A stretch of 64,000 nucleotides of DNA, from contig CACYWL010000002.1 of the NCBI GenBank assembly GCA_902778055.1, positions 66,269 to 130,268 on the forward strand, in the 5' to 3' direction. How positions within the stretch are numbered: the first letter of the stretch is position 1; each line of letters starts with the position of its first letter. The position numbers and the translations under genes were made by a program. The notes under the pieces were generated by a model. The model was not told the origin of the DNA. It worked only from the letters and a program-made list of their open reading frames with translations, and searched no databases. Origin of the DNA: an uncultured Eubacteriales bacterium. GTDB lineage: Bacteria; Bacillota; Clostridia; Christensenellales; Aristaeellaceae. This document shows positions 1 to 64,000 of this stretch, in pieces.

Positions 1-1
1 G

Positions 2-763
2 CTTTTCCGGATTCCCCGCCCCTGGCTGCTGGATCCGGAGATGGAAAGCCGCGTGGTTCCCTCCGCCCGGGAGTCCAATCTTCTCGGCGACGGGGCGGAC
101 GGCTGGTCCTTCCCCAGCGGGCATACCCTGATCAGTGTCGGCACCTACGGCGGCATGGCCCTCTGGTTCCGGCAGAAATGGCTCCGGATCGCCGGGATCG
201 TTCTGGCGGTGCTGGTTCCCTTCTCCCGCCTTTATCTGGGGGTGCACACGCCGGTGGATATCGTGGGCGGCGCGCTGCTGGCCCTGGCTGTGCTCTTTCT
301 GCTGAAGCCGCTTTTCACCGCGCCCGGGGACGCGAAGATCCACGCGGCGCTGGCCGGCGGCTTTGCCCTGTCCGTGATCGTGCTGATTCTGCTGTACGTG
401 ACCCGTCCCGCCGGGCTGGGAGAAGGGGATTCCGCCCTGTATGCCAGCGGCGTCAAGAACCTCTGGCAGCTGGTCGGCGCGACGCTGGCCGTCTGGCTGG
501 CCTTCGAGGTGGATACCCGGTGGACGCATTTTGAGGAGAAGGCGCCCCTGGCGGCGCAGCTCCTGAAGATCGCCGGCGGCAGCCTCATCGTGCTGGGGCT
601 TCAGGTCGGGGTGCAGAAGCTGCTGCACTACGAAAAGCCCATCACCGCGGACAACGTGACCCGGAACGGCATCATCGCCTGCCTGGCGAATTTCCTGGGG
701 CTCACCGGCGGCATGACTCTCTGGCCGATGGCCTTCCGCCGTCTTTCAAGAATTGGCAAATAA
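2..763 (+). CDS. PAP2-family membrane phosphatase, 5' end outside the window
   Basis: Integral-membrane phosphatase of the PAP2 superfamily, which hydrolyses lipid phosphates such as phosphatidic acid or undecaprenyl diphosphate. The open frame runs in from the window edge. An in-frame ATG at 41 exists, but the RPW stretch of the family lies before it, so 41 is not the likely start. The second signature PSGHT (about 25-29 codons after that ATG) and the third, SRLYLGVHTPVD, are intact and supply the catalytic histidines and aspartate. Several hydrophobic segments follow. The C-terminal half, past the catalytic core, is about 160 residues long with further membrane segments. It is the only plus-strand gene before 49 kb and converges on ybaK, sharing a hairpin terminator. 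The substrate cannot be read from the sequence. Confidence 0.85.
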   Translation, partial: LFRIPRPWLLDPEMESRVVPSARESNLLGDGADGWSFPSGHTLISVGTYGGMALWFRQKWLRIAGIVLAVLVPFSRLYLGVHTPVDIVGGALLALAVLFLLKPLFTAPGDAKIHAALAGGFALSVIVLILLYVTRPAGLGEGDSALYASGVKNLWQLVGATLAVWLAFEVDTRWTHFEEKAPLAAQLLKIAGGSLIVLGLQVGVQKLLHYEKPITADNVTRNGIIACLANFLGLTGGMTLWPMAFRRLSRIGK

Positions 764-795
764 GTACGGAACCGCTGGCCGGCGGTTCCTTCCAT

Positions 796-835
796 AAAAA
801 GGCCCGGGGGATCCTTGGATCCTCCCGGGCCTTTT
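796..835. terminator. bidirectional intrinsic terminator between PAP2 gene and ybaK
   Basis: A GC-rich inverted repeat (about 801-814 with 817-831) has five A residues on its left (796-800) and TTTT on its right (832-835). It can therefore end transcripts from both converging genes. Confidence 0.8.
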
Positions 836-854
836 CTTCTCCCCGGATGCTGCT

Positions 855-1331
855 TCAGGGCTCCTCCCTGCACAGATCCGCGAATCGGTAATTCAGAATC
901 CTTTTCAGCTCCGCCGGGGCGACCCGGACATGAAAGCCGATTTTTCCCGCGCTGAAAACGATCCATTCCCTTTTCTCCGCCGAAGCGTCCAGCCAGGTGG
1001 CGAAGGGCTTCTTCATGCCGATCGGGGAGCATCCGCCGTGGACATACCCGGTCAGGGGCAGCAGGTCCCTGGATTTCAGCATCTCGATGCTCTTCTCCCC
1101 GCTGGCCGCGGCGGCCTTTTTCAGGTCCAGCTCCCCGGCCGCGGGAATGACAAACACATAATGGGCGCCGCTGTGCCCCACGGTGACGAGGGTTTTGTAA
1201 ACCCCCGCGGGCTCCAGCCCCAGCCTTTCCGCGGCTTCCACGCCGCTGAGCGCCTCCGCGCTTTCATAGTGAAAGGCTTCAAAGGGGATCTTTTTCTGCG
1301 TCAGAAGGCGCATGACGTTCGTCTTTTCCAT
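855..1331 (-). CDS. ybaK: YbaK/EbsC-type aminoacyl-tRNA deacylase
   Basis: A 158-residue single-domain protein of the YbaK/ProX editing family, which hydrolyses mischarged Cys-tRNA(Pro) or Pro-tRNA type substrates in the cytosol. The family pattern is visible: the start VMRLLTQKKIPFE, the central YKTLV, the conserved lysine region ELDLKKAAAA, and the glycine-rich GYVHGGCSPIG near residues 94-104. Length is typical. It lies 16 bases downstream of tex with a modest GGGG ribosome site and is the last gene of the long unit starting near 10.6 kb. Which mischarged tRNA it edits (YbaK versus EbsC subgroup) is not decided. Confidence 0.9.
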   Translation of the reverse strand: MEKTNVMRLLTQKKIPFEAFHYESAEALSGVEAAERLGLEPAGVYKTLVTVGHSGAHYVFVIPAAGELDLKKAAAASGEKSIEMLKSRDLLPLTGYVHGGCSPIGMKKPFATWLDASAEKREWIVFSAGKIGFHVRVAPAELKRILNYRFADLCREEP

Positions 1332-1347
1332 CTTGTTTTTCCCCGGC

Positions 1348-3498
1348 TTACATTCTGTCCTTCACCATGGTCAGGGCGATCCGGTTCTTTTTCTGATCCA
1401 CGCTGACCACCCAGACCTTCACAATGTCCCCGACCTTCACGACCTCCGACGGATGCCGGATAAACCGCTCCGCCATCCGGGAGATGTGCACCAGCCCGTC
1501 CTGGTGAACGCCGATATCCACGAAGGCCCCGAAGTCGATCACGTTGCGCACCGTGCCGGTCAGCTCCATGCCCGGGGTCAGGTCCTTCATGTCCAGCACA
1601 TCCGTCCGGAGCACGGGCCTGGGCAGCTCGTCCCGGGGATCCCGGCCCGGCTTCCGCAGCTCGGCCAGAATATCCCGCAGGGTCGGCAGGCCGAGACCGG
1701 TTTCCTGCGCCAGCCGCTCCTCCCCGTAGGCCTTCGCCTTTTCTCCGATTTCCGGCAGTCCGCCCCTGGAAAGATCCTTCAGACCGTATCCCAGCCGCTC
1801 CAGAATCTGCCTGGCCGCGTCGTAGCTTTCCGGATGCACGCCGGTTGCGTCCAGGGGATTCCTGCTGTCCGCAACCCGAAGGAACCCGGCGCACTGCTCA
1901 AAGGCCCGCGGCCCGAGCTTGGGCACCTTTTTCAGCGCGGCACGGGTGGACAGGCCGTTTTCTTCCCGGTAGGCCACGATGTTCTTCGCCAGGGCCGGGC
2001 CGATGCCCGCCACATGGCTCAGGAGCTCGGCCGAGGCCGTGGAAAGCTCCACGCCCACCTGGTTCACGCACTGCTCCACCACCCCGTCGAGGGCTTTGGT
2101 CAGCTCGTTCTGCTTCAGGTCGTGCTGGTACTGGCCGACGCCGATCGCCTTCGGATCAATCTTCACCAGCTCCGCCAGCGGATCCTGCATGCGGCGGGCG
2201 ATCGACACCGCGCTGCGCTGGGTGACATCAAAATCCGGGAATTCCTCCGCGGCGAGCTTGCTCGCGGAATAGACGGAGGCGCCGGCTTCGCTGACGATCA
2301 TGTAGGCCGTCCCCGGCATCTCCGGCAGCAGGGAGGCGATAAACTGCTCGCTTTCCCGGCTCGCGGTGCCGTTGCCGATCGCGATCGCGGTAATCCCGTA
2401 TTTCCGGACAAAGCCCAGGATCAGCTGGGCCGCGGCCGCCTTTCCCCGCTCGTTGCCCGGCAGGGTAAAGTAGCCCACGCCCGTATCGAGCACCCGGCCG
2501 TTTTCATCGATCACGGCCAGCTTGCATCCGGTTCGGAATCCGGGATCCACGCCGAGCGTCACCTTTCCCTTGATCGGGGGCTGCATCAGAAGCTGGTGCA
2601 GGTTCTCGGAAAAAACCCGGATGGCGGAAACATTGGCCCGGTCCGTCAGATCATTCCGGATTTCCCGCTCCAGGGAAGGAAAGATCAGCCTGCTCCAGGC
2701 GTCCTCGCAGGCCTCGCCGACCTGCGCGGAGGAGGGGCTGCTGCCCCGCACATACGCCCTCCGGACGGCGGACACCGCCTTTTCCTCCGGCGCCTCCAGA
2801 GTGACCCGCAGGAACTCCTCCCGCTCTCCGCGGTTCACCGCCAGAATCCGGTGGGCCGCCATGGAGCGCACCGGCTCGGAAAAGTCGTAGTACATGCTGT
2901 AGACGCTGTCTTCCTCCTTGGCCGCCGCGGTCCGGAGAATGCCCTCCCGGTTCAGCAGCTCCCGGAGCTCCTTCCGGAGTCCCGCGTCGTCGCTGACGGT
3001 TTCGGCCAGGATATCCCGGGCTCCGGCCAGCGCGGCTTCCGCGTCCGGCACCTCTTTTTCCGCGCTGATATAGCGGGCGGCCTCCGCCGCCGGATCCTTC
3101 CCCGGCTGCTGAAGCATCAGCCAGAGCGCCAGCGGCTCCAGCCCCCGCTCCTTCGCGATGGTGGCGCGGGTGCGGCGCTTGGGCCGGAAGGGGCGGTAAA
3201 TGTCCTCCAGCTCGCTGAGCGTGGCGGCCGCGCTCATCTGCGCGGAAAGCTCCGGGGTCAGCACCCCCAGCTCCGTCAGGCTCTTCTCGATCTCTCCCCG
3301 GCGCTTGTCCAGATTCCGCAGGTATTCCAGCCTTTCCGCCATCTCCCGCAGCACCTGGTCATCCAGCGATCCCGTGGCCTCCTTGCGGTACCGCGCAATA
3401 AACGGAATCGTGTTTCCCGCGTCCAGCAGCTCCGTCGCCGCGCGAACCTGCTGCGGGCGCAGGGAAAACTCCCGCGCAAGCAATTCACTGTAATCCAT
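1348..3498 (-). CDS. tex: Tex family S1 RNA-binding protein
   Basis: A 716-residue transcription accessory protein of the Tex family, which binds nucleic acid and affects transcription and stress tolerance. The order of parts is canonical: N-terminal helical region (ARYRKEATGSLDD), YqgF/RNase H-like domain (LGVDPGFRTGCKLAVID), helix-hairpin-helix block (HVAGIGPALAKNIVAYRE), and a C-terminal S1 domain (about 640-712, with DFGAFVDIGVHQDGLVHIS). Full length, no break. It starts 29 bases after the ABC ATPase gene, so it is probably co-transcribed with it and with dnaE. Confidence 0.95.
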   Translation of the reverse strand: MDYSELLAREFSLRPQQVRAATELLDAGNTIPFIARYRKEATGSLDDQVLREMAERLEYLRNLDKRRGEIEKSLTELGVLTPELSAQMSAAATLSELEDIYRPFRPKRRTRATIAKERGLEPLALWLMLQQPGKDPAAEAARYISAEKEVPDAEAALAGARDILAETVSDDAGLRKELRELLNREGILRTAAAKEEDSVYSMYYDFSEPVRSMAAHRILAVNRGEREEFLRVTLEAPEEKAVSAVRRAYVRGSSPSSAQVGEACEDAWSRLIFPSLEREIRNDLTDRANVSAIRVFSENLHQLLMQPPIKGKVTLGVDPGFRTGCKLAVIDENGRVLDTGVGYFTLPGNERGKAAAAQLILGFVRKYGITAIAIGNGTASRESEQFIASLLPEMPGTAYMIVSEAGASVYSASKLAAEEFPDFDVTQRSAVSIARRMQDPLAELVKIDPKAIGVGQYQHDLKQNELTKALDGVVEQCVNQVGVELSTASAELLSHVAGIGPALAKNIVAYREENGLSTRAALKKVPKLGPRAFEQCAGFLRVADSRNPLDATGVHPESYDAARQILERLGYGLKDLSRGGLPEIGEKAKAYGEERLAQETGLGLPTLRDILAELRKPGRDPRDELPRPVLRTDVLDMKDLTPGMELTGTVRNVIDFGAFVDIGVHQDGLVHISRMAERFIRHPSEVVKVGDIVKVWVVSVDQKKNRIALTMVKDRM

Positions 3499-3527
3499 CC
3501 TGTTTTCCGTTCCTTCCTCTTCGTCCT

Positions 3528-4478
3528 TTATCCGGCCGTCGCCTCGAGAAACACGGTCTCCAGATCGTCCTTCTCGGCGGTCAGGCGGCGGATCGGGGCA
3601 TCCATCGCCGCGAAAAGATGAAACAGCTGATCGGTCAGCCGGCCCCGTTCGTCCTCCGCTTTCCCCGTGATTCTCAGCTCGGTGACGCCTTTTTCCTCTG
3701 CCGGAAGCTTCTCCGCCTTCTGGACGCAGCCGATGCTCCGGACGGCCGTCAGCAGCTCCTGCTCGTTTCCCACAGCGCTGACCCGGAGCCGGATTCTTCC
3801 CTCATGCTCCCCGCTTTTCAGGTCAAAGGAGCGGATCAGCCGGCCTTCATGCAGGATCAGCGCGCTGTCGCACAGCTGCTGAACCTCACTGAGAATGTGG
3901 CTGGAAAAAAGAATGGTGTGCTCCTTTCCCAGGGCCCGGATCAGCTCGCGGATCTCGACGACCTGCATCGGATCCAGGCCGACCGTCGGCTCGTCCAGAA
4001 TCAGAACCTCCGGATTGCCGCAAAGTGCCTGCGCGATTCCGACCCGTTGGCGGTAGCCCTTGCTCAGGTGCCCGATCAACCGCTCCCGGACCTCCGTCAG
4101 CGAGCAGAGCTCCGCGATCTCCGCCACGTGCCTTTCCCGCTCCCGGGGCAGCACCTCCCGCAGATCGCAGACGAATTTCAGGTACTCCCGCACCGTCATT
4201 TCGTCGTACAGCGGCGGCTTTTCCGGCAGATATCCCAGAAGCCGCTTGCATTCCCTGGGAAAGCGCAGCATATCCATCCCGTTCACCGTGACCCGCCCCT
4301 CATCCGGCGGGAAATAGCCGGTCATCAGATTCAGCGCGGTCGTCTTTCCGGCGCCGTTCCGTCCCAGGAGGCCGGTAATCCGGCCCTTTTCCGCTTCAAA
4401 GGACACATCCCTCAGGGCGGTGATCCGTCCGTATCTTTTGGTTGCATGCTCCAGTGCGATCATTGCTTTCTCCGTCAT
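3528..4478 (-). CDS. ABC transporter ATP-binding protein (export type, partner not nearby)
   Basis: A 316-residue ABC ATPase of the drug/antibiotic/gliding (CcmA/GldA-like) type. Walker A (GRNGAGKTT), signature (LSKGYRQRVG) and Walker B (VLILDEPTVGLDP) are intact, with the switch histidine in FSSHIL. Residues after about 220 form an accessory C-terminal domain as in exporter ATPases. Its ATG shares an ATGA with the dnaE stop, so translation is probably coupled. No permease gene accompanies it: dnaE is upstream and tex downstream. The substrate is unknown. Confidence 0.88.
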   Translation of the reverse strand: MTEKAMIALEHATKRYGRITALRDVSFEAEKGRITGLLGRNGAGKTTALNLMTGYFPPDEGRVTVNGMDMLRFPRECKRLLGYLPEKPPLYDEMTVREYLKFVCDLREVLPRERERHVAEIAELCSLTEVRERLIGHLSKGYRQRVGIAQALCGNPEVLILDEPTVGLDPMQVVEIRELIRALGKEHTILFSSHILSEVQQLCDSALILHEGRLIRSFDLKSGEHEGRIRLRVSAVGNEQELLTAVRSIGCVQKAEKLPAEEKGVTELRITGKAEDERGRLTDQLFHLFAAMDAPIRRLTAEKDDLETVFLEATAG

Positions 4479-7400
4479 TCCTTCAGTACGACATTGGCCT
4501 CGCCCAGCTCCTCCCGCAGGCGCCGCAGCGAGCTTTCGCTTCCGTCGCTCCAGTGATCCCGCGGACAGAGCAGCGTGATCTTTTCCTCCGGAAGATGCAT
4601 GTAAACGGGAATCTCCCCCGCGCCCAGCGCCAGGAGAGCGCTCGCCCGGTCCATCTGCTTCCGCTCCAGGCGCAGGAAGAGCTTTTTCCTTGCTTCCGCC
4701 GCCTGGCGGGCCTCCGTGCGGCCCTCCGTCCCCGCGGGGACGTCTTTCCGCTCCGCGGAGGCTTCCTTTTTCTTCTGCCAGTCCTCGATCCGGCAGATGG
4801 ATTCCACAATCAGCTTGGGCTCCTCCTCCTCCCGCACCGAGAGGCGTCCGGAGAGCACGGCGATCTCATCCTCCTGCAGCAGCGCCTGATAGCGCTCATA
4901 GACCCGCGGAAAGACCAGGCACTCGATCTGTCCCGTCAGGTCCTCCAGGGTGGCGAAGGCCATGTAGTCCCCCTTCTTGGTGGACTTTCCCTTCACGGCC
5001 GTCAGGATTCCGCCCATTTCCACCTGCTGTCCGTCCAGGCTCATCCCCCGGTCCGGGCTTTCGGAAAGCTCCTCCGCCCGGGCGGAGGAGAAGCTCATCT
5101 CCTTCATGACCTGCTGCCAGTCATCCAGGGGATGGCCGGTCATGTACACGCCGGTGGCTTCCTTTTCCATCTGCAGCTTGGCCCGCAGCGGGCAGTCCGG
5201 CGCCTCCGGATAGGTCAGGGTATCCTCGAACAGGCTTTCTCCCGGCGCGTCGCCGAACATGTCGAAAAGGCTGACCTGCCCGGCCACGTTTTTCTTCCGC
5301 TCGTTCTGGTTGGACTCCATCGCCCGCTCGTAGATCATCAGCATCTGCGGGCGGTTCGCGCCCAGGCCGTCAAAAGCGCCGGCCCGGATCAGGCTTTCCA
5401 CCACCCGCTTGTTGCATTCGGCGGTGTCGATCCTCCGGCAGAAGTCGAACAGATCCCTGTAGGGGACTCTTTCCCGCTCCCGGACGATCGCCCGGACCGC
5501 GTTCTCCCCGACCGCCTTCACCGCGCCCAGGCCGAAGCGAATGGCCGGCTGTTCCCTGTTTTCAAGGTCCACCGTAAACTTCCAGCGGCTGCGGTTGATG
5601 TCCGGCGGCAGGACGGGAATCCCCCGTCCCCGGCAGTACTGAATGTATCCCGCAATCTTTCCCGCGTTTCCGTAGACGCTGTTCAGCATGGCCGCCATGA
5701 ACTGCACCGGATAGTACCGTTTCAGCCACGCGGTCTGCATGGCGACGACGCTGTAGGCCGCGGCATGGCTCTTGTTGAAGGCGTAGCTCGCGAAGGAGAT
5801 CATTTCATCGTAGATTTCGTTCGCGATGTTCTCCGGAACCCCGTTGCGGACGCAGCCCGGCACCTTCACCTCGCCGTCCTCGACCAGGCCGTGGACAAAG
5901 ATTTCCCGCTCCTGGTCCATGACCTTGTGCTTCTTTTTCGCCATCGCCCGGCGCACCAGATCGCTCCGCCCGTAGCTGTATCCCGCCAGGTCGCGCACAA
6001 TCTGCATCACCTGCTCCTGATACACCATGCACCCGTAGGTCACGTCCAGGATCGGCCGCAGCTTTTCGGTCCTGTAGCGGACCGAGCTCATATCCTGCTT
6101 CCCGGCAATATACCGGGGAATGGATTCCATGGGCCCCGGGCGGTACAGGGAGATTGCGGCGATGATATCCTCAAAGCAGCCCGGCTTCATGCTCGTCAGG
6201 AAGGAGGTCATGCCGCTGCCTTCCAGCTGGAACACGCCCTCCGTATCCCCCTGGCAGATCATGTCATACACCGCGGGGTCATCCATCGGAATATCCTCCG
6301 GCTTCATCTCCACGCCGATCTCGCGCATCAGATCCAGGGTGTCCCGGATCACCGTCAGCGTCCGGAGGCCGAGGAAGTCCATTTTCAGCAGTCCCAGCCG
6401 TTCGATGGTCCCCATGGGATACTGGGTGGTAATGACCTCGTCATTCCGCTGCAGCGGGACATATTCCACGACGGGTTTCCCGGTGATCAGCACCCCCGCC
6501 GCGTGGGTGGAGGCATGCCTCGGCATTCCCTCAAGCGTCATGGCGGTATCGATGAGCTGCCTGACCTTCGGGTTCTCCTCCGTCATCTGGCGAAGCAGGG
6601 GGCTCAGGGTCAGCGCCTTCTGCAGCGTCATGTTCAGCTCAAAGGGGATCGCCTTGGCCACGGCGTCCGTCTCCTGATAGCTCATGCCCATCACCCGGCC
6701 CACGTCGCGCACGACGCCCTTGGCCGCCATGGTGCCGAAGGTGATGATCTGGCTCACGTGATCCGAGCCGTATTTTCTCGCCACATAATCGATGACTTCC
6801 TGCCTGCGCTCGTAGCAGAAATCGACGTCAATATCCGGCATGGTCACCCGTTCCGGATTCAGGAAGCGCTCGAACAGCAGCTGGTATTTCAGCGGATCCA
6901 GCATCGTGATTCCCAGGCTGTAGGCCACTATGGAGCCGGCGCCGCTGCCCCGCCCCGGTCCGACCATGATTCCCTGGCTCTTCGCGTAATGGATAAAGTC
7001 CCAGACGATCAGGAAATAGTCCACAAAGCCCATCTGGACGATCGTATTCAGCTCATATTCCAGCCGTTTCCAGGGCTCATCCCCCGGCGCGGCATCCGGA
7101 TAGCGCTTCTCGATGCCCTCCCGGCAGAGCCGGCGCAGCATCTGCTCCGCGGTTTCCCCGCCGGGAACGGGATATCTGGGAAGACGGGTCTTGCCGAATT
7201 CGAAGGAGACATTGCACCGGTCGGCGATCACCTGCGTGTTTTCAAGGGCGTCGGGCACCTGGCTGAACAGCTCCCGCATCTCCGCCTCGCTCTTGACGTA
7301 CAGCTCCCCGGTCTCCATGCGCATGCGCCGGTCATCCTCCAGGTTTTTCCCTGTCTGGATGCACATCAGCACCTCCTGGGCGTCCGCGTCCTTCCGCTCC

Positions 7401-8020
7401 AGATAGTGGCAGTCGTTCGTCGCCACCAGGGGAACGTCCATCTCCCGGGCCAGGCCGATCAGCTGGGGCAGGACGGTTTTTTCGTCCCGGAGCCCGTGGT
7501 CCATGATTTCGATATAGAAATGATCCTTCCCGAAGATCTCCTGCATCTCCCGCACGTAGGCACGGGCGCTTTCCATCTGGCCGTTCAGCAGCATTTTGGG
7601 CAGGTCCCCGCTCAGGCAGGCGGTCAGGCAGATCAGTCCCTCATGATGCTCCCGGATCAGCCGGTAGTCCATCCGCGGCTTGTAGTAGTAGCCGGTGATG
7701 AACGCCTCGCTGGAAAGCTTCATCAGGTTCTGATACCCGGTGTTGTTTTCGCACAGCAGAATCAGATGGCTGTTCTCCCGGCCGGCGGGGCTCCGGTCCG
7801 TCCGGTCCCGGCAGACATACCCCTCCATGCCGATGATGGGCTTGATCCCGGCCTCCGTCATGGCCGTATAAAAATCGATGGCGCCGTACATGGCTCCGTG
7901 ATCCGTCACGGCACAGGAGGTCATGCCCAGCGCCTTCAGCCGTTCCACCAGCGCGGGAATCCGGCAGGCTCCGTCCAGCAGGCTGTATTCCGTATGCAGA
8001 TGCAGATGCGTAAAACTCAT
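4475..8020 (-). CDS. dnaE: DNA polymerase III alpha subunit (DnaE1 type)
   Basis: The 1181-residue replicative polymerase subunit. The N-terminal PHP domain begins FTHLHLHTEYSLLDGA with its metal-binding histidines. The polymerase core shows PGRGSGAGS and the catalytic aspartates in PDIDVDF, with the later KMDFLGL motif. An OB-fold region with a nucleic-acid-binding type beta barrel lies around residue 990-1070. No proofreading exonuclease insert is present, so this is DnaE and not PolC. Its ATG overlaps the stop of the upstream small secreted-protein gene by four bases (ATGA), and its stop overlaps the ABC ATPase start the same way, giving a tightly coupled trio. Confidence 0.97.
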   Translation of the reverse strand: MSFTHLHLHTEYSLLDGACRIPALVERLKALGMTSCAVTDHGAMYGAIDFYTAMTEAGIKPIIGMEGYVCRDRTDRSPAGRENSHLILLCENNTGYQNLMKLSSEAFITGYYYKPRMDYRLIREHHEGLICLTACLSGDLPKMLLNGQMESARAYVREMQEIFGKDHFYIEIMDHGLRDEKTVLPQLIGLAREMDVPLVATNDCHYLERKDADAQEVLMCIQTGKNLEDDRRMRMETGELYVKSEAEMRELFSQVPDALENTQVIADRCNVSFEFGKTRLPRYPVPGGETAEQMLRRLCREGIEKRYPDAAPGDEPWKRLEYELNTIVQMGFVDYFLIVWDFIHYAKSQGIMVGPGRGSGAGSIVAYSLGITMLDPLKYQLLFERFLNPERVTMPDIDVDFCYERRQEVIDYVARKYGSDHVSQIITFGTMAAKGVVRDVGRVMGMSYQETDAVAKAIPFELNMTLQKALTLSPLLRQMTEENPKVRQLIDTAMTLEGMPRHASTHAAGVLITGKPVVEYVPLQRNDEVITTQYPMGTIERLGLLKMDFLGLRTLTVIRDTLDLMREIGVEMKPEDIPMDDPAVYDMICQGDTEGVFQLEGSGMTSFLTSMKPGCFEDIIAAISLYRPGPMESIPRYIAGKQDMSSVRYRTEKLRPILDVTYGCMVYQEQVMQIVRDLAGYSYGRSDLVRRAMAKKKHKVMDQEREIFVHGLVEDGEVKVPGCVRNGVPENIANEIYDEMISFASYAFNKSHAAAYSVVAMQTAWLKRYYPVQFMAAMLNSVYGNAGKIAGYIQYCRGRGIPVLPPDINRSRWKFTVDLENREQPAIRFGLGAVKAVGENAVRAIVRERERVPYRDLFDFCRRIDTAECNKRVVESLIRAGAFDGLGANRPQMLMIYERAMESNQNERKKNVAGQVSLFDMFGDAPGESLFEDTLTYPEAPDCPLRAKLQMEKEATGVYMTGHPLDDWQQVMKEMSFSSARAEELSESPDRGMSLDGQQVEMGGILTAVKGKSTKKGDYMAFATLEDLTGQIECLVFPRVYERYQALLQEDEIAVLSGRLSVREEEEPKLIVESICRIEDWQKKKEASAERKDVPAGTEGRTEARQAAEARKKLFLRLERKQMDRASALLALGAGEIPVYMHLPEEKITLLCPRDHWSDGSESSLRRLREELGEANVVLKE

Positions 8021-8484
8021 TGATGAATACTCTCCATGATGCTTTCCGTCAGATCCATGGCTCCCTGGGAGGAATAGAAGAAGGAGATTTCCACCATGAT
8101 GCCGTCCTTCACGTAGCTGTATCCGAGACAGGGAGCCTGATCCGCCGGATCCTGGTCCTGGAAGACGAGCATCGTTTCTCCCCCCACCTCCCGGAGCTGG
8201 GCGTTCAGTCCCGCGTTCGTCATGGCCTCGGCCAGATCCTGCACGGTCGCCTGCCCTGCGTCATAGGCAAAGACCAGCATCTCCAGATCCGGCGGCATCA
8301 GGAAAATGCCCTTCAGATCCTTTTCGTCCTCCGCGGGCTCCTGGTATTCCATGCCCTCGGGAAGCGTAAGCCGGTGCTGTCCGTCCGGCAGTATGATCTC
8401 CGTGCTCTCTCCCAGGGCCCCTCCGGCCAGCAGCACCGCAGCCGCCAGCATGATCGCCGCAGTCCTTCCGAATCCGCTTCTCAT
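8017..8484 (-). CDS. small secreted protein of unknown function
   Basis: A 155-residue protein with a clear signal peptide (hydrophobic segment about residues 9-24, cleavage probably after ALG). The mature part of about 130 residues is acidic and looks globular. I do not recognise a family. It could be a small exported domain resembling PsbP- or DUF-type alpha/beta proteins (inference only). There is no lipobox cysteine. It sits between the HTH gene and dnaE, overlapping dnaE by four bases. The link to replication is probably only operon order. It is a real gene, given its signal peptide, typical codon use and coupled position. Confidence 0.75.
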   Translation of the reverse strand: MRSGFGRTAAIMLAAAVLLAGGALGESTEIILPDGQHRLTLPEGMEYQEPAEDEKDLKGIFLMPPDLEMLVFAYDAGQATVQDLAEAMTNAGLNAQLREVGGETMLVFQDQDPADQAPCLGYSYVKDGIMVEISFFYSSQGAMDLTESIMESIHQ

Positions 8485-8527
8485 TTTCTTTTCCTCCCTG
8501 TTCCGGTTCCTGCCTCCGCGTTTCCTT

Positions 8528-8548
8528 CCGCGGGGTTTCTCCCCGCGG
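8528..8548. other. intercistronic hairpin without T-tract
   Basis: A perfect 8-bp inverted repeat CCGCGGGG/CCCCGCGG with a 5-base loop sits in the 85-base gap between the HTH gene and the small secreted protein. No T-run follows on the minus strand, so it is more likely an RNA-processing or stability element than a terminator. Confidence 0.45.
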
Positions 8549-8569
8549 GACGCCGCCTTTTCCCGCAGC

Positions 8570-9085
8570 TCAGCCCTGATTCAGGCTGCCGTCCTCCGAG
8601 GCGGCCTCCTCCAGTTCCCCCTGCGCCAGGCGTTCCTCGATCCACAGCTGCAGCGTGGAAACCGCCAGCTGCAGCCGGTCCAGCTCGTCCCTGATCTCTC
8701 CGAAATCCTCATACTCGTCCCTGGAAACCTCGCCGTCCTCCGCGATTTCCAGCAGCCGGTCCCGGTACTGGTTCAGCCTGCGCAGGCCGTTGAGCGTTTC
8801 CACCACAATCTGCACCAGCTCCTTGCTCTCCACCCGCGGCGTCCGTCCCTTGCCGATCGGGCATTCCTGGCTGCAGTAATAGTTGCAGAGCCCGGGCATC
8901 CTGTAGGCCTCCGCCATCAGCCGGACATCCTCCGGCCGGATCTGAACCCGGTCGTTCTCGATCTTTTCGATCCTCTCCGCGGAAAAGCCCGGAATCAGCT
9001 CCGCCGCCTTTTCCCTCGTCAGGCCCAGCTCCTCCCGGGTCGTCTGATAGATGCTCTTGTTTTCCTTGATCGATTTCCTGCCCAT
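8570..9085 (-). CDS. XRE-like helix-turn-helix protein with cysteine motif
   Basis: 171 residues. The first 70 look like an XRE/Cro-type HTH domain (TREELGLTREKAAELIPGFS, then RIEKIENDRVQIRPEDV). Then comes a cysteine cluster (LCNYYCSQECPIG, about 66-78) that could bind metal. The C-terminal half is predicted helical and acidic (about 85-160), suitable for oligomerisation. The start is supported by GGGAGGAG nine bases upstream. It follows the secreted C39-like gene in the same unit. Role: probably a DNA-binding regulator, but no target can be named. Confidence 0.75.
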   Translation of the reverse strand: MGRKSIKENKSIYQTTREELGLTREKAAELIPGFSAERIEKIENDRVQIRPEDVRLMAEAYRMPGLCNYYCSQECPIGKGRTPRVESKELVQIVVETLNGLRRLNQYRDRLLEIAEDGEVSRDEYEDFGEIRDELDRLQLAVSTLQLWIEERLAQGELEEAASEDGSLNQG

Positions 9086-9157
9086 GCCGCTTTGCTCCTC
9101 CCGTGCCTCCGCCGGTTTCCCGCGGCTCCGCGGGCCGCTTCCCTCCGGCCGGAGGTC

Positions 9158-10636
9158 CTATTCCGCTGTCAGATAGTCCTTGTGGATCCAGAGCCGGAGG
9201 CCCTTGCCCTCGACCTGGAAAAACCCGTTTTCCTCCCGGAGCACGATGACCTTTGTCCCGGTCTTCCAGCTGGCGGCCACCCGCTCCTTCTCCGAGGGGC
9301 CGAAGCGCAGCTTGACCGTGGCTCTTCCGCTGGTATTGCCGTTCACGGAGACCGTGCCGTGCCGGATCTCCCCGCTCAGCGGATCTCCGACCTCCACGTC
9401 CGCCAGCTGGACATAGCCGCGCTGATCCCCGTAGAGAACCGCGGCCCGGTCCTCCTCCTCCCGGAAGACGGGGAGCACCGCGCCGGCCGGAACGCTGGCA
9501 ATCCGCTTGCCGCTGTCGTTCAGCAGCCGGATGGATTTTTTCTGCGTCACCGCCGCAATGCGGGGCTTGCCCTCTTCTCCCCAGCTCAGCTCCCGGGTCG
9601 GAACCGTCCTTTCCTCCCCGTTGACGGTGATGTCGCTTTCTCCGCTGGTCAGATTCACCATCACCGCGCCGATCCTGCTTCCTTCCCCGTTCCAGAACAG
9701 CCAGGCAGGCCGGATCAGCCTTCCGCCCCGCCGGGCGCAGTAGCTCAGATCCAGGTAGTACTCCAGCCCGCCGTAAAAGCAGGTCTCAAAATAGTAGCGG
9801 CTTCCCGGAATATCTCCCGGATCCTTCGCTTCGAGATACGCTCCGTCCTTCAGATAGTAGATGGTCCCCTTCTTGATCCGCTCAAAGGTGGCGCTGGGGG
9901 CGCTGTCCACCACCCGGACCTTTCCGGCCTTTTCATCCACGCCGGCCATCAGGGCGATATGCCCCAGCACGATGCTGAAGGAATACATGTCTCCGTTTTT
10001 CAGGCCCTCCCGCAGACCGGAGGCGTCCTTCATCAGCGCGGTCTTGGTGGCGTAGCCGTAGATCTGGCTGGCATTGTAGATCAGGCGGGCGTTGGCTGTC
10101 CCATTTTTCGTGTAGCAGTTCCGGTGCGTGACGGCCAGCTGCTCCGGCCGGATCTCCTCCCCGGTCCATCCCATCCGCAGCAGGGCATGGCTCAGCGTGA
10201 AAATCGCGCAGCCCGCGTTGTCCAGCTCCGATTTGGAATACTCCTTATCCTTCCACCATCCGTCCTTCTGGCTGTAAACCGTGTCCGGCGTCTGAGTTTC
10301 CTCCGCCTGTCCCGAAACCGTCACGGCCGCTTCTCCGGTCTCCGTACGGCCGTCCGCATAGGTCACTTCGGCCGTCAGGGCATACCGGCCTTCCTGCCTG
10401 GGGCGAAAGGAGGAGGCAAAATGCGTGTCCGGCTTCCCCTGAAAAACGCTTTTCCCGTCGCAGGTCAGCGTATAGGTCACGGTTTCAGCCCCTTCTCCGG
10501 CGCGGACGAGCACATCGACAATTCCGCCCGCCTCCGCCTCCGCGGGCGCGTCCACCCGAACCTCCGCCGAGGCGCAGCTCAGGGCCAGGCCCAGAAGTAC
10601 GGTCAGCGCCAGCAGAATCCACAGTCCTTTCCTCAT
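9158..10636 (-). CDS. secreted C39-like peptidase-fold protein with C-terminal SH3 domain
   Basis: 492 residues from the ATG at 10636. The longer in-frame extension is rejected because the signal peptide (hydrophobic 5-20, cleavage near CASA) starts here and a promoter lies within the extension. After a beta-rich Ig-like segment (25-110) comes a papain-like C39 arrangement: NAGCAIF (Cys143), GHIALMAGVD (His226) and RVVDSAPS (Asp244) fit a Cys-His-Asp triad. Residues about 410-492 resemble a bacterial SH3 domain (GRATVKLRFGPS and a closing WIHKDYL), often used for wall binding. It is likely a cell-envelope hydrolase. The substrate is unknown. It is the first gene of the dnaE-containing unit. 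Confidence 0.75.
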   Translation of the reverse strand: MRKGLWILLALTVLLGLALSCASAEVRVDAPAEAEAGGIVDVLVRAGEGAETVTYTLTCDGKSVFQGKPDTHFASSFRPRQEGRYALTAEVTYADGRTETGEAAVTVSGQAEETQTPDTVYSQKDGWWKDKEYSKSELDNAGCAIFTLSHALLRMGWTGEEIRPEQLAVTHRNCYTKNGTANARLIYNASQIYGYATKTALMKDASGLREGLKNGDMYSFSIVLGHIALMAGVDEKAGKVRVVDSAPSATFERIKKGTIYYLKDGAYLEAKDPGDIPGSRYYFETCFYGGLEYYLDLSYCARRGGRLIRPAWLFWNGEGSRIGAVMVNLTSGESDITVNGEERTVPTRELSWGEEGKPRIAAVTQKKSIRLLNDSGKRIASVPAGAVLPVFREEEDRAAVLYGDQRGYVQLADVEVGDPLSGEIRHGTVSVNGNTSGRATVKLRFGPSEKERVAASWKTGTKVIVLREENGFFQVEGKGLRLWIHKDYLTAE

Positions 10637-10673
10637 GGGTTCATCTTTCGCTCCTCTCTGTCTCAACCCTGTG

Positions 10674-10702
10674 ATTATACTCTCCGAACGGAAGGATGAC
10701 AA
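10674..10702 (-). promoter_or_regulatory. promoter for the C39/HTH/dnaE/tex unit
   Basis: On the minus strand TTGTCA (10697-10702) and a perfect TATAAT (10674-10679) are separated by 17 bases. The predicted start near 10667 lies about 30 bases before the ATG at 10636. Confidence 0.75.
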
Positions 10703-10763
10703 GCGCCCCGGGGCTCTCCCGGTCCGGCCGGCTCCCCGGTCCCGAAGCTCCCGGGGCACTCAG

Positions 10764-10793
10764 AAAAAGCCGTACTGCTTCCGCAGTACGGCT
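10764..10793 (-). terminator. intrinsic terminator after ispH-rpsA
   Basis: A perfect 11-bp stem (10768-10778 with 10783-10793, loop TTCC) is followed on the minus strand by TTTTT, 18 bases beyond the ispH-rpsA stop. Confidence 0.85.
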
Positions 10794-10810
10794 GATGGCT
10801 CAATTCCAGA

Positions 10811-12877
10811 TTATTCCTTTGCTTTCTCCGGGGCTTCAGCCGCTTCGGCCGCTTCAGCGGTTTCCGCAGCTTCCACTGCTTCCACAGCATCCGCCAGCGT
10901 TTCGGCCGTGGATTCGTCGGTTGCGACCACCTCGTACTCCGCTTCGGGAGCCTCGGAAGCCTCCGCGTTCAGCGCCTCCTCATCCTCCAGGGCCTGGCGG
11001 ATGCTCAGGCTGATGCGCTTCTTTTCGGGATCCACGCTCAGCACCTTCACGTTCACCTTCTGACCCACCTGCACGGCATCCTCCACCTTGGCGATGCGGG
11101 TGCGGGCGCACTGGCTGATGTGAACCAGGCCGTCCAGGCCGGGCTCCAGCTCCACAAAGGCGCCGAAATCGGTAATCCGAACCACCTTGCCCTCGACGAT
11201 GCTGCCTTCCGGATACTTCTCGGCGGCATTGTCCCAGGGCCGGGGCTGCATCTGCTTATAGCCCAGCTGAATGCGGTCCCGATCGCGGTCCAGGCTCAGG
11301 ATCTTGACATCCACTTCCTGATTCGGCTTCACCACGTCGCTGGGATGCTTCACGCGGCCCCAGCTCAGATCCGTGATATGGATCAGGCCGTCCACGCCGC
11401 CCAGGTCGACAAAGGCGCCGAAATCGGTCAGCCGGCGAACGATACCGTGAATCACCATGCCCTCTTCCAGCTTGTCCCAGACTTCCTTCTTCTTCGCGGC
11501 GGCTTCTTCCGCGACAACGGCCTTTCTGCTGGCGACGATGCGCTTCTTCTGCTCATCCACCTCGATGATCTTCAGCTTCATGGTCTTGCCGACGAATTCG
11601 CTGATTTTATCGACATAGCGCTGGCTCAGCTGGCTGGCCGGCACAAAAGCGCGGATCCCGTCGACCAGCGCAATCAGGCCGCCCTTCACGGCTTCCTTGC
11701 CGACTGCTTCCACGTATTCGCCTGCTTCGTTCTTTGCCATCAGGGCGTCCCACGCTTTGCGGTTGACAATGTTGCGCTGGCTCAGCAGCACATTGCCCTC
11801 GCCGTCATTCACCTTGACGACCTCGACTTCAATCTCGTCGCCCAGCTTCACATCCTGATCCACCAGGTCTTCCCGCTTGATCAGGCCATCCGCCTTGTAG
11901 CCGATGTTGACGCTCACCTCATCGTCCGTGATCTGAACCACCTTGCCGGTCACCGTCTGTCCGGGACGGATGCGGACCATCGTGGCTTCGACTTGCTGCA
12001 TGAAGTCCTCGTTGTTCTCCTCTTCAGGGGCCAGGGTCTTGTTCTCCAGTTCGCTCATGCGTGTGACAACCTCCTTAAGTGAACCCGTCGGGGTGGACGC
12101 TCCGGCGGTGATCCCAATCATTCCGGGATCTGTATTTGCAAAGGCTGGCGGAATCTCCGCCGCGCTCTCTACCAAAATGGTTTCCGGGCACCTTTCCCGG
12201 CAAAGGTCATACAGCTTTCTCGTGTTGGCGCTGTTGCGGCCGCCGACGACAATCATCCGGTCCGCCTTTTCCGCCAGCTCCGCCGCCTCCCGCTGACGGA
12301 TCTCCGTGGCGCTGCAGATCGTGCAATGGCTTTCCAGCCTTCCGATCCGCTGCTTCAGAACGCGCAGCACCGCGTCCCATCTCGCGGGCGGAAAGGTTGT
12401 CTGGGACACCGCCACGGCCTTCTCCATTTCCGGCAGCCCGGCGGCCTCCTCCGGCGTGGCCACGACGAACACGGGTCCCTGAGCCCATCCGGCGGTTCCC
12501 CGAACCTCGGGATGCTCCTTCTCGCCGACCAGGATCACCGGCGTCCCGTCCGCCGTCCCCTCCGCCACAATGCTGTGCAGCCTTCCGACAAAGGGACAGG
12601 TCAGATCCATGACCTCGGATCCGTTTTCCTGAAGCACCCTCAGCACCTCCGGGCTGACGCCGTGACTCCGGATCAGCACCCGCCGCCCCGCGGCTTCCCG
12701 GGGATCCTGAATGGGAGGAAGGCCCTTTTCCGCCAGCGCGCGGACCACCGTCGGATTGTGAATCAGCTCGCCCAGCGTACAGGAAGGAATCCCGTCCTTC
12801 ACGGCCGCCTCCGCCGATTCAACGGCGCGGGATACACCCATGCAGAATCCCGCGTGCGCTGCGACTGTTACGGCCAT
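10811..12877 (-). CDS. ispH-rpsA: fusion of IspH (HMBPP reductase) and ribosomal protein S1
   Basis: A 688-residue two-part protein. Residues 1-280 are IspH, the [4Fe-4S] enzyme making IPP/DMAPP in the last MEP-pathway step: cysteines in [19 protein letters not shown] and HCTICSAT and the closing GASTPTG are all present. Residues about 300-655 hold four S1 RNA-binding repeats, the last two being the best ([17 protein letters not shown] and [19 protein letters not shown]). The tail is rich in Ala and Glu. This fusion is known in other clostridia. GGAGCA precedes the ATG. It ends the cmk-plsC-ispH/rpsA unit, an arrangement typical of clostridia. Confidence 0.95.
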
Positions 12878-13075
12878 TGCTCCAACCTCTCGTTACAAAA
12901 TGCTCCGATTTTCTCTTTTTCGACCTTATTTTCTGAATTCCTGCTGCCGAAAAAAAATTTTTTGTATTTTTTTCTGCGGGTCTCTCCGGAAGCATGGATC
13001 TGTTCCGTCCGGTGACGCCGGTGTTCCCGGAACCGGGCGGCAGCTGCATCCCTTCCGGAAGGCTTCGGCCTTTTC

Positions 13076-13708
13076 TCAGGAAAAGCTCCCGTATTCCGAA
13101 ACCATCCGGCGGTAGGTCTCGCGCATTCTTTCGTTCAGCGCTTCGCTGCTCTCCCGGTTTACCCCCTGCTCCCGGAGATCCTCATAGGGAATGGGATCCC
13201 CGACATAGGCGTTGCTTCTGCGGAAAAACTTCATCGGTCTGTCCAGATAGACGGGAATCAGCGGCACGCCGGACCGGAGGACCATCAGGCTCGTGCCGTT
13301 CTCAATCTGCTCCATCTGCCCCTCATGGTGCCGGGTTCCCTCCGGAAAGATGACCAGCGGCTTACCGGCCCGGATGGCCTTCATGCAGGCCCGCATGGCC
13401 TCCATGTCCATATTGTGCCGGTCCACCAGGATGCAGTTCAGCCGGTTCAGGACCTTCGCCGCGACCGGGTTTTTCCCCAGTTCCTTTTTCCCCAGAAAAA
13501 CGCACTGCTCCGGGATCGGGTAGGCCAGAATCAGGGGATCCAGCGCGTGCAGATGGTTGGAAATCAGCACAAAGGAACCCTTCAGCCCGCTCAGCTTTTC
13601 CTTTCCGTGATACCGGACGGGCATGAGCACCCTGAGCATCAGCCAGGCGAATCCCCGGGCGATCCCGTACAGTATCGGGTTCCCGTTCCGGGCCTTTTCA
13701 GTTTCCAT
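13076..13708 (-). CDS. plsC: 1-acyl-sn-glycerol-3-phosphate acyltransferase
   Basis: 210 residues. An acyltransferase of the PlsC family that forms phosphatidic acid at the membrane. The catalytic NHxxxxD box appears as NHLHALDP (about 53-60) and the substrate-binding box as FPEGTRHHEG. A hydrophobic N-terminal stretch (AWLMLRVLMPV) can anchor it. The start overlaps the end of cmk by 11 bases, so the two are translationally linked. The 198 bases to ispH-rpsA contain an A/T-rich stretch (12900-12990) but no convincing promoter. Confidence 0.92.
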   Translation of the reverse strand: METEKARNGNPILYGIARGFAWLMLRVLMPVRYHGKEKLSGLKGSFVLISNHLHALDPLILAYPIPEQCVFLGKKELGKNPVAAKVLNRLNCILVDRHNMDMEAMRACMKAIRAGKPLVIFPEGTRHHEGQMEQIENGTSLMVLRSGVPLIPVYLDRPMKFFRRSNAYVGDPIPYEDLREQGVNRESSEALNERMRETYRRMVSEYGSFS

Positions 13709-14372
13709 GCCGCACTTCCTCCGCCATCTCCGCGATCCTGTCGATCACCTGCTCGAAGGTCAGGTTCGTGGAATCCAGCAGCACCGCGTCCTCCGCCTGT
13801 CTCAGGGGCTCCACCGGGCGGTTCATGTCCTGCTCGTCCCGTTCGCGGACCTGGGAGAGCACCTCCTCATAGGAATCCGTGTCCCCCCGCTCCCGCATTT
13901 CCTTCCAGCGGCGCAGGGCGCGTTCCTCCGCGCTCGCCGTCAGATAAATCTTCAGATCCGCGTCCGGCAGCACGGTGGTGCAGATGTCCCGGCCGTCCAG
14001 AATCATGTCCCGGCTGGCCGCCAGCTCCTGCTGCAGCTTCACCATCCGTTTCCGGACCCGGGCATACCGGCTCACGGTGCTGGCGGCCATGCTGACCTCC
14101 GGCGTCCGGATCAGTCCGCTGACATTTTCCCCGTCCAGCAGCGTCTCCTGGCCGTTTTCGCCCACCCGGACGTCCAGCTTCAGCCCTTCGCACAGGGCGT
14201 CGATTTTCTCCTCATCCTGCAGATCGATCCCGTCCCGGAGGGCTTTCAGCCCCAGGGCCCTGTACATGGCTCCTGTATCCAGATGAAGGATCCCCAGCCT
14301 TTTTGCGACCGCGTCCGCAACGGATGATTTTCCGGCACCCACCGGGCCGTCCATGGCAATATTCAGACTCAT
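13698..14372 (-). CDS. cmk: cytidylate kinase
   Basis: 224 residues. It phosphorylates CMP/dCMP using ATP. The P-loop GPVGAGKSS is at residues 10-18, and the family motifs LDTGAMYRA, the DGRDI CMP-binding segment and a lid region rich in Arg are visible. It has a good AGGAGG ribosome site and lies about 30 bases after a strong promoter. First gene of the unit with plsC and ispH-rpsA. Confidence 0.95.
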   Translation of the reverse strand: MSLNIAMDGPVGAGKSSVADAVAKRLGILHLDTGAMYRALGLKALRDGIDLQDEEKIDALCEGLKLDVRVGENGQETLLDGENVSGLIRTPEVSMAASTVSRYARVRKRMVKLQQELAASRDMILDGRDICTTVLPDADLKIYLTASAEERALRRWKEMRERGDTDSYEEVLSQVRERDEQDMNRPVEPLRQAEDAVLLDSTNLTFEQVIDRIAEMAEEVRHGN

Positions 14373-14404
14373 TTCAGGAATAGCCTCCTTTTTCTGATGT
14401 CTTT

Positions 14405-14433
14405 ATTATAGCTTTCCGCGCCGTCCGCCGCAA
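14405..14433 (-). promoter_or_regulatory. promoter for cmk-plsC-ispH/rpsA
   Basis: TTGCGG (14428-14433) and TATAAT (14405-14410) lie 17 bases apart on the minus strand, upstream of cmk. Confidence 0.65.
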
Positions 14434-14443
14434 CCCCGGAAGC

Positions 14444-14470
14444 AGAAAAGCCGCCCTGTTCCGGCGGCTT
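14444..14470 (-). terminator. intrinsic terminator after LCP gene
   Basis: An AAGCCGCC/GGCGGCTT stem (14448-14455 with 14463-14470) is followed on the minus strand by TTTT. It lies just beyond the LCP stop at 14488 and just upstream of the cmk promoter. Confidence 0.7.
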
Positions 14471-14487
14471 CCGCGTTTTTCCGGCGC

Positions 14488-15684
14488 TCAGTCCGCCGGA
14501 TAGTAGGTTCCGTACACGAATTCATGAATTGCCTGGGCATGCTTCTTCAGATTGTATTTGATCACGGAGGAACCGTTATGCGTCGTGTAGGAATAGGAGT
14601 GATCCATCGGCACGCGCATCTGTTCGAAAAGGGATTCCCCGGAGGTCATCTGGGTCAGCGCCGGCGCCAGGGAGGTTGCCAGATCCCAGAGCGTCTGGAA
14701 ATTCATGTTCGTATCCGCGTAGGATACCGCCACGTCGATCAGATCCATCAGCGTGCTGAAATCCAGATTGGACGTCACCTGCTGCAGCAGCAGATCCAGC
14801 AGATGGCGCTGCCGGTCGGTCCGGTTGAAGTCGTTTTCCCCGGCCAGGGAACGGGTTCTGGCATACATGACCGCCTGCACCCCGTCCAGATGCTGCACCC
14901 CGGCCTTGACCTCCAGCGGCGTTCTCTCGCCCTTGGCCTTGTTGTCATAGGCCGGCGGATGCTCCTTCAGGTACTTGTTGATGTACCAGGCCTCCCCCTT
15001 GGTCAGCTCGATGTCGATCCCGCCCAGCGCGTCGATGATGGAAGCCAGGCCGTTGAAGTTGATGGCCACGTAGTTTTCGATGTTCATCTGGAAGTTCCGG
15101 TTGATCGTCCGCATGGCCAGCGCCGCGCCGCTGCGAACCTTCTCCTGGGTGGTTCCCTTTTTGACCCGGTTGTTTCCGTAGGCAAAGGAGTTGTTGATCT
15201 TGGTCTGATTCTTGTATCCGGGAATCGGCACCAGCGAATCCCGGAGGATGGAGGTCATTTTGATCGCGCCGGTGTCCCGGTTGATGGAAACGATGATCTG
15301 GGTATCCCCGCGGCCCAGGATCTCCTGAGGATCCTTGCTCCGGGTATCCACCCCGATCAGCAGGATATTGATCACGTTTTCCGGAAGATTCGGGTTTTTG
15401 TCCAGGGAGTCCGGATCAATGCCGGTGTCGTCCTCCTCGACATCCTCCTCGATCAGCTCATCCAGCTTCTGCTGCTCCTCTTCGGTCAGAATATAGGTTT
15501 CCCCCGTATCCTCATCCACGAAGACATCGTCCGCCGCCGGCTCCCCGGAGCCGGATTCCTGCTCCGCTTCGGGAGCGGCCTCCTCCGTGATTTCCTCGAT
15601 CAGCAGATCGTCGTCCTCCCCGGCCATGCTCGCGGCGGGGATCAGAAGGCAGCAAGCCAGCAGCAGGGATATCAGCTTTTTCAT
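14488..15684 (-). CDS. LytR-CpsA-Psr (LCP) family protein
   Basis: 398 residues. LCP proteins transfer undecaprenyl-linked glycopolymers to peptidoglycan outside the cell. An N-terminal signal sequence is followed by a long Asp/Glu-rich stretch (about 22-105). The LCP domain begins at INILLIGVDTRS and contains SINRDTGAIKMTSILRDS, the KINNSFAYG segment, the GGIDIELTKG region and the Arg-rich YARTRSLAGENDFNRTDRQ. These include the usual catalytic Asp and Arg residues. GGAGG lies seven bases before the ATG, which overlaps the previous stop (ATGA). The signal sequence may act as a membrane anchor, since LCP proteins are normally tethered. Confidence 0.92.
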   Translation of the reverse strand: MKKLISLLLACCLLIPAASMAGEDDDLLIEEITEEAAPEAEQESGSGEPAADDVFVDEDTGETYILTEEEQQKLDELIEEDVEEDDTGIDPDSLDKNPNLPENVINILLIGVDTRSKDPQEILGRGDTQIIVSINRDTGAIKMTSILRDSLVPIPGYKNQTKINNSFAYGNNRVKKGTTQEKVRSGAALAMRTINRNFQMNIENYVAINFNGLASIIDALGGIDIELTKGEAWYINKYLKEHPPAYDNKAKGERTPLEVKAGVQHLDGVQAVMYARTRSLAGENDFNRTDRQRHLLDLLLQQVTSNLDFSTLMDLIDVAVSYADTNMNFQTLWDLATSLAPALTQMTSGESLFEQMRVPMDHSYSYTTHNGSSVIKYNLKKHAQAIHEFVYGTYYPAD

Positions 15685-16295
15685 GTGTTTCCTCCGTTTC
15701 TTTCCTGGGCCTGGGTCGGATGATTCAGCTCGTCCAGCGTCATGCTGAAGGCCGGCAGGAATTCCCGCAGAAAGTCCCCGACCTCCGGATATTTGATGTT
15801 CTCCAGCGCCTGCCGGATGTTTTCCGCCGCGTAATCAAACTCCCGGTTTCCGGCCCGCTGTTCCTCCAGGCACTTGATATACGCGCTGATTTTGTCCGCC
15901 GCCTTGACCAGGTCCCGGTCGTATCCCCGCTCCTGCTTCAGGCAGGGCCCGAAGGCCGGGCGCATCTCCTCCGGCAGCAGCTTCAGAAGCCGGTCCGCCG
16001 AGATTTCCTCCAGGCCCCGGTACGCCCCCCGAAGATCCTCCGAATAGTATTTCACCGGGGTGGGAAGGTCCCCCGTCATGACCTCCGTCGCGTCGTGATA
16101 CACCGCCAGCGTCAGCACATGTTCCGGATTCACTTCCCTTCCGTACCGGTCCCGCCCCAGCACCGCGATGGCGTGGGCGATCATGGCCACCTGAAGGGAA
16201 TGCTCCGCGTCGTTCTCCGGCTGGGTATTTCTCATCAGCGACCAGCGCTGAATCAGCTTCAGCCGGGACAGATAGGCAAAAAAAGGAAAAACCAT
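15681..16295 (-). CDS. HD-domain 5'-deoxynucleotidase, YfbR-like
   Basis: 204 residues. An HD-superfamily hydrolase matching YfbR, which dephosphorylates deoxyribonucleoside 5'-monophosphates. Family hallmarks: the RWSLMRNTQPEN start, AEHSLQVAMIAHAIAV (metal-binding His), the HD pair in VYHDATEVMTGDLPTPVKY, and the late AADKISAYIKCLEE. Length is typical. It precedes and overlaps the LCP gene by four bases, and the pair has its own promoter at about 16.4 kb. Confidence 0.88.
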   Translation of the reverse strand: MVFPFFAYLSRLKLIQRWSLMRNTQPENDAEHSLQVAMIAHAIAVLGRDRYGREVNPEHVLTLAVYHDATEVMTGDLPTPVKYYSEDLRGAYRGLEEISADRLLKLLPEEMRPAFGPCLKQERGYDRDLVKAADKISAYIKCLEEQRAGNREFDYAAENIRQALENIKYPEVGDFLREFLPAFSMTLDELNHPTQAQERNGGNT

Positions 16296-16365
16296 ATTCT
16301 CTCCCGCGTGTGAATTTGCCCCCGCGTTCGGGCCTCTCGCCCGGCCGCCGGCATCGTCCCCTCTT

Positions 16366-16402
16366 CAAAAGGAACCTGTCCGCGCGTTTCGCGGACAGGT
16401 TC
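16366..16402 (-). terminator. strong hairpin terminator that overlaps the next promoter's start region
   Basis: A perfect 13-bp stem (16372-16384 with 16390-16402, 5-base loop) is followed on the minus strand by TTTT. It ends the phosphohexomutase unit. The promoter of the following YfbR-LCP unit lies directly upstream of it, so transcripts starting there begin inside the first stem arm. Confidence 0.75.
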
Positions 16403-16403
16403 A

Positions 16404-16432
16404 ATTATATGCTTTTTTGCTCTCCGGTTCAA
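16404..16432 (-). promoter_or_regulatory. promoter for the YfbR-LCP pair
   Basis: TTGAAC (16427-16432) and a perfect TATAAT (16404-16409) are 17 bases apart on the minus strand. The predicted start is near 16397. Confidence 0.7.
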
Positions 16433-16518
16433 GTAGGAACCGTTCAGGCCGGCCGTTTCCGGCGCCGCGGGGCTCTCCCTCCGGAGGGGGCGCATTCCGC
16501 CCGGCGCAGTCCCGTTCC

Positions 16519-17940
16519 CTATTCCTCCCAGGCCAGGCCGCAGAAATCCGCCATCAGCCGGACCAGTTCCTTCGCGTGCCCCTCGGTGTCCGCTTCGGCA
16601 AAGATCCGGACCCGCGGCTCCGTGCCGGAAAAGCGGACGATCACCCAGCCGCCCTCCAGGTAGACCTTGCATCCGTCGGCATAGCTCACACGCTCCGTCT
16701 TCTCCCGGAAGGTCGGCAGCTGCCGGTCCTCCAGAATCTGCTTCTGGATTCTGGCCCTGGCTTCCTCCGTCAGCGCCCAGTCATACTCCGCCATGTGCAG
16801 CTCCCCGAAGCGCTCGTACAGGTCCCGGACCAGGACGCTCAGCGGCTTTCCGCATACGCTCAGCATCTCCACCAGCAGGCTGGCGGCATACAGCCCGTCC
16901 TTTCCGGAGATATGGCCCCGGACGGTCAGGCCGCCGGAGCTTTCTCCGCCGATCAGGGCCTCGTGCGCGTCCATGCCCGCGGAGATGTGCTTGAAGCCCA
17001 CCGGCACCTCCACGCATTCCTGCCCGTAGGCCGCGGCGATCCGGTCCAGCATGTGCGTGGTCGCGATGTTCCGCACCACGGCGCCGCGCCAGCCCTTGTG
17101 CTCCAGCAGATAATAGTACAGCAGGGAAAGAATCTCATTGGCGTTGATATAATTTCCCCGCTCGTCAATGATTCCCAGCCGGTCCGCGTCGCCGTCCGTC
17201 GCGATCCCCACGTCCGCCCGGTGCTCCTTCACCGCGTACTGCAGATCCACCAGCGTCTCCGGGTTCGGGGCCGGAAGGTGCCGGCCGAAGAAGGCATCAT
17301 GCCGGTCGTTGATCACGTCCACATCGCATCGGGCCGTATAAAGGATGGTCAGCAGTCCCGTCAGGCTGACGCCGAACATGGGATCCAGCACCACCCGGAG
17401 GCGGCGCTTTCTGATCGCGTCCATATCCACCTGGCCCATGATGGAATCCAGGTAGACATCCCGGGGATCGATTTTGACGATCATGCCCGTTTCCAGGGCC
17501 TTTTCAAAGTCCAGGGACCGGATCGAAGCCGGATCGATCCGGTTCGCCTCCTCCTGGATCGCCTCCGTGTATTCCTCGGATGCGTCCCGGCCGCCCCGGG
17601 TGAACAGCTTGATGCCGTTGTAGATCGCCGGGTTGTGGCTGGCCGTCACCATCGCTCCGTAGGGCAGGCCGAGCCGCTTGACGGTAAACATGACCTGCGG
17701 CGTCGGGCAGGAGATATTCACGAAGCGTACCTTCACGCCCTCGCCCGCCATCACCTCGCAGAACCAGATCAGCGCCTCCCGGCTCAGGAACCGGCGGTCG
17801 TATCCCGCGCAGATTCCTTCCTCCGCGTTTCCTTCCCGCTTCATGCGCCGCGCCAGCGCGGCGGCAATCAGCCGGATGTTCTCCCTGGTAAACCCGTCGC
17901 CGATCACGGCGCGCCATCCGCCCGTTCCAAACCTGATCAT
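16519..17940 (-). CDS. phosphoglucomutase/phosphomannomutase family protein
   Basis: 473 residues of the alpha-D-phosphohexomutase superfamily, which interconverts sugar 1- and 6-phosphates. FGTGGWRA opens the protein. The phosphoserine loop TASHNPAIYNG is near residues 98-108, the metal loop DGDADRLG lies mid-protein, the sugar-binding GGESSGG is about 330, and the phosphate-binding RFSGTEPRVRI closes domain 4. All four domains are complete. It lies 117 bases after the GH94 gene, where it would convert the sugar 1-phosphate released by phosphorolysis. Glucose, mannose or GlcNAc specificity cannot be read from the motifs. Confidence 0.92.
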   Translation of the reverse strand: MIRFGTGGWRAVIGDGFTRENIRLIAAALARRMKREGNAEEGICAGYDRRFLSREALIWFCEVMAGEGVKVRFVNISCPTPQVMFTVKRLGLPYGAMVTASHNPAIYNGIKLFTRGGRDASEEYTEAIQEEANRIDPASIRSLDFEKALETGMIVKIDPRDVYLDSIMGQVDMDAIRKRRLRVVLDPMFGVSLTGLLTILYTARCDVDVINDRHDAFFGRHLPAPNPETLVDLQYAVKEHRADVGIATDGDADRLGIIDERGNYINANEILSLLYYYLLEHKGWRGAVVRNIATTHMLDRIAAAYGQECVEVPVGFKHISAGMDAHEALIGGESSGGLTVRGHISGKDGLYAASLLVEMLSVCGKPLSVLVRDLYERFGELHMAEYDWALTEEARARIQKQILEDRQLPTFREKTERVSYADGCKVYLEGGWVIVRFSGTEPRVRIFAEADTEGHAKELVRLMADFCGLAWEE

Positions 17941-18057
17941 GCGTCCTCCCCCTTTCGTGTCTTCCGTCCGGGCGCCGGAGCGGGACGCTTTCCGATCCCC
18001 TCTCCCCGGCCGCTCCGGAAGCCTTCGCTCCGCGGAATAAATGCCGTCGGCTCCTGC

Positions 18058-20454
18058 TTATCCCAGGATAACCTCCACCTCGTGGATCCCCTCCGTGAAC
18101 ACCGGAATGCTTTCCGCCTCCCCGCCGTCCACGCGGAGGCATTTCACGCCCTTCTCCGCATGCGCCGGGTTGCTGACCCTGATCCGGTATTCCGCGCCGC
18201 GCCAGCGGCGGACCGCCTCAAAGCCGTCCCACTCCGCCGGGATGCAGGGATCCACGGTCAGCCGGTCAAACTCCGGCCGGATGCCCAGCATGTACCGGGT
18301 CGCCGCGTAATAGGCCCATCCGGAGGAGCCGGTCATGAAGGGATGCCTCGCCCGGCCATGGGCGGTGTGATCCCGTCCCATGATGAACTGACAGTAGGTA
18401 TAGGGCTCCGCCTGCCGGATTTCCATGAGGTCATTCTGGTTTTCCGGAAGCAGCGCGTCATAGAACTTCATCGCCCGGCTTCCGCGCCCCAGCAGGCACT
18501 CCGCCACCCAGGCCCAGGGGTTCGGATGGCTGAAGACCGCGCCGTTCTCCTTGATGCCGGGATAGACCCGGGTCACAAAGCCGATGCTGTCGTCCACCGT
18601 GACAAAGGAGGGGGCGTTCAGCATCAGACCGTAGGGGGTATACAGCCATTCGTCCACGGCGTCCATGCAGGAGAGGCCCTGCTCCCGGGTCGCCGCGCCG
18701 GAGGCCACCGCCCAGGCATTGCTTTCCAGGTGAACCTTGCCCTCCTTCGCCGTATGGGATCCGATGGGAACGCCGCCGGCGGTGAAGCCCCGCAGGAACC
18801 ATTCTCCGTCCCACAGCACCTGCCGGCAGGTTTCCGCCAGCCGGTCCCGCTTCTCCGTATACACCCGGACGTCCTCCTCCCGGCCCAGCGCTTTCGCCGT
18901 GTCCAGGAAATGGCCGGTGGCCCACACCAGCAGGAAGGCCACCATGGCGCTCTCGCCGCCGCCCAGGTTCAGGCAATCGTTCCAGTCCGCCCGCAGCCCC
19001 TTGGTGATGCCGTGGGCGCCGATCTGGCCGTAGGAAAAATCCAGCGCCGCCTTCATGTGGTTCCAGACCGTGTCCTCGCCCCCGTCCGCATAGGGCACCG
19101 TCCGGTCCAGGAAGCTCAGATCCCCGCTCTCCCGGACATTTTCCGCAATCGCCGGAATCAGCCACAGCGCGTCGTCCGCGCAGGCGTCCCGGATTCCGTG
19201 GAGCATGCTCTTCGGATCCGACCGCGGGATGACCGTCGGGCTTTTGAAGCCGCTTTCCTCCGGCTGCTCCAGGACCGCCGGGTCAAACAGATGCAGCCCG
19301 TATCCCTCGCGCATCTGCCCGTGCAGCAGCTGCAGAATCCGCTTCTCGCACATGTCCGGCTCGGCCTGGGGAATGCACATCGCGTCCTGTGCCGTATCCC
19401 GGTAGCCCAGGCCGGTGCGTCCGCCCACTTCAATGAAGGAGGAGAAGCGGGAGAAAAGGACATTGACCTCGCTCTGATAGAGGTTCCAGATATTCAGGGA
19501 GCGATTCATGTTCTCATGGGGCGTCTTCACCTGCAGCGCACCCAGCTTCTCCTCCCAGAAGGCCCGCAGCTCCCGGAAGGCCCGGTCCGTCCCCGCCTCG
19601 TCATAGCGTTTCCGCGCCTGCTCCGCCGCGCTGCCGCGGCCTGTCCCCAGGTAGAACAGCACGCGGGCCTCCTCTCCGGGAGCCAGAGTCAGCTTCTTCT
19701 GCAGGGCGCCGACCGGATTTCCGCCCAGCTCCGTCCTGCCGTTCAGCCTTCCCTGCTCAACGCCCAGGGGATTCCGCTCCGTGCGGTAGGGGCCGATGAA
19801 GCTTTCCCTGACGCCGTCAAAGCTGTCCGGTTCGAAGTTCCCGGCAAAGAACTGGAAGGCGCCGGGCTCGTAATGCAGCTCGCAGACCGCCGCGCCGTTT
19901 TCGTAATGGGAGCCCGCCGCGTAAAGGCTCATCTGGAAGTTCTGGTTGTCCATTTCGATCTCATGGAAGGAGAACTCCACGTAGCCGAAGACGCTGATCT
20001 CCCGTGTCCGGTCCGACTCGTTCCGGACGCGCACGTCAAAAATCTCCACCGGGTCGGTCTTCGGATCCCCCTCCCGGGGAATGAACAGCGTCTGACTTGC
20101 CCGGATCCCCTGATGGGCGCATTCATAAACAGAATAGCTCAGCCCGTGCCTCGCCCGGTACTCCGCCCGGTCCAGGGGCAGCCCCACCGGCTGCCAGCTG
20201 ACGGACCAGTACGCGCCGTTTTCCTCATCCCGGAGGTAGACGTAATGCCCCGGCCAGTCCATGGGCACCCCGTTGGGCCGGAAGCGCGTGATCCGGTGGT
20301 GCTCCGGGCTGTCCAGCCAGGCGTATCCTCCCGCCGTATGCGAAATCACCGCGCCCATCCGCTGCGTACCCAGATAGTTGGTCATGGACTGGGGAACGTC
20401 CACCCTGTCCAGCACATATTCCCGGGCCCCGTCGTCAAAGTATCCGTACCGCAT
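18058..20454 (-). CDS. GH94 disaccharide phosphorylase, chitobiose phosphorylase-like
   Basis: 798 residues from the ATG at 20454, preceded by GGAGGAGG. The earlier in-frame start would overlap the upstream gene by about 85 bases and adds no family sequence. GH94 enzymes split beta-linked disaccharides with phosphate to a sugar 1-phosphate and a free sugar. From memory the sequence follows the Vibrio N,N'-diacetylchitobiose phosphorylase most closely: the MRYGYFDD start, NYLGT, IEVGGRTGLGYRDTAQDA, PYADGGE, and GLRADWNDCLNLGGGESA with the general acid in DWND (490-493). Cellobionic-acid phosphorylases belong to the same branch, so the substrate is not certain. No signal peptide, hence cytosolic. 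It starts 19 bases after the fusion protein and precedes a phosphohexomutase. Confidence 0.88.
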   Translation of the reverse strand: MRYGYFDDGAREYVLDRVDVPQSMTNYLGTQRMGAVISHTAGGYAWLDSPEHHRITRFRPNGVPMDWPGHYVYLRDEENGAYWSVSWQPVGLPLDRAEYRARHGLSYSVYECAHQGIRASQTLFIPREGDPKTDPVEIFDVRVRNESDRTREISVFGYVEFSFHEIEMDNQNFQMSLYAAGSHYENGAAVCELHYEPGAFQFFAGNFEPDSFDGVRESFIGPYRTERNPLGVEQGRLNGRTELGGNPVGALQKKLTLAPGEEARVLFYLGTGRGSAAEQARKRYDEAGTDRAFRELRAFWEEKLGALQVKTPHENMNRSLNIWNLYQSEVNVLFSRFSSFIEVGGRTGLGYRDTAQDAMCIPQAEPDMCEKRILQLLHGQMREGYGLHLFDPAVLEQPEESGFKSPTVIPRSDPKSMLHGIRDACADDALWLIPAIAENVRESGDLSFLDRTVPYADGGEDTVWNHMKAALDFSYGQIGAHGITKGLRADWNDCLNLGGGESAMVAFLLVWATGHFLDTAKALGREEDVRVYTEKRDRLAETCRQVLWDGEWFLRGFTAGGVPIGSHTAKEGKVHLESNAWAVASGAATREQGLSCMDAVDEWLYTPYGLMLNAPSFVTVDDSIGFVTRVYPGIKENGAVFSHPNPWAWVAECLLGRGSRAMKFYDALLPENQNDLMEIRQAEPYTYCQFIMGRDHTAHGRARHPFMTGSSGWAYYAATRYMLGIRPEFDRLTVDPCIPAEWDGFEAVRRWRGAEYRIRVSNPAHAEKGVKCLRVDGGEAESIPVFTEGIHEVEVILG

Positions 20455-20473
20455 GCGCCTTTCCTCCTCCGGT

Positions 20474-22573
20474 TTACTGAATCTCCCAGGTGCCGACCTG
20501 ATCGCTGAAGCCGATGCCCATGACCTCGCAGGTCTCCCTGGCCGCGGTCTTCCCGTCATATTTTCCGATCTGATTCAGCTGTTTTCCCATGAAGACAACC
20601 ACCGCGGTCTGCCCTCCGTCCAGGTCGCAGGCCTGCTTCAGCCCCGCCGCCTGGCACAGGAAGGCCAGCTGCGGCATGGTTACGCCCTCGCTCCGGCTGC
20701 CCAGCCTTCCCTCGCACATGATGTCCACGTAATGCCCCGGTTCCACCATTCCGAAGGCGTGGCGGGGATTCTTGGCCCGGCTCTTCGCCGGATCCTGCAC
20801 CCATGCGCTCAGTTCTCCGTCCCGGATCAGGTAGGGGCCGAAGCTCTGGACCATGTAGGCCCCGCGGTCCAGGTATTCCTGCGCGCTCAGCTCCATGCTG
20901 GCGTGCACGTCCACGGATCCGTCCTCATAGAAGGCCAGCGTATCCAGGTTCGGGAAGAACCTGGTTTCCAGGGTATCGTAGCGGTCGTCGAAATAGACCT
21001 CCCCGTTCCGGATCTCCACGCCCACCGGATGACCGTTCTTGCTGCCCACCCTGTAGGTATAGTAGTCTCCGTTGCAGGCAAAGACCAGACGGTTGGCCAC
21101 GGCGTTGACCGCCGCGTCCACGCGGCTCTTTTTCCCGACCGCCTTTTCCGGCGTGTATTCCACGTTGACGATTTTCTCCCCGGCTTCCAGGTCGCACCGA
21201 ATATCGGTCTCAAACCAGGTCAGCGGAAGGCTCCCGTCAAATTTCCGGGTGATGACCACCCTCACCGTCCCGTTGATGAACACGTAGTGTCCCCGGGCGT
21301 CGTCGCTCCAGATGAATTCTCCCTCATCCAGATAGCCTTTTTCGTTCAGCTCCGGCAATCCGGGGATCTCCGCCAGGGTCCATTCCGGTTCCTCTTCCCT
21401 TGCGGCGGTTTCCGTCAGGTCCTCCAGCGGAATGTTTTCCAGCAGGTCATCATGAAGCAGGTCCGGTCCGACCAGGCTTTCCGCCAGCCCGAAGGTATTG
21501 TTCCGGTACTTGATGCCCTCCTGGTAAACGCTGCGCTTCTGGTCGTCCTGGGTCTTGTGGTAGAGGTAGGCGTAGTACGCCAGCCCCATGCCGGTCCTTC
21601 CGCCCAGCTTCTCCATCGGCTTCGTCCAGTCAAAAACCGTCTGGTCCCCGCTGTTTCCGTAAAGGTGGAGATACAGTTTTTTCACCTGCCACCGGTCCGC
21701 GGCGGCATCAAAGGCTTTCCTGCACGCGTCCGCCAGCATCATCCGCTGGCCGTTTCCGCCTTCCCCTTCCGCGTCCGGGCCAACCAGCACCTCCGGCCTG
21801 GTTTTCCCGAGCACGTCCGACAGCCAGGAAACCAGCGTGCTTTCCCCGTTCCGGGCATCGATGGTTTTATAGGCCGCCTTCAGGCTGCCGGCCTTCGCCG
21901 TTTTGAAGTCTCCGATGATCGGATAATTCCGGTATCCCATGGACCAGAGCCCGTTGAGAAACTCGCTCCGCCGGGTGGTGTTGGCATAGCTCATCAGCGC
22001 CACCGCCACCGTCCGCTCCTGCTCCGCCGCGTACCAGGGAATCGCTCCCCCCAGATACAGCAGCTCCTCCTCCGGATGCGCCACGGCGAAAAGGATATCC
22101 GCCTTCTCCGGCGTGCTTTCCCACCGCTGCACCCAGCCGGGAAGCCGTCCTTCCCCGAAGACGTACACCTCGTTGAAGCCCAGGGTCTGCTTCTTCTCCC
22201 CCAGCGCGTAAACCCGGACCTCCTCGGCCCCGTCCAGCGCGTAGAAGGCATGGACATATTCATTCCCGGTGCAGACCGTCTCCCATTCGCCGCCCTGTTT
22301 CACCTGGATCTCATAGCTCTCCGGCTTTCTCTGAAAGCAGAGGTACAGCCCGTAGATCGGCTCCCCGCCCCCGACGGTCAGGGTCGGATTTTTCATGCTC
22401 TTGCTTTCCTGGTAGGTGGTGAATTTCCGGTCCGTCAGGTTTTTGGGGTTTTTCGTGCCGCTCAGGTTCAGCACGCAGGAGGAAGTGATCTCCAGCGCGT
22501 CCTCCGCGGACGCTCCTCCCCGGATCAGGAAGATGAACGCCGCGGTCAGCAGCAGAACGAATATTTTCTTCAT
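20474..22573 (-). CDS. secreted fusion: degenerate PIG-L deacetylase domain plus phosphodiester glycosidase domain
   Basis: 699 residues from the ATG at 22573, where a signal peptide starts (cleavage near ASA|ED). Three parts: a beta-rich discoidin-like region (25-145), a PIG-L/LmbE fold (155-370), and a C-terminal NAGPA-type (DUF2233) domain (about 410-699) with SFGPYLIRDGEL and LDGGQTAVVVFMG. NAGPA enzymes remove GlcNAc from phosphodiester caps. Parts one and two are paralogous to the protein encoded just upstream (shared NTTRRSE and LNGLW). The metal motif AHPDDE has become AHPEEE (166 onward), and the second His pair (YGHGQH upstream) has become GGNGQR (272-277). The PIG-L part is therefore probably inactive. 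The C-terminal domain is paralogous to the protein encoded at 46.9 kb. Confidence 0.82.
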   Translation of the reverse strand: MKKIFVLLLTAAFIFLIRGGASAEDALEITSSCVLNLSGTKNPKNLTDRKFTTYQESKSMKNPTLTVGGGEPIYGLYLCFQRKPESYEIQVKQGGEWETVCTGNEYVHAFYALDGAEEVRVYALGEKKQTLGFNEVYVFGEGRLPGWVQRWESTPEKADILFAVAHPEEELLYLGGAIPWYAAEQERTVAVALMSYANTTRRSEFLNGLWSMGYRNYPIIGDFKTAKAGSLKAAYKTIDARNGESTLVSWLSDVLGKTRPEVLVGPDAEGEGGNGQRMMLADACRKAFDAAADRWQVKKLYLHLYGNSGDQTVFDWTKPMEKLGGRTGMGLAYYAYLYHKTQDDQKRSVYQEGIKYRNNTFGLAESLVGPDLLHDDLLENIPLEDLTETAAREEEPEWTLAEIPGLPELNEKGYLDEGEFIWSDDARGHYVFINGTVRVVITRKFDGSLPLTWFETDIRCDLEAGEKIVNVEYTPEKAVGKKSRVDAAVNAVANRLVFACNGDYYTYRVGSKNGHPVGVEIRNGEVYFDDRYDTLETRFFPNLDTLAFYEDGSVDVHASMELSAQEYLDRGAYMVQSFGPYLIRDGELSAWVQDPAKSRAKNPRHAFGMVEPGHYVDIMCEGRLGSRSEGVTMPQLAFLCQAAGLKQACDLDGGQTAVVVFMGKQLNQIGKYDGKTAARETCEVMGIGFSDQVGTWEIQ

Positions 22574-22589
22574 CGGCAGGCTTTTCTCC

Positions 22590-23825
22590 TCATTCAATGT
22601 TTTCCAGGAAATCCGTGTGGGTCTCGTCCGGCCCGACCTCGCTGGCATAAAGGCCGAAGGTGGTGTTGGAGTAGGCCTCCCCTGTGGTCTCCACGCTGAG
22701 CTTCTGCCACTTTTTATTGATCTTGACCTCCGCTCCCTCCTGGGTCTTGTGCAGCGCGTAGGCCTCGCTGGCCGCCTCGATGCCGGTCTTTCCGCCCAGG
22801 CTTTCCAGCGGCACGTTCCAGTCAAACCGCGTCTGGTTGGTTTCGTCCCCGTACAGGTGAACATACAGCTTCCGAACCTGCCATGTCCCCCAGGCCGCGG
22901 CGCTCTCCGGATATTTTTCCGGGTTGGCAGCCAGCTCATACCCCTGGATCGCGGCATCCGCCATCATCTTGTGCTGGCCGTGGCCGTATTCCCCGTTCAG
23001 GTCATGGGTCACGACGACCTCCGGCTGATGCCTGCGGTACAGCTCGGTCACCCACTTCAGCACCTTGTCCTTTCCCAGCTTCCCGTAGGCGTCCTTCGCG
23101 CTTTTGCTGTAGGCGTCCCGGAATCCGCCGAACTCCGGATAGTGCCGGACGCCGAGGGCCCAAAGCCCGTTCAGCGCCTCGCTTCTGCGGGTCGTATTGC
23201 TCCAGGAAAGATAGGCCACCACGACCCGCTTCCCCTTTTCCGCCGCGTAGGTCGGAATCGCGCCGCCCAGGAAGATCAGCTCATCGTCCGGATGCGCGGA
23301 GAAGAACAGAATATCCGCCTTTTCCTCCGTCGGTTCCCATCTCTGCACCCAGTCCGGGATTTCTCCCTCCCCGAATACAAACACCTCGTTGAAGCCGATC
23401 TTCTGGCTTTTCTTTCCCGCGGCGAAGACGCGGACGGCCTTTTCCCCGTTCAGCGCGTAGAAGGAATGCTGGAACCGGGTCTCCCCCTCCGCCAGGGTCA
23501 CCCAGTCCTCCTTCTTCTCCTCCGAGGACTCCGCGTTTTCTCTCAGCACCTGGATTTCATAGCTTTCCGGCATCTGCCGCCAGCAGAGATACAGCCCGTG
23601 CATCGGCGTTTCGGAGCTGATGGAGATCCAGGGATTCCGAATCTTGTTGCTCTCCCAGTAGGAGGTATACTTCCCGTCCGTCATCAGGCTCTCGTTCCAT
23701 TTGGTCGAGCACAGCCGAAAGGCGCATGCGCCGGTCAGATCCGGAGCCTCCGCCGCCAGGGCCGCCCCGGCCAGCAGCAGGACCGCTGCGGCCAGCAGCA
23801 CCGCGGGAATCATCCTTTTTTTCAT
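22590..23825 (-). CDS. secreted PIG-L/LmbE-type de-N-acetylase with N-terminal discoidin-like region
   Basis: 411 residues with an N-terminal signal peptide (MKKRMIPAVLLAAAVLLLAG, cleavage near ALA). Residues about 30-155 look like a carbohydrate-binding discoidin fold. The PIG-L domain follows with an intact metal site: AHPDDE (177-182) and YGHGQH (280-285), matching the catalytic Asp, metal ligands and histidines of GlcNAc-type deacetylases such as MshB. The protein should act outside the membrane on an N-acetylated sugar or an analogue. It lies 16 bases before its fused paralogue and is probably the first gene of the amino-sugar cluster. The 91-base gap to rimI shows no clear promoter, so it may also be reached by transcription through ribU-tsaE-rimI. 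Confidence 0.85.
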   Translation of the reverse strand: MKKRMIPAVLLAAAVLLLAGAALAAEAPDLTGACAFRLCSTKWNESLMTDGKYTSYWESNKIRNPWISISSETPMHGLYLCWRQMPESYEIQVLRENAESSEEKKEDWVTLAEGETRFQHSFYALNGEKAVRVFAAGKKSQKIGFNEVFVFGEGEIPDWVQRWEPTEEKADILFFSAHPDDELIFLGGAIPTYAAEKGKRVVVAYLSWSNTTRRSEALNGLWALGVRHYPEFGGFRDAYSKSAKDAYGKLGKDKVLKWVTELYRRHQPEVVVTHDLNGEYGHGQHKMMADAAIQGYELAANPEKYPESAAAWGTWQVRKLYVHLYGDETNQTRFDWNVPLESLGGKTGIEAASEAYALHKTQEGAEVKINKKWQKLSVETTGEAYSNTTFGLYASEVGPDETHTDFLENIE

Positions 23826-23916
23826 GCCTTGGTCCCTTCGTTTTTCAGTTCTTCCGTTCTTTTTCGGAAAGGAGGGGCCGTTTTCCTGCCGGAGGACGGC
23901 TCTCCCCTTCTCCGCG

Positions 23917-24420
23917 TCAGTCCTTCTCTTCCGGCGCCACCGGGGTTTCCTCGAAATCCGGATCCGCCGGAGGGAGATGCTCGCAGACCATCAGGAAGGC
24001 ATCCTCCCCGTTGTCCTCATAATAGCGCTTCCGTTTCCCGATGGAAACGAATCCCGCGCTCCGGTAAAGCTGCTGCGCCCTGAGGTTGCTGACCCGGACC
24101 TCCAGATCCGCCCATCCGGCTCCCAGGTTGCTGACATACTGCATCAGCGCCGCCAGCAGCCTGCGTCCCCAGCCCTTTCCCCGTTCGCTTTCCGCGACGG
24201 CGATGTTGGTGATATGGCACTCGTCCATCACCACCCACGCGCCGGCATATCCGAGGATTTCGCCGTCCTTCTCCAGGACAAGGTAACGGGCGACCGCGTT
24301 TTTCTCCACCTCCCGGCGGAAGCTCTGCTCGCTCCAGGGGCGGGCAAAGGTAGCCGCCTCCAGGGCAGCCACCTGCCTCACATCCCGGTACTGCATCCGC
24401 CGGATTTCAGCTTCAGCCAT
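23917..24420 (-). CDS. rimI: ribosomal-protein-alanine N-acetyltransferase
   Basis: 167 residues from the ATG at 24420. A GNAT acetyltransferase of the RimI group, which acetylates the N-terminus of a ribosomal protein. It shows CHITNIAVAESERGKGWG with the acetyl-CoA loop, the ALMQYV helix, LEVRVSNLRAQQLYRSAGF and the RKRYYEDNGEDAFLM ending. GGAGGAAG precedes the start, and the ATG overlaps the end of tsaE by eight bases. The pairing with tsaE (and usually tsaB) is common in Bacillota. A C-terminal acidic tail of about 20 residues is extra. Confidence 0.92.
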   Translation of the reverse strand: MAEAEIRRMQYRDVRQVAALEAATFARPWSEQSFRREVEKNAVARYLVLEKDGEILGYAGAWVVMDECHITNIAVAESERGKGWGRRLLAALMQYVSNLGAGWADLEVRVSNLRAQQLYRSAGFVSIGKRKRYYEDNGEDAFLMVCEHLPPADPDFEETPVAPEEKD

Positions 24421-24889
24421 GCGCCTCTTCCTCCGGTTTCTCCGTCCCGCCGTCAAAGGGCGGGATCCGGCGGAACTCCCCGTGCCTCTGAACCCGGAAG
24501 GCCCGCCGGTTTTCTCCCTCCGGCAGGATCTCGATCATCATGAATTTCTCCGGGAGCGCGTCCGGGCATCGGCCCGGCCATTCCACCAGCGCCACGCCGT
24601 CTCCGCCCAGATATTCCTCCATGCCCAGCTCGTAAAGCTCCTCTTCGCTCTCCAGCCTGTACCAGTCAAAATGATACAGGGGGATCCTTCCGCTGGTATA
24701 GACGTTCAGAATGGTAAAGCTGGGGCTGGTCACCGTTTCCTCCACGCCGAGTCCCCGGGCAATGCCGCGGGCCAGCTCGCTCTTGCCCGCGCCCAGCGGC
24801 CCCTCCAGCAGGATCACATCCCCGGGGCGCACCCCTTCCGCCAGGCGTTCTCCCAGCTTCCGGGTCTCCTCCGCGCTTTCTGAAATCAT
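24413..24889 (-). CDS. tsaE: tRNA threonylcarbamoyladenosine biosynthesis ATPase TsaE
   Basis: 158 residues from the ATG at 24889. The longer frame would run back into ribU. TsaE drives the TsaB-TsaD complex that makes t6A37 in tRNA. It has Walker A GPLGAGKSE, the TSPSFTILNVY segment and LYHFDWYRLES with the metal-binding residues. The Walker threonine is Ser here, which is tolerated. AGGAAAG precedes the start, five bases after ribU. tsaB is not adjacent but lies 0.9 kb upstream in a separate unit (see findings). Confidence 0.93.
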   Translation of the reverse strand: MISESAEETRKLGERLAEGVRPGDVILLEGPLGAGKSELARGIARGLGVEETVTSPSFTILNVYTSGRIPLYHFDWYRLESEEELYELGMEEYLGGDGVALVEWPGRCPDALPEKFMMIEILPEGENRRAFRVQRHGEFRRIPPFDGGTEKPEEEAHG

Positions 24890-24894
24890 CAATT

Positions 24895-25494
24895 TTACTT
24901 TCCTTTCCCGTGCAGCAGGGGTGACACCCGCTTGTACAGCATCGCCGTCAGAAGGCTGATCACCAGGCCCTTGATCAGATTGAAGGGCGCCGTAATCATC
25001 AGGAGCAGCTTCCATTCGCTGTCCACGCCTCCCCAGTGAGCGGCCGCCACCAGCTCCTCCATGCTCATATGGAACGCGCCCATATAGAAGGGCAGCATGA
25101 TCCACTTGTTCACAAACACGCTGATCACCACCGCGCAGATCATCCCGCAGAGCATGCCGAGGAGAGCGGTTCTCCGGGTCTTGTTCCGCTGATAGATCAG
25201 CCCGGCCGGCAGGATCATCGCCAGGCCCATGATAAAATCCGCCAGCTCGCCCACACCTGCCGACGAGGAGTGGGTCAGCCCGATCAGGCTTTTCAGCCCG
25301 AGGATGAGGACACCGGCGACCGGGCCCATGCTGAAGGCGCCGATCAGCACCGGAATATTGGAGAGATCCAGCTTGTAAAAGGGCATTCCCAGCGGGATCT
25401 CGATCAGGAACAGCACCGACGCGACGGCCGCCAGAACGGCGATCCGGGCAAGGTTCGGGGTTGTAAGCAGCTTGTTTTTTGCAGCGTTGGACAT
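24895..25494 (-). CDS. ribU: ECF riboflavin transporter S component
   Basis: 199 residues from the ATG at 25494, preceded by GGAGGAGG. Five to six membrane segments. The RibU signatures are present: FYKLDLSNIPVLIGAFSMGP (L1 region), SSSAGVGELADFIMG and APFNLIKG. It imports riboflavin with a shared ECF energy module encoded elsewhere. The FMN riboswitch immediately upstream confirms the substrate. First gene of ribU-tsaE-rimI. Confidence 0.95.
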   Translation of the reverse strand: MSNAAKNKLLTTPNLARIAVLAAVASVLFLIEIPLGMPFYKLDLSNIPVLIGAFSMGPVAGVLILGLKSLIGLTHSSSAGVGELADFIMGLAMILPAGLIYQRNKTRRTALLGMLCGMICAVVISVFVNKWIMLPFYMGAFHMSMEELVAAAHWGGVDSEWKLLLMITAPFNLIKGLVISLLTAMLYKRVSPLLHGKGK

Positions 25495-25520
25495 GGGATA
25501 CCTCCTCCGTAAAACAGGCA

Positions 25521-25552
25521 CGCCCCTGAAGCTGAAAAGCTGATCAGGGGCG
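25521..25552 (-). promoter_or_regulatory. candidate terminator/sequestering hairpin of the FMN riboswitch
   Basis: Between the aptamer and ribU an inverted repeat (CGCCCCTGA with TCAGGGGCG) ends a few bases before TTTTAC and the ribU ribosome site. It fits an expression platform. The alternative fold with the aptamer was not computed. Confidence 0.55.
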
Positions 25553-25578
25553 GTCATACGAAAAAAGTATCGCCGTTG

Positions 25579-25701
25579 GCTCTTCTTTCATCCAGACTGT
25601 AACTGTCGGCTCCGGAATCACACCGGGATCGGCCTCTCCGCAAGGAAGAGGTTCGCGGGCTGTACCGCCGGTCGGGATTTTCACCCTGCCCTGAAGAAGC
25701 T
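25579..25701 (-). ncRNA. FMN riboswitch (RFN element)
   Basis: The highly conserved RFN blocks read on the minus strand: CTTCAGGGCAGGGTGAAA, then CCGACCGGCGGTACAGCCCGC, a variable hairpin (25636-25660), then GGTGTGATTCCGGAGCCGAC and AGTTACAGTCTGGATGAAAG. All are in the right order and spacing. It senses FMN and represses riboflavin uptake and synthesis genes. Here it heads ribU-tsaE-rimI. Confidence 0.97.
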
Positions 25702-25746
25702 TCATGAGAACGCGCATTTAGTCAAAGCGTTCGCTTTGCAGGAAGC

Positions 25747-25775
25747 ATCATAGCATCCGCTCTTTTCCCTGTCAA
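25747..25775 (-). promoter_or_regulatory. promoter driving the FMN riboswitch-ribU unit
   Basis: A consensus TTGACA (25770-25775), 17-base spacer, and TATGAT (25747-25752) with an upstream TGC. The start near 25740 leaves about 40 bases before the aptamer. Confidence 0.8.
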
Positions 25776-25811
25776 GGAGAAAACGCCCCGCGCTCTGCTT
25801 TTTCATTCCGG

Positions 25812-26519
25812 CTACACCCTGCGCATCGCATCCAGCAGCTTTTTGTTTTTTTCGGCGTTCGGCGGCCGCAGGTAGGTCTCCTTCAGGTGCAGATAATCCA
25901 CTGCGGCGCCGATCCCTTTCCGGGCCGCCAGCAGCGCGACGGCGGAGGGGCGGAGAAAGCAGCAGCCCGGTTCGGCCAAAAGTGCGTTTTCCCCGAGAAT
26001 CTCCCGGATCCTTTCCCGGTGAACCCGCATTCCGTCCCCGGTAAACAGCCACGGTCCCTGATGGAGCGCCCTGACGGCCTCCAGATAATCCTCCAGCCGG
26101 ACCGCCCGGTCCTCCGTCAGTCTTTCTCCCCGCCGGAAGCAGGCGCCGTAGATCTGGCCCGCCCTGGCATCCTGCATGGGACAGATCAGCCCGTCCCAGT
26201 CCCTTCTCCCGCAGCTCTCCGCCAGGGCCTCGAGCGCGTTGACCGGGATGCAGGGTTTACCGCTCCCGTGCGCCAGTCCCTTCACCGTCGCGACGCCGAT
26301 CCGCACCCCCGTGAAGCTGCCCGGCCCGACCGTCACCGCCAGGGCGTCGACATCCGCCAGGGACATCCCCGCGCTCTCCAGGCATCTTTCCGTCATGGGC
26401 ATCAGGCTGACGCTGTGGGTGTTTTTATTCTGCGCCGCGGCCTCGCTCAGCACGGTTTCTCCGTCCAGCACCGCCGCTCCGCACACGGGCCCGGAGGTAT
26501 CAATTGCAAGTATTCTCAT
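25812..26519 (-). CDS. tsaB: tRNA threonylcarbamoyladenosine biosynthesis protein TsaB
   Basis: 235 residues. The scaffold subunit of the t6A37 synthesis complex, with an ASKHA fold. It opens MRILAIDTSGP, has the NTHSVSLMPM segment and the PGSFTGVRIGVATVKGLAHG core, and ends in YLR-PPNAE, a common TsaB tail. It follows galK by 24 bases and is probably expressed from the promoter upstream of the solute-binding protein. It is separated from tsaE and rimI by ribU and its promoter. Confidence 0.93.
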   Translation of the reverse strand: MRILAIDTSGPVCGAAVLDGETVLSEAAAQNKNTHSVSLMPMTERCLESAGMSLADVDALAVTVGPGSFTGVRIGVATVKGLAHGSGKPCIPVNALEALAESCGRRDWDGLICPMQDARAGQIYGACFRRGERLTEDRAVRLEDYLEAVRALHQGPWLFTGDGMRVHRERIREILGENALLAEPGCCFLRPSAVALLAARKGIGAAVDYLHLKETYLRPPNAEKNKKLLDAMRRV

Positions 26520-26543
26520 GCTCTGTCCTTCTGTCCCCGGCGC

Positions 26544-27824
26544 TTATCCCAGCTCCAGCTGATCCGCGCCCACCGGCCGGATGTTCAGCACCCTGCAGGC
26601 ATCCTTTCCGAAGGCCTCCTCCATCAGCTTCACGAAATGGTCCGTCCTCTCCCGCGGGACAAAGTTCAGCGTTGTTCCGGCGAAGCCGCCTCCGTGGATT
26701 CTCCAGGCCCCGCTTCCCGCCAGCAGCCGCTCGGCCAGGCAGAGCGCGAGGCTCAGGCTCTGATCCTCGTTGGTGGCGTAGATGTTCTGCAGGTACATGT
26801 AGGAGGACCGTCCGCTCTCCCGGATCAGATGGAGGAAATCTCCCATCCGATCCTCCTTCAGCGCGGCCACCTGCGCCGGAACCCGGTCATTTTCCGCGAC
26901 AAAATGGAAGGCCCGCAGAATCGCCCGGTCGGAAACCTGCTTCCGCAGCTTCGGCAGATTCGTCATCAGGTCCGTCTCACTGATTCCCCGCAGAACCTCC
27001 TGCCCGAGGCACGCCGCCACCTCCCGCATTTCCTTCGGGATGGCCGCGTAGTGATCCGTCAGGTTCGCGTGGCTCCCGCCCGTGGCGACGACCACCAGCG
27101 CGTACCCCTTCTTTGCAAAATCATACTGAAGGGCTTCCACCTTCGGATTCTTTTCGTCCTCGAAATCCACCGTCACCAGCCCGCCCGCGGCGCTGGCCAT
27201 CTGGTCCAGCAGCCCGGAGGGCTTGCCGAAATAGAGGTTTTCCGCCCGCCGGCTGATCTGGGCCCGCTCCGTGAAGGGCATGTCAAACCGGTTGTACAGC
27301 CCGTCGAAAACCGCTGTCAGCATGACCTCCAGTGCGGCGGAGCTGGAAAGGCCGCTGCCTCCGGCGACGGTGGAGGTGACGCAGGCGTCAAACCCGCCGA
27401 TTCGGTATCCGGCCCGCTTCATGCCGTCCGCCACGCCGCGGATCAGGCTTGCCGTCGTGCCCTCCTCCCCGGCATGGACATCCGTGTCGGAAAGATCCAT
27501 TTCGATCGGAGCATATCCCTCGCTGTGAAAGCGCACGATCCCGTCCTTCCGGGGCGCGGCCGCGCAGAGCGCGTCCAGGTTGATGCTGGCGGCCAGCACC
27601 CGTCCCCGGTTATGGTCCGTATGGTTTCCTCCGATCTCCGTCCGTCCCGGCGCGCTGAACAGCCGGACTCCGTCCGTCCCTTCAAAGGTTTCCTCAAAGG
27701 TTTTCAGCAGCGTGGCATAGCGCTCCTTCTGCGCCTGAAGATTCGCCGCGCCGTACAGCTTCGTCAGATGCGCTTCCGTTCCGGGGGTATTCAGTTTTTC
27801 CAGCCATTTTTCTGTCAGGTTCAT
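26544..27824 (-). CDS. galK: galactokinase
   Basis: 426 residues of the GHMP kinase family, ATP-dependent phosphorylation of galactose in the Leloir pathway. The N-terminal galactose motif reads GRTEIGGNHTDHN (a known clostridial form of the GR-NL-GEHTDY motif). The ATP-binding GGSGLSSSAALE lies about 140-151 and the C-terminal GGFAGTT motif is intact. The protein is about 35 residues longer than E. coli GalK, mainly at the N-terminus. It lies 55 bases after the binding-protein gene, suggesting a sugar-uptake link. No galT or galE is in the window. Confidence 0.93.
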   Translation of the reverse strand: MNLTEKWLEKLNTPGTEAHLTKLYGAANLQAQKERYATLLKTFEETFEGTDGVRLFSAPGRTEIGGNHTDHNRGRVLAASINLDALCAAAPRKDGIVRFHSEGYAPIEMDLSDTDVHAGEEGTTASLIRGVADGMKRAGYRIGGFDACVTSTVAGGSGLSSSAALEVMLTAVFDGLYNRFDMPFTERAQISRRAENLYFGKPSGLLDQMASAAGGLVTVDFEDEKNPKVEALQYDFAKKGYALVVVATGGSHANLTDHYAAIPKEMREVAACLGQEVLRGISETDLMTNLPKLRKQVSDRAILRAFHFVAENDRVPAQVAALKEDRMGDFLHLIRESGRSSYMYLQNIYATNEDQSLSLALCLAERLLAGSGAWRIHGGGFAGTTLNFVPRERTDHFVKLMEEAFGKDACRVLNIRPVGADQLELG

Positions 27825-27879
27825 TTTCTTTTCCTTCCTGTTTCTCCGCTGATCCGGTTCGTCCGAAATGTCCGCTTTC

Positions 27880-29391
27880 TCATTCCTGGAAGTACTTCTG
27901 CCACAGGGCGGCCATCCGGTTCAGCCCCCTGCGCTCCGCCTCCTGCACAAATTCCGTCCAGCTGGCGTCGTTCAGCTCCGTATCGCCCGTGACGAATTCC
28001 GCCATTCTTTTCTCTGCCCAGGGAGCGATTTCCACCTGCAGGGCTGCAACCTCCGCCCGATCCTCCTCGGTCAGGTAAACCGGGGGGAAGGACGGCAGCG
28101 TGTACTGCTGCACCCTCGACATGTCCTCAATCAGGCTCTGGGTGGAAGCGTCCTGGTATTTCTGCTGGAAATCCTTCTTCACGATTCCCGGCGCAATGCC
28201 GCCGTCGCTCAGGGTCGCTCCCGGCAGGATGTCGCTGGCCACGGTCTGAAGGTCATCCATCCATTCCCAGGTCCCGTCCTCGGTCCAGCGGTATTCCTTC
28301 CCTTCCTCGCCGGCCTGCATCAGGATGCTTCCCGCTTCCGTGTACAGGCTGTTGACCCAGGTCAGCATCCTCTCCGGCTCCCTGCAGGTGCGGGTCAGCG
28401 CGAAGGTGCCCTTGGTCAGCGGGCCGAGCAGATCCCGGTAGACCCGCTTTCCGCTGTATTCCAGGGGCGTCAGGGCGGTATACTGATCCATCGCTTCCGA
28501 AGGCACCACCGTCAGCGGCGAGTTGGACAGGAACATTCCGTAGGGAATGGCGGCCTTGCTGTCCGTGATCTGCCGCAGGGGATCCGCCGTGGAAAAGCTC
28601 GTATGCCCCAGCAGCTCCTCCTCCCACAGCCCGTGGAGCCATTCCAGGAAGGCCCGGTTCTCCTCCGAGGTCAGCGAGGACGTTACCTTTCCGTCCTGCA
28701 GCCGGAGGTAATAGTCATTGTCCGTGATCCCGAAGGCATGCCCCAGGAAGCGCAGATCCCACATTCCCAGCACGCTGAGCGGAATTTCATCCGCCCGCCC
28801 GTTTCGGTTCGGGTCCCCCTCCCGGAAGGCGCGGAGCACCTCCGTCAGCTCCTCGGCCGTGGAGGGCATTTCCTTTTTCAGGGTGTTCAGCCAGCTCCGG
28901 TTGATCCAGATCAGGTTGTTCGGCGCCAGCTCGTTGATGCAGGGCAGGGCGCGGATCGTCCCGTCCGGCAGCGTCACGGCCGCCATCCACGCCGGATTGG
29001 CCTCCAGAAGGCTCCAGAGATCCGGCGCGTATTCCGCCAGCAGGGGCTTCAGATCCAGGAGGATTCCGCTTTCCGCCATCCTCATCGTTTCCTCGTCCGT
29101 CAGCCCGGCCTTGAACAGCACATCCGGAAGGTCCGTTCCCTCCGCGATCTCCTTTTTTCTCTCGGTCCACTGCTTCTCGTCCGTTCTCTGGCGGAACTCA
29201 AAGCTGATTCCCGTCTTCTCCTGCATGCGCTGAAAAAAAAGATTGGTTTCCCAGTCATGATTCGCGCTGCCGCCGTCAAAGCCCTCCATGACGAAATCCG
29301 GAGCCTTCAGCTGATCCGATTCCGCCGCTCCTCCGGCCAGCGCCGCGGCCAGAAGCAGTACGGCCGTCAGTATTCCCGCGATTCTGCGCAT
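27880..29391 (-). CDS. extracellular solute-binding protein, no partner permease nearby
   Basis: 503 residues with a signal peptide (hydrophobic 4-20, cleavage near GGA-AES). It resembles the large carbohydrate-binding proteins of the Lpl/YtcQ type (ABC family 1): FFQRMQEKTGISFEFR, DLPDVLFKAG, PLTKGTFALTRTCREPERM and the WTEDGTWEWM stretch. No lipobox cysteine is present, which is unusual for a Gram-positive binding protein. The ligand is unknown, but the adjacent galK hints at a sugar. It has its own strong promoter. Confidence 0.85.
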   Translation of the reverse strand: MRRIAGILTAVLLLAAALAGGAAESDQLKAPDFVMEGFDGGSANHDWETNLFFQRMQEKTGISFEFRQRTDEKQWTERKKEIAEGTDLPDVLFKAGLTDEETMRMAESGILLDLKPLLAEYAPDLWSLLEANPAWMAAVTLPDGTIRALPCINELAPNNLIWINRSWLNTLKKEMPSTAEELTEVLRAFREGDPNRNGRADEIPLSVLGMWDLRFLGHAFGITDNDYYLRLQDGKVTSSLTSEENRAFLEWLHGLWEEELLGHTSFSTADPLRQITDSKAAIPYGMFLSNSPLTVVPSEAMDQYTALTPLEYSGKRVYRDLLGPLTKGTFALTRTCREPERMLTWVNSLYTEAGSILMQAGEEGKEYRWTEDGTWEWMDDLQTVASDILPGATLSDGGIAPGIVKKDFQQKYQDASTQSLIEDMSRVQQYTLPSFPPVYLTEEDRAEVAALQVEIAPWAEKRMAEFVTGDTELNDASWTEFVQEAERRGLNRMAALWQKYFQE

Positions 29392-29422
29392 TCTTCTTCC
29401 TCCTCAGTAGGTACTGCTCTGT

Positions 29423-29451
29423 ATTATATGCAAACGGGCCGCGAAATTCAA
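29423..29451 (-). promoter_or_regulatory. promoter for the binding protein-galK-tsaB unit
   Basis: TTGAAT (29446-29451), 17-base spacer, TATAAT (29423-29428). GAGGAGGAAG follows just before the ATG at 29391. Confidence 0.75.
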
Positions 29452-29466
29452 CCTGACGCCCACTTG

Positions 29467-29495
29467 AAAACCCCCGGCGTTCTTTGGCCGGGGGT
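29467..29495 (-). terminator. intrinsic terminator after ftsZ
   Basis: A CCCCCGGC/GCCGGGGG stem with a 7- to 8-base loop (29471-29478 with 29487-29494) is followed on the minus strand by TTTT. It ends the division cluster, 15 bases after the ftsZ stop. Confidence 0.8.
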
Positions 29496-29508
29496 CGTAT
29501 TCCGGAAT

Positions 29509-30954
29509 TTATTTCTTTCTGCGCAGGTATCCCTGCACGCCGTGGCTGTCGGTCGCCATGGCCTGCGTCTGCGGAACGGGGGCAAAGCCGCCGGTCGCCT
29601 GTCCGTTTCCGCCGAATGCCGGCTGATAGGGCGCCTGGGGTGCGGTGCTCTGGAAAACCTGTCCCTTTCCGTAGGGAACAGGCTGCTCCTGCTGAACCTG
29701 GAAGGGCCGGGTCGTCTGGGGCTGCGGAGACATCTGCGGCTGGCCCTGCTGCTGATAGCTGAAGCCGGTCTGGAAGCCGCCGCCGCTGACGGCGCCGGGC
29801 ACGCCCATGCTCGGCCGGCTGGACCCCATGAAGGTCGGCGTCTCACCCGTCGAGCTGAACAGGGATCCGGCCGCCGAAGAAGCCGCAGGCTCCGCCGCGG
29901 TGCTTTCTCCGCGCAGGGAGCCGGTTCCGAAGCTGCCGAAGAGGCGGTCGTGTTCGATTTCCCTCGGCTTGCGGGCAGGTTCCCTCGCGGGGAAGGGGGT
30001 CTTCTCAAATCCGGTGGCAATCACCGTGATCCGCACATCGTCTCCCATGGATTCGTCGATCCCGGCGCCGAAAATGATGTTTGCGTCCGGATCCGCCGCT
30101 TCCATGATCAGCTTGGCGGCTTCATTGATATCCATAATGGAAATGTCCGCGCCGCCGGTCACATTGATCAGCACCGCGCGCGCGCCGTCGATGGTCGTCT
30201 CCAGCAGCGGGGAGGAAATGGCGTTCTTCGCGGCCTCGATCAGCTTGTTCTCGCCGCTGCCCACGCCAATGCCCATATGGGCCATGCCGCCGGACTCCAT
30301 GACGGTCTTCACGTCCGCAAAGTCCAGGTTGATCATGGCCGGCACGGCGATCAGGTCGCTGATGCCCTGGATGCCCTGGCGGAGAACATCATCCGCGATC
30401 CGGAAGGCTTCCAGCATCGTGGTTCCCTTGTTGACCACCTGCAGCAGACGGTCGTTCGGGATGACCACCAGCGTGTCCACATGCTGCTTCAGCTCGGTGA
30501 TTCCGTTCTCGGCATTCTTCATCCGCTGCTTGCCCTCAAAATTGAAGGGCTTGGTCACAACCGCAATCGTCAGGCAGCCCAGATCCCGGGCGATTTCCGC
30601 CACGATGGGCGCCGCGCCGGTGCCGGTGCCGCCGCCCATGCCGGCGGTAATGAAAACAAGATCGGCTCCCTTCAGGCTCTGGGCAATCTCCTCGCGGCTT
30701 TCCTCCGCGGCCCTGCGGCCCACCTCCGGAACCGCACCGGCGCCGAGGCCCTTGGTCAGCTTCTCCCCGATCTGGATCTTCACCTGCGCGTCTGAAAGAT
30801 TCAGGGCCTGCCGATCCGTGTTGACGGAGATGAACTCGACTCCGCGAAGGCCCGCGTCCACCATGCGGTTCACGGCGTTGTTCCCGCCTCCTCCGCAGCC
30901 TACTACCTTGATGGAAGCGAAGGTATCCTGTTCGTCATTCTGAAATTCGATCAT
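29509..30954 (-). CDS. ftsZ: cell division GTPase FtsZ
   Basis: 481 residues. The tubulin homologue that forms the division ring. The N-terminal [11 protein letters not shown] and tubulin signature [12 protein letters not shown] are present, as is the synergy loop region ([11 protein letters not shown]). After residue about 320 comes a long linker rich in Gln, Pro and Gly (about 140 residues), longer than the usual 50-70. The extreme C-terminus [10 protein letters not shown] matches the conserved tail that binds FtsA. AATGGAGG precedes the ATG. It follows ftsA by 40 bases. Confidence 0.97.
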
Positions 30955-30994
30955 GGCTCAATCCTCCATTTTGATTCGCTGCCTTCTCCGCGTC

Positions 30995-32188
30995 TCAGCC
31001 GCCCAGCAGGCTCCGGAAGAAGCCTGCCACCTTGCTTCCGATGCCGCCCGACGGAGCCCGCTGCTGCTCGATGGTATCGATGATCAGATCCATCAGCCCG
31101 AGGCTGCTGGAGAAGCTGTGGCTGTTCAGCTTGGTCGTCCTCCGCGGAATATCCTCCACGGCGCGCCCCAGCTTGCCGCAGAGGTACTCCCGGCCGCCCC
31201 GGTTGAAGCTGAGCCCGCCCCCTGTCATCAGCACGTGGCTCCAGCTGCCCAGGCCGCCGAAATCATTCTCAATCGCGTCCTTGATCTCCTCGGCGATTTC
31301 GTCCACCGCCTTGCAGATCACGGGGCGCACCTGCTCGCGGGTAAAGACGGCCGCCTTTTCCCCGTCCGCTCCGGGAACCTCGTATTTTTCTTCCCCGGCC
31401 TCAATCCCGTAGACATACTTGCGCTTGATTTCCTCCGCGGCGGAAAGGCTGATATCCAGCTCGTCCGCCAGCGCCACGGCGATGTCTCCGCCGCCCCTGG
31501 GAAGCACCTTGTGGTAGATCACAGCGTCGCCCTCGACCCCGATGATTTCCGTATTCAGATACCCCATGTCAATCAGCACGCTGGTATGGTCCCGCGCCTG
31601 CTCGTCCATATAGAGCATCGCCTCGCCGGCCGTGGTGGAGAAGAAGCCGGCCACCTGGATTCCCAGCTCCGCCATCCGCGTGGTCACGTCGTCGATAAAA
31701 TAGCGGTTCCCGACGATGAAGCTGATGAACGCGGTCATTTCCCGGCCCTTCATGCCGACGGGCTCCAGCGTCTTCTTGCTGGAATCCACCATGAACCAGG
31801 CAGGGCTGGAATGAATCACAACCCCGGGAATATCCTCCAGCTTTTCGGCCGCCTGGGCAAAGGCGGCCTTCACATCCTTGGAGGACACGCGCGGATCCGT
31901 CCCCGTCAGGGTCACGGTCACTTTGGTTGCATAGACGCGGGTAAAGGCGCCGGGCACGCCGACATTGATTTCACGGATCTTGGAGCCGCTCTGGGATTCC
32001 GCGTCCGCAATGGAACGGCGAATGGCCTCGTTGACATCCTCCGGGTTGTTCCACCCTTCTTCCAGATATCCGTCATATCTGGAGATCCCGGCAGCCACGA
32101 TGTCGCAGCGCTGGCTGCCGCTGTTCTCCGCCACCAGCGTCACGATCTTGCTGGTCCCAAAATCTATGGTGGCAACGGTTGTTTTCAT
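30995..32188 (-). CDS. ftsA: cell division protein FtsA
   Basis: 397 residues from the ATG at 32188. The longer frame begins at the predicted transcription start and is not used. FtsA is an actin-like ATPase that tethers FtsZ to the membrane. It shows TIDFGTSKI (phosphate 1), IDMGYLNTEI (phosphate 2), LMTGGG (adenosine) and a C-terminal amphipathic helix KVAGFFRSLLGG for membrane binding. It is transcribed from its own promoter as well as possibly by read-through from ftsQ. Confidence 0.95.
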   Translation of the reverse strand: MKTTVATIDFGTSKIVTLVAENSGSQRCDIVAAGISRYDGYLEEGWNNPEDVNEAIRRSIADAESQSGSKIREINVGVPGAFTRVYATKVTVTLTGTDPRVSSKDVKAAFAQAAEKLEDIPGVVIHSSPAWFMVDSSKKTLEPVGMKGREMTAFISFIVGNRYFIDDVTTRMAELGIQVAGFFSTTAGEAMLYMDEQARDHTSVLIDMGYLNTEIIGVEGDAVIYHKVLPRGGGDIAVALADELDISLSAAEEIKRKYVYGIEAGEEKYEVPGADGEKAAVFTREQVRPVICKAVDEIAEEIKDAIENDFGGLGSWSHVLMTGGGLSFNRGGREYLCGKLGRAVEDIPRRTTKLNSHSFSSSLGLMDLIIDTIEQQRAPSGGIGSKVAGFFRSLLGG

Positions 32189-32253
32189 CCTTTTAACCCC
32201 CCGTATCCGGAGCTTCATCCGGAAAAAAACTACAAATAAATGCAACCTTCGCT

Positions 32254-32282
32254 ATTATAGCGCCATCATCATGGAATTGCAA
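32254..32282 (-). promoter_or_regulatory. internal promoter for ftsA-ftsZ
   Basis: TTGCAA (32277-32282) and TATAAT (32254-32259) are 17 bases apart on the minus strand in the A/T-rich 143-base gap between ftsQ and ftsA. The predicted leader is about 58 bases. Confidence 0.75.
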
Positions 32283-32331
32283 GCATTTTTCGTTCTTTTG
32301 TTACGAAATTCTTTCTTTTTTGTGAAATATT

Positions 32332-33393
32332 TCAGACCTCCTGCGGGGTGAAGATCGGTGTCTCCGGAAGGCTGACGTTGATGACGCCGCCGTGATACCC
32401 CCGCCTGAGCAGTTCCTCCCGCGTAATCAGCATGCTTCTCAGCTTGGCGTGAATATACATGCTGTTCCCCATGGCCACCGTAAAGCCGTCCCGGGTAGTA
32501 AGCAGCAGGCTGTCCAGATTGCTCAGATCCGCCTCCGCCATCAGGGACGAACACCCCAGCACCTTCAGCTCCAGGAACAGGCTGCTGAACACGACCTGCT
32601 GCTCCGGGTTTTCCAGCACCAGGCTCTGTCCGGGAAGCGCGCCCGAGCGGACCTTCAGCCCGTCCACGCGGACCAGGCCGGCAATCTGCTCCCTCACCTT
32701 CTCCTGCTTTTCGCTTTCCTCCTCGTCGGCCTCATTCCCTCCGGTCAGCTCGGCCGGAATCGTCTCCGACTCGGACAGCACGGTCCTCTGCTTGTCCATG
32801 ATGTAGAGGATGCCGTTCCAGGTCATCCAGCAGCAGGCTTCCCGCTCCTCCACCCGGAGGATCACGGTGGAGGGAAGATCCTTTTCCAGATACCTGAACT
32901 TCAGCAGGGGCTCCTGTTCGATGCCCCGCTCAATGGCGGCCTCGTCCAGCCCGAAGATGGGCATGCCGACGCTGATGCCGCTCCTCCGGATCACCTCCGC
33001 CGCGGGGATCCGGCTGTTTCCCTGAACCGACACCCGCCGTACGGTGAACAGCCCGAAATGAAGGAGCAGGAACAGCGCGGCCGTTCCGGCCAGCGCGGCT
33101 GCGATCGCCCTTCCCCTCTGCCCCTTCCGGCGCGTTTTTTTCTCCGGAGCCTTCTGCTGTCCCCCGGACGGAGCCTCCTCCCGTCCGAACTGATATCCGG
33201 TATTCTGCTTTGCCCAGAATTCGCCGCTTCGGTTGTTGAGCTCCTCGCTGCGCTCGTTGCGCAGCTCCGGCGCGTCCTCCGGCTCATCGAAGGGGCTTTC
33301 CTCCATGGGATAGGGGGAAATCCAGGTGTCCCGCTGCCACTCCGGAAGGGGAGGCTGCGGATCCGTCCGGTCCTGATGCGGATACTGATCCAC
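32332..33393 (-). CDS. ftsQ: cell division protein FtsQ/DivIB
   Basis: 353 residues. A bitopic membrane protein of the divisome. A long acidic and then basic cytoplasmic part (1-95, ending KKTRRKGQRGR), one membrane segment (about 97-115), then a POTRA domain (FTVRRVSVQGNSRIPAAEVI) and the beta domain. The cytoplasmic part is longer than in most homologues. It sits between murD and ftsA, the usual place. Confidence 0.9.
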   Translation of the reverse strand: MDQYPHQDRTDPQPPLPEWQRDTWISPYPMEESPFDEPEDAPELRNERSEELNNRSGEFWAKQNTGYQFGREEAPSGGQQKAPEKKTRRKGQRGRAIAAALAGTAALFLLLHFGLFTVRRVSVQGNSRIPAAEVIRRSGISVGMPIFGLDEAAIERGIEQEPLLKFRYLEKDLPSTVILRVEEREACCWMTWNGILYIMDKQRTVLSESETIPAELTGGNEADEEESEKQEKVREQIAGLVRVDGLKVRSGALPGQSLVLENPEQQVVFSSLFLELKVLGCSSLMAEADLSNLDSLLLTTRDGFTVAMGNSMYIHAKLRSMLITREELLRRGYHGGVINVSLPETPIFTPQEV

Positions 33394-33429
33394 CTTTTCC
33401 TCCCTCCCGTCCTTTATACTTCAGTCTGT

Positions 33430-34791
33430 TTACAGTTCCGCAACGATCTTCTTGAATATCCGACCGCGTTCTTCGTAGTCCTTGAACATGTCAAAGCTGG
33501 CGCAGGCCGGGCTCAGCAGCACATTCCAGCCTTCCTCCGCTGTCTGCCGGCAGAGCACCACGGCCTCCCGCAGCGTTTCCGCGTGCTGGATATGGTCGTA
33601 TCCCGCCCTGAGCAGGCTTTCCTCGATCTGCCCCGCCGTCTCCCCGATCAGGACGGTCTCGCGGATAATGTCCTTCCGCTCCATGATCTCCCGGCTCAGC
33701 GGGTCGAAGCTGACATGCTTGTCATATCCGCCCAGGATCAGCACCGTCGGGCGGGTCATGGTTTCGATGGCCTTCAGCGTGGAATCCACATTGGTTCCCT
33801 TGCTGTCGTTGAAGTATTCCACGCCGTCCAGCACCCGCACGCTTTCGATCCGGTGCTCCACGCCGCGGAAGGTTTTCAGCGTATGCCTGATCACCGGCAC
33901 GGGCACCTCCATGATCCCCGCGCAGCACACGGCGCCCAGCGCGTTTTCCAGGTTATGGGGGCCGGGAATCCGGACCTCCTCCGTCCTGCAGACCGTCCTC
34001 TCCTCTCCGTTCAGCCGCAGTACGATCTCTCCGTCCCGGACAAAGGCACCCTCCCGGACTTCCTTTTTCCGGCTGAATTTCAGCACCCGGCTCCGGACCT
34101 GGCGCCAAAGGCCCCGGAGTCCCGGGTCATCCGCGTTGAAAACCGCGAAATCCTCCGGCGTCTGCCGGGCGAACATCCTCATTTTCATCTCCGTATAGAC
34201 CTCCATGGTCCCGTGCCGGTTCAGGTGGTCCTCCGTGATGTTCGTCAGCAGCGCAACATGGGGATGAAAGGTGTCCGCCGTTTCCATCTGGAAGCTGCTG
34301 ACCTCGCAGACGAAAACATCCTCCGGCCGGCTGATCATCGCGGCCAGGGAATAGGGATACCCGATATTGCCGACCACATGGGTCACTTTGCCTGCGTTTT
34401 TGAAGATTTCGCCCAGAAGGGAAACCGTCGTCGTCTTTCCGTTGGTTCCCGTCACGGCCACCAGCGTGCCCTCGCTCAGCTGCCAGGCCACCTCCAGCTC
34501 ACCGGTGACATACAGCCCCATCTCCCTGGCCTTCCGGACAAACGGGGCGTCCACCGGGATGCCCGGGCTGATCACCAGCACCTCCTGTCCCTCCAGCAGG
34601 CTCTCCGCCGGACAGCCGAGGCGCCAGTTCAGCTGGAGTCCCTTCAGAACGTTCAGTCCCTCTCCCAGCTCTTCCTCCGTCTTGCTGTCGTTGATCGTTA
34701 CCTCCGCGCCGTTTGCGCGCAGCAGCTGGGCCGCGGCGATTCCGCTGCGGGCCATTCCTACAACCAGTACCCTTTTATTCTCGTAGTTCAT
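33430..34791 (-). CDS. murD: UDP-MurNAc-L-Ala:D-Glu ligase
   Basis: 453 residues. Adds D-glutamate in peptidoglycan precursor synthesis. P-loop GTNGKTTTV near residue 118, the NITEDHLNRHG region (substrate and metal), the FNDSKGTNVDSTLKAI stretch typical of MurD, and the LSPACASFDMF motif of the C-terminal domain. It starts 16 bases after mraY. Confidence 0.96.
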   Translation of the reverse strand: MNYENKRVLVVGMARSGIAAAQLLRANGAEVTINDSKTEEELGEGLNVLKGLQLNWRLGCPAESLLEGQEVLVISPGIPVDAPFVRKAREMGLYVTGELEVAWQLSEGTLVAVTGTNGKTTTVSLLGEIFKNAGKVTHVVGNIGYPYSLAAMISRPEDVFVCEVSSFQMETADTFHPHVALLTNITEDHLNRHGTMEVYTEMKMRMFARQTPEDFAVFNADDPGLRGLWRQVRSRVLKFSRKKEVREGAFVRDGEIVLRLNGEERTVCRTEEVRIPGPHNLENALGAVCCAGIMEVPVPVIRHTLKTFRGVEHRIESVRVLDGVEYFNDSKGTNVDSTLKAIETMTRPTVLILGGYDKHVSFDPLSREIMERKDIIRETVLIGETAGQIEESLLRAGYDHIQHAETLREAVVLCRQTAEEGWNVLLSPACASFDMFKDYEERGRIFKKIVAEL

Positions 34792-34807
34792 CTTCTGCTC
34801 CGGTTTC

Positions 34808-35830
34808 TTATCCCAGCAGGCTCAGCACAGCGATCATGCCCGCCACGGCGGTCACTCCCGCGTACATGCTCACGATCTGGGTTTCAGTATATCCTTTTTT
34901 CTCGAAATGATGATGCACGGGGCTCATCCTGAACAGCCGCCTTCCCTGATGATCCTGGCTGAATCTGCGGGTCAGCTTGAAATAATAGCGCTGCAGAATG
35001 ACGCTGAAGCTGCTGATCAGCGGGCAGATCCCGATCAGGATCAGCAGCAGCGGCTGGCGGAGAATCATGGCGAGTCCCACCGTGGCTCCTCCGATGAACA
35101 TGCTGCCCGTATCCCCCATAAAGACCCTGGCCGGATACCGGTTGTACCGGAGGTATCCCACGCAGCCTCCCATCAGGCTGACGGCAAAGATGCCCGCCGG
35201 GGCGGCGAAACCCGCGTCCCCGTTCAGCGCGTACACACCAAGCAGCACCACCATGGTCCAGGCGCCGGAGGAAACGGTGGTGATGGTTCCCAGCAGTCCG
35301 TCCAGCCCGTCCTGGAGGTTGGTGGAGTTGACGTAGAAAATGACCGTCAGGGTCATCAGCGGCAGATACCAGATCCCCAGCTCCCACTCCCGGTGCAGGA
35401 AGGGAACGGAGATGCTGCTTCCGATCTGCGGATTAAAATAGCACCAGCAGGCGAAGCCGGCCGCGGCCACGACCTGCCCGGCGATCTTCTGCCAGGGGGT
35501 CAGCCCCTCATGCCTTTTCTGGACCGCCTTGATCCAGTCATCCGCAAACCCGACCGCCATGCTCAGCAGGCTGACCGCCAGCAGCCCCAGCGCCGGATCC
35601 CACAGGCCCGTCCAGGGCCAGGGGTGCAGGAGCAGCATCGAAACCGCCACGCCCGCCGCAATCATCAGTCCGCCCATGACGGGAGTTCCCTGCTTCTGCT
35701 GATGCGCCGGTCCCAGCTCATAGATCACCGTGCCGAAATGCAGCTTCTTCAGGCGCCGGATCAGCCACGGACCCATGCCCAGCGCAATTCCCAGCGAAAG
35801 GAGCAGCGCCGCGATCATCCGCCAAATCAT
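34808..35830 (-). CDS. mraY: phospho-MurNAc-pentapeptide transferase
   Basis: 340 residues, about ten membrane segments. Transfers phospho-MurNAc-pentapeptide to undecaprenyl phosphate (lipid I). Catalytic motifs: GFADDWIKA, NLQDGLDGL, FMGDTGSMFIGG and VHHHFEKKG. Two positions differ from the usual NLTDGLDGL form (see findings). The ATG overlaps the murE stop (ATGA). murF, which should supply its substrate, is not in the cluster. Confidence 0.95.
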   Translation of the reverse strand: MIWRMIAALLLSLGIALGMGPWLIRRLKKLHFGTVIYELGPAHQQKQGTPVMGGLMIAAGVAVSMLLLHPWPWTGLWDPALGLLAVSLLSMAVGFADDWIKAVQKRHEGLTPWQKIAGQVVAAAGFACWCYFNPQIGSSISVPFLHREWELGIWYLPLMTLTVIFYVNSTNLQDGLDGLLGTITTVSSGAWTMVVLLGVYALNGDAGFAAPAGIFAVSLMGGCVGYLRYNRYPARVFMGDTGSMFIGGATVGLAMILRQPLLLILIGICPLISSFSVILQRYYFKLTRRFSQDHQGRRLFRMSPVHHHFEKKGYTETQIVSMYAGVTAVAGMIAVLSLLG

Positions 35831-37299
35831 GCTTTTCCCTCCATTTTCCGCATCTCGAGCAGGATTTCGCTCACAATGACCTTTTCATCAAAGGGACGCT
35901 TGACCCCCATGATTTCCTGATAGGTTTCGTGGCCCTTGCCGGCCAGCACGATCACGTCTCCGTCCTCTCCCATTTCCAGCGCGCGGCGGATGGCCTCCCG
36001 GCGGTTTTCAATGACCTCGTATTTCCCGCCCGTCGGCTTGATTCCCTTCTCGATCGCGGCCAGAATCACCAGCGGGTTTTCCGTCCGGGGATTGTCCGAG
36101 GTCAGGATGCAGTAGTCGGCCAGGCGCCCTCCGATTTCTCCCATCATGGGCCGTTTTCCCTTATCCCGGTCTCCTCCGCAGCCGAATACTGCAATCACCC
36201 GGTTCCGGGTAAACTGGCGGACGGTTTTCAGAATGTTCCGAAGCGCCTCCGGAGCGTGGGAATAATCCAGGATCACCTTGTACGGCGTTCCGGTCTGAAG
36301 CATCTCAATGCGTCCCGGCACGGAGGCCACCGCCTCCAGCCCCTCCCGGATTTTTTCCGGTTCAATGCCCATGATCAGGGCGCAGGAGGTGGCCGCCAGG
36401 GCATTGTAAACATTGAACATGCCCGTCATCCGCATTCGAACCGGGAGCTCGCTCATTCCCTGCATCTGCGCGGAGAAGTGAACCCCTTCCTCCGTGATTT
36501 CAATATCCCTCGCAAACACGTCTGCGTTGATGGCAATCGCGTAGGTCACATAGGGAATCTTCAGATCCGCGATCAGCTTCTCCGACGTTTCGTCGTCCGC
36601 GTTGACCGCCGCGTTGCGCACCATGCCGGACGTAAAGAAAAGCTTCTTGGTCTCGAAATACCGCTCCATGGTATAGAAATAATCCAGATGGTCCTGGCTC
36701 AGGTTGGTATAGCAGCCCACCTCGAAATCCATCCCGTCCAGCCGGCACATATCGATCGCATGGGCGCTCACCTCCATGCAGACCGCCTGCACGCCCTCGT
36801 CCGCCATCCGGCGAAGCATCTTCTGCAGATCGATGGGATCCGGCGTCGTCAGCTTCCCGTCCAGGTGTTTTTCCGCAATCATGGATCCGGTGGAGCCGAT
36901 GATGCCGCACTTCAGGCCGGCCTTCTCCAGAATGCTTTTCAGCAGATAGGTCGTGGTCGTTTTTCCCTTGGTTCCCGTAATTCCCACCATCCGCATGCTC
37001 CGGGAGGGATAGCCGTAGAAGGCCATCGCGATCCTGCTCATGGCCGCCCGGCCGTTGCTGACCCGGACCTGGGGCACATCCAGCTCCAGAAACCGTTCGA
37101 CAATCAGCGCCACGCATCCGTTTTCCACGGCTTCAAAGGCGTAATCATGCGCGTCGAAGCGCGCCCCGACAATGCAGAAAAAAAGGCCCCCGCTGGTTTT
37201 GTCCTTACTTCCGGAGGTAATCTCCAGAATCTCCGTCTCCATGTCTCCCCTGGTCTCCAGAACATACGGGGTCTCTGCAATCAGTTCCTTCAGTTTCAT
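35827..37299 (-). CDS. murE: UDP-MurNAc-tripeptide synthetase, meso-diaminopimelate type
   Basis: 490 residues. Adds the third stem-peptide amino acid. P-loop GTKGKTTTTYLLKSIL, the NLSQDHLDYF region and LTSDNPRTENP, in which DNPR marks meso-diaminopimelate specificity. This implies a DAP-type peptidoglycan. Begins the coupled murE-mraY-murD run. 131 bases separate it from the ftsL-like gene, with a small hairpin between. Confidence 0.96.
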   Translation of the reverse strand: MKLKELIAETPYVLETRGDMETEILEITSGSKDKTSGGLFFCIVGARFDAHDYAFEAVENGCVALIVERFLELDVPQVRVSNGRAAMSRIAMAFYGYPSRSMRMVGITGTKGKTTTTYLLKSILEKAGLKCGIIGSTGSMIAEKHLDGKLTTPDPIDLQKMLRRMADEGVQAVCMEVSAHAIDMCRLDGMDFEVGCYTNLSQDHLDYFYTMERYFETKKLFFTSGMVRNAAVNADDETSEKLIADLKIPYVTYAIAINADVFARDIEITEEGVHFSAQMQGMSELPVRMRMTGMFNVYNALAATSCALIMGIEPEKIREGLEAVASVPGRIEMLQTGTPYKVILDYSHAPEALRNILKTVRQFTRNRVIAVFGCGGDRDKGKRPMMGEIGGRLADYCILTSDNPRTENPLVILAAIEKGIKPTGGKYEVIENRREAIRRALEMGEDGDVIVLAGKGHETYQEIMGVKRPFDEKVIVSEILLEMRKMEGKA

Positions 37300-37399
37300 G
37301 CTCCTGAACCTGCCCTTTCAGTCCTTTTCCCTTCCCGGGCGGACGGCGGTGTTTTCCCGTCCTTCCCGGCTTTCTCCTGCCCAGACGAAAAACTGCGAA

Positions 37400-37426
37400 C
37401 AGGGAGACCGCTTCACAGTCTCCCTG
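37400..37426 (-). other. hairpin between ftsL-like gene and murE
   Basis: CAGGGAGAC pairs perfectly with GTCTCCCTG over a 9-base loop, four bases after the ftsL-like stop. A T-run (TTTTT) occurs only seven bases further on, so it is a weak terminator or an RNA-stability element. Confidence 0.5.
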
Positions 37427-37430
37427 AGGA

Positions 37431-38030
37431 TCAGTGGTCCGTTCCCGCGGACGCCCGCATTTCCGGCTCGGCGGTGGTTCCCGCCTCCGCGGTCTCCACC
37501 AGGGTCATCGTCGCGTTTTCCGGCGCGGTCAGCTGGATGGTCGGCGCCCCGGCGGAGCTGATCAGATTGAGCTCCACTGCCCGGGTGCATACGCTGATGT
37601 CCCCGCTCGAGACGGAAAGGCTGCTCTTCAGCTCCCCGTTTCGGTTTTCCGCGGCTTCGATTCTTGCCTGCAACTTTCTCACATGCAGGGCACTTGTGCC
37701 CATGGCCGCGGTCTCCGCCAGCAGCACGGTGCACAGAAGAGCGGCGATGATCCAGATCAGCGCCCTGGCCCAGTCCGTCCGAATTCCCTCCCGGCTGACG
37801 GGCTTTTTCCCCGGCTGCGTATGCTCCACAACCTGGAACCTTCCGCTGGGGCTGGTTCCCATTCCGCCCGTCCAGTCCTGCGAGAGCGGAAAGGAGGACA
37901 TCTCCAGCCGGCCGGAGACGCTCATTCTCTCCCGCCTCGGTTTTCCCTCGCGAACGGCAGACTCCGTCCCGGCCTGCATCTGGGCAAAGCGAACACTCCT
38001 GCGCACCCGACCCGTTGCTGCCGTCGTCAT
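37431..38030 (-). CDS. FtsL-like bitopic membrane protein
   Basis: 199 residues. A basic cytoplasmic N-terminus of about 85 residues, one membrane segment (about 88-107, ALIWIIAALLCTVLLAETAA), then a coiled-coil stretch (VRKLQARIEAAENRNGELKSSL) and a Thr/Ala-rich tail. This layout, together with its place between mraZ and murE, matches FtsL/DivIC-like septum proteins, although sequence identity of that family is always low. The extended N- and C-terminal parts are unusual. Confidence 0.7.
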   Translation of the reverse strand: MTTAATGRVRRSVRFAQMQAGTESAVREGKPRRERMSVSGRLEMSSFPLSQDWTGGMGTSPSGRFQVVEHTQPGKKPVSREGIRTDWARALIWIIAALLCTVLLAETAAMGTSALHVRKLQARIEAAENRNGELKSSLSVSSGDISVCTRAVELNLISSAGAPTIQLTAPENATMTLVETAEAGTTAEPEMRASAGTDH

Positions 38031-38060
38031 CTCCGTTCACTTCTTTCCTTCTCAGATATT

Positions 38061-38588
38061 TCAGCCCTGATCCAGCGCCGCGATCATCTGCAGCAGCTCC
38101 GGCAGGTTGTTGCGGAAGTTCTCCCATCCGCTGAGGCTGTTCTTCGCGCCGATGATCCGGATGTGATCGTTGGCGCCCGTGATTTCCACATCCCGCTCCT
38201 CATTCAGTATTTTGTTCCGGATATTTACCGGAAGGAGAATCCGTCCCTGGGCGTCGCAGCTCTGCCGGTCATAGCTCAGCGCGTAAAACTGCTCCAGATA
38301 GGCGTTGACCGCCGGGTTGAGCGTTCCCAGGCGCTCATAGGTCCGGTTCCTCTTTTCCCACATTTCTGTCGGGTAAACGGAAATGCTGCTGAAATCATAG
38401 CTGGGGGCGATACAGAAATAATCGCCCAGCTTTTCCCTGAATCCCTGGGGAATCACGAGCCGTCCCTTGCTGTCCAGGCTGTGGTTGTAGCTTCCGATAA
38501 ACCGGACGGCGGGGGTCTCCGGCGGCTCTGCTCCGGGGGCTTTTTCGCTGATGCTCTGCCCGTCATTTTCTTTGCTGTTCAGCGACAT
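38061..38588 (-). CDS. mraZ: transcriptional regulator MraZ
   Basis: 175 residues from the ATG at 38588, preceded by AAAGGGGG. Upstream in-frame codons overlap the promoter. MraZ binds repeats in its own promoter and controls the dcw cluster. Both AbrB-like halves are visible: YNHSLDSKGRLVIPQGFREKL and CDAQGRILLPVNIRNK. There is a 30-residue polar N-terminal extension before the first domain. It is not followed by rsmH, its usual neighbour. Confidence 0.93.
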   Translation of the reverse strand: MSLNSKENDGQSISEKAPGAEPPETPAVRFIGSYNHSLDSKGRLVIPQGFREKLGDYFCIAPSYDFSSISVYPTEMWEKRNRTYERLGTLNPAVNAYLEQFYALSYDRQSCDAQGRILLPVNIRNKILNEERDVEITGANDHIRIIGAKNSLSGWENFRNNLPELLQMIAALDQG

Positions 38589-38632
38589 CGCCCCCTTTCT
38601 TCCCCACTTTTCAGTCATATTTTGGGATACAA

Positions 38633-38647
38633 ATCCATTTTGCCCCA
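38633..38647 (-). promoter_or_regulatory. candidate MraZ operator repeats
   Basis: On the minus strand TGGGG (38643-38647) and TGGAT (38633-38637) are direct repeats spaced ten bases apart, just at the predicted start site of mraZ. MraZ sites in other bacteria are short TGGGN repeats at this spacing. Only two repeats are visible. Confidence 0.45.
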
Positions 38648-38649
38648 CA

Positions 38650-38678
38650 AAAATAGCATAAGTTTTTGGATGTTTCAA
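38650..38678 (-). promoter_or_regulatory. promoter of the dcw cluster
   Basis: TTGAAA (38673-38678) and TATTTT (38650-38655) are 17 bases apart on the minus strand, about 60 bases before the mraZ ATG. Confidence 0.6.
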
Positions 38679-38810
38679 CCCCCTGAACTGTGCTTTTTTG
38701 AAAAGATTGCGAAAAATGGTTCGAGGATTTGTGACTATTATGTAATATTTCCGTAATATTTAGAAGTCTGTTTGTGCCTGTGTGTTTTTTTGAAATCCAT
38801 ATTTTGTATA

Positions 38811-38844
38811 AGAGAACCGGGCCATCTTCATGGCCCGGTTCTCT
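38811..38844 (-). terminator. long hairpin after metallophosphoesterase gene
   Basis: A perfect 15-bp stem AGAGAACCGGGCCAT/ATGGCCCGGTTCTCT with loop CTTC. The minus strand has only a short U-rich run (TTATA) after it. It separates the metallophosphoesterase unit from the mraZ promoter. The 280-base gap 38589-38868 otherwise holds only the mraZ promoter region. Confidence 0.6.
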
Positions 38845-38868
38845 TTTGATTCCCTTTGGGAAAACTTG

Positions 38869-39570
38869 TTATAAAAAGTTAATTTTTCTGACCTGAAAAT
38901 CCTGGCTGTCGCAGGAAGCCAGCTCGTACCGTACGCCGCCCAGCATCCCCGTAAAGCCGGCCTGGATTCCCGCGCCGTGCAGGTGCCCGTAAACGCAGAC
39001 CCGGACGCCGAAGGCCTCCATGCGCTCGGAAAAGCCGCTTATCCGCTGATAATTCAGCACGGGCGGATAGTGCAGCATGACCGTCACCGGGCGGCCCTCC
39101 GCCTTTTTCCGCGCGGCTTTCAGCGCCATGTCAAGCCGGGCGAGCTCCCGCTGATAAATCTTTCTGTCCGCCCCCTCCAGGGGCATATCCCCGGTGGGAA
39201 TGATCCATCCGCGCGTCCCGCAGACGACCGTCTCCCCCAGGTCCAGGGCATCCTGCTGAAGCGCGTACATTCCCTCCGGCAGCGCCTCGCGGACCCGCGT
39301 AATTCCGCCCCACCAGTAATCGTGGTTTCCCCGGATCAGGACCTTTCGGCCGGGAAGCCTTCCGATCTCCTGCAGATCCGCTCTGGCCTGATCCAGCGTC
39401 ATGGCCCAGCTGATATCTCCCGGAATCAGGACGGCATCCTCCGGCTTCACCTGGCTCCGCCAGCTTTCGGCGATCCGCCCCATATGCCCTTCCCATCCGG
39501 GGCCGAAAACATCCATGGGCTTGTCCTGCCCTCCGGGCAGGTGCAGATCTCCAATGGCAAAAAGGGTCAT
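38869..39570 (-). CDS. calcineurin-like metallophosphoesterase
   Basis: 233 residues. The metal-site motifs of the family are in order: IGDLHL (7-12), GDISWAM, RGNHDYWW, MLHYPP and GHLHGAG. Cytosolic, typical length. The substrate cannot be read from the sequence. It is paired with the upstream zinc-ribbon gene with about 36 bases between them. Confidence 0.88.
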   Translation of the reverse strand: MTLFAIGDLHLPGGQDKPMDVFGPGWEGHMGRIAESWRSQVKPEDAVLIPGDISWAMTLDQARADLQEIGRLPGRKVLIRGNHDYWWGGITRVREALPEGMYALQQDALDLGETVVCGTRGWIIPTGDMPLEGADRKIYQRELARLDMALKAARKKAEGRPVTVMLHYPPVLNYQRISGFSERMEAFGVRVCVYGHLHGAGIQAGFTGMLGGVRYELASCDSQDFQVRKINFL

Positions 39571-39606
39571 GCGTTTCCCCCTTCATCCGCGGACGGCGCC
39601 AGGCCC

Positions 39607-40017
39607 TCAGTTTTCCTCTTCTTCCTCGTCGTTCTCCGCGCGCTCCTCATCCTCCCGGACTTCCTCCAGGCTCAGCTCGTGCTCCATCTCGCCGTATTCC
39701 TGCGGGTTCATGGAATCATCCGGATCCGGGATGATCTCGTCCATCCCGCTGACCGAATCCATATCGCCGATATTGCTGGCATCGACGCTGCCCTGATCCC
39801 CGTTTTCGCCGTCCTCGCTGTCGTTCTGATTCATTTCCTTCAGGCAGAACAGGCAGACGTCCTTTCCGGGCAGGGCGGGTGCTTCATTGCAGATGCTGCA
39901 CAGCTCAACCTCTTCCGTCTTCCCTTCCCCCTTCATTTCCCGCAGGCACACCTTGCAGTATTTCTGGTCAGGGGTAATGTAGTTGAGTTCACAGCGCGGG
40001 CATTTTGTCAGAGTCAT
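39607..40017 (-). CDS. small zinc-ribbon protein with acidic tail
   Basis: 136 residues from the ATG at 40017 (AGAGGAGACC ahead of it). Four CxxC knuckles: CPRC, CKVC, CSIC and CLFC, in the first 75 residues, enough for two zinc ribbons. The rest is very acidic (Glu/Asp-rich, ending EEEEEN). I do not recognise a named family. Similar short zinc-ribbon proteins occur in clostridia. It has a promoter inside the end of engB and a leader of about 175 bases. Confidence 0.75.
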   Translation of the reverse strand: MTLTKCPRCELNYITPDQKYCKVCLREMKGEGKTEEVELCSICNEAPALPGKDVCLFCLKEMNQNDSEDGENGDQGSVDASNIGDMDSVSGMDEIIPDPDDSMNPQEYGEMEHELSLEEVREDEERAENDEEEEEN

Positions 40018-40199
40018 CTCCAGGTCTCCTCTCGAAAAATGCTGAATGGGCCACTCTCCCACTTTTAGAGAGAATATGCCGCAAAATAAACCGGGAGCAA
40101 AACCAAAACGAGTCAAAAACAGGCAAAATCTGGGACTTTATACCACTTGCCGTCCTTTGATTTCCCTCTTCCTCCCCGTTTTTCCTCTCAGGCGCGGTG

Positions 40200-40228
40200 A
40201 TTATACACCTCTTTCATTCCTCTTGCAA
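40200..40228 (-). promoter_or_regulatory. promoter for the zinc-ribbon/metallophosphoesterase pair, inside the engB end
   Basis: TTGCAA (40223-40228, within the engB coding end), 17 bases, then a perfect TATAAT (40200-40205), on the minus strand. Confidence 0.7.
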
Positions 40229-40840
40229 TCCCTGATTCGGATTTTCGTTCGAATCCTCCCCGGCCAGCACTTCCTCCAGGCGGCTCAGCAGGGCGTCCCT
40301 TCCGGTTCCGTCCTCTCCGGAAAAGCAGATAATCTCCCAGGGCTGGACCAGAAGCGCACGGCAGATGGGTGCAAGGCAGCGGCTGCGCGCACCCCGGCTG
40401 ATCTTGTCGGCCTTGGTCGCAACCACGGTGAAGGGAATCCCCGTTTCCCGCAGGAAGCGGTTCATGGTCACATCGTCCTCCGTCGGTTCATGCCGGATAT
40501 CCACGAGGCACAGGACATGCTTCAGCTCCTCCGCCTGCATGAAATAATCCTGCATCATTTTTCCCCACCGGGCCTTCTCCTGCTTGTCCACCTTGGCAAA
40601 TCCGTATCCGGGCAGGTCGACAAGATGGAAGGAATCATTGAGCAGAAAGATATTGATCAGCCTGGTCTTTCCCGGCGTCGCCGAGGTGCGGGCCAGCTTG
40701 TTCCGCCGGCAGAGCCTGTTGATCAGCGTGCTTTTCCCCACATTGCTTTTGCCGGCCACCGCGATCTGCTTCAGGCCCCTGCCCTCAAAAGGGCCGTACG
40801 CCGCCAGGGAAGTAATGAATTCCGCCTTTTTGATTTTCAT
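40214..40840 (-). CDS. engB: ribosome biogenesis GTPase EngB/YsxC
   Basis: 208 residues. A Ras-like GTPase needed for 50S subunit assembly. G1 GKSNVGKS, G2 around TSATPGKTR, G3 DLPGYG and G4 TKAD are all intact. The first base of its ATG is the last base of the lon stop region (TGATG), so it is coupled to lon, the classic lon-engB pair. Confidence 0.96.
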   Translation of the reverse strand: MKIKKAEFITSLAAYGPFEGRGLKQIAVAGKSNVGKSTLINRLCRRNKLARTSATPGKTRLINIFLLNDSFHLVDLPGYGFAKVDKQEKARWGKMMQDYFMQAEELKHVLCLVDIRHEPTEDDVTMNRFLRETGIPFTVVATKADKISRGARSRCLAPICRALLVQPWEIICFSGEDGTGRDALLSRLEEVLAGEDSNENPNQGLQEE

Positions 40841-43149
40841 CAGATCAGTGTCTCCTTCAGAACCTGCTGAATCTCCTCCGCTTCGACGATCCGGAAATGC
40901 TTCCTCACGTATTCCGGAATTTCCTCCAGATCCTTGTCGTTTTCCTTCGGAATAATCAGGGTTCTGACCCCCGCGCGGTACGCCGCCAGCGTTTTTTCCT
41001 TCAGCCCTCCGATCGGCAGCACCCTTCCGCGCAGCGTCATTTCACCCGTCATGGCCACATCCTGCTTCACCTTCCGCCCGGTCAGCGCGCTGACCAGGGC
41101 CGTCGTGATCGTCACGCCGGCGCTGGGGCCGTCCTTGGGCACGGCCCCCTCCGGCAGGTGAATATGGAGATCCGTTTTCGTATAGAAATCCTCTTCCAGG
41201 CCCAGCTCGGCGCTGTGGGCGCGGACCCAGCTGAAGGCCGCCTCCGCGCTCTCCTTCATCACGTCGCCCAGCTGCCCCGTCAGCTTCAGGTTGCCCTTTC
41301 CCGGCATGGGGATGCATTCCACCTCCAGGGTTTCACCCCCGACGCTGGTCCAGGCGAGCCCGTTGACGATGCCCACCCGGGGTTCCTTTTCCAGCGGCTC
41401 CCGGGTATATCTGGCGGCTCCGAGGAACGCGTGCAGCCTGGCTCCCGTCACATTCACGCTCTTCTTCCCGCTTTCCAGCAGATAGACCGCCGCTTTTCTG
41501 CAGCATTTCGCGGCGGTGCGCTCCAGCGTCCGGACGCCCGCTTCCCTCGTGTAATCCTCGATCATTCTTTTCAGGATTCCGTCCTCGATTTTCATCGAAC
41601 CCGGCGCCATCCCGTGAGCCTCCATCTGCTTGGGGAGCAGGTGTCTCTTCAGAATCTCGAATTTTTCCTCTTCCGTATAGCTGGGAACCTCAATGATCTC
41701 CATCCGGTCCAGCAGCGGCTCGGGAATCGTTTCGCGGCTGTTCGCCGTGGTAATGAACATGACCTTGCTCAGGTCAAAGGGGATCTCCATGTAGTGATCC
41801 CTGAAGGCGTAATTCTGCTCCGCGTCCAGCACCTCGAGCATCGCGCTGGCAGGATCTCCCCGGAAGTCGCTGGCCATCTTGTCGATTTCGTCAAACAGGA
41901 AGACGGGATTCATGCTTCCGGCCTGTTTCATCCCGGTGATGATCCGTCCCGGCATGGAACCGATATAGGTTTTCCGGTGTCCGCGGATTTCCGCCTCATC
42001 CCGGACCCCGCCGAGGCTCATGCGGACAAACTTCCGGTTCACCGCTTCCGAGATGGCCTTGACAATGCTGGTCTTGCCCACGCCGGGAGGGCCGACAAAG
42101 CAGAGAATCGGCCCCTTCATGTTCTTCTTCATCCGGAGCACGGCCAGGTATTCGATGATTCTCTCCTTCACCTTCTCCAGCCCGTAGTGCTCCCGGTCCA
42201 GAATTTCCCGGGCCCTGGGAAGATCCAGGTTGTCCTCCGTCTCCTTGCCCCAGGGCAGGTCCAGCAGCCAGTCAATATAGGTTTCGGAAACGATGTATTC
42301 CGGGCTTCCGGGGGCAATCCGGCTCAGCCGCTCAATTTCCTTTTCGCACTTGGCCCGGGCCTCCTCGTTGAGGGGCGTTTCCTCCATCCGTTTCCTGTAG
42401 CCGTTCTGGTCATCCGCCTCGTCGTCCTCGCCCAGCTCGGACTGAATGGCCCGGATCTGCTCCCGAAGGTAATAGTCCTTCTGGTTGCGCTCCACCTGCC
42501 TGCGGATCCGGCTCTGGATTTCCTTCTCCGTATCCGCCAGATCCGTCTCCCGGATCAGCACCGCGCAGGCCTTTTCCAGGCGTTTCAGCGGATCAAGCTC
42601 CTCCAGGAATTCCTGCTTCTCCTGCCATTTCTGAAGGATATGCGCCGCCAGCAGGTCCGCGATCTCTCCGGGCTTTTCCATGGAGCGAAGGCCTTCCACC
42701 ATCTCGCCGCTGATCCGCTGGCTGCTTTTCGCGAATTCCTCGAAGAGGTCCTGCGTGGTCCGCACCATCGCCTTCCCCTCCTGGCTGCGGACCGTGCGAT
42801 CCTTCTGCACCCGGATCAGGGCCTTCAGGTATTCCTTTTCCTCCAGCATCTGCTCCAGAATGCCGCGGCTTTCTCCTTCCACAAGAATTCGGATATTCTC
42901 TCCCGGAAGGTTCATCACCTGCCGGACGGCGGCAATGGTTCCGACCGTGTGCAGGTCTTCCGGCGCGGGATCCTCGGTTTCCTCGTCCTTCTGAGCGACA
43001 AGAAACACCTTCTGGTTTCCCATCATGCTCTGCTCCAGCGCCGCGATGCTCTTGGGCCGACCGATATCAAAATGCAGCACCATGCCGGGGAACAGCAGCA
43101 TTCCCCGAAGGGGCAGCACCGGAAGCTCGATCGTTTTGGGGTTTGGCAT
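40840..43149 (-). CDS. lon: ATP-dependent protease Lon
   Basis: 769 residues from the ATG at 43149, preceded by GGAGGAG. The longer frame starts inside the promoter. LAN substrate domain first (LPVLPLRGMLLFPGMVLHF), AAA+ module with GPPGVGKTS and the FLFDEIDKM Walker B, then the Ser-Lys protease domain with PKDGPSAGVT. Degrades damaged and regulatory proteins in the cytosol. It has its own promoter following the clpX terminator. Confidence 0.97.
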   Translation of the reverse strand: MPNPKTIELPVLPLRGMLLFPGMVLHFDIGRPKSIAALEQSMMGNQKVFLVAQKDEETEDPAPEDLHTVGTIAAVRQVMNLPGENIRILVEGESRGILEQMLEEKEYLKALIRVQKDRTVRSQEGKAMVRTTQDLFEEFAKSSQRISGEMVEGLRSMEKPGEIADLLAAHILQKWQEKQEFLEELDPLKRLEKACAVLIRETDLADTEKEIQSRIRRQVERNQKDYYLREQIRAIQSELGEDDEADDQNGYRKRMEETPLNEEARAKCEKEIERLSRIAPGSPEYIVSETYIDWLLDLPWGKETEDNLDLPRAREILDREHYGLEKVKERIIEYLAVLRMKKNMKGPILCFVGPPGVGKTSIVKAISEAVNRKFVRMSLGGVRDEAEIRGHRKTYIGSMPGRIITGMKQAGSMNPVFLFDEIDKMASDFRGDPASAMLEVLDAEQNYAFRDHYMEIPFDLSKVMFITTANSRETIPEPLLDRMEIIEVPSYTEEEKFEILKRHLLPKQMEAHGMAPGSMKIEDGILKRMIEDYTREAGVRTLERTAAKCCRKAAVYLLESGKKSVNVTGARLHAFLGAARYTREPLEKEPRVGIVNGLAWTSVGGETLEVECIPMPGKGNLKLTGQLGDVMKESAEAAFSWVRAHSAELGLEEDFYTKTDLHIHLPEGAVPKDGPSAGVTITTALVSALTGRKVKQDVAMTGEMTLRGRVLPIGGLKEKTLAAYRAGVRTLIIPKENDKDLEEIPEYVRKHFRIVEAEEIQQVLKETLI

Positions 43150-43181
43150 TTCTCTCCTCCTGATTCCGTAAATGTCTCTCA

Positions 43182-43209
43182 AGTATACTGATATTCACGC
43201 ATTTTGCAA
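43182..43209 (-). promoter_or_regulatory. promoter for lon-engB
   Basis: TTGCAA (43204-43209), 16 bases, TATACT (43182-43187) on the minus strand, 33 bases before the lon ATG. Confidence 0.65.
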
Positions 43210-43218
43210 GTGGCAGAA

Positions 43219-43248
43219 AGAAACCTTCCCCGAGTTCTCGGGGAAGGC
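43219..43248 (-). terminator. intrinsic terminator after clpX
   Basis: CCTTCCCCGA/TCGGGGAAGG stem with a four-base loop, followed on the minus strand by TTTCTTTCT. Lies directly after the clpX stop at 43256. Confidence 0.75.
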
Positions 43249-43255
43249 CCGTTGT

Positions 43256-44578
43256 TCAGGATACTTCGCTGTCCGGCATCAGCCGGCTCTGTTCGCTTCT
43301 CTTCAGGGCCCTTCGTCTCGGTCCCTGCTTCAGCTTCGGTTTTCCTCCGTTCACAGCTTCCCGGTCGATCACGCACGCGTTGATCTCTGTCTGCCCCGGC
43401 AGCTCAAACATGGTATCCAGCATGCAGTCCTCAATGATCGCCCGGAGGCCTCTGGCCCCGGTTTTCCTCGTGATGGCCTGCTTCGCGATCTCCCGGATCG
43501 CGTCCTCCTCAAAGGTCAGCTGAACACCGTCCAGCTCCAGCAGCTTTTCATACTGCTTGCAGAGCGCATTCTTCGGCTCCGTCAGAATCCGGACCAGTGC
43601 CTCCTCGTCCAGGCCCTCCAGGGTCACGATGACCGGAAGCCGTCCGACAAATTCCGGAATCAGGCCGTATTTCGTCAGATCCTCGGGGCGGACCTCCTTC
43701 AGCACGTCCGTCCGCTCCGGATCCCGTGCGCTCTGAATCTCGGCGCCGAAGCCCAGCGTCTTTTTCCCGATGCGGTTCTCGATGATGGGAACCAGCCCGT
43801 CGAACGCGCCTCCGCAGATGAACAGAATGTTGGTCGTATCGATCTGAATCATTTCCTGCTGGGGATGCTTCCGTCCTCCCTGGGGCGGCACGGCCGCCAC
43901 CGTTCCCTCGAGAATCTTCAGCAGCGCCTGCTGGACGCCTTCGCCGCTGACATCCCGGGTGATGGACATGTTCTCCCCCTTCCGGGCGATCTTGTCGATT
44001 TCGTCGATATAGACGATTCCCTTCTGGGCCCGCTCGATATCCCAGTCCGCAGCCTGGATCAGCCGAAGCAGGATCGTCTCCACATCATCGCCGACATAGC
44101 CCGCCTCCGTGACGCTGGTCGCGTCCGCGATCGCGAAAGGCACATTCAGGATTCTCGCCAGGGTCTGGGCCAGATAGGTCTTTCCGCTTCCGGTCGGTCC
44201 CAGCATCAGGATGTTGCTCTTCTGAAGCTCGATCTCATCCTTCTTGGCCTTCCGGTTAATGCGCTTGTAGTGGTTGTACACCGCCACGCACAACGCTTTT
44301 TTGGCCCGTTCCTGCCCGATGACATAATCGTCCAGCGTGCTCTTCATCTCCGCGGGCAGCATCAGCTTCGACGGGCTCTGCTCCCTGCGTTTTCCGGGAG
44401 CCGCCTTCTGGGTGCGTTCCCCTTCCGACTCATCCTCCAGAATGCTGTTGCACAGGTCCACGCACTCGTTGCAGATATACAGCCCCGCCGGTCCGGCAAT
44501 CAGGCGGAAAACCATGTTTGCCCCTTTTCCGCAGAAGCTGCAGTGCGGCGTCGTGTTTCTCGTATAGTTGCTGGCCAT
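43256..44578 (-). CDS. clpX: ATP-dependent Clp protease ATPase subunit ClpX
   Basis: 440 residues. Unfoldase partner of ClpP. The N-terminal zinc-binding domain shows CSFCGK and CNECVDLC. The AAA+ part has [15 protein letters not shown] and YIDEIDKI, the ClpP-binding IGF-type loop is expected near [10 protein letters not shown], and sensor 2 lies in GARGLRAI. The start is ten bases after clpP. Gene order tig-clpP-clpX-lon-engB is a standard clostridial cluster. Confidence 0.97.
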
Positions 44579-44588
44579 GTTTCTCCTT

Positions 44589-45182
44589 TTAGCCTTCGTT
44601 CTTTCTGGGCAGATAGATTTCGTCGATGATATGATAGTCCAGCGCCTCCTGGGCGCTCATGAAATAGTCCCGCTCGACATCGGCCCTGACCTTTTCAAGA
44701 TCCTGGCCCGTCATGTCGGCCATCATCCGGATCATCTTCTCCTTGGTCTTCATCAGCCATTCCGCGCGGATCGCCACATCCGTCGCCTGGCCCTGCGCGC
44801 CGCCCAGGGGCTGATGAATCATCACTTCGCTGTTGGGCAGGGCAAGCCGTTTGCCCTTTTCGCCGGCCATCAGCAGGAAAGCGCCCATGCTGGCCGCCAT
44901 GCCCACGCACACCGTCCGAACCTGAGGCCGGATATACTGCATGGTGTCGTAAATGGCCATCCCCGCGGTCACGGAGCCGCCGGGGCTGTTGATGTAGAGG
45001 CTGATGTCCGCGTCCGGATCCTCCATTTCGAGGAAGAGCAGCTGAGCTACGACCAGGTTCGCGGTCGTATCGTCGATTTCCCCTCCCAGGAAAACAATCC
45101 GGTCCTTCAGCAACCGGGAATAGATGTCATAGGAGCGTTCGCCCCGGTTCGTCTGCTCAACGACGTAAGGAATCAGCGGCAT
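44589..45182 (-). CDS. clpP: ATP-dependent Clp protease proteolytic subunit ClpP
   Basis: 197 residues from the ATG at 45182, preceded by GGAAAGGAG. Serine peptidase that forms the tetradecameric chamber. The catalytic Ser in GMAASMGAF and His in IHQPLGG are visible, with Asp in the DVERDY region. The longer frame would cover the hairpins between tig and clpP and is rejected. Confidence 0.97.
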
Positions 45183-45221
45183 AATCCTTTCTCCTTTCCG
45201 AATCCAGTGATAAAACGGATG

Positions 45222-45300
45222 GCGGGGGCCGTCCCCCGCTCCGTCCCTCCGGTCCCGGAATACTTCCCGGGATTGGAGAATGGCGCCTGCCGGCGCCATT
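45222..45300 (-). other. two hairpins in the tig-clpP gap
   Basis: GCGGGGG/CCCCCGC (45222-45239) and AATGGCGCC/GGCGCCATT (45279-45300) are perfect short inverted repeats with four-base loops in the 147-base gap. Neither has a T-tract on the minus strand. They may adjust clpP expression relative to tig by RNA processing. Confidence 0.45.
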
Positions 45301-45329
45301 CCAAGATTTCCGTTTCCTTCGCGGAGGAA

Positions 45330-46748
45330 TTATTCCTCCGCGGCTTTTTCGGTCTCCTTATTCTCTTCCACAGCCTTCTTCGTCCTCTTCCGGGCCGCGG
45401 GCTTCTTGGGCTTTTCCGTCTCCGCGGGAGCCTCTTCCTTCTCGGGCTCCTCGGCCTTCTTTTCCCTGATGACCGCGTCCTTCATCAGCAGATCCAGCAC
45501 CAGGGAGATCGCGGCGTCGTCCTTCAGATACTCCTTCTGCTGCTCGGTCAGGTTGGCCTTGAACTTTTCCGGATCCTCGCCGTAGCGCTCGGCCTGCTCG
45601 GCGATCTGCTTTTCAATATCCTCTTCGGTGGGCTCGATGCCTTCCGCCTTGCGGATGGCCTCGATCACCAGCTCATTCTTCACCCGGCGGACGGCCTCGG
45701 GCTCATTCTGCGCCTTCAGCGCTTCCCGGGTCATTCCCATGTACTTCAGGTAGTCGTCCAGGCGGATTCCCTGATAGGCCGCGTTCATTTCCATCTCGCG
45801 GATCATGTAGTCGCACTGGGCCTCGATCATCGGCTGGGGAATGTCCACCTGCGCGTTTTCGACGGCCTTCTCCACCAGCGCGTTCTTGGCCGCGTTTTCG
45901 TTGTTCTTTTCCACCCGCTCGGTCAGCCGCTTCACAACGTCCGCCTTGTATTCCGCGAAGGTGTCAAAATCGCTGACGTCGGAGGCAAAGTCATCGTCCA
46001 GCTCCGGCTTCTCCACCACCTGGATGCCGTTCACCTTCACATGGAACACCGCGTCCTTTCCGGCCACCTCGGCGGAATGATACTCCGCGGGGAAGGAGAC
46101 GTTCAGATCCCGCTCCTCGCCGATGGCCATTCCGATCATCTGCTCTTCAAAGCCGGGGATGAAGCTGCCGCTTCCGATGGTCAGGGTCTGGTTCTCCGCG
46201 GTGCCGCCCTCAAACGCGACGCCGTCGATCGTCCCGGCGTAGTCCAGACGGACCACGTCCCCGTTCTGCACGGGCCGGTCTTCCACATCGATGGTCCGGC
46301 TGGCCTTGTCCCGGTCCCGCTCAATCTCCGCGTCCACCATGGCGTCGGTCAGCGTCTGCTTCTCAATCTCGACCTCCAGGCCCTTGTACTGGCCCAGCGT
46401 CACATCCGGGCGGACAAAAACCTCGACGTGGAACTTCAGATCCTTCCCGCTGCCGATCTCTTCCGCAAAGAACTCCGGCTGATCCACGGGGTGCAGATCG
46501 TATTCCTTCACCGCCGCTTCATAGGCGTCGGGGAAAAGAAGATTGATCGCGTCGTCATACAGGACGCCCTCTCCGTAGAGCGCCTCCACCATCTTCCGGG
46601 GCGCCTTGCCCTTGCGGAATCCGGGAATATTAATGCTCTTGCGAACCTTCAGGAAAGCCTTCTGCATCGCGTCGTCAAACGTCTCCGCGGGGAACACGAA
46701 GCTCAGTTTAGCCTTGTTGCTCGAAAGCTTTTCGTACGTGTAACTCAT
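45330..46748 (-). CDS. tig: trigger factor
   Basis: 472 residues. Ribosome-associated chaperone and peptidyl-prolyl isomerase. Ribosome-docking GFRKGKAPRKMVEALYG, the FKBP-type domain (GDVVRLDYAGTIDG, then FIPGFEEQMIGM), and a long helical C-terminal domain. The final 45 residues (Lys/Glu/Ala-rich) extend beyond the usual end. First gene of the Clp block with its own promoter. Confidence 0.96.
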   Translation of the reverse strand: MSYTYEKLSSNKAKLSFVFPAETFDDAMQKAFLKVRKSINIPGFRKGKAPRKMVEALYGEGVLYDDAINLLFPDAYEAAVKEYDLHPVDQPEFFAEEIGSGKDLKFHVEVFVRPDVTLGQYKGLEVEIEKQTLTDAMVDAEIERDRDKASRTIDVEDRPVQNGDVVRLDYAGTIDGVAFEGGTAENQTLTIGSGSFIPGFEEQMIGMAIGEERDLNVSFPAEYHSAEVAGKDAVFHVKVNGIQVVEKPELDDDFASDVSDFDTFAEYKADVVKRLTERVEKNNENAAKNALVEKAVENAQVDIPQPMIEAQCDYMIREMEMNAAYQGIRLDDYLKYMGMTREALKAQNEPEAVRRVKNELVIEAIRKAEGIEPTEEDIEKQIAEQAERYGEDPEKFKANLTEQQKEYLKDDAAISLVLDLLMKDAVIREKKAEEPEKEEAPAETEKPKKPAARKRTKKAVEENKETEKAAEE

Positions 46749-46810
46749 GTGTATTCAATCCTTCCTGCGCCTCTTGCGCAATTCCTGAGGTGCACTTGGC
46801 ACCAATTGTC

Positions 46811-46847
46811 AGTATAACATAGCTTCCCGTGCTTTGGCAACTGCCAA
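46811..46847 (-). promoter_or_regulatory. tig promoter with inverted repeat over the -35 box
   Basis: TTGCCA (46835-46840) and TATACT (46811-46816) lie 18 bases apart on the minus strand. The 14-base inverted repeat TTGGCAACTGCCAA (46834-46847) covers the -35 box, and a related TTGGTGCCAA lies downstream of the -10 box, so a repressor could bind here. No CIRCE or CtsR site is seen. Confidence 0.55.
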
Positions 46848-46882
46848 AATCAGCCTTCCGGCCGCCCGGAGCTTTCCGGTGA

Positions 46883-46910
46883 AACGGCCCGCGGCATCCG
46901 CGGCGCCGTT
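46883..46910 (-). terminator. GC-rich hairpin after the phosphodiester glycosidase gene
   Basis: AACGG plus GC-rich arms on both sides of a CAT loop (46883-46894 with 46898-46910, one bulge), directly after the stop at 46919 on the minus strand and followed by TTT. A modest terminator upstream of the tig promoter. Confidence 0.45.
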
Positions 46911-46918
46911 CCGGCGGA

Positions 46919-47965
46919 CTACCAGGGATCCTCCGGCGCGGCGACCAGGGCGCTGGTTCCGACGCCGAGAATCTCCGCCGTTCTTCTGGAGGAAAGATTC
47001 CGCGGCTTTTCATCCATCTTGCACAGCTGATGCCCCATGAAAACGATGGTGGCCGTCTGTCCTCCGTCGAGGTTGAAGGCCGTCCGGCATCCCTTTTCCA
47101 GCAGCTTCTCCGCCAGGAAGGAGATCCCGTCGCCCTTGCTCCTCTTCTTCCAGCTGGAGCGCCCCTCCAGCATCATGAACCAGTAATGCCCCTTTTCCGC
47201 CATTCCGACGGCCACGCGCTCCGCGCTGCTCTTTCCGTACTGGTCCAGGGCCGCCGTGTTCAGCTCTCCGTCCCGGATCAGCCACGGTCCGAAGGCGAGC
47301 ACATCCCGCGCCCCCATCTCCAGATACTCCTCCGCGGTCTTCTCGTCGCTGTCGAACACCTGCATGTCCCCGTCCGGGAAAATCGCCAGCGTGTCCAGGT
47401 TCGGAAACTTCTTTGCGCCCTTCTTCCAGGTTTTATCCGACCAGATTTTTCCCTCCCGGATAACAATGCCCGTCCGCGTCTTGTTCACATACCTGTGCCA
47501 GGCATAGTCCGAGCTGACGGCGATCACGGTCTGTTTCATCCGGGCCAGCTTGTAGGGATACTCCTGCTTCCGCATCCATTTTTCCGGATCCACCGGAATC
47601 ATGTGCGGAAACTCTCCGCCCTCCGCGCACCGAATCTCCGCCTCGTACCAGGTGCGCAGGGGCTTCTCCTGGCTGATCCTGCGGATTTCCACCCAGAGGG
47701 TATCGCTGCAGTAGCGCCAGAGGCCTTTCTCCGGGTCCTCGTAAACGAATTCCCCCTCGTCCAGGAAGCCTTCGTCGTTCAGCGCGGGAAAGTCCTGCGC
47801 CCCGCCATCCTCCTCGGCGTTTTCCGCAGCTTCCGCTTCCGCGGTCGCCGCTTCTTCGGCCTCCGGGGCTTCATCCGCGCCCGTCTCCGCCTCCCCGGCC
47901 GGGGCGGCGGCAAACAGAAATACCGCCGCCAGCAGGGTCAGCGCGCCCGCTCTCCATTTTTTCAT
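46919..47965 (-). CDS. secreted NAGPA-type phosphodiester glycosidase domain protein
   Basis: 348 residues with a signal peptide (hydrophobic 8-24, cleavage near AEA). A 35-residue Glu/Ala-rich linker follows. The rest is a DUF2233/NAGPA domain: LAFGPWLIRDGEL (about 215), MAEKGHYWFMMLEGR, and AFNLDGGQTATIVFMG near residue 305. The domain that removes GlcNAc-1-phosphodiester caps has this fold. The DGG motif ends QT instead of the common GSS. It is paralogous to the C-terminal half of the fusion protein at 20.5-22.6 kb, including the lead-in DEGFLDEGEF. It follows purC by 32 bases and is probably co-transcribed, with no obvious link to purine synthesis. Confidence 0.82.
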   Translation of the reverse strand: MKKWRAGALTLLAAVFLFAAAPAGEAETGADEAPEAEEAATAEAEAAENAEEDGGAQDFPALNDEGFLDEGEFVYEDPEKGLWRYCSDTLWVEIRRISQEKPLRTWYEAEIRCAEGGEFPHMIPVDPEKWMRKQEYPYKLARMKQTVIAVSSDYAWHRYVNKTRTGIVIREGKIWSDKTWKKGAKKFPNLDTLAIFPDGDMQVFDSDEKTAEEYLEMGARDVLAFGPWLIRDGELNTAALDQYGKSSAERVAVGMAEKGHYWFMMLEGRSSWKKRSKGDGISFLAEKLLEKGCRTAFNLDGGQTATIVFMGHQLCKMDEKPRNLSSRRTAEILGVGTSALVAAPEDPW

Positions 47966-47997
47966 CCCGTCTTCCTCCGCCGTCTTCCGGCCGCGGT

Positions 47998-48717
47998 TCA
48001 GTACGTCGTTCCCATCATCCGGTGGAGCACCTCCTGGTACGCCTCCGTCACGCCGCCCAGATCCCGCCGGAACCGGTCGATATCCAGCGGCTCGTGCGTC
48101 CTGCTGTCCCAGAATCTCGCCTTGTCCGGGCTCAGCTCGTCCGCCAGCAGGATTTTGCCCTTGAAGCGGCCGAATTCGATCCGGAAATCGATCAGCTCGA
48201 TATTGATTTCGCTCATGTAGGCCGAAAGAATCTCATTGATCCGCTTGCACAGCACGCGGATCTCGTTGATCTCCTCCATGGTGGCGGCCTTCATGGCCAG
48301 CAGATGCGTATGGTTCACCAGGGCATCCGTGTCCATTTCGCTGTCCTTCAGGCAGAACTCGATCACCGGCTGTTCCAGCTTCATCCCCACCGGCAGCCCG
48401 GTCCTGGTATGCATGCTGCCCGCCACCCGGTTCCGGATCTTGACGGCAAAGACCATCATGTCGCATCGGTAGACCAGGCTCTGCCGGGCGTCCAGCTGGC
48501 GCACGAAATGCGTCTCCACCCCCTGGTCCTCCAGCAGGGTAAACAGATGCTCGCAGATGGCGTTGTTGATCTCGCCCTTTCCGAGAATACGCCCCCGCTT
48601 CAGGCCGTGGAAGGCCATTGCTTCATCTTTATAATAGACCACCGCGTAGTCCGGATCATCCGTCGCATACACCCGTTTTCCCTTGCCTTCGCGAATGAGC
48701 TCCCTGATCTCCGGCAT
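47998..48717 (-). CDS. purC: phosphoribosylaminoimidazole-succinocarboxamide synthase
   Basis: 239 residues from the ATG at 48717, preceded by GAGGAGG. SAICAR synthetase of purine synthesis, ATP-grasp-like fold. Motifs: GKGKRVYATDD, the RNRVAGS region and KDSEMDTDALVN, then IDFRIEFGRFKG, LADELSPDKARFWD and FRRDLGG. Full length. It stands alone, without the other pur genes, and has its own promoter with an inverted repeat upstream. Confidence 0.95.
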   Translation of the reverse strand: MPEIRELIREGKGKRVYATDDPDYAVVYYKDEAMAFHGLKRGRILGKGEINNAICEHLFTLLEDQGVETHFVRQLDARQSLVYRCDMMVFAVKIRNRVAGSMHTRTGLPVGMKLEQPVIEFCLKDSEMDTDALVNHTHLLAMKAATMEEINEIRVLCKRINEILSAYMSEINIELIDFRIEFGRFKGKILLADELSPDKARFWDSRTHEPLDIDRFRRDLGGVTEAYQEVLHRMMGTTY

Positions 48718-48749
48718 TCGACCGTCCTCCTCACAGAAGATTGAGAAAT

Positions 48750-48779
48750 ATTGTATCACATCCTTTTCTCTTTTCTCAA
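48750..48779 (-). promoter_or_regulatory. promoter for purC
   Basis: TTGAGA (48774-48779), 18 bases, TACAAT (48750-48755) with a TG just before it, on the minus strand. The start near 48743 gives a leader of about 25 bases. The inverted repeat at 48793-48809 lies 14 bases upstream of the -35 box. Confidence 0.65.
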
Positions 48780-49002
48780 CCCCTGATTTATCAACGGTTT
48801 CTGACCGTTTTTGACATGAAATCCGTCCTCCGTCCGGAATTCTTCCCGGTCCTCCGTCGGTACCGCAAAGCCGGCGCTGTGCCTTCCATTCCGGTCCGGC
48901 GCCCTCTTTCGCCGGCCGAAGGGGTCCGGCGGCTTTTTCCGCGCGCTCCGGACGCTGCGTCCCTTCATGGAAGAAAATCGCCCTTTTTCTCCCAAATTGC
49001 AC

Positions 49003-49031
49003 TTGTTTTCCTTTTGAGTTTTTGCTATACT
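49003..49031 (+). promoter_or_regulatory. promoter for the Lpl-type transporter-GH2 unit
   Basis: TTGTTT (49003-49008), 17 bases, TATACT (49026-49031), with TGC directly before the -10 box. Confidence 0.7.
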
Positions 49032-49167
49032 GTCTTCATTCGATGGGCTGCATCGGTTGTGCCTGTTTTGGTTTCTGCCGGGATGCAAAATATCTCCGTG
49101 GTGGTTTTGATGCCTGTTTTCCTGTTCGGAAACCGTCCGCAAAATCTGGAAAAGGGGAGTGAACTGA

Positions 49168-50124
49168 TTGCAAAATGCCGCTGTCAGACAAAAGGTCATC
49201 AACGATCGAAGGCCGTCCGCGGGCAAAACGCTGCTCAGAAACAGAACGCTGCTTCTGATGTGTCTGCCTGCGGTGATTTATTTTATCGCCTTCAGTTATG
49301 CACCGCTGCCGGGAATCTATGTCGCGTTTGTCAACTACAATTACCGCGCGGGCATCTTCGGGAGCCCCTTCGTTGGGCTCAAGAATTTTGAATTTGTCGC
49401 CAAATCCGGAAAGCTCTGGATGCTGACGAAGAACACCATTCTGTTCAACCTGGCCTTCATTCTTCTGGACAATCTGCTCTCGGTGACCGTCGCCATCCTG
49501 CTGAAGGAAATCCAGAGCAAGATGTTCCGCAAGGTCAGCCAGACCATGATGTTTCTTCCCTACTTCATCTCCCAGGTGCTGGTCGGTCTGCTGGTTTTCA
49601 GCCTGCTGAATTCCGACACCGGCTTCCTCAACGTGGTTCTGACCAAGCTGGGCATGGAGCCTCTCCGGCTGTACAAGACCGGAGATCCCTGGCCGCTGAT
49701 CATCATTCTCGTGCACCTGTGGCAGAAGACGGGGTACAACTCCGTGGTCTATTTTGCCGCCATCATGGGCATTGACGATTCCATCATCGAAGCCTCCATG
49801 ATCGACGGAGCCAACGGGTGGCAGAAGATCCGCCACATCATCCTGCCCTCCCTGCGTCCGACGATCGTCATCCTGCTCCTCTTCGCGCTGGGCGGTATCG
49901 TGAAGGGCGACTTCGGCCTCTTCTGGAACCTGGTGGGCCGCAACCCCATTCTGTTCCAGAAGGTCGACATCATCGAAATGTTTGTTTACCGGGCCACGGT
50001 TTCGGACTTCAATTTCTCGACCGCGTCCGCCGTGGGCCTGTATCAGTCCCTGGTCGGCTTTGTGCTGGTGCTCACCGTGAACACCATCGTGAAGAAGATC
50101 GAGCCCGACTACTCGCTGTTCTGA
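49168..50124 (+). CDS. sugar ABC transporter permease, LplB-like
   Basis: 318 residues. Six membrane segments. Type I permease of the carbohydrate uptake CUT1 class, LplB/YtcP group: SYAPLPGIYVAFVNYNY, the EAA loop around EASMIDGANGWQKIRHIILP, and the VGRNPILFQK region. The start is TTG at 49168 with GGGGAG nine bases upstream. No ATG fits better. First gene of permease-permease-binding protein-GH2. Confidence 0.9.
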   Translation: MQNAAVRQKVINDRRPSAGKTLLRNRTLLLMCLPAVIYFIAFSYAPLPGIYVAFVNYNYRAGIFGSPFVGLKNFEFVAKSGKLWMLTKNTILFNLAFILLDNLLSVTVAILLKEIQSKMFRKVSQTMMFLPYFISQVLVGLLVFSLLNSDTGFLNVVLTKLGMEPLRLYKTGDPWPLIIILVHLWQKTGYNSVVYFAAIMGIDDSIIEASMIDGANGWQKIRHIILPSLRPTIVILLLFALGGIVKGDFGLFWNLVGRNPILFQKVDIIEMFVYRATVSDFNFSTASAVGLYQSLVGFVLVLTVNTIVKKIEPDYSLF

Positions 50125-50137
50125 TGGAGGTGTGAAT

Positions 50138-51061
50138 ATGGCGAAGACAAAAGAGGATATGCTGGAAAACACCACATCGAAGATCAAGCTCACCGCATCG
50201 GATTATGTGATCCGCGGCATCGGATATGTGTTTATTACCCTGTTTGCGATTGCGAGCATCTTCCCCTTCCTGATCATCCTGGGGTCCTCCTTTGAATCCG
50301 AGGAAATGATCATCTCCCGCGGCGTGACGCTGATTCCCAGGCAATTCACCACCGCGGCCTACGAGCTGGTCATCAAGGGAGGGACGATCTGGGCCTCCTA
50401 CGGCCTGACCATCGTCATGACGCTGATCGGTACGGGCTGCGGCCTGTTCATCTGCTCCATGACCGGCTACGCGCTTCAGCGGCGCGATTTCCCCTACCGG
50501 AATGTCATTTCCTTCTTCATCTACTTTACGAGCCTGTTCCAGGCCGGTCTGGCTCCCTACTATCTGCTGATGACCCAGACCTACAACCTGAACAATTCCT
50601 ATCTGGCCGTGCTGCTTCCGCTGATGGTCAGCTCCTGGCTGATCATCCTGATGAAGAACTTCGCGAAATCCATTCCCCACGAGCTGACCGAGTCCGGAAA
50701 GATTGACGGCGCGGGCGACTTCAGGATCTTCACCTCCATCATGCTGCCCATGCTGAAGCCCGGTCTGGCGACCGTCGGTCTCTTCCTTGCCCTGGGATAC
50801 TGGAATGAGTGGTATCAGTCCTCCCTGTTCCTGCAGAACAAGGACATTCTGCCCCTCCAGTACCGGCTCTACAAGATCATCAACGAGGCTCAGAGCCTGA
50901 AGAACTCCGTGGCCAGTCAGTACGTCACGGTGGACAGCCTGCCTTCCGAATCCCTGAAGATGGCGACCGCCATGATGACCACCGGCCCCATCATCTTCCT
51001 CTATCCCTTCGTGCAGCGGTACTTCATCGGCGGCATCACCGTCGGCGCCGTCAAGGGCTGA
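50138..51061 (+). CDS. sugar ABC transporter permease, LplC-like
   Basis: 307 residues from the ATG at 50138, which has TGGAGG seven bases before it. A GTG six bases upstream is less likely. Six membrane segments and the EAA loop ESGKIDGAGDFRIFTSIMLP. The C-terminus PFVQRYFIGGITVGAVKG is characteristic of the family. Partner of the preceding permease. Confidence 0.92.
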   Translation: MAKTKEDMLENTTSKIKLTASDYVIRGIGYVFITLFAIASIFPFLIILGSSFESEEMIISRGVTLIPRQFTTAAYELVIKGGTIWASYGLTIVMTLIGTGCGLFICSMTGYALQRRDFPYRNVISFFIYFTSLFQAGLAPYYLLMTQTYNLNNSYLAVLLPLMVSSWLIILMKNFAKSIPHELTESGKIDGAGDFRIFTSIMLPMLKPGLATVGLFLALGYWNEWYQSSLFLQNKDILPLQYRLYKIINEAQSLKNSVASQYVTVDSLPSESLKMATAMMTTGPIIFLYPFVQRYFIGGITVGAVKG

Positions 51062-51111
51062 GGAAAAGCATTCCCATTGTTCTGCACCGCCTGAGGGCGG
51101 ATCAGGAAATC

Positions 51112-51133
51112 TGTGAAAGGGATTCCTTTCACA
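51112..51133 (+). other. hairpin before the binding-protein gene
   Basis: TGTGAAAGG/CCTTTCACA with a four-base loop, 22 bases before the binding-protein ATG. Hairpins at such places commonly protect the binding-protein mRNA and raise its level over the permeases. Confidence 0.55.
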
Positions 51134-51154
51134 AAAAATAAAAGGAGGTACCCC

Positions 51155-52753
51155 ATGAAAAAGTTCCTTGCACTGCTCCTGGCTGCCATGATGGCGCTGG
51201 GCCTCTGCGCCGTTTCCTCCGCGGAAGAGATTTCCGTGGCCAACGCCGCAGATGTCTGGGCCGAGAAGTGGGCCGACGTTGACCTGTCCGAGCATGTGGT
51301 CATCAACTATATGACCACGGGCGACGCTCCCACCCTGGGCGCGAATGCCGAAATGCTCGCCAAGCTCAACGAGCGTCTGACCGAGATGGCCAACGCGGAA
51401 ATCAACATCGTGTGGATTTCCTGGACGGACTATCTGGCCAACTACAACCTGCGGATCGCGGCGATGGACGGCTCCATCGACCTGATCGGCTCCTCCACCG
51501 ACTGGCTGGATGCGTGGCCCAACTCCAAGCGCGGCGGCTTCCTGGAGCTGTCTCCGGAAATGCTGGCCAAGTACGCGCCTGTGACCTATGCCACCGTTCC
51601 GCAGAATCACTGGGATGTCTGCACCTACAACGGCAACATCTTCTTCATTCCGGAAGACAACTATTCTCAGTGGACCAACCACGGCTTCCTGTATCGTCTG
51701 GACTGGGCGAAGGAAGCCGGCCTGGAGAACGGCTGCCAGACCTGGGCGGATCTGACCACCTATGTCAAGTACGTCAAGGAAGCCTACGGCGACAAGCTGA
51801 TCGCTCTGTGGGATACCGACGGAACCGCTTATCCGGCGGGCGGCTACATTACATCCTTTGTGAAGTGGCGCGCGATCGACGGCCTGGCCTCCGGCGCGAT
51901 CTGGGGCGGCTATCTGGATGATCCCTACAAGATCAACTGCCTGTATCTGGAAGAGACCGACCGTCTGGTCGAGTATGCCAAGCTGATGAAGGAATGGGAC
52001 GAGATCGGCGTGTGGCCCACCGACGTGCTGAGCAACACCGGCGCCGACAACCGTCTTGAGTTCCGTCAGGGCAAGACCGCTCTCGAGCAGCATCATACCC
52101 AGACCTGGACCGGCATCGTTTCTCCCAAGGCCAGCACCGACAACACCATGTACCTGGATGACGAAGACGCTGATGTGGGCTTCTATTACTGGGGCAAGGA
52201 AGCCGGCTATGTGACCCGCGACCTGGTGACCCACGGTGTCGCCGCGGTTTCCGCCGCTTCCAAGCATCCGGAGCGCACCCTGATGGTCTATGACCTGCTG
52301 CGCAACGACCGGGAGTGCTACGATCTGTTCAACTACGGTCTGGAAGGCCGCAGCTACGCGATCGACGAAAACGGCTATCGCTATACGCCCGACACCTATG
52401 TGGCGGACAAAGACAGCATCTCCACCAACTGGTGGTGGGGCCGGAACGACGATCTGGAGATCCCCTCCGCGGCTATGAACTGGGATGCGATCAACGCCCT
52501 GTATGCCGAGTATGATCAGATTGCCGTGATGTATCCCTACGAAGCGTTCGTCTTCGACAACTCCATGGTTCAGTCCTACATCAACCAGTGCAACGAGATC
52601 TACAACACCTACATGAAGTACATCTGCTTCGGCCAGTACAGCGGCACCGCCGAGGAAATCGTGGCTGAGTTCCAGGATGCCCTCCGTGCGGCCGGCGTGG
52701 ACGAAGTTACCGCTGAGCTCCAGCGCCAGATTGATGAAACCTACAACAAGTAA
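51155..52753 (+). CDS. sugar-binding protein of the Lpl-type importer
   Basis: 532 residues from the ATG at 51155 with an excellent AAAGGAGG. Signal peptide to about residue 21 (AVSSA|EE). It has no standard lipobox, so it may be soluble or held by the permeases. Mature part: NLRIAAMDGSIDLIGS, FLYRLDWAKEAGL, ASKHPERTLMVYDLLRN and NWWWGRNDDLEIPS, as in the large family-1 type binding proteins of LplA kind. The ligand is unknown. The adjacent GH2 gene suggests a beta-linked oligosaccharide. Codon use matches the permeases. Confidence 0.9.
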   Translation: MKKFLALLLAAMMALGLCAVSSAEEISVANAADVWAEKWADVDLSEHVVINYMTTGDAPTLGANAEMLAKLNERLTEMANAEINIVWISWTDYLANYNLRIAAMDGSIDLIGSSTDWLDAWPNSKRGGFLELSPEMLAKYAPVTYATVPQNHWDVCTYNGNIFFIPEDNYSQWTNHGFLYRLDWAKEAGLENGCQTWADLTTYVKYVKEAYGDKLIALWDTDGTAYPAGGYITSFVKWRAIDGLASGAIWGGYLDDPYKINCLYLEETDRLVEYAKLMKEWDEIGVWPTDVLSNTGADNRLEFRQGKTALEQHHTQTWTGIVSPKASTDNTMYLDDEDADVGFYYWGKEAGYVTRDLVTHGVAAVSAASKHPERTLMVYDLLRNDRECYDLFNYGLEGRSYAIDENGYRYTPDTYVADKDSISTNWWWGRNDDLEIPSAAMNWDAINALYAEYDQIAVMYPYEAFVFDNSMVQSYINQCNEIYNTYMKYICFGQYSGTAEEIVAEFQDALRAAGVDEVTAELQRQIDETYNK

Positions 52754-52789
52754 TCATCCTTCTGCCGCGAATCGGAAAAAATAAAGCCA

Positions 52790-52846
52790 GGGGGGAGAAT
52801 GGCCGTGATCTCACAAAAGGGAAAGCGCATTCTCCCCCCGTTTTTT
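52790..52846 (+). terminator. intrinsic terminator after the binding-protein gene
   Basis: GGGGGGAGAATG (52790-52801) pairs perfectly with CATTCTCCCCCC (52828-52839) over a 26-base loop, then GTTTTTT. I find no promoter between it and the GH2 gene, so GH2 would rely on read-through. Confidence 0.8.
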
Positions 52847-52940
52847 ATCGGTTTTTCCCCGTGCAGGCGGATATGTCGCCGGATTCGGCAGCGGTCTGTC
52901 TCCCCTGTTCCCCTGAACATCTTGATTCTGGAGGTCTGAT

Positions 52941-55235
52941 ATGAGCAAACTGAAATGCATGGATGCCGACTGGCGCTTTCATCTCGGGGATGTGCCGGAT
53001 GCGGGGTATATGGCCTATGACGACAGGGCCTGGCGCAGCGTCACCCTGCCCCATGACTGGGCCGTCGAGTTTCCCTTTGACACGGCCCATTCCAGCGGAA
53101 CCGGATATCTTCCCGGCGGGATCGGCTGGTATCGGAAATCCTTTCAGCTGACGCCGGAGGAAACCTCAGGAAGGGTTCGCATCCGTTTCGAGGGGGTCTA
53201 CAAGCATGCCCGCGTCTGGATCAACAGCAACTATCTCGGCCAGCATGCCTACGGCTATACCTCCTTTTCCTTTGATCTGACGCCCTTCATCCGGCCGGGG
53301 GAAAACCTCCTGGCTGTTCGGGTGGAGCATGTGGATACGGCCGATTCCCGCTGGTATACCGGCAGCGGCATCGACCGCCATGTTTTCCTGGAAACCTCTG
53401 AGGAAGTCGCTTTTGCGGAGCACGGCCTCTTTGCGTTCACGGTCCGCGCGGATCAGGAGGAAGCGGAGCTGCGCATCGACTATTCGGCGGAGGGAGCGGA
53501 ACAGGTCAGATTCCTTCTTCTCTCGGCGGACGGCACTCCCGCCGCGGAAGCCGAGTCCGCCGGAGGAACCGGGAGCGCGGTGCTTCGGGTGAAGGCTCCG
53601 CTTCTCTGGCATCCGGACCGCCCGTATCTCTATCGCCTGCGGGCGGAAGCCCTGGCCGGAGGCCGGGTGACGGATACACGGGAGCTGCCGGTCGGTCTGC
53701 GCACCTTCCGTTTTGATCCGGACGGGGGTTTCTTCCTCAACGGGGAAAGCATGAAGCTGAAGGGGGTCTGCGTTCATCATGATGCCGGCTGCCTGGGCGC
53801 GGCCGTTCCCAAAGCGGTCTGGGCCCGCAGGCTCAGGAAGTTCAAAGAGATGGGCTGCAACGCCCTGCGGACGGCCCACAATCCGCCGGATCCGGATCTG
53901 CTGGATCTCTGCGATGATCTGGGCTTCCTGGTCATGGACGAGGCCTTTGATGAATGGGAAGGGGTCAAGAATAAATGGTGGCAGGGACATAATGTCTATC
54001 CGCCGAAGCATTTCGGCTACGGAGAGGACTTCCCGCAATGGCACCGGCAGGATCTGGAGAGCATGATCCTCCGTGACAGGAACCATCCTTCCGTCATCCT
54101 CTGGTCCATCGGAAACGAGATCGATTACCCGAACGATCCCTACGTGACTCCTCTTTTTCAGGAGGTCCTGGGCAATAATGATGCCAACAAGCCGCTTGCG
54201 GAGCGGCTGTATGACGTGCGCAAGCCGGATGCCGGCCGCCTGGCGGTGGTGGCCCGCGAGCTGGTGGCCATCGTGCACGCGCTGGATCGGACCCGCCCCG
54301 TGCTCAGCGCCCTCTCCTTCCCGGAGCTCAGCAATCTGACGGGCTTCGCGGATGCGCTGGATCTCTCCGGATACAATTACAGGGAGCATTTCTATGAGGA
54401 GGATCACAGAAAGTATCCCGGAAGGGTTCTCCTCGGCAGCGAAAACAGCCATGATCCCAAAGCCTGGAAGGCCGTGGCGGAGCACGATTATATTTCCGGC
54501 CAGTTCCTTTGGACCGGCATCGATTTTCTCGGAGAATGCAAAGGGTGGCCTGTCCGCATCAGTCAGGCCGGCGCACTGAATCTGGCCGGCTTTGAAAAGC
54601 CGCTTTTCGCACTGAGGAAAGCCCTCTGGACCGAGGCTCCCTGCGCCCGGCTGGCCGTAGGTCCGGCCGATGGCCGGGGCGCCTGGGAGGAAAGCTTCCG
54701 CTGGCAGGGGACTCCCGGCGAAATGAAAAAGGTCTCCTGCTACACCAATCAGCCGGAAGCGGAGCTTTTCCTGAATGATCGTTCTCTTGGAAAGAAGTCC
54801 CTTTCTCCGGAGGACGGCTGCCGGGCCGTATGGGAGGTTCCCTATCAGGAGGGGGTGCTCCGGGTGGCCGCCGGCGAAGCGGAGGACCTTCTGTGCACTC
54901 CCCGAAAGGCGGAGCGCATCGAAATCGCGGCAGATCGCTCCGAATGCCCCGCGGACGGGCTTTCCGTCCTGCAGGCCGAGGTGCTTCTGGCGGATGAGCG
55001 GGGCTTCCCCGCGCTGGATGAGGTCGTGCACGCCCAGGTGCTCGGGGATCTGAAGATCCTCGGGCTGGAAAACGGGACGCCGGATGATCTGACGCCCTAC
55101 GCGGAAACCTTCCGGAGCACCCGGGAGGGAAGGCTCATCGTCTATCTCCGGGCCGGCACGGTTCCCGGGAAGGGCCTGCTCCGCCTCTGGACCGCCTCCG
55201 GCCTGTCCGCGGACGTGCCCCTGCAGCTTCTGTAA
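52941..55235 (+). CDS. glycoside hydrolase family 2 protein
   Basis: 764 residues. Order of parts: N-terminal sugar-binding jelly roll (WRFHLGDVPD, GTGYLPGGIGWYRK), immunoglobulin-like domain, TIM barrel with the acid/base in ILWSIGNEI (Glu393) and the nucleophile in LLGSENS (Glu501), and two C-terminal beta domains. This is the beta-galactosidase/beta-glucuronidase type of GH2. No signal peptide, so it should act on imported oligosaccharides. TGGAGG lies just ahead of the ATG. The exact sugar cannot be told, but YNYREHFYEE and the DEAFDEW stretch are typical of beta-galactosidase-like members. Confidence 0.9.
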   Translation: MSKLKCMDADWRFHLGDVPDAGYMAYDDRAWRSVTLPHDWAVEFPFDTAHSSGTGYLPGGIGWYRKSFQLTPEETSGRVRIRFEGVYKHARVWINSNYLGQHAYGYTSFSFDLTPFIRPGENLLAVRVEHVDTADSRWYTGSGIDRHVFLETSEEVAFAEHGLFAFTVRADQEEAELRIDYSAEGAEQVRFLLLSADGTPAAEAESAGGTGSAVLRVKAPLLWHPDRPYLYRLRAEALAGGRVTDTRELPVGLRTFRFDPDGGFFLNGESMKLKGVCVHHDAGCLGAAVPKAVWARRLRKFKEMGCNALRTAHNPPDPDLLDLCDDLGFLVMDEAFDEWEGVKNKWWQGHNVYPPKHFGYGEDFPQWHRQDLESMILRDRNHPSVILWSIGNEIDYPNDPYVTPLFQEVLGNNDANKPLAERLYDVRKPDAGRLAVVARELVAIVHALDRTRPVLSALSFPELSNLTGFADALDLSGYNYREHFYEEDHRKYPGRVLLGSENSHDPKAWKAVAEHDYISGQFLWTGIDFLGECKGWPVRISQAGALNLAGFEKPLFALRKALWTEAPCARLAVGPADGRGAWEESFRWQGTPGEMKKVSCYTNQPEAELFLNDRSLGKKSLSPEDGCRAVWEVPYQEGVLRVAAGEAEDLLCTPRKAERIEIAADRSECPADGLSVLQAEVLLADERGFPALDEVVHAQVLGDLKILGLENGTPDDLTPYAETFRSTREGRLIVYLRAGTVPGKGLLRLWTASGLSADVPLQLL

Positions 55236-55272
55236 AAATGCTCCCTCGGAGCTTTTCCTGTTCTCCTTTTCC

Positions 55273-55315
55273 CCGCTCCCGGCCGCCCGTTTCCGGCCGG
55301 GAGCGGATTCTTTTT
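55273..55315 (+). terminator. intrinsic terminator after the GH2 gene
   Basis: CCGCTCCCGGCC (55273-55284) with GGCCGGGAGCGG (55295-55306), 10-base loop, then ATTCTTTTT. Confidence 0.75.
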
Positions 55316-55324
55316 CCTCTTCCC

Positions 55325-55363
55325 TGTAAAAAAGTCCCCGGCGTACTCAGCGCCGGGGACTTT
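55325..55363 (-). terminator. intrinsic terminator of the hydrogenase unit
   Basis: A perfect 13-bp stem AAAGTCCCCGGCG/CGCCGGGGACTTT (55331-55343 with 55351-55363, 7-base loop). On the minus strand the stem is followed by a six-T run. It lies just after the hydA stop. Confidence 0.88.
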
Positions 55364-55376
55364 GGTTCCCTGAATC

Positions 55377-57125
55377 TTATTTGGTATACTTGGCCCTTGC
55401 CACATAGGTCGTATGCAGCAGTTCATGAGCCTTATGGCTGTTGGGCTCTCCCAGATAATCCCTGTAGGCGGCCATCACGGATTCATTCTGATGGCTCTTG
55501 CGGATGGGCTTGCCCGCGTCCTCATCGTACAGCGCCTTGGCCCGCACGACCTTGGGATCGATTTCCATGCGCTTCTGCGCGCTGACGATCGGCTGTCCGC
55601 CGCCGGTCACGCAGCCGCCGGGGCACGCCATCACTTCGATGAACGTGTACTTCTTCTCTCCGCTGCGGATGCTGTCCAGCAGCTTCGCGGCATTGGCCGT
55701 GCCATGGGCGATGGCCACCGCCACATCCAGGTCGCCCACCTTCACGGTGGCTTCCTTCACGCCCTGAATTCCGCGAACTTCGTGGAATTCCACGGGATCC
55801 AGCGTCTTGCCGGTAACCTTCTCATAGACGGTCCGCAGAGCCGCTTCCATCACGCCGCCGGTGGCGCCGAAGATGGTGCCCGCGCCGGAGCTCTCGCCCA
55901 GGACGCTGTCGAAGTCCTCGTCCGGCAGGTTCACGAAGTCGATGCCCGCTTCCTTGATCATCCGGGCCAGCTCGCGGGTCGTGATGACGACATCCACATC
56001 CGCCATGCCGTCGTGGCCCAGCTCGGGCCGCTTCGCCTCAAACTTCTTGGCGGTGCAGGGCATGACCGAGATCACGCGGATCTTGTGGGGATCGATGCCT
56101 TCCTTCTCCGCCCAGTAGCTCTTGATCATGGCGCCTTCCATCTCGTGGGGAGACTTGCAGGAGCTCAGGTTCGGAATGAAGTCCGGATAGTAGGTTTCGC
56201 AGAACTTGATCCAGCCCGGGCTGCAGGAGGTGATCATCGGCAGGGTTCCGCCGTTCTGCAGGCGGCCGATCAGCTCGGTTCCCTCTTCCATGATGGTCAG
56301 GTCAGCGCCCCAGTCGGTGTCAAAGACCTTGGTGAAGCCCAGCCTGCGCAGGGAGGCGGCCAGCTTGCCGGTCACGGAGGTGCCCATGGGCATGCCGAAT
56401 TCCTCGCCCAGCGCCGCGCGGACCGCGGGAGCGGTCTGCACAACGGTGATGACTTCCGGATCCGCCAGCAGATCCCAGACTTCCTTCGTGCCGTCCTTCT
56501 CGTACAGGGCGCCCGTGGGGCAGGCCGCGATACACTGGCCGCAGTTGATGCAGGCCACGTCGTTCAGGCTCTGATCCCAGGCGGAACGGATCTGGGTCTT
56601 GAATCCGCGGTTCACCGGTCCGATGACGCCCACAGCCTGCGTGTTGTTGCAGGCGGCGACGCAGCGGCGGCAAAGGATGCACTTGTTGTTGTTCCGGACG
56701 ATGGAGGGGCTCAGATCGTCGATGTCGTAGACATTCATCTTGCCCGCGAAGGTGCCTTCATCCTCGACGCCCAGATCCATGCACATCTGCTGCAGCTCGC
56801 ACTTCTGGTTGCGGTGGCAGGAGAGGCACTTCTTGTCATGGTTGCTCAGCAGCAGCTCCAGGTTCACCCTCCGGGCGTCACGGAGCTTCGGAGTGTTCGT
56901 CTTCACATTCATCCCGGGGGCAACGGGCAGCACGCAGGCCGCGCCGAAAGCCCGGGCTCCGGTGTCCACCACGCACATGCGGCAGGCACCGATCTGGTTG
57001 ATATCCTTCAGATAGCACAGCGTCGGAATATTGATACCGGCCTGCTTCGCGGCTTCCAGAACCGTCGTGCCGGCGGGAACTTCAACGCTGACACCGTCAA
57101 TCGTCAGCTTCACAAGATTTTCCAT
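55377..57125 (-). CDS. hydA: NADH-linked [FeFe]-hydrogenase catalytic subunit
   Basis: 582 residues. Makes or splits H2. Part order: 2Fe-2S ferredoxin domain (Cys37, 48, 51, 64), His-ligated cluster (HDKKCLSCHRNQKC, 96-109), two [4Fe-4S] clusters (Cys149/152/155/159 and 192/195/198/202), then the H-cluster domain with TSCSPGW (299-305), MPCTAKKFE (Cys357) and EVMACPGGCVTGGGQP (Cys501, 505). The second Cys of the usual TSCCPGW is Ser here. Together with the NuoE- and NuoF-like genes it forms a HydABC-type complex that can couple NADH and ferredoxin oxidation to H2. The C-terminus is slightly short of the small subunit domain found in some relatives. Confidence 0.95.
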   Translation of the reverse strand: MENLVKLTIDGVSVEVPAGTTVLEAAKQAGINIPTLCYLKDINQIGACRMCVVDTGARAFGAACVLPVAPGMNVKTNTPKLRDARRVNLELLLSNHDKKCLSCHRNQKCELQQMCMDLGVEDEGTFAGKMNVYDIDDLSPSIVRNNNKCILCRRCVAACNNTQAVGVIGPVNRGFKTQIRSAWDQSLNDVACINCGQCIAACPTGALYEKDGTKEVWDLLADPEVITVVQTAPAVRAALGEEFGMPMGTSVTGKLAASLRRLGFTKVFDTDWGADLTIMEEGTELIGRLQNGGTLPMITSCSPGWIKFCETYYPDFIPNLSSCKSPHEMEGAMIKSYWAEKEGIDPHKIRVISVMPCTAKKFEAKRPELGHDGMADVDVVITTRELARMIKEAGIDFVNLPDEDFDSVLGESSGAGTIFGATGGVMEAALRTVYEKVTGKTLDPVEFHEVRGIQGVKEATVKVGDLDVAVAIAHGTANAAKLLDSIRSGEKKYTFIEVMACPGGCVTGGGQPIVSAQKRMEIDPKVVRAKALYDEDAGKPIRKSHQNESVMAAYRDYLGEPNSHKAHELLHTTYVARAKYTK

Positions 57126-57147
57126 GCGTTGTTTCCTCCTTGCGCGA

Positions 57148-58944
57148 TTAGTCCTTGATGATGGCGCCGAACTTGCAGTTCGCCATGCACTGGCCGCACT
57201 TGATGCACTTGGCCGTATCGATAACGTGTTTCTCCTTGACCGTGCCGGTAATGGCCTGGACCGGGCACTTCCTGGCGCACAGCGTGCACCCGCGGCACTT
57301 GTCGGTGATCACATAGTTCAGCAGGGCCTGGCAGTGATGCGCCGGGCAGCGCTTCTCCTTGATGTGAGCCTCGTACTCATCCCGGAAGAACTTGATCGTG
57401 CTCAGCACGGGGTTCGGAGCCGTCTGGCCCAGTCCGCACAGAGCGCTGTTCTTGATGTTTTCCGCCAGGTTTTCCAGCTTCTCGATATCGCCTTCCTCGC
57501 CCTTGCCCTCGGTGATCCGCTGCAGGATTTCCAGCATCCGGCGCGTTCCGATCCGGCAGGGAGTGCACTTTCCGCAGCTCTCGTCGACGGTGAAGTCCAG
57601 GAAGAACCGGGCGATGTCGACCATGCAGTTGTCCTCGTCCAGGACGATCATGCCGCCGGAGCCCATCATGGCGCCGACGCTGGTCAGCGTGTCATATTCC
57701 ACCGGGATGTCCAGCAGGCTCGCCGGGATGCATCCGCCGGAGGGGCCGCCGGTCTGCACGGCCTTGAACTTCTTGCCGTTGGGGATGCCGCCGCCGATGT
57801 CCTCGATGATCGTGCGCAGCGGAACGCCCATGGGAACCTCGACCAGGCCGGTGTTGTTGATCTTGCCGCCCAGGGCGAAGACCTTGGTGCCGGTGGACTT
57901 TTCCGTTCCGATGGAACGGAACCAGTCCGCGCCCTTCAGGATAATCTGGGCCACATTGCCCAGGGTTTCCACGTTGTTGATGTTGGTGGGGCTTTCAAAC
58001 AGGCCCTTGACCGCGGGGAACGGGGGCTTCGGCCGGGGCTCGCCGCGGCGGCCCTCGATGGAAGCCATCAGCGCGGTCTCCTCGCCGCAGACGAAGGCGC
58101 CGGCGCCGAGACGGATGTGGATGTCAAAGCTGAAGTCGGTGCCGAAGATGTTCTTTCCCAGCAGGCCGTATTCCCGCGCCTGCTCAATGGCGCGCTCCAG
58201 CCGCTTCACGGCGATGGGGTACTCGGCCCGGACATAGATCCAGCCCTCGTCCGCACCGATCGCGTAGCCGCCGATGGCCATGGCTTCCAGGATCGCGTGG
58301 GGATCGCCTTCCAGCAGGCTGCGGTCCATGAAGGCGCCGGGGTCGCCCTCGTCGGCGTTGCAGACGAAGTACTTGTGCTCCGCCTGGCTGGCCCGGGCAA
58401 ACTGCCACTTCTTTCCGGTCGGGAAGCCCGCGCCGCCGCGGCCCCGCAGGCCGCTCTTCAGGATTTCATCGATCACCTGCTCCGGGGTCATCTCGGTCAG
58501 GGCCTTACCCAGGGCCTGATAGCCGTCGAAGGCGATGTACTCGTCGATGTTCTCAGGGTCAATCACGCCGCAGTTCCGCAGCGCGACACGGTGCTGCTTC
58601 TTGTAGAATCCGATTTCCGCCAGGCTCTTCTGGACGGAGCTCTCGTGGGTCTTGTGATCGACGTAGACCAGATGCTGAACCTTGCGGCCCTTCAGCAGGT
58701 GCTCCGTGACGATCTCGTCCACATCCTCCACCTTCACGCGGCTGTAGAAGGTGCCTTCCGGATAGATGATAACCACCGGGCCGGCCTCGCAGAGACCGAA
58801 GCATCCGGTGCGAACTACCTTGATTTCCTTGTCCAGGCCGTTGGCCGCGATCTGCTCCTCGAAGCGTTCAATCAGCTTCGCGGAACCGGAAGACGTGCAG
58901 CCGGTGCCGCCGCAGACCAGCACATGTGCGCGATAAAGATCCAT
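57148..58944 (-). CDS. hydB: hydrogenase NADH-binding subunit, NuoF-like (HydB)
   Basis: 598 residues. An N-terminal thioredoxin-like 2Fe-2S domain (VCGGTGCTSSG and the later TGCFGLCEAGP), FMN/NADH-binding core (GRGGAGFPTGKKW and ADEGDPGAFMDR), a [4Fe-4S] site (ESCGKCTPCRIGTRRM), and two C-terminal ferredoxin clusters (CRGCTLCARKCPV and CIKCGQCMANCKFG). It passes electrons between NAD(H), FMN and the iron-sulphur chain. 23 bases ahead of hydA and 31 bases after the 2Fe-2S gene. Confidence 0.95.
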   Translation of the reverse strand: MDLYRAHVLVCGGTGCTSSGSAKLIERFEEQIAANGLDKEIKVVRTGCFGLCEAGPVVIIYPEGTFYSRVKVEDVDEIVTEHLLKGRKVQHLVYVDHKTHESSVQKSLAEIGFYKKQHRVALRNCGVIDPENIDEYIAFDGYQALGKALTEMTPEQVIDEILKSGLRGRGGAGFPTGKKWQFARASQAEHKYFVCNADEGDPGAFMDRSLLEGDPHAILEAMAIGGYAIGADEGWIYVRAEYPIAVKRLERAIEQAREYGLLGKNIFGTDFSFDIHIRLGAGAFVCGEETALMASIEGRRGEPRPKPPFPAVKGLFESPTNINNVETLGNVAQIILKGADWFRSIGTEKSTGTKVFALGGKINNTGLVEVPMGVPLRTIIEDIGGGIPNGKKFKAVQTGGPSGGCIPASLLDIPVEYDTLTSVGAMMGSGGMIVLDEDNCMVDIARFFLDFTVDESCGKCTPCRIGTRRMLEILQRITEGKGEEGDIEKLENLAENIKNSALCGLGQTAPNPVLSTIKFFRDEYEAHIKEKRCPAHHCQALLNYVITDKCRGCTLCARKCPVQAITGTVKEKHVIDTAKCIKCGQCMANCKFGAIIKD

Positions 58945-58975
58945 GGGTATTCCTCCTCTGGTTTCTTTTGTTAGC

Positions 58976-59347
58976 TTATTGTTCCGCGGCGCCGATCGTA
59001 TATTCCGCCACCGGGGTGCCGCCGATAAGATGCTCCGTCACAATGCGGTCCACCATGTCGGGCTTCACCTTGACATAGGTCACCTTTTCCTGCCCGGGCA
59101 GGATCACGTCCACCATGGGCTCCAGCCGGCACATGCCGATGCATCCGGTCTGGCTCACGGTCACATGCTGCAGATCCCGGTCCTTGATCTCCTCCAGGAA
59201 CTTCAGCATCACGGGCCGGGCGCCGGCCGCGATGCCGCAGGTCGCCATGCCCACGATCACGCGGGCGGCGTTTTCGTCTTCCTTGCGCATATTGATGTTT
59301 TCCAGGGTCTTGGCGCGAATCGCCTGCAGATCAGCCAAAGATTTCAT
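58976..59347 (-). CDS. thioredoxin-like 2Fe-2S ferredoxin of the hydrogenase unit
   Basis: 123 residues from the ATG at 59347 (the GGAGG lies ahead of it; the upstream TTG would lie in the ribosome site). Thioredoxin-fold ferredoxin with four cysteines: MATCGIAAGARP at the N-terminal side and QTGCIGMCRLEPM plus the first pair. It resembles the HndB-type subunit of NADP-reducing hydrogenases and probably carries electrons within the complex. It overlaps the end of the ATPase-domain gene by 17 bases. Confidence 0.85.
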   Translation of the reverse strand: MKSLADLQAIRAKTLENINMRKEDENAARVIVGMATCGIAAGARPVMLKFLEEIKDRDLQHVTVSQTGCIGMCRLEPMVDVILPGQEKVTYVKVKPDMVDRIVTEHLIGGTPVAEYTIGAAEQ

Positions 59348-59903
59348 TGTTCTGTACACCTCCAAAAATGGGATCGATCTCTTCTTTCAGCGCCTCCTGC
59401 AGCCATGCGGCTACCTCGGGCTCGTTCAGGGGAATGTCGCTCCCCAGCGCGCCGCGGACCTCCCGGGTGTCGAAGGCGCATTCTCCCTTCGGCGTTTTTC
59501 CCTCAAAGAGAAATTCAGGAGTCAGCGGGTTGGTAATGATCAGGCTCAGCAGCGTCCCGCTGAGATCCCCCAGCGGAAGGCAGTCGATGTTCCCGGTGTC
59601 CATGGTCACGGTCATTTCCGTCCCCACGCCCACCTCGCTGCGAATCGTGAGCTTTCCGCCCGCCTTTTCCGCGTTTTCCATCATCATGGGAATGCCAAGT
59701 CCGACCTTTCGGGTCGTCCGGGTGGTCGCGAAGGGGCTGGTCACCCGGGCCAGCAGCTCCGGGCTCATCCCCTTGCCGTCATCCTTCAGCACCATGGTCA
59801 GCCATCCCTTCTCGTCCACGGAGAGGCGGATGGTCACCAGCGATGCGCCGGCGGTAATGCTGTTCTGGGCAAGATCCAGCAGGTGAAGGCTTAAATCCCG
59901 CAT
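59331..59903 (-). CDS. GHKL (histidine-kinase-type) ATPase-domain protein in the hydrogenase unit
   Basis: 190 residues. A stand-alone HATPase_c fold: HLLDLAQNSITAGASLV (N box), LKDDGKGMS (G1), FATTRTTRKVGLGIPMMMENAEKAGG (G2) and VGVGTEMTVTM. There is no His-phosphorylation domain or sensor, so it is not a complete kinase. The last 60 residues are not part of the fold. Proteins like this recur in clostridial NADH-hydrogenase operons, with unknown role. It lies between the NuoE-like gene and the 2Fe-2S gene. Confidence 0.83.
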   Translation of the reverse strand: MRDLSLHLLDLAQNSITAGASLVTIRLSVDEKGWLTMVLKDDGKGMSPELLARVTSPFATTRTTRKVGLGIPMMMENAEKAGGKLTIRSEVGVGTEMTVTMDTGNIDCLPLGDLSGTLLSLIITNPLTPEFLFEGKTPKGECAFDTREVRGALGSDIPLNEPEVAAWLQEALKEEIDPIFGGVQNNEIFG

Positions 59904-59920
59904 CGGCCTTCCCTCCCGGC

Positions 59921-60385
59921 TCAGTATTTCGCCAGAATTTCAGGAACCTGATCCGGCGTCAGCCGGCCGTACACTTCGTCGCCGATCATCATGACCGGGG
60001 CCAGACCGCAGGCGCCGAGGCAGCGGGTGGCGTTCAGGGTGAACTTCCCGTCCTTCGTCGTCCGGCCCACCTCAATCTTCAGCTCCTCGCTCAGCCGATC
60101 CAGCACCTTCTGGCTTCCCTTGACATAGCAGGCCGTGCCCAGGCAGACGCCGATGACGTGCTCACCCTTGGGCTCGAGAGAAAACTGGCTGTAGAACGTG
60201 GACACGCCGTACACCTCGCTCAGCGTGGCGCCCGTTCCCTCTGCGATCATCTCCTGCACGTCCTGAGGCACATATCCGAAGATATTCATCGCCTCCTGCA
60301 GCACAGGCATGACTGCTCCGCGCTCACCCTTGTGTCTGGCAATCGCTTCCTGCAGCTGTGCATATTTCTCCTTGTTGTCAGGCAT
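59921..60385 (-). CDS. hydC: hydrogenase subunit, NuoE-like 2Fe-2S protein (HydC)
   Basis: 154 residues. Homologue of the 24-kDa NuoE subunit. N-terminal helical domain (MPVLQEAMNIFGYVPQDV) and a thioredoxin-like 2Fe-2S domain with CLGTACYVKG and CLGACGLAPVM. First gene of the HydC-ATPase-2Fe-2S-HydB-HydA unit, with a GGGGGTT-type ribosome site and its own promoter. Confidence 0.94.
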   Translation of the reverse strand: MPDNKEKYAQLQEAIARHKGERGAVMPVLQEAMNIFGYVPQDVQEMIAEGTGATLSEVYGVSTFYSQFSLEPKGEHVIGVCLGTACYVKGSQKVLDRLSEELKIEVGRTTKDGKFTLNATRCLGACGLAPVMMIGDEVYGRLTPDQVPEILAKY

Positions 60386-60444
60386 TCAGTCCAACCCCCT
60401 TGTAAGTTTTAAGGCATATGCCAATGCATATCCCGGTATCCCAA

Positions 60445-60473
60445 ATTGTATTCTATCATAAACCCTTTGAAAA
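60445..60473 (-). promoter_or_regulatory. promoter for the hydrogenase unit
   Basis: TTTTCA (60468-60473), 17 bases, TACAAT (60445-60450) on the minus strand. An alternative -10 box TAGAAT overlaps it upstream. Confidence 0.5.
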
Positions 60474-60484
60474 GAAAAGTGTTT

Positions 60485-60502
60485 TTGACGAATTTTTAAC
60501 AG
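60485..60502. promoter_or_regulatory. candidate Rex (NADH-responsive repressor) site
   Basis: TTGACGAATTTTTAACAG matches 10 of the 14 defined positions of the clostridial Rex consensus TTGTTAA-N4-TTAACAA; one half-site is near-perfect. It lies 12 bases upstream of the hyd -35 box. Confidence 0.4.
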
Positions 60503-60693
60503 GGTCTTTCCCCTGCTATTTGTTAGCTTCGGCTAACATCAAGATAGTTTTATATGATTTTTGCAGTCGCTCCTTTCCCTGCTGGTTTCGGTGCCGAAAA
60601 CACCCGGGAGATATTTATCCCGTACGGCTGAGCCGACGCTTCCCGCCTGCCTTCCGAAGCGGATGGAACCCCTGCCGTCTCCGCAAAAAAGGA

Positions 60694-60723
60694 TTGTCAC
60701 CCGGCTTTTCTTCATGGTATAAT
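60694..60723 (+). promoter_or_regulatory. promoter for the phosphofructokinase gene
   Basis: TTGTCA (60694-60699), 18 bases, perfect TATAAT (60718-60723). Confidence 0.75.
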
Positions 60724-60768
60724 TTGCTTAACGGTATTCTTTGTCTGAAAGATGAAAGGAGTGTTCCC

Positions 60769-61839
60769 ATGAAAAAGAGAATCGGCATCCTGACCAGCGG
60801 TGGAGACTGTCCCGGCCTGAACGCGGCCATCCGCGGCGCGGCGAGGGCTGCCTATGAAATGTTTGACGCGGAAATCGTCGGAATTCACGACGGGTACCGC
60901 GGTCTGATCGAAGGCGACTATTCCGAGATGAGCCGCAGCCAGTTTTCCGGTATTCTGACCCTGGGCGGCACGATTCTCGGCACCAGCCGGACGCCTTTCC
61001 GCAACATGCGGAAAATCGAATCCGACAACGTGGACAAGGTCGCCGCCATGAAGAAGACCTATAAGAATCTGAAGCTGGACTGCCTGATCACCCTGGGCGG
61101 AAACGGAACCCACAAAACCGCCAACCTCCTGAGCGAGGAGGGGCTGAACGTCATCGGTCTGCCGAAAACCATCGACAATGACCTGTTCGGGACCGACTTC
61201 ACCTTCGGTTTCCATACGGCGAACGATATCGCGACCGACGTGATTGACCGGATTCATACCACCGCCGCCAGCCACGGCCGCTGCATGGTGATTGAGATCA
61301 TGGGCAACAAGGCCGGCTGGCTGACGCTCTATTCCGGGGTCGCCGGCGGAGCGGACGTCATTCTGATTCCGGAGATTCCCTACAACATTGAAAAGGTGGC
61401 GGAGGTGGTCAAGCGCCGCGCGGAAAGCAACAAGGGGTTCACCATCATCGCGGTGGCCGAGGGGGCCATGGACAGGGAAGAAGCCAAAATGAAGAAGAAG
61501 GAGCGCGAAGCGAAGCGCGCCGCCGAGCATTTTTCCTCCAGCGCCTACGTGGCCAAACAGCTTCAGGATCTGGTCGGCGTCGAGGCCCGCAGCGTCGTGC
61601 CCGGGCACATCCAGCGCGGCGGAACGCCCAGTGCCTATGACCGGGTGCTTTCCACCGAGTTCGGCGTCCATGCCGCGGAGCTGATCCGGGATGACATCTA
61701 CGGCGTGACCGTGGCCCTGAAGGGAAACAGCATTACCCACAACGCCCTGAAGGACATTGCCGGCGTTCCCAAGCCCGTTCCCGCGGATGATCAGATGATT
61801 GCCACCGCGCGGAGCATCGGCATCTCCTTCGGTGACTGA
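60769..61839 (+). CDS. pfkA: 6-phosphofructokinase, group III type
   Basis: 356 residues from the ATG at 60769, preceded by GAAAGGAG and the promoter. The earlier in-frame start lies before the promoter. Phosphorylates fructose 6-phosphate in glycolysis. TSGGDCPGLNAAIRG opens the protein, GGNGT is at 110-114 and PKTIDND at 132-138 with the catalytic base Asp136. A Gly at the position of E. coli G104 points to ATP as donor, while Lys133 is shared with pyrophosphate enzymes, the combination seen in group III. GFHTAND and MGNKAGWL follow. Asn112 replaces the usual Asp of GGDG. Confidence 0.92.
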   Translation: MKKRIGILTSGGDCPGLNAAIRGAARAAYEMFDAEIVGIHDGYRGLIEGDYSEMSRSQFSGILTLGGTILGTSRTPFRNMRKIESDNVDKVAAMKKTYKNLKLDCLITLGGNGTHKTANLLSEEGLNVIGLPKTIDNDLFGTDFTFGFHTANDIATDVIDRIHTTAASHGRCMVIEIMGNKAGWLTLYSGVAGGADVILIPEIPYNIEKVAEVVKRRAESNKGFTIIAVAEGAMDREEAKMKKKEREAKRAAEHFSSSAYVAKQLQDLVGVEARSVVPGHIQRGGTPSAYDRVLSTEFGVHAAELIRDDIYGVTVALKGNSITHNALKDIAGVPKPVPADDQMIATARSIGISFGD

Positions 61840-61928
61840 TCTTTTCTCCCGGACATTCCGTAAGCCCTGAGAAAAAAGCCGGGATGAAAGCTCCCCCGCG
61901 GAGCGGAAACCTGTTCGAGGGCATCACA

Positions 61929-61962
61929 AAAGCCGGAGCCTGTTGATTCAGACTCCGGCTTT
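61929..61962. terminator. intrinsic terminator between pfkA and lepB
   Basis: AAAGCCGGAG/CTCCGGCTTT stem with a 14-base loop, flanked by A and T residues, so usable from both sides. A second inverted repeat CCCTTTTTC/GAAAAAGGG (61970-61992) sits next to it, just after the lepB stop. Confidence 0.65.
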
Positions 61963-61993
61963 ATGCATGCCCTTTTTCGTCCGGAAAAAGGGT

Positions 61994-63172
61994 TTACTCC
62001 ACTCCGCGCATGGCGCCGAAGGGGAAGAAGACGAACCGGACATGGCCGACGATCATGTCCCGCGTAATCGGGCCCTGCGCGCGGCTGTCGTTGGAATTGT
62101 TGCGGTGATCTCCCATCACGAAATACAGATCCTGCTCCAGGCTGAACTGCTTCCCGACCAGGGAGACAATCCGATCCGTGTCGGCCGTGATCTCCTCCCC
62201 GTTCAGCGTCAGCGTGCCGTCCTTGGTGTAGGTCAGCCGGTCCCCGTCCGCGGCGACGGCCGCCGAGCTGATCCCGCGCCAGACCCAGGGCTCGCCGTTG
62301 ACGCAGAGGACGATCCGGTTTTTGTTTTCATCCGTGTACTCCAGGCTGAGCGCATCTCCCTTTTTAGGGATGTAGACCTCCTCGAAGGACATTCCGTTCG
62401 ACCCGCCGCTGACCCGGTACGCATCGTTGATGTAAGGCTCCTCGTACTTCTCGTCATTGACGTAAAGATACCCGTCCTCGATCTTCACGCGGTCTCCGGG
62501 CATACCGATCAGCCGTTTGACAAAATTGGTGTCTCCTCTTCCGGGATACCGCGTGATGATCACGTCGAACCGCGCGGGAGCCCCCAGCCCGGTGGTAATC
62601 CTCGGCGCGCTCTCCTTGGCTTCTTCGCTCTGCCAGGGGAAGGACAGCCAGGTGCTGGCATAGTCCAGCTTGGAAACAAACATGACCTCCCCGTCCGCCA
62701 GGGTGTCGTTCATGCTGGCCCCGTCCACCCGGATCGGTTCAAACAGCAGCGAGCGGATGACCAGCGCGGCCACTACGGCCACGAGGAGGGTCACAACCCA
62801 GTCCAGAATCTCTCCCAGCAAGGATTTCTTTTCCTTCTTTTTTTTCTTTTTTCCCCCGTTCCCGTTTTCCGGGGTCTCGGTGTTCTCCCCTTCGGCAGGC
62901 TCTGCCGGTTTCTCCGGCGCTTCTCCGCCCGCAGCGTTTTCCCGGGGAGCTTCGGTGCTTTCTTCCTTCGGCTCGTTCTCCCGGAGAGGTTCCTGATTCT
63001 CCTGCTCCGCGCTCTGATCCTTGAGAGTTTCGGGATTCTCCTGCTCCGTGCCCTGAGCCTGGAGGGTTTCGGGATTCTCCTGCTCAGTGCCCTGAGCCTG
63101 GAGGAATCCGTTGTTCTCCCCGGCCGCCGCTTCGGCTTCGGAGATCCCGTCCTGCTTCAGTTCCTCATCCAT
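61994..63172 (-). CDS. lepB: signal peptidase I with long acidic N-terminal extension
   Basis: 392 residues. Membrane serine/lysine-dyad peptidase that removes signal peptides. A 115-residue cytoplasmic part with a repeated 13-residue unit and a Lys tract (107-115) precedes the single membrane segment (about 122-140). Catalytic Ser152 lies in RVDGASMNDTL and Lys218 in NFVKRLIGMPGD. Box E is VMGDHRNNSNDSRAQGP. The extracytoplasmic domain has an insert of about 60 residues around DKLYIPKKGD-type sequence compared with small Gram-positive enzymes. The start overlaps the TPR gene by eight bases. Confidence 0.94.
   Translation of the reverse strand: MDEELKQDGISEAEAAAGENNGFLQAQGTEQENPETLQAQGTEQENPETLKDQSAEQENQEPLRENEPKEESTEAPRENAAGGEAPEKPAEPAEGENTETPENGNGGKKKKKKEKKSLLGEILDWVVTLLVAVVAALVIRSLLFEPIRVDGASMNDTLADGEVMFVSKLDYASTWLSFPWQSEEAKESAPRITTGLGAPARFDVIITRYPGRGDTNFVKRLIGMPGDRVKIEDGYLYVNDEKYEEPYINDAYRVSGGSNGMSFEEVYIPKKGDALSLEYTDENKNRIVLCVNGEPWVWRGISSAAVAADGDRLTYTKDGTLTLNGEEITADTDRIVSLVGKQFSLEQDLYFVMGDHRNNSNDSRAQGPITRDMIVGHVRFVFFPFGAMRGVE
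62987..63103 (-). repeat. three 39-base tandem repeats in the lepB 5' coding part
   Basis: Encodes residues 24-62: LQAQGTEQENPET twice without change, then LKDQSAEQENQEP. The first two DNA copies are nearly identical, so copy number may vary between strains. Confidence 0.85.
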
Positions 63173-63992
63173 GGATGCTTCCAGCCTCCTTCAGCGCTTT
63201 GATCTCTTCCTCAATCTTTTCCTTCGAGCAGTAGTTGAGCGGGGAGAATTTTCCCTCCGCGGCCTTTTCCAGCTTGGAAACGGCGGCGGCGGTATCCCCG
63301 GCCTCCAGGTCGTACCGGCTCAGGAAATACAGCGTGTCGATCTGCTCCGGCTTGGCCTCGTGCGCCTTTTCAAACCAGGTCTTCGCTTCCGCCGGATCGC
63401 CCATGACGCGGTACCAGGTCTGCCCCAGATTGTCCAGGCAGATCGGATCCTCGTCATCGTAATCCACCGCTTCCTGATTGAAGCTGAGCGCTTTCTGTCT
63501 GCCGGCTTCCCATTTCTCCTCCAGGGTCAGCGGCTGAGCCTCTCCTTCCGCTTCCGCCAGCATGGTCAGGGCCGGATCCTCCTGCTCCTGCGCCTCGGTT
63601 TCCCGGGCCAGGAAGGCGGCCTTGCCCCTGGCGTCGTACTGCTCCACGTAAAGGTATCCCAGCGTCTGATAGATCAGCCCGTTCGGTCCCTTCCTGTACA
63701 GCTCCTCCAGCTTGCGGACCGCCTTGTCCGTATCCCCCAGCCGGAAGCAGCATACGGCATAATCCACGATCAGGTTGACCTTCTGATCCGCCGTCATGCC
63801 CGGCGCCTTCTGATGCTTGACCAGAAAATCCTTCGCCTCCTGATACCGGCCCTGCCGGATGATCAGCACGGCGTAGGGCAGCACATAGCGGGCGTCATTC
63901 AGGCCTTCCGCAAAGCATTCCTCATACAGGCGGACGGCCTCGTCGGTCGCGCCGTTCTTCTGCGCCTTCAGGGCCCTGTTGGCCTTAAACAT
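63165..63992 (-). CDS. TPR-repeat protein, start possibly beyond the window
   Basis: 275 residues from the ATG at 63992. It is a run of tetratricopeptide-like helical pairs: NGATDEAVRLYEECFAEG, RQGRYQEAKDFLVKHQ, LGDTDKAVRKLEELY, and GDPAEAKTWFEKAHEAKPEQ with LYFLSRYDLEAGDTAAAVSKLEK. No signal peptide or membrane segment. Only eight bases of window remain upstream and the frame stays open, so the true start may lie outside. It overlaps lepB and probably forms a unit with it. The partner is unknown. Confidence 0.8.
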   Translation of the reverse strand: MFKANRALKAQKNGATDEAVRLYEECFAEGLNDARYVLPYAVLIIRQGRYQEAKDFLVKHQKAPGMTADQKVNLIVDYAVCCFRLGDTDKAVRKLEELYRKGPNGLIYQTLGYLYVEQYDARGKAAFLARETEAQEQEDPALTMLAEAEGEAQPLTLEEKWEAGRQKALSFNQEAVDYDDEDPICLDNLGQTWYRVMGDPAEAKTWFEKAHEAKPEQIDTLYFLSRYDLEAGDTAAAVSKLEKAAEGKFSPLNYCSKEKIEEEIKALKEAGSIHG

Positions 63993-64000
63993 TGTTCCGA

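Follow-up and report, generated by a model that had tools for sequence, protein, structure and literature searches.

A four-gene amino-sugar-related cluster of an uncultured clostridial genome probably consists of two independent gene pairs

Four closely spaced genes in the genome of an uncultured Eubacteriales bacterium were identified as two independent units, namely a pair encoding a predicted N,N'-diacetylchitobiose phosphorylase (ChbP) of family GH94 and a phosphohexomutase (module A) and a pair encoding a PIG-L deacetylase and a PIG-L/NAGPA fusion protein (module B). In the window (the whole 64,000-nucleotide stretch of DNA that was analysed), the four ORFs lie on the minus strand in the order PIG-L (22590-23825), fusion (20474-22573), GH94 (18058-20454) and mutase (16519-17940) and are separated by 16, 19 and 117 bases, respectively. 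The original prediction had described this layout of four genes in one direction with small gaps correctly, but its main proposal, that all four constitute one dedicated amino-sugar system, is not supported by gene-neighbourhood comparisons, in which ChbP or the mutase was near PIG-L/NAGPA in none of 78 other loci. The pathway idea is half right: both pairs are real and their union is not. The explanation that we regard as likely is that the modules are separate in function and adjoin each other in this genome.

Both GH94 domains are present in the product of 18058-20454 (PF06165, 243 bits; PF17167, 546 bits). Its nearest solved relative is the chitobiose phosphorylase of Vibrio proteolyticus (VpChbP; PDB 1v7v), which scored 1029 bits, the next entry scoring 497, and the two proteins group together in a 45-row clade with a local support of 100. 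The surroundings of the active site, including the positions D492, R343, R349, D350, W490, V631, E637, H644, T709 and G710 of VpChbP, are identical at all 25 positions checked, whereas other GH94 clades differ; the roles of these residues were taken partly from the comparison in PMC5309861 and otherwise from general background on GH94 enzymes. Score, clade and active site thus agree with the earlier placement of this protein closest to chitobiose phosphorylase, and the predicted activity is the phosphorolysis of N,N'-diacetylchitobiose. A cellobiose-type identity was rejected because of the clade and the active site, and the score against the solved cellobionic acid phosphorylase was far lower (208 bits). 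PDB 8bou, which is titled N,N'-diacetylchitobiose phosphorylase, was rejected as a ChbP reference because it belongs to another GH94 clade with different site residues, including those at V631 and H644; its title may be a misnomer, the sequence lying outside the ChbP clade.

The mutase (16519-17940) contains complete alpha-D-phosphohexomutase domains I-IV, with all four PGM/PMM Pfam domains above cut-off, and was rightly recognized as a phosphohexomutase. Its best matches among the Pfam and NCBIfam models are GlmM-like, but it scored below the equivalog cut-offs for both archaeal GlmM (304.6 bits; cut-off, 439) and bacterial glmM (165 bits; cut-off, 447.6), and its assignment as a GlmM phosphoglucosamine mutase by curated model was therefore rejected. 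Judging from gene context, it probably acts on GlcNAc-1-phosphate. A mutase gene adjoins the ChbP-type GH94 gene in 17 of 18 loci of the family, the sole exception stopping at a contig edge, and lies ≤1.5 kb from ChbP in 21 of the 26 genus loci examined. Elsewhere in the phylum, it was found within 1.5 kb at all seven loci whose GH94 is 55-59% identical and at none of the 13 loci with 42-44% identity. Both genes of module A evolve under purifying selection, with a dN/dS of about 0.16-0.22. In relatives, the module is usually flanked by a carbohydrate ABC importer, a histidine kinase, a second binding protein and an AraC-type response regulator, and nagA is located near it in the loci of three relatives. 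In the window's genome, NagA is encoded elsewhere, and no orthologue of the ChbP importer was found (best identity, 33%).

The first protein of module B (22590-23825) consists of a signal peptide, an F5/8-type-C domain (amino acids about 25-155) and an intact PIG-L domain, which had been predicted and is detected by Pfam (PF02585, 57.7 bits). The catalytic residues H178, D180, D181, H282 and H285 are retained, and motif alignment places them in HPDDE and HDLNGEYGHGQH, i.e. the HPDDE...HGQH type. In the AlphaFold model (pLDDT, 80.1), the best fold match is MshB (Z, 21.1), and the N-terminal part matches CBM32 (Z, 11.3). According to predicted structures, an F5/8-type-C (CBM32-like) domain is present at the N-terminus of both secreted proteins, a feature absent from the original prediction.

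The second protein (20474-22573) was expected to be a fusion of PIG-L and a phosphodiester glycosidase, and its C-terminal part was confirmed as a phosphodiester-glycosidase domain: amino acids 495-669 match NAGPA (PF09992) with 64.7 bits against a cut-off of 25 bits, the family motifs NPRHAFGM, CEGRL and DLDGGQTAV are retained in the NAGPA/DUF2233 domain (20477-21361, minus strand), and the top fold matches of this domain are 3ohg and vertebrate NAGPA. Cleavage of a GlcNAc-1-phosphodiester is the predicted reaction of the fusion. The PIG-L half (21419-22102, minus strand), which follows the F5/8-type-C domain, was not detected by Pfam and has degenerate motifs, HPEEE...NGQR (H166-P-E-E-E and N274/R277 in the alignment) against HPDDE...HGQH. 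In MshB, the altered positions provide metal ligands, catalytic base and second-motif histidines, and this half should therefore not deacetylate. Given the loss of both motifs, the idea that the fusion contributes another functional deacetylase was rejected, and on its residues the PIG-L half is a pseudo-deacetylase domain. This domain is under purifying selection, with a dN/dS of about 0.11-0.20 compared with 0.08-0.19 for the intact PIG-L domain; because the constraint is about equally strong, it is probably still folded and competent for binding. Among the three domains of the fusion, the NAGPA domain has the lowest dN.

In total, 78 module B loci were obtained by scanning named genomes with an alignment of the fusion. 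Nearly all of them are in assemblies titled Clostridia or Clostridiales, mostly from the ruminant gut, and neither GH94 nor the mutase was found within 8 kb of module B in any of the 78. A sample of 397 genomes from the rest of the phylum contained no full-length fusion match, the PIG-L and NAGPA halves being present only separately, and the fusion thus looks restricted to its own family. The native context of the pair in the window (23917-29391, minus strand) contains rimI, tsaE, a RibU ECF transporter with an FMN riboswitch, tsaB, a galactokinase-like GHMP kinase and a solute-binding protein, and this gene order is conserved in relatives: the pair follows rimI in 28 of the 78 loci, generally within a conserved block that also includes ftsZ, galK, tsaE, tsaB and a solute-binding protein gene, and module B is thus located behind ftsZ-galK-tsaE-tsaB-rimI. 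In each of the 28 rimI-linked loci, a single intact PIG-L is accompanied by a single NAGPA, the two being packaged as one fused protein (10 loci), as separate proteins (6 loci) or as an intact PIG-L and a fusion of an inactive PIG-L with NAGPA (12 loci), the window being an additional case of the last type. PIG-L and NAGPA therefore look like a selected pair. In the whole set, including the window, 15 of 17 altered fusions adjoin an intact single PIG-L (the exceptions are L125 and L128), and by the locus maps no intact fusion does so. In a PIG-L phylogeny, the altered fusions from this locus group in one clade (support, 100/100), whose sister is the clade of single PIG-Ls and intact fusions. 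This pattern fits a history in which a fused gene was duplicated and each copy then lost a different function, and the locus would be a clear-cut natural case of such complementary loss.

The pseudo-PIG-L domain in a fusion adjacent to an intact PIG-L and the rule of one PIG-L and one NAGPA in three packagings are new here. We know of no functional link between the PIG-L and NAGPA families. A search of open-licence papers yielded nothing on a combination of PIG-L with NAGPA/DUF2233, and module B is, as far as this literature was searched, an undescribed variant.

The reactions of the two modules may be pictured as follows, with homology, active-site states, gene orders and constraint as observations from which we infer the substrates, the reaction order, secretion and the specificity of the mutase. 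The phosphorolysis of chitobiose is standard biochemistry: module A would act inside the cell, where GH94 would use phosphate to split imported N,N'-diacetylchitobiose into GlcNAc-1-phosphate and GlcNAc, and the neighbouring mutase would convert GlcNAc-1-phosphate to GlcNAc-6-phosphate for the NagA encoded elsewhere. Module B would be secreted, providing a single intact PIG-L deacetylase and a single NAGPA phosphodiester glycosidase, each on a carbohydrate-binding-type module; on one shared surface or extracellular N-acetylhexosaminyl-phosphodiester glycan, they would remove an acetyl group and cleave a sugar-1-phosphodiester. An ancestral fused enzyme would have been duplicated in the lineage, one copy then losing NAGPA and the other retaining NAGPA and a folded PIG-L domain but losing deacetylase catalysis. 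We put forward only tentatively, as a reading that is rather doubtful in its full form, that PIG-L and NAGPA perform two steps on a single undescribed secreted substrate, with one active site for each step per locus, and that in this genus the pseudo-PIG-L domain serves for docking or substrate binding, pairing NAGPA with the separate deacetylase. The rule of one active PIG-L and one NAGPA, observed at 28 loci in three packagings, provides comparative evidence for joint action, and the pair points to an uncharacterized glycan of the N-acetylhexosaminyl-phosphodiester type in or near Clostridia of the rumen and gut.

An alternative that is compatible with two separate modules and has a little less than an even chance is that the pair edits a phosphate-linked glycopolymer of the cell's own envelope rather than feeding on a foreign glycan. 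In many genomes, the pair is located beside rimI-tsaE-tsaB-ftsZ, with no polysaccharide-utilization genes there, and this position among core genes leans towards the cell's own wall polymer. The window's genome also contains 11 NAGPA genes, and an LCP glycopolymer transferase is encoded at 14488-15684; however, the LCP gene is not beside the pair in the mapped relatives, and F5/8- or CBM32-like modules also occur frequently on enzymes directed at foreign glycans.

The junction of the two modules (20455-20473, minus strand) comprises 19 bases with the ribosome-binding-site-like sequence GGAGGAGG before the ATG of GH94. When 45 genomes of the genus were searched with 1.2 kb of sequence spanning the fusion-GH94 joint, an end-to-end match was obtained only in the window's genome, and elsewhere the halves matched separately. 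The expectation that the genes would travel together in related genomes held for PIG-L with NAGPA and for GH94 with the mutase, but not for the union of the four. ChbP is present in 33 of the 45 genomes and in seven of the 10 that encode a close orthologue of the fusion, and is therefore not enriched with the fusion. One genome (G026) contains the PIG-L/fusion pair and lacks a ChbP-type GH94, and in three others (G091, G066 and G112) ChbP is present but far from the pair. In the genome carrying the nearest GH94 relative (G133), the whole of module A is found on the same contig as ribU-tsaE-tsaB-rimI-PIG-L-fusion and immediately upstream of it, about 10 kb from the fusion. Closeness of the modules is thus not unique to the window's genome, and a local rearrangement in the lineage is the likely source of the adjacency. 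No terminator-like site was found in the intergenic gaps of the cluster, and this, together with the 19-base gap and the Shine-Dalgarno-like sequence, suggests co-transcription in the window's genome, in which the modules may have become functionally coupled recently.

A single pathway, in which a GlcNAc-phosphodiester glycan trimmed by the secreted PIG-L and NAGPA releases a disaccharide for import, and GH94 and the mutase recycle GlcNAc-1-phosphate, is improbable. It would account for the shared strand and the tight, terminator-free gaps, and all four activities plausibly concern N-acetylhexosamines; against it stand the absence of co-travel in the 78 loci, the restriction of the junction to one genome and the lack of ChbP enrichment, and in addition NAGPA would yield a monosaccharide whereas ChbP requires GlcNAc-GlcNAc, and the cluster contains no chitinase or hexosaminidase. 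Tight gene spacing in a single genome, as this cluster cautions, need not mean a pathway. A metagenome assembly error at the junction is very unlikely, for although the sequence comes from a draft assembly of 52 contigs and the junction was seen in none of the other genomes searched, the site lies inside a 155-kb contig without an N run and keeps a good ribosome-binding site, and in G133 a single contig carries both modules close to the same dnaE neighbourhood.

Several other features were observed in the window and in related loci. The FMN riboswitch (25576-25702) is located upstream of the RibU-type ECF transporter, which is set between tsaE and tsaB, whereas in relatives RibU precedes tsaE or is missing from the tsaE-tsaB block. 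Another stand-alone secreted NAGPA protein is encoded at 46919-47965 of the window, and five NAGPA genes, interleaved with those for leucine-rich-repeat, RCC1-repeat and DUF6273 proteins, occupy about 10 kb of contig C3 of the same genome (L242, 5352-15621; about 145.9-156.1 kb of the contig). Stand-alone PIG-Ls of another branch lie directly 3' of an ispH-S1 fusion gene in several relatives (L172, L176, L177 and L178). Contig C37 of the same genome (L237, 7783-15846) carries what appears, by eye and from protein starts, to be a peptidoglycan-recycling cluster with DUF1343/NamZ-like, ABC importer, BadF-type sugar kinase, MurQ-like etherase and serine hydrolase genes, the importer alone having been identified by comparison.

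Compared with known systems, module A resembles the VC0611-VC0612 type of Vibrio, in which the combination of a GH94 chitobiose phosphorylase and an adjoining phosphohexomutase is already known (PMC5209532, PMC12282291), and in relatives the resemblance extends to an ABC importer and two-component regulator next to the pair. In the window, the pair is separated from the importer and regulator, and the kinase (VC0614) and hexosaminidase (VC0613) are not alongside. Module A thus carries the known Vibrio pathway over to gut Clostridia, which is of lesser significance than the PIG-L/NAGPA pair. The intact PIG-L protein shares its fold and the HPDDE...H..H site with the MshB/diacetylchitobiose deacetylase family but differs in being apparently secreted and in carrying a carbohydrate-binding-type module; the aligned identity is only about 25%, and the substrate therefore cannot be transferred. 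The fusion has the C-terminal domain fold and motifs in common with human and bacterial NAGPA/DUF2233 proteins (the uncovering enzyme and BACOVA_00430, 3ohg, respectively), but here this domain is joined to an F5/8 module and to a PIG-L domain that lacks the catalytic residues.
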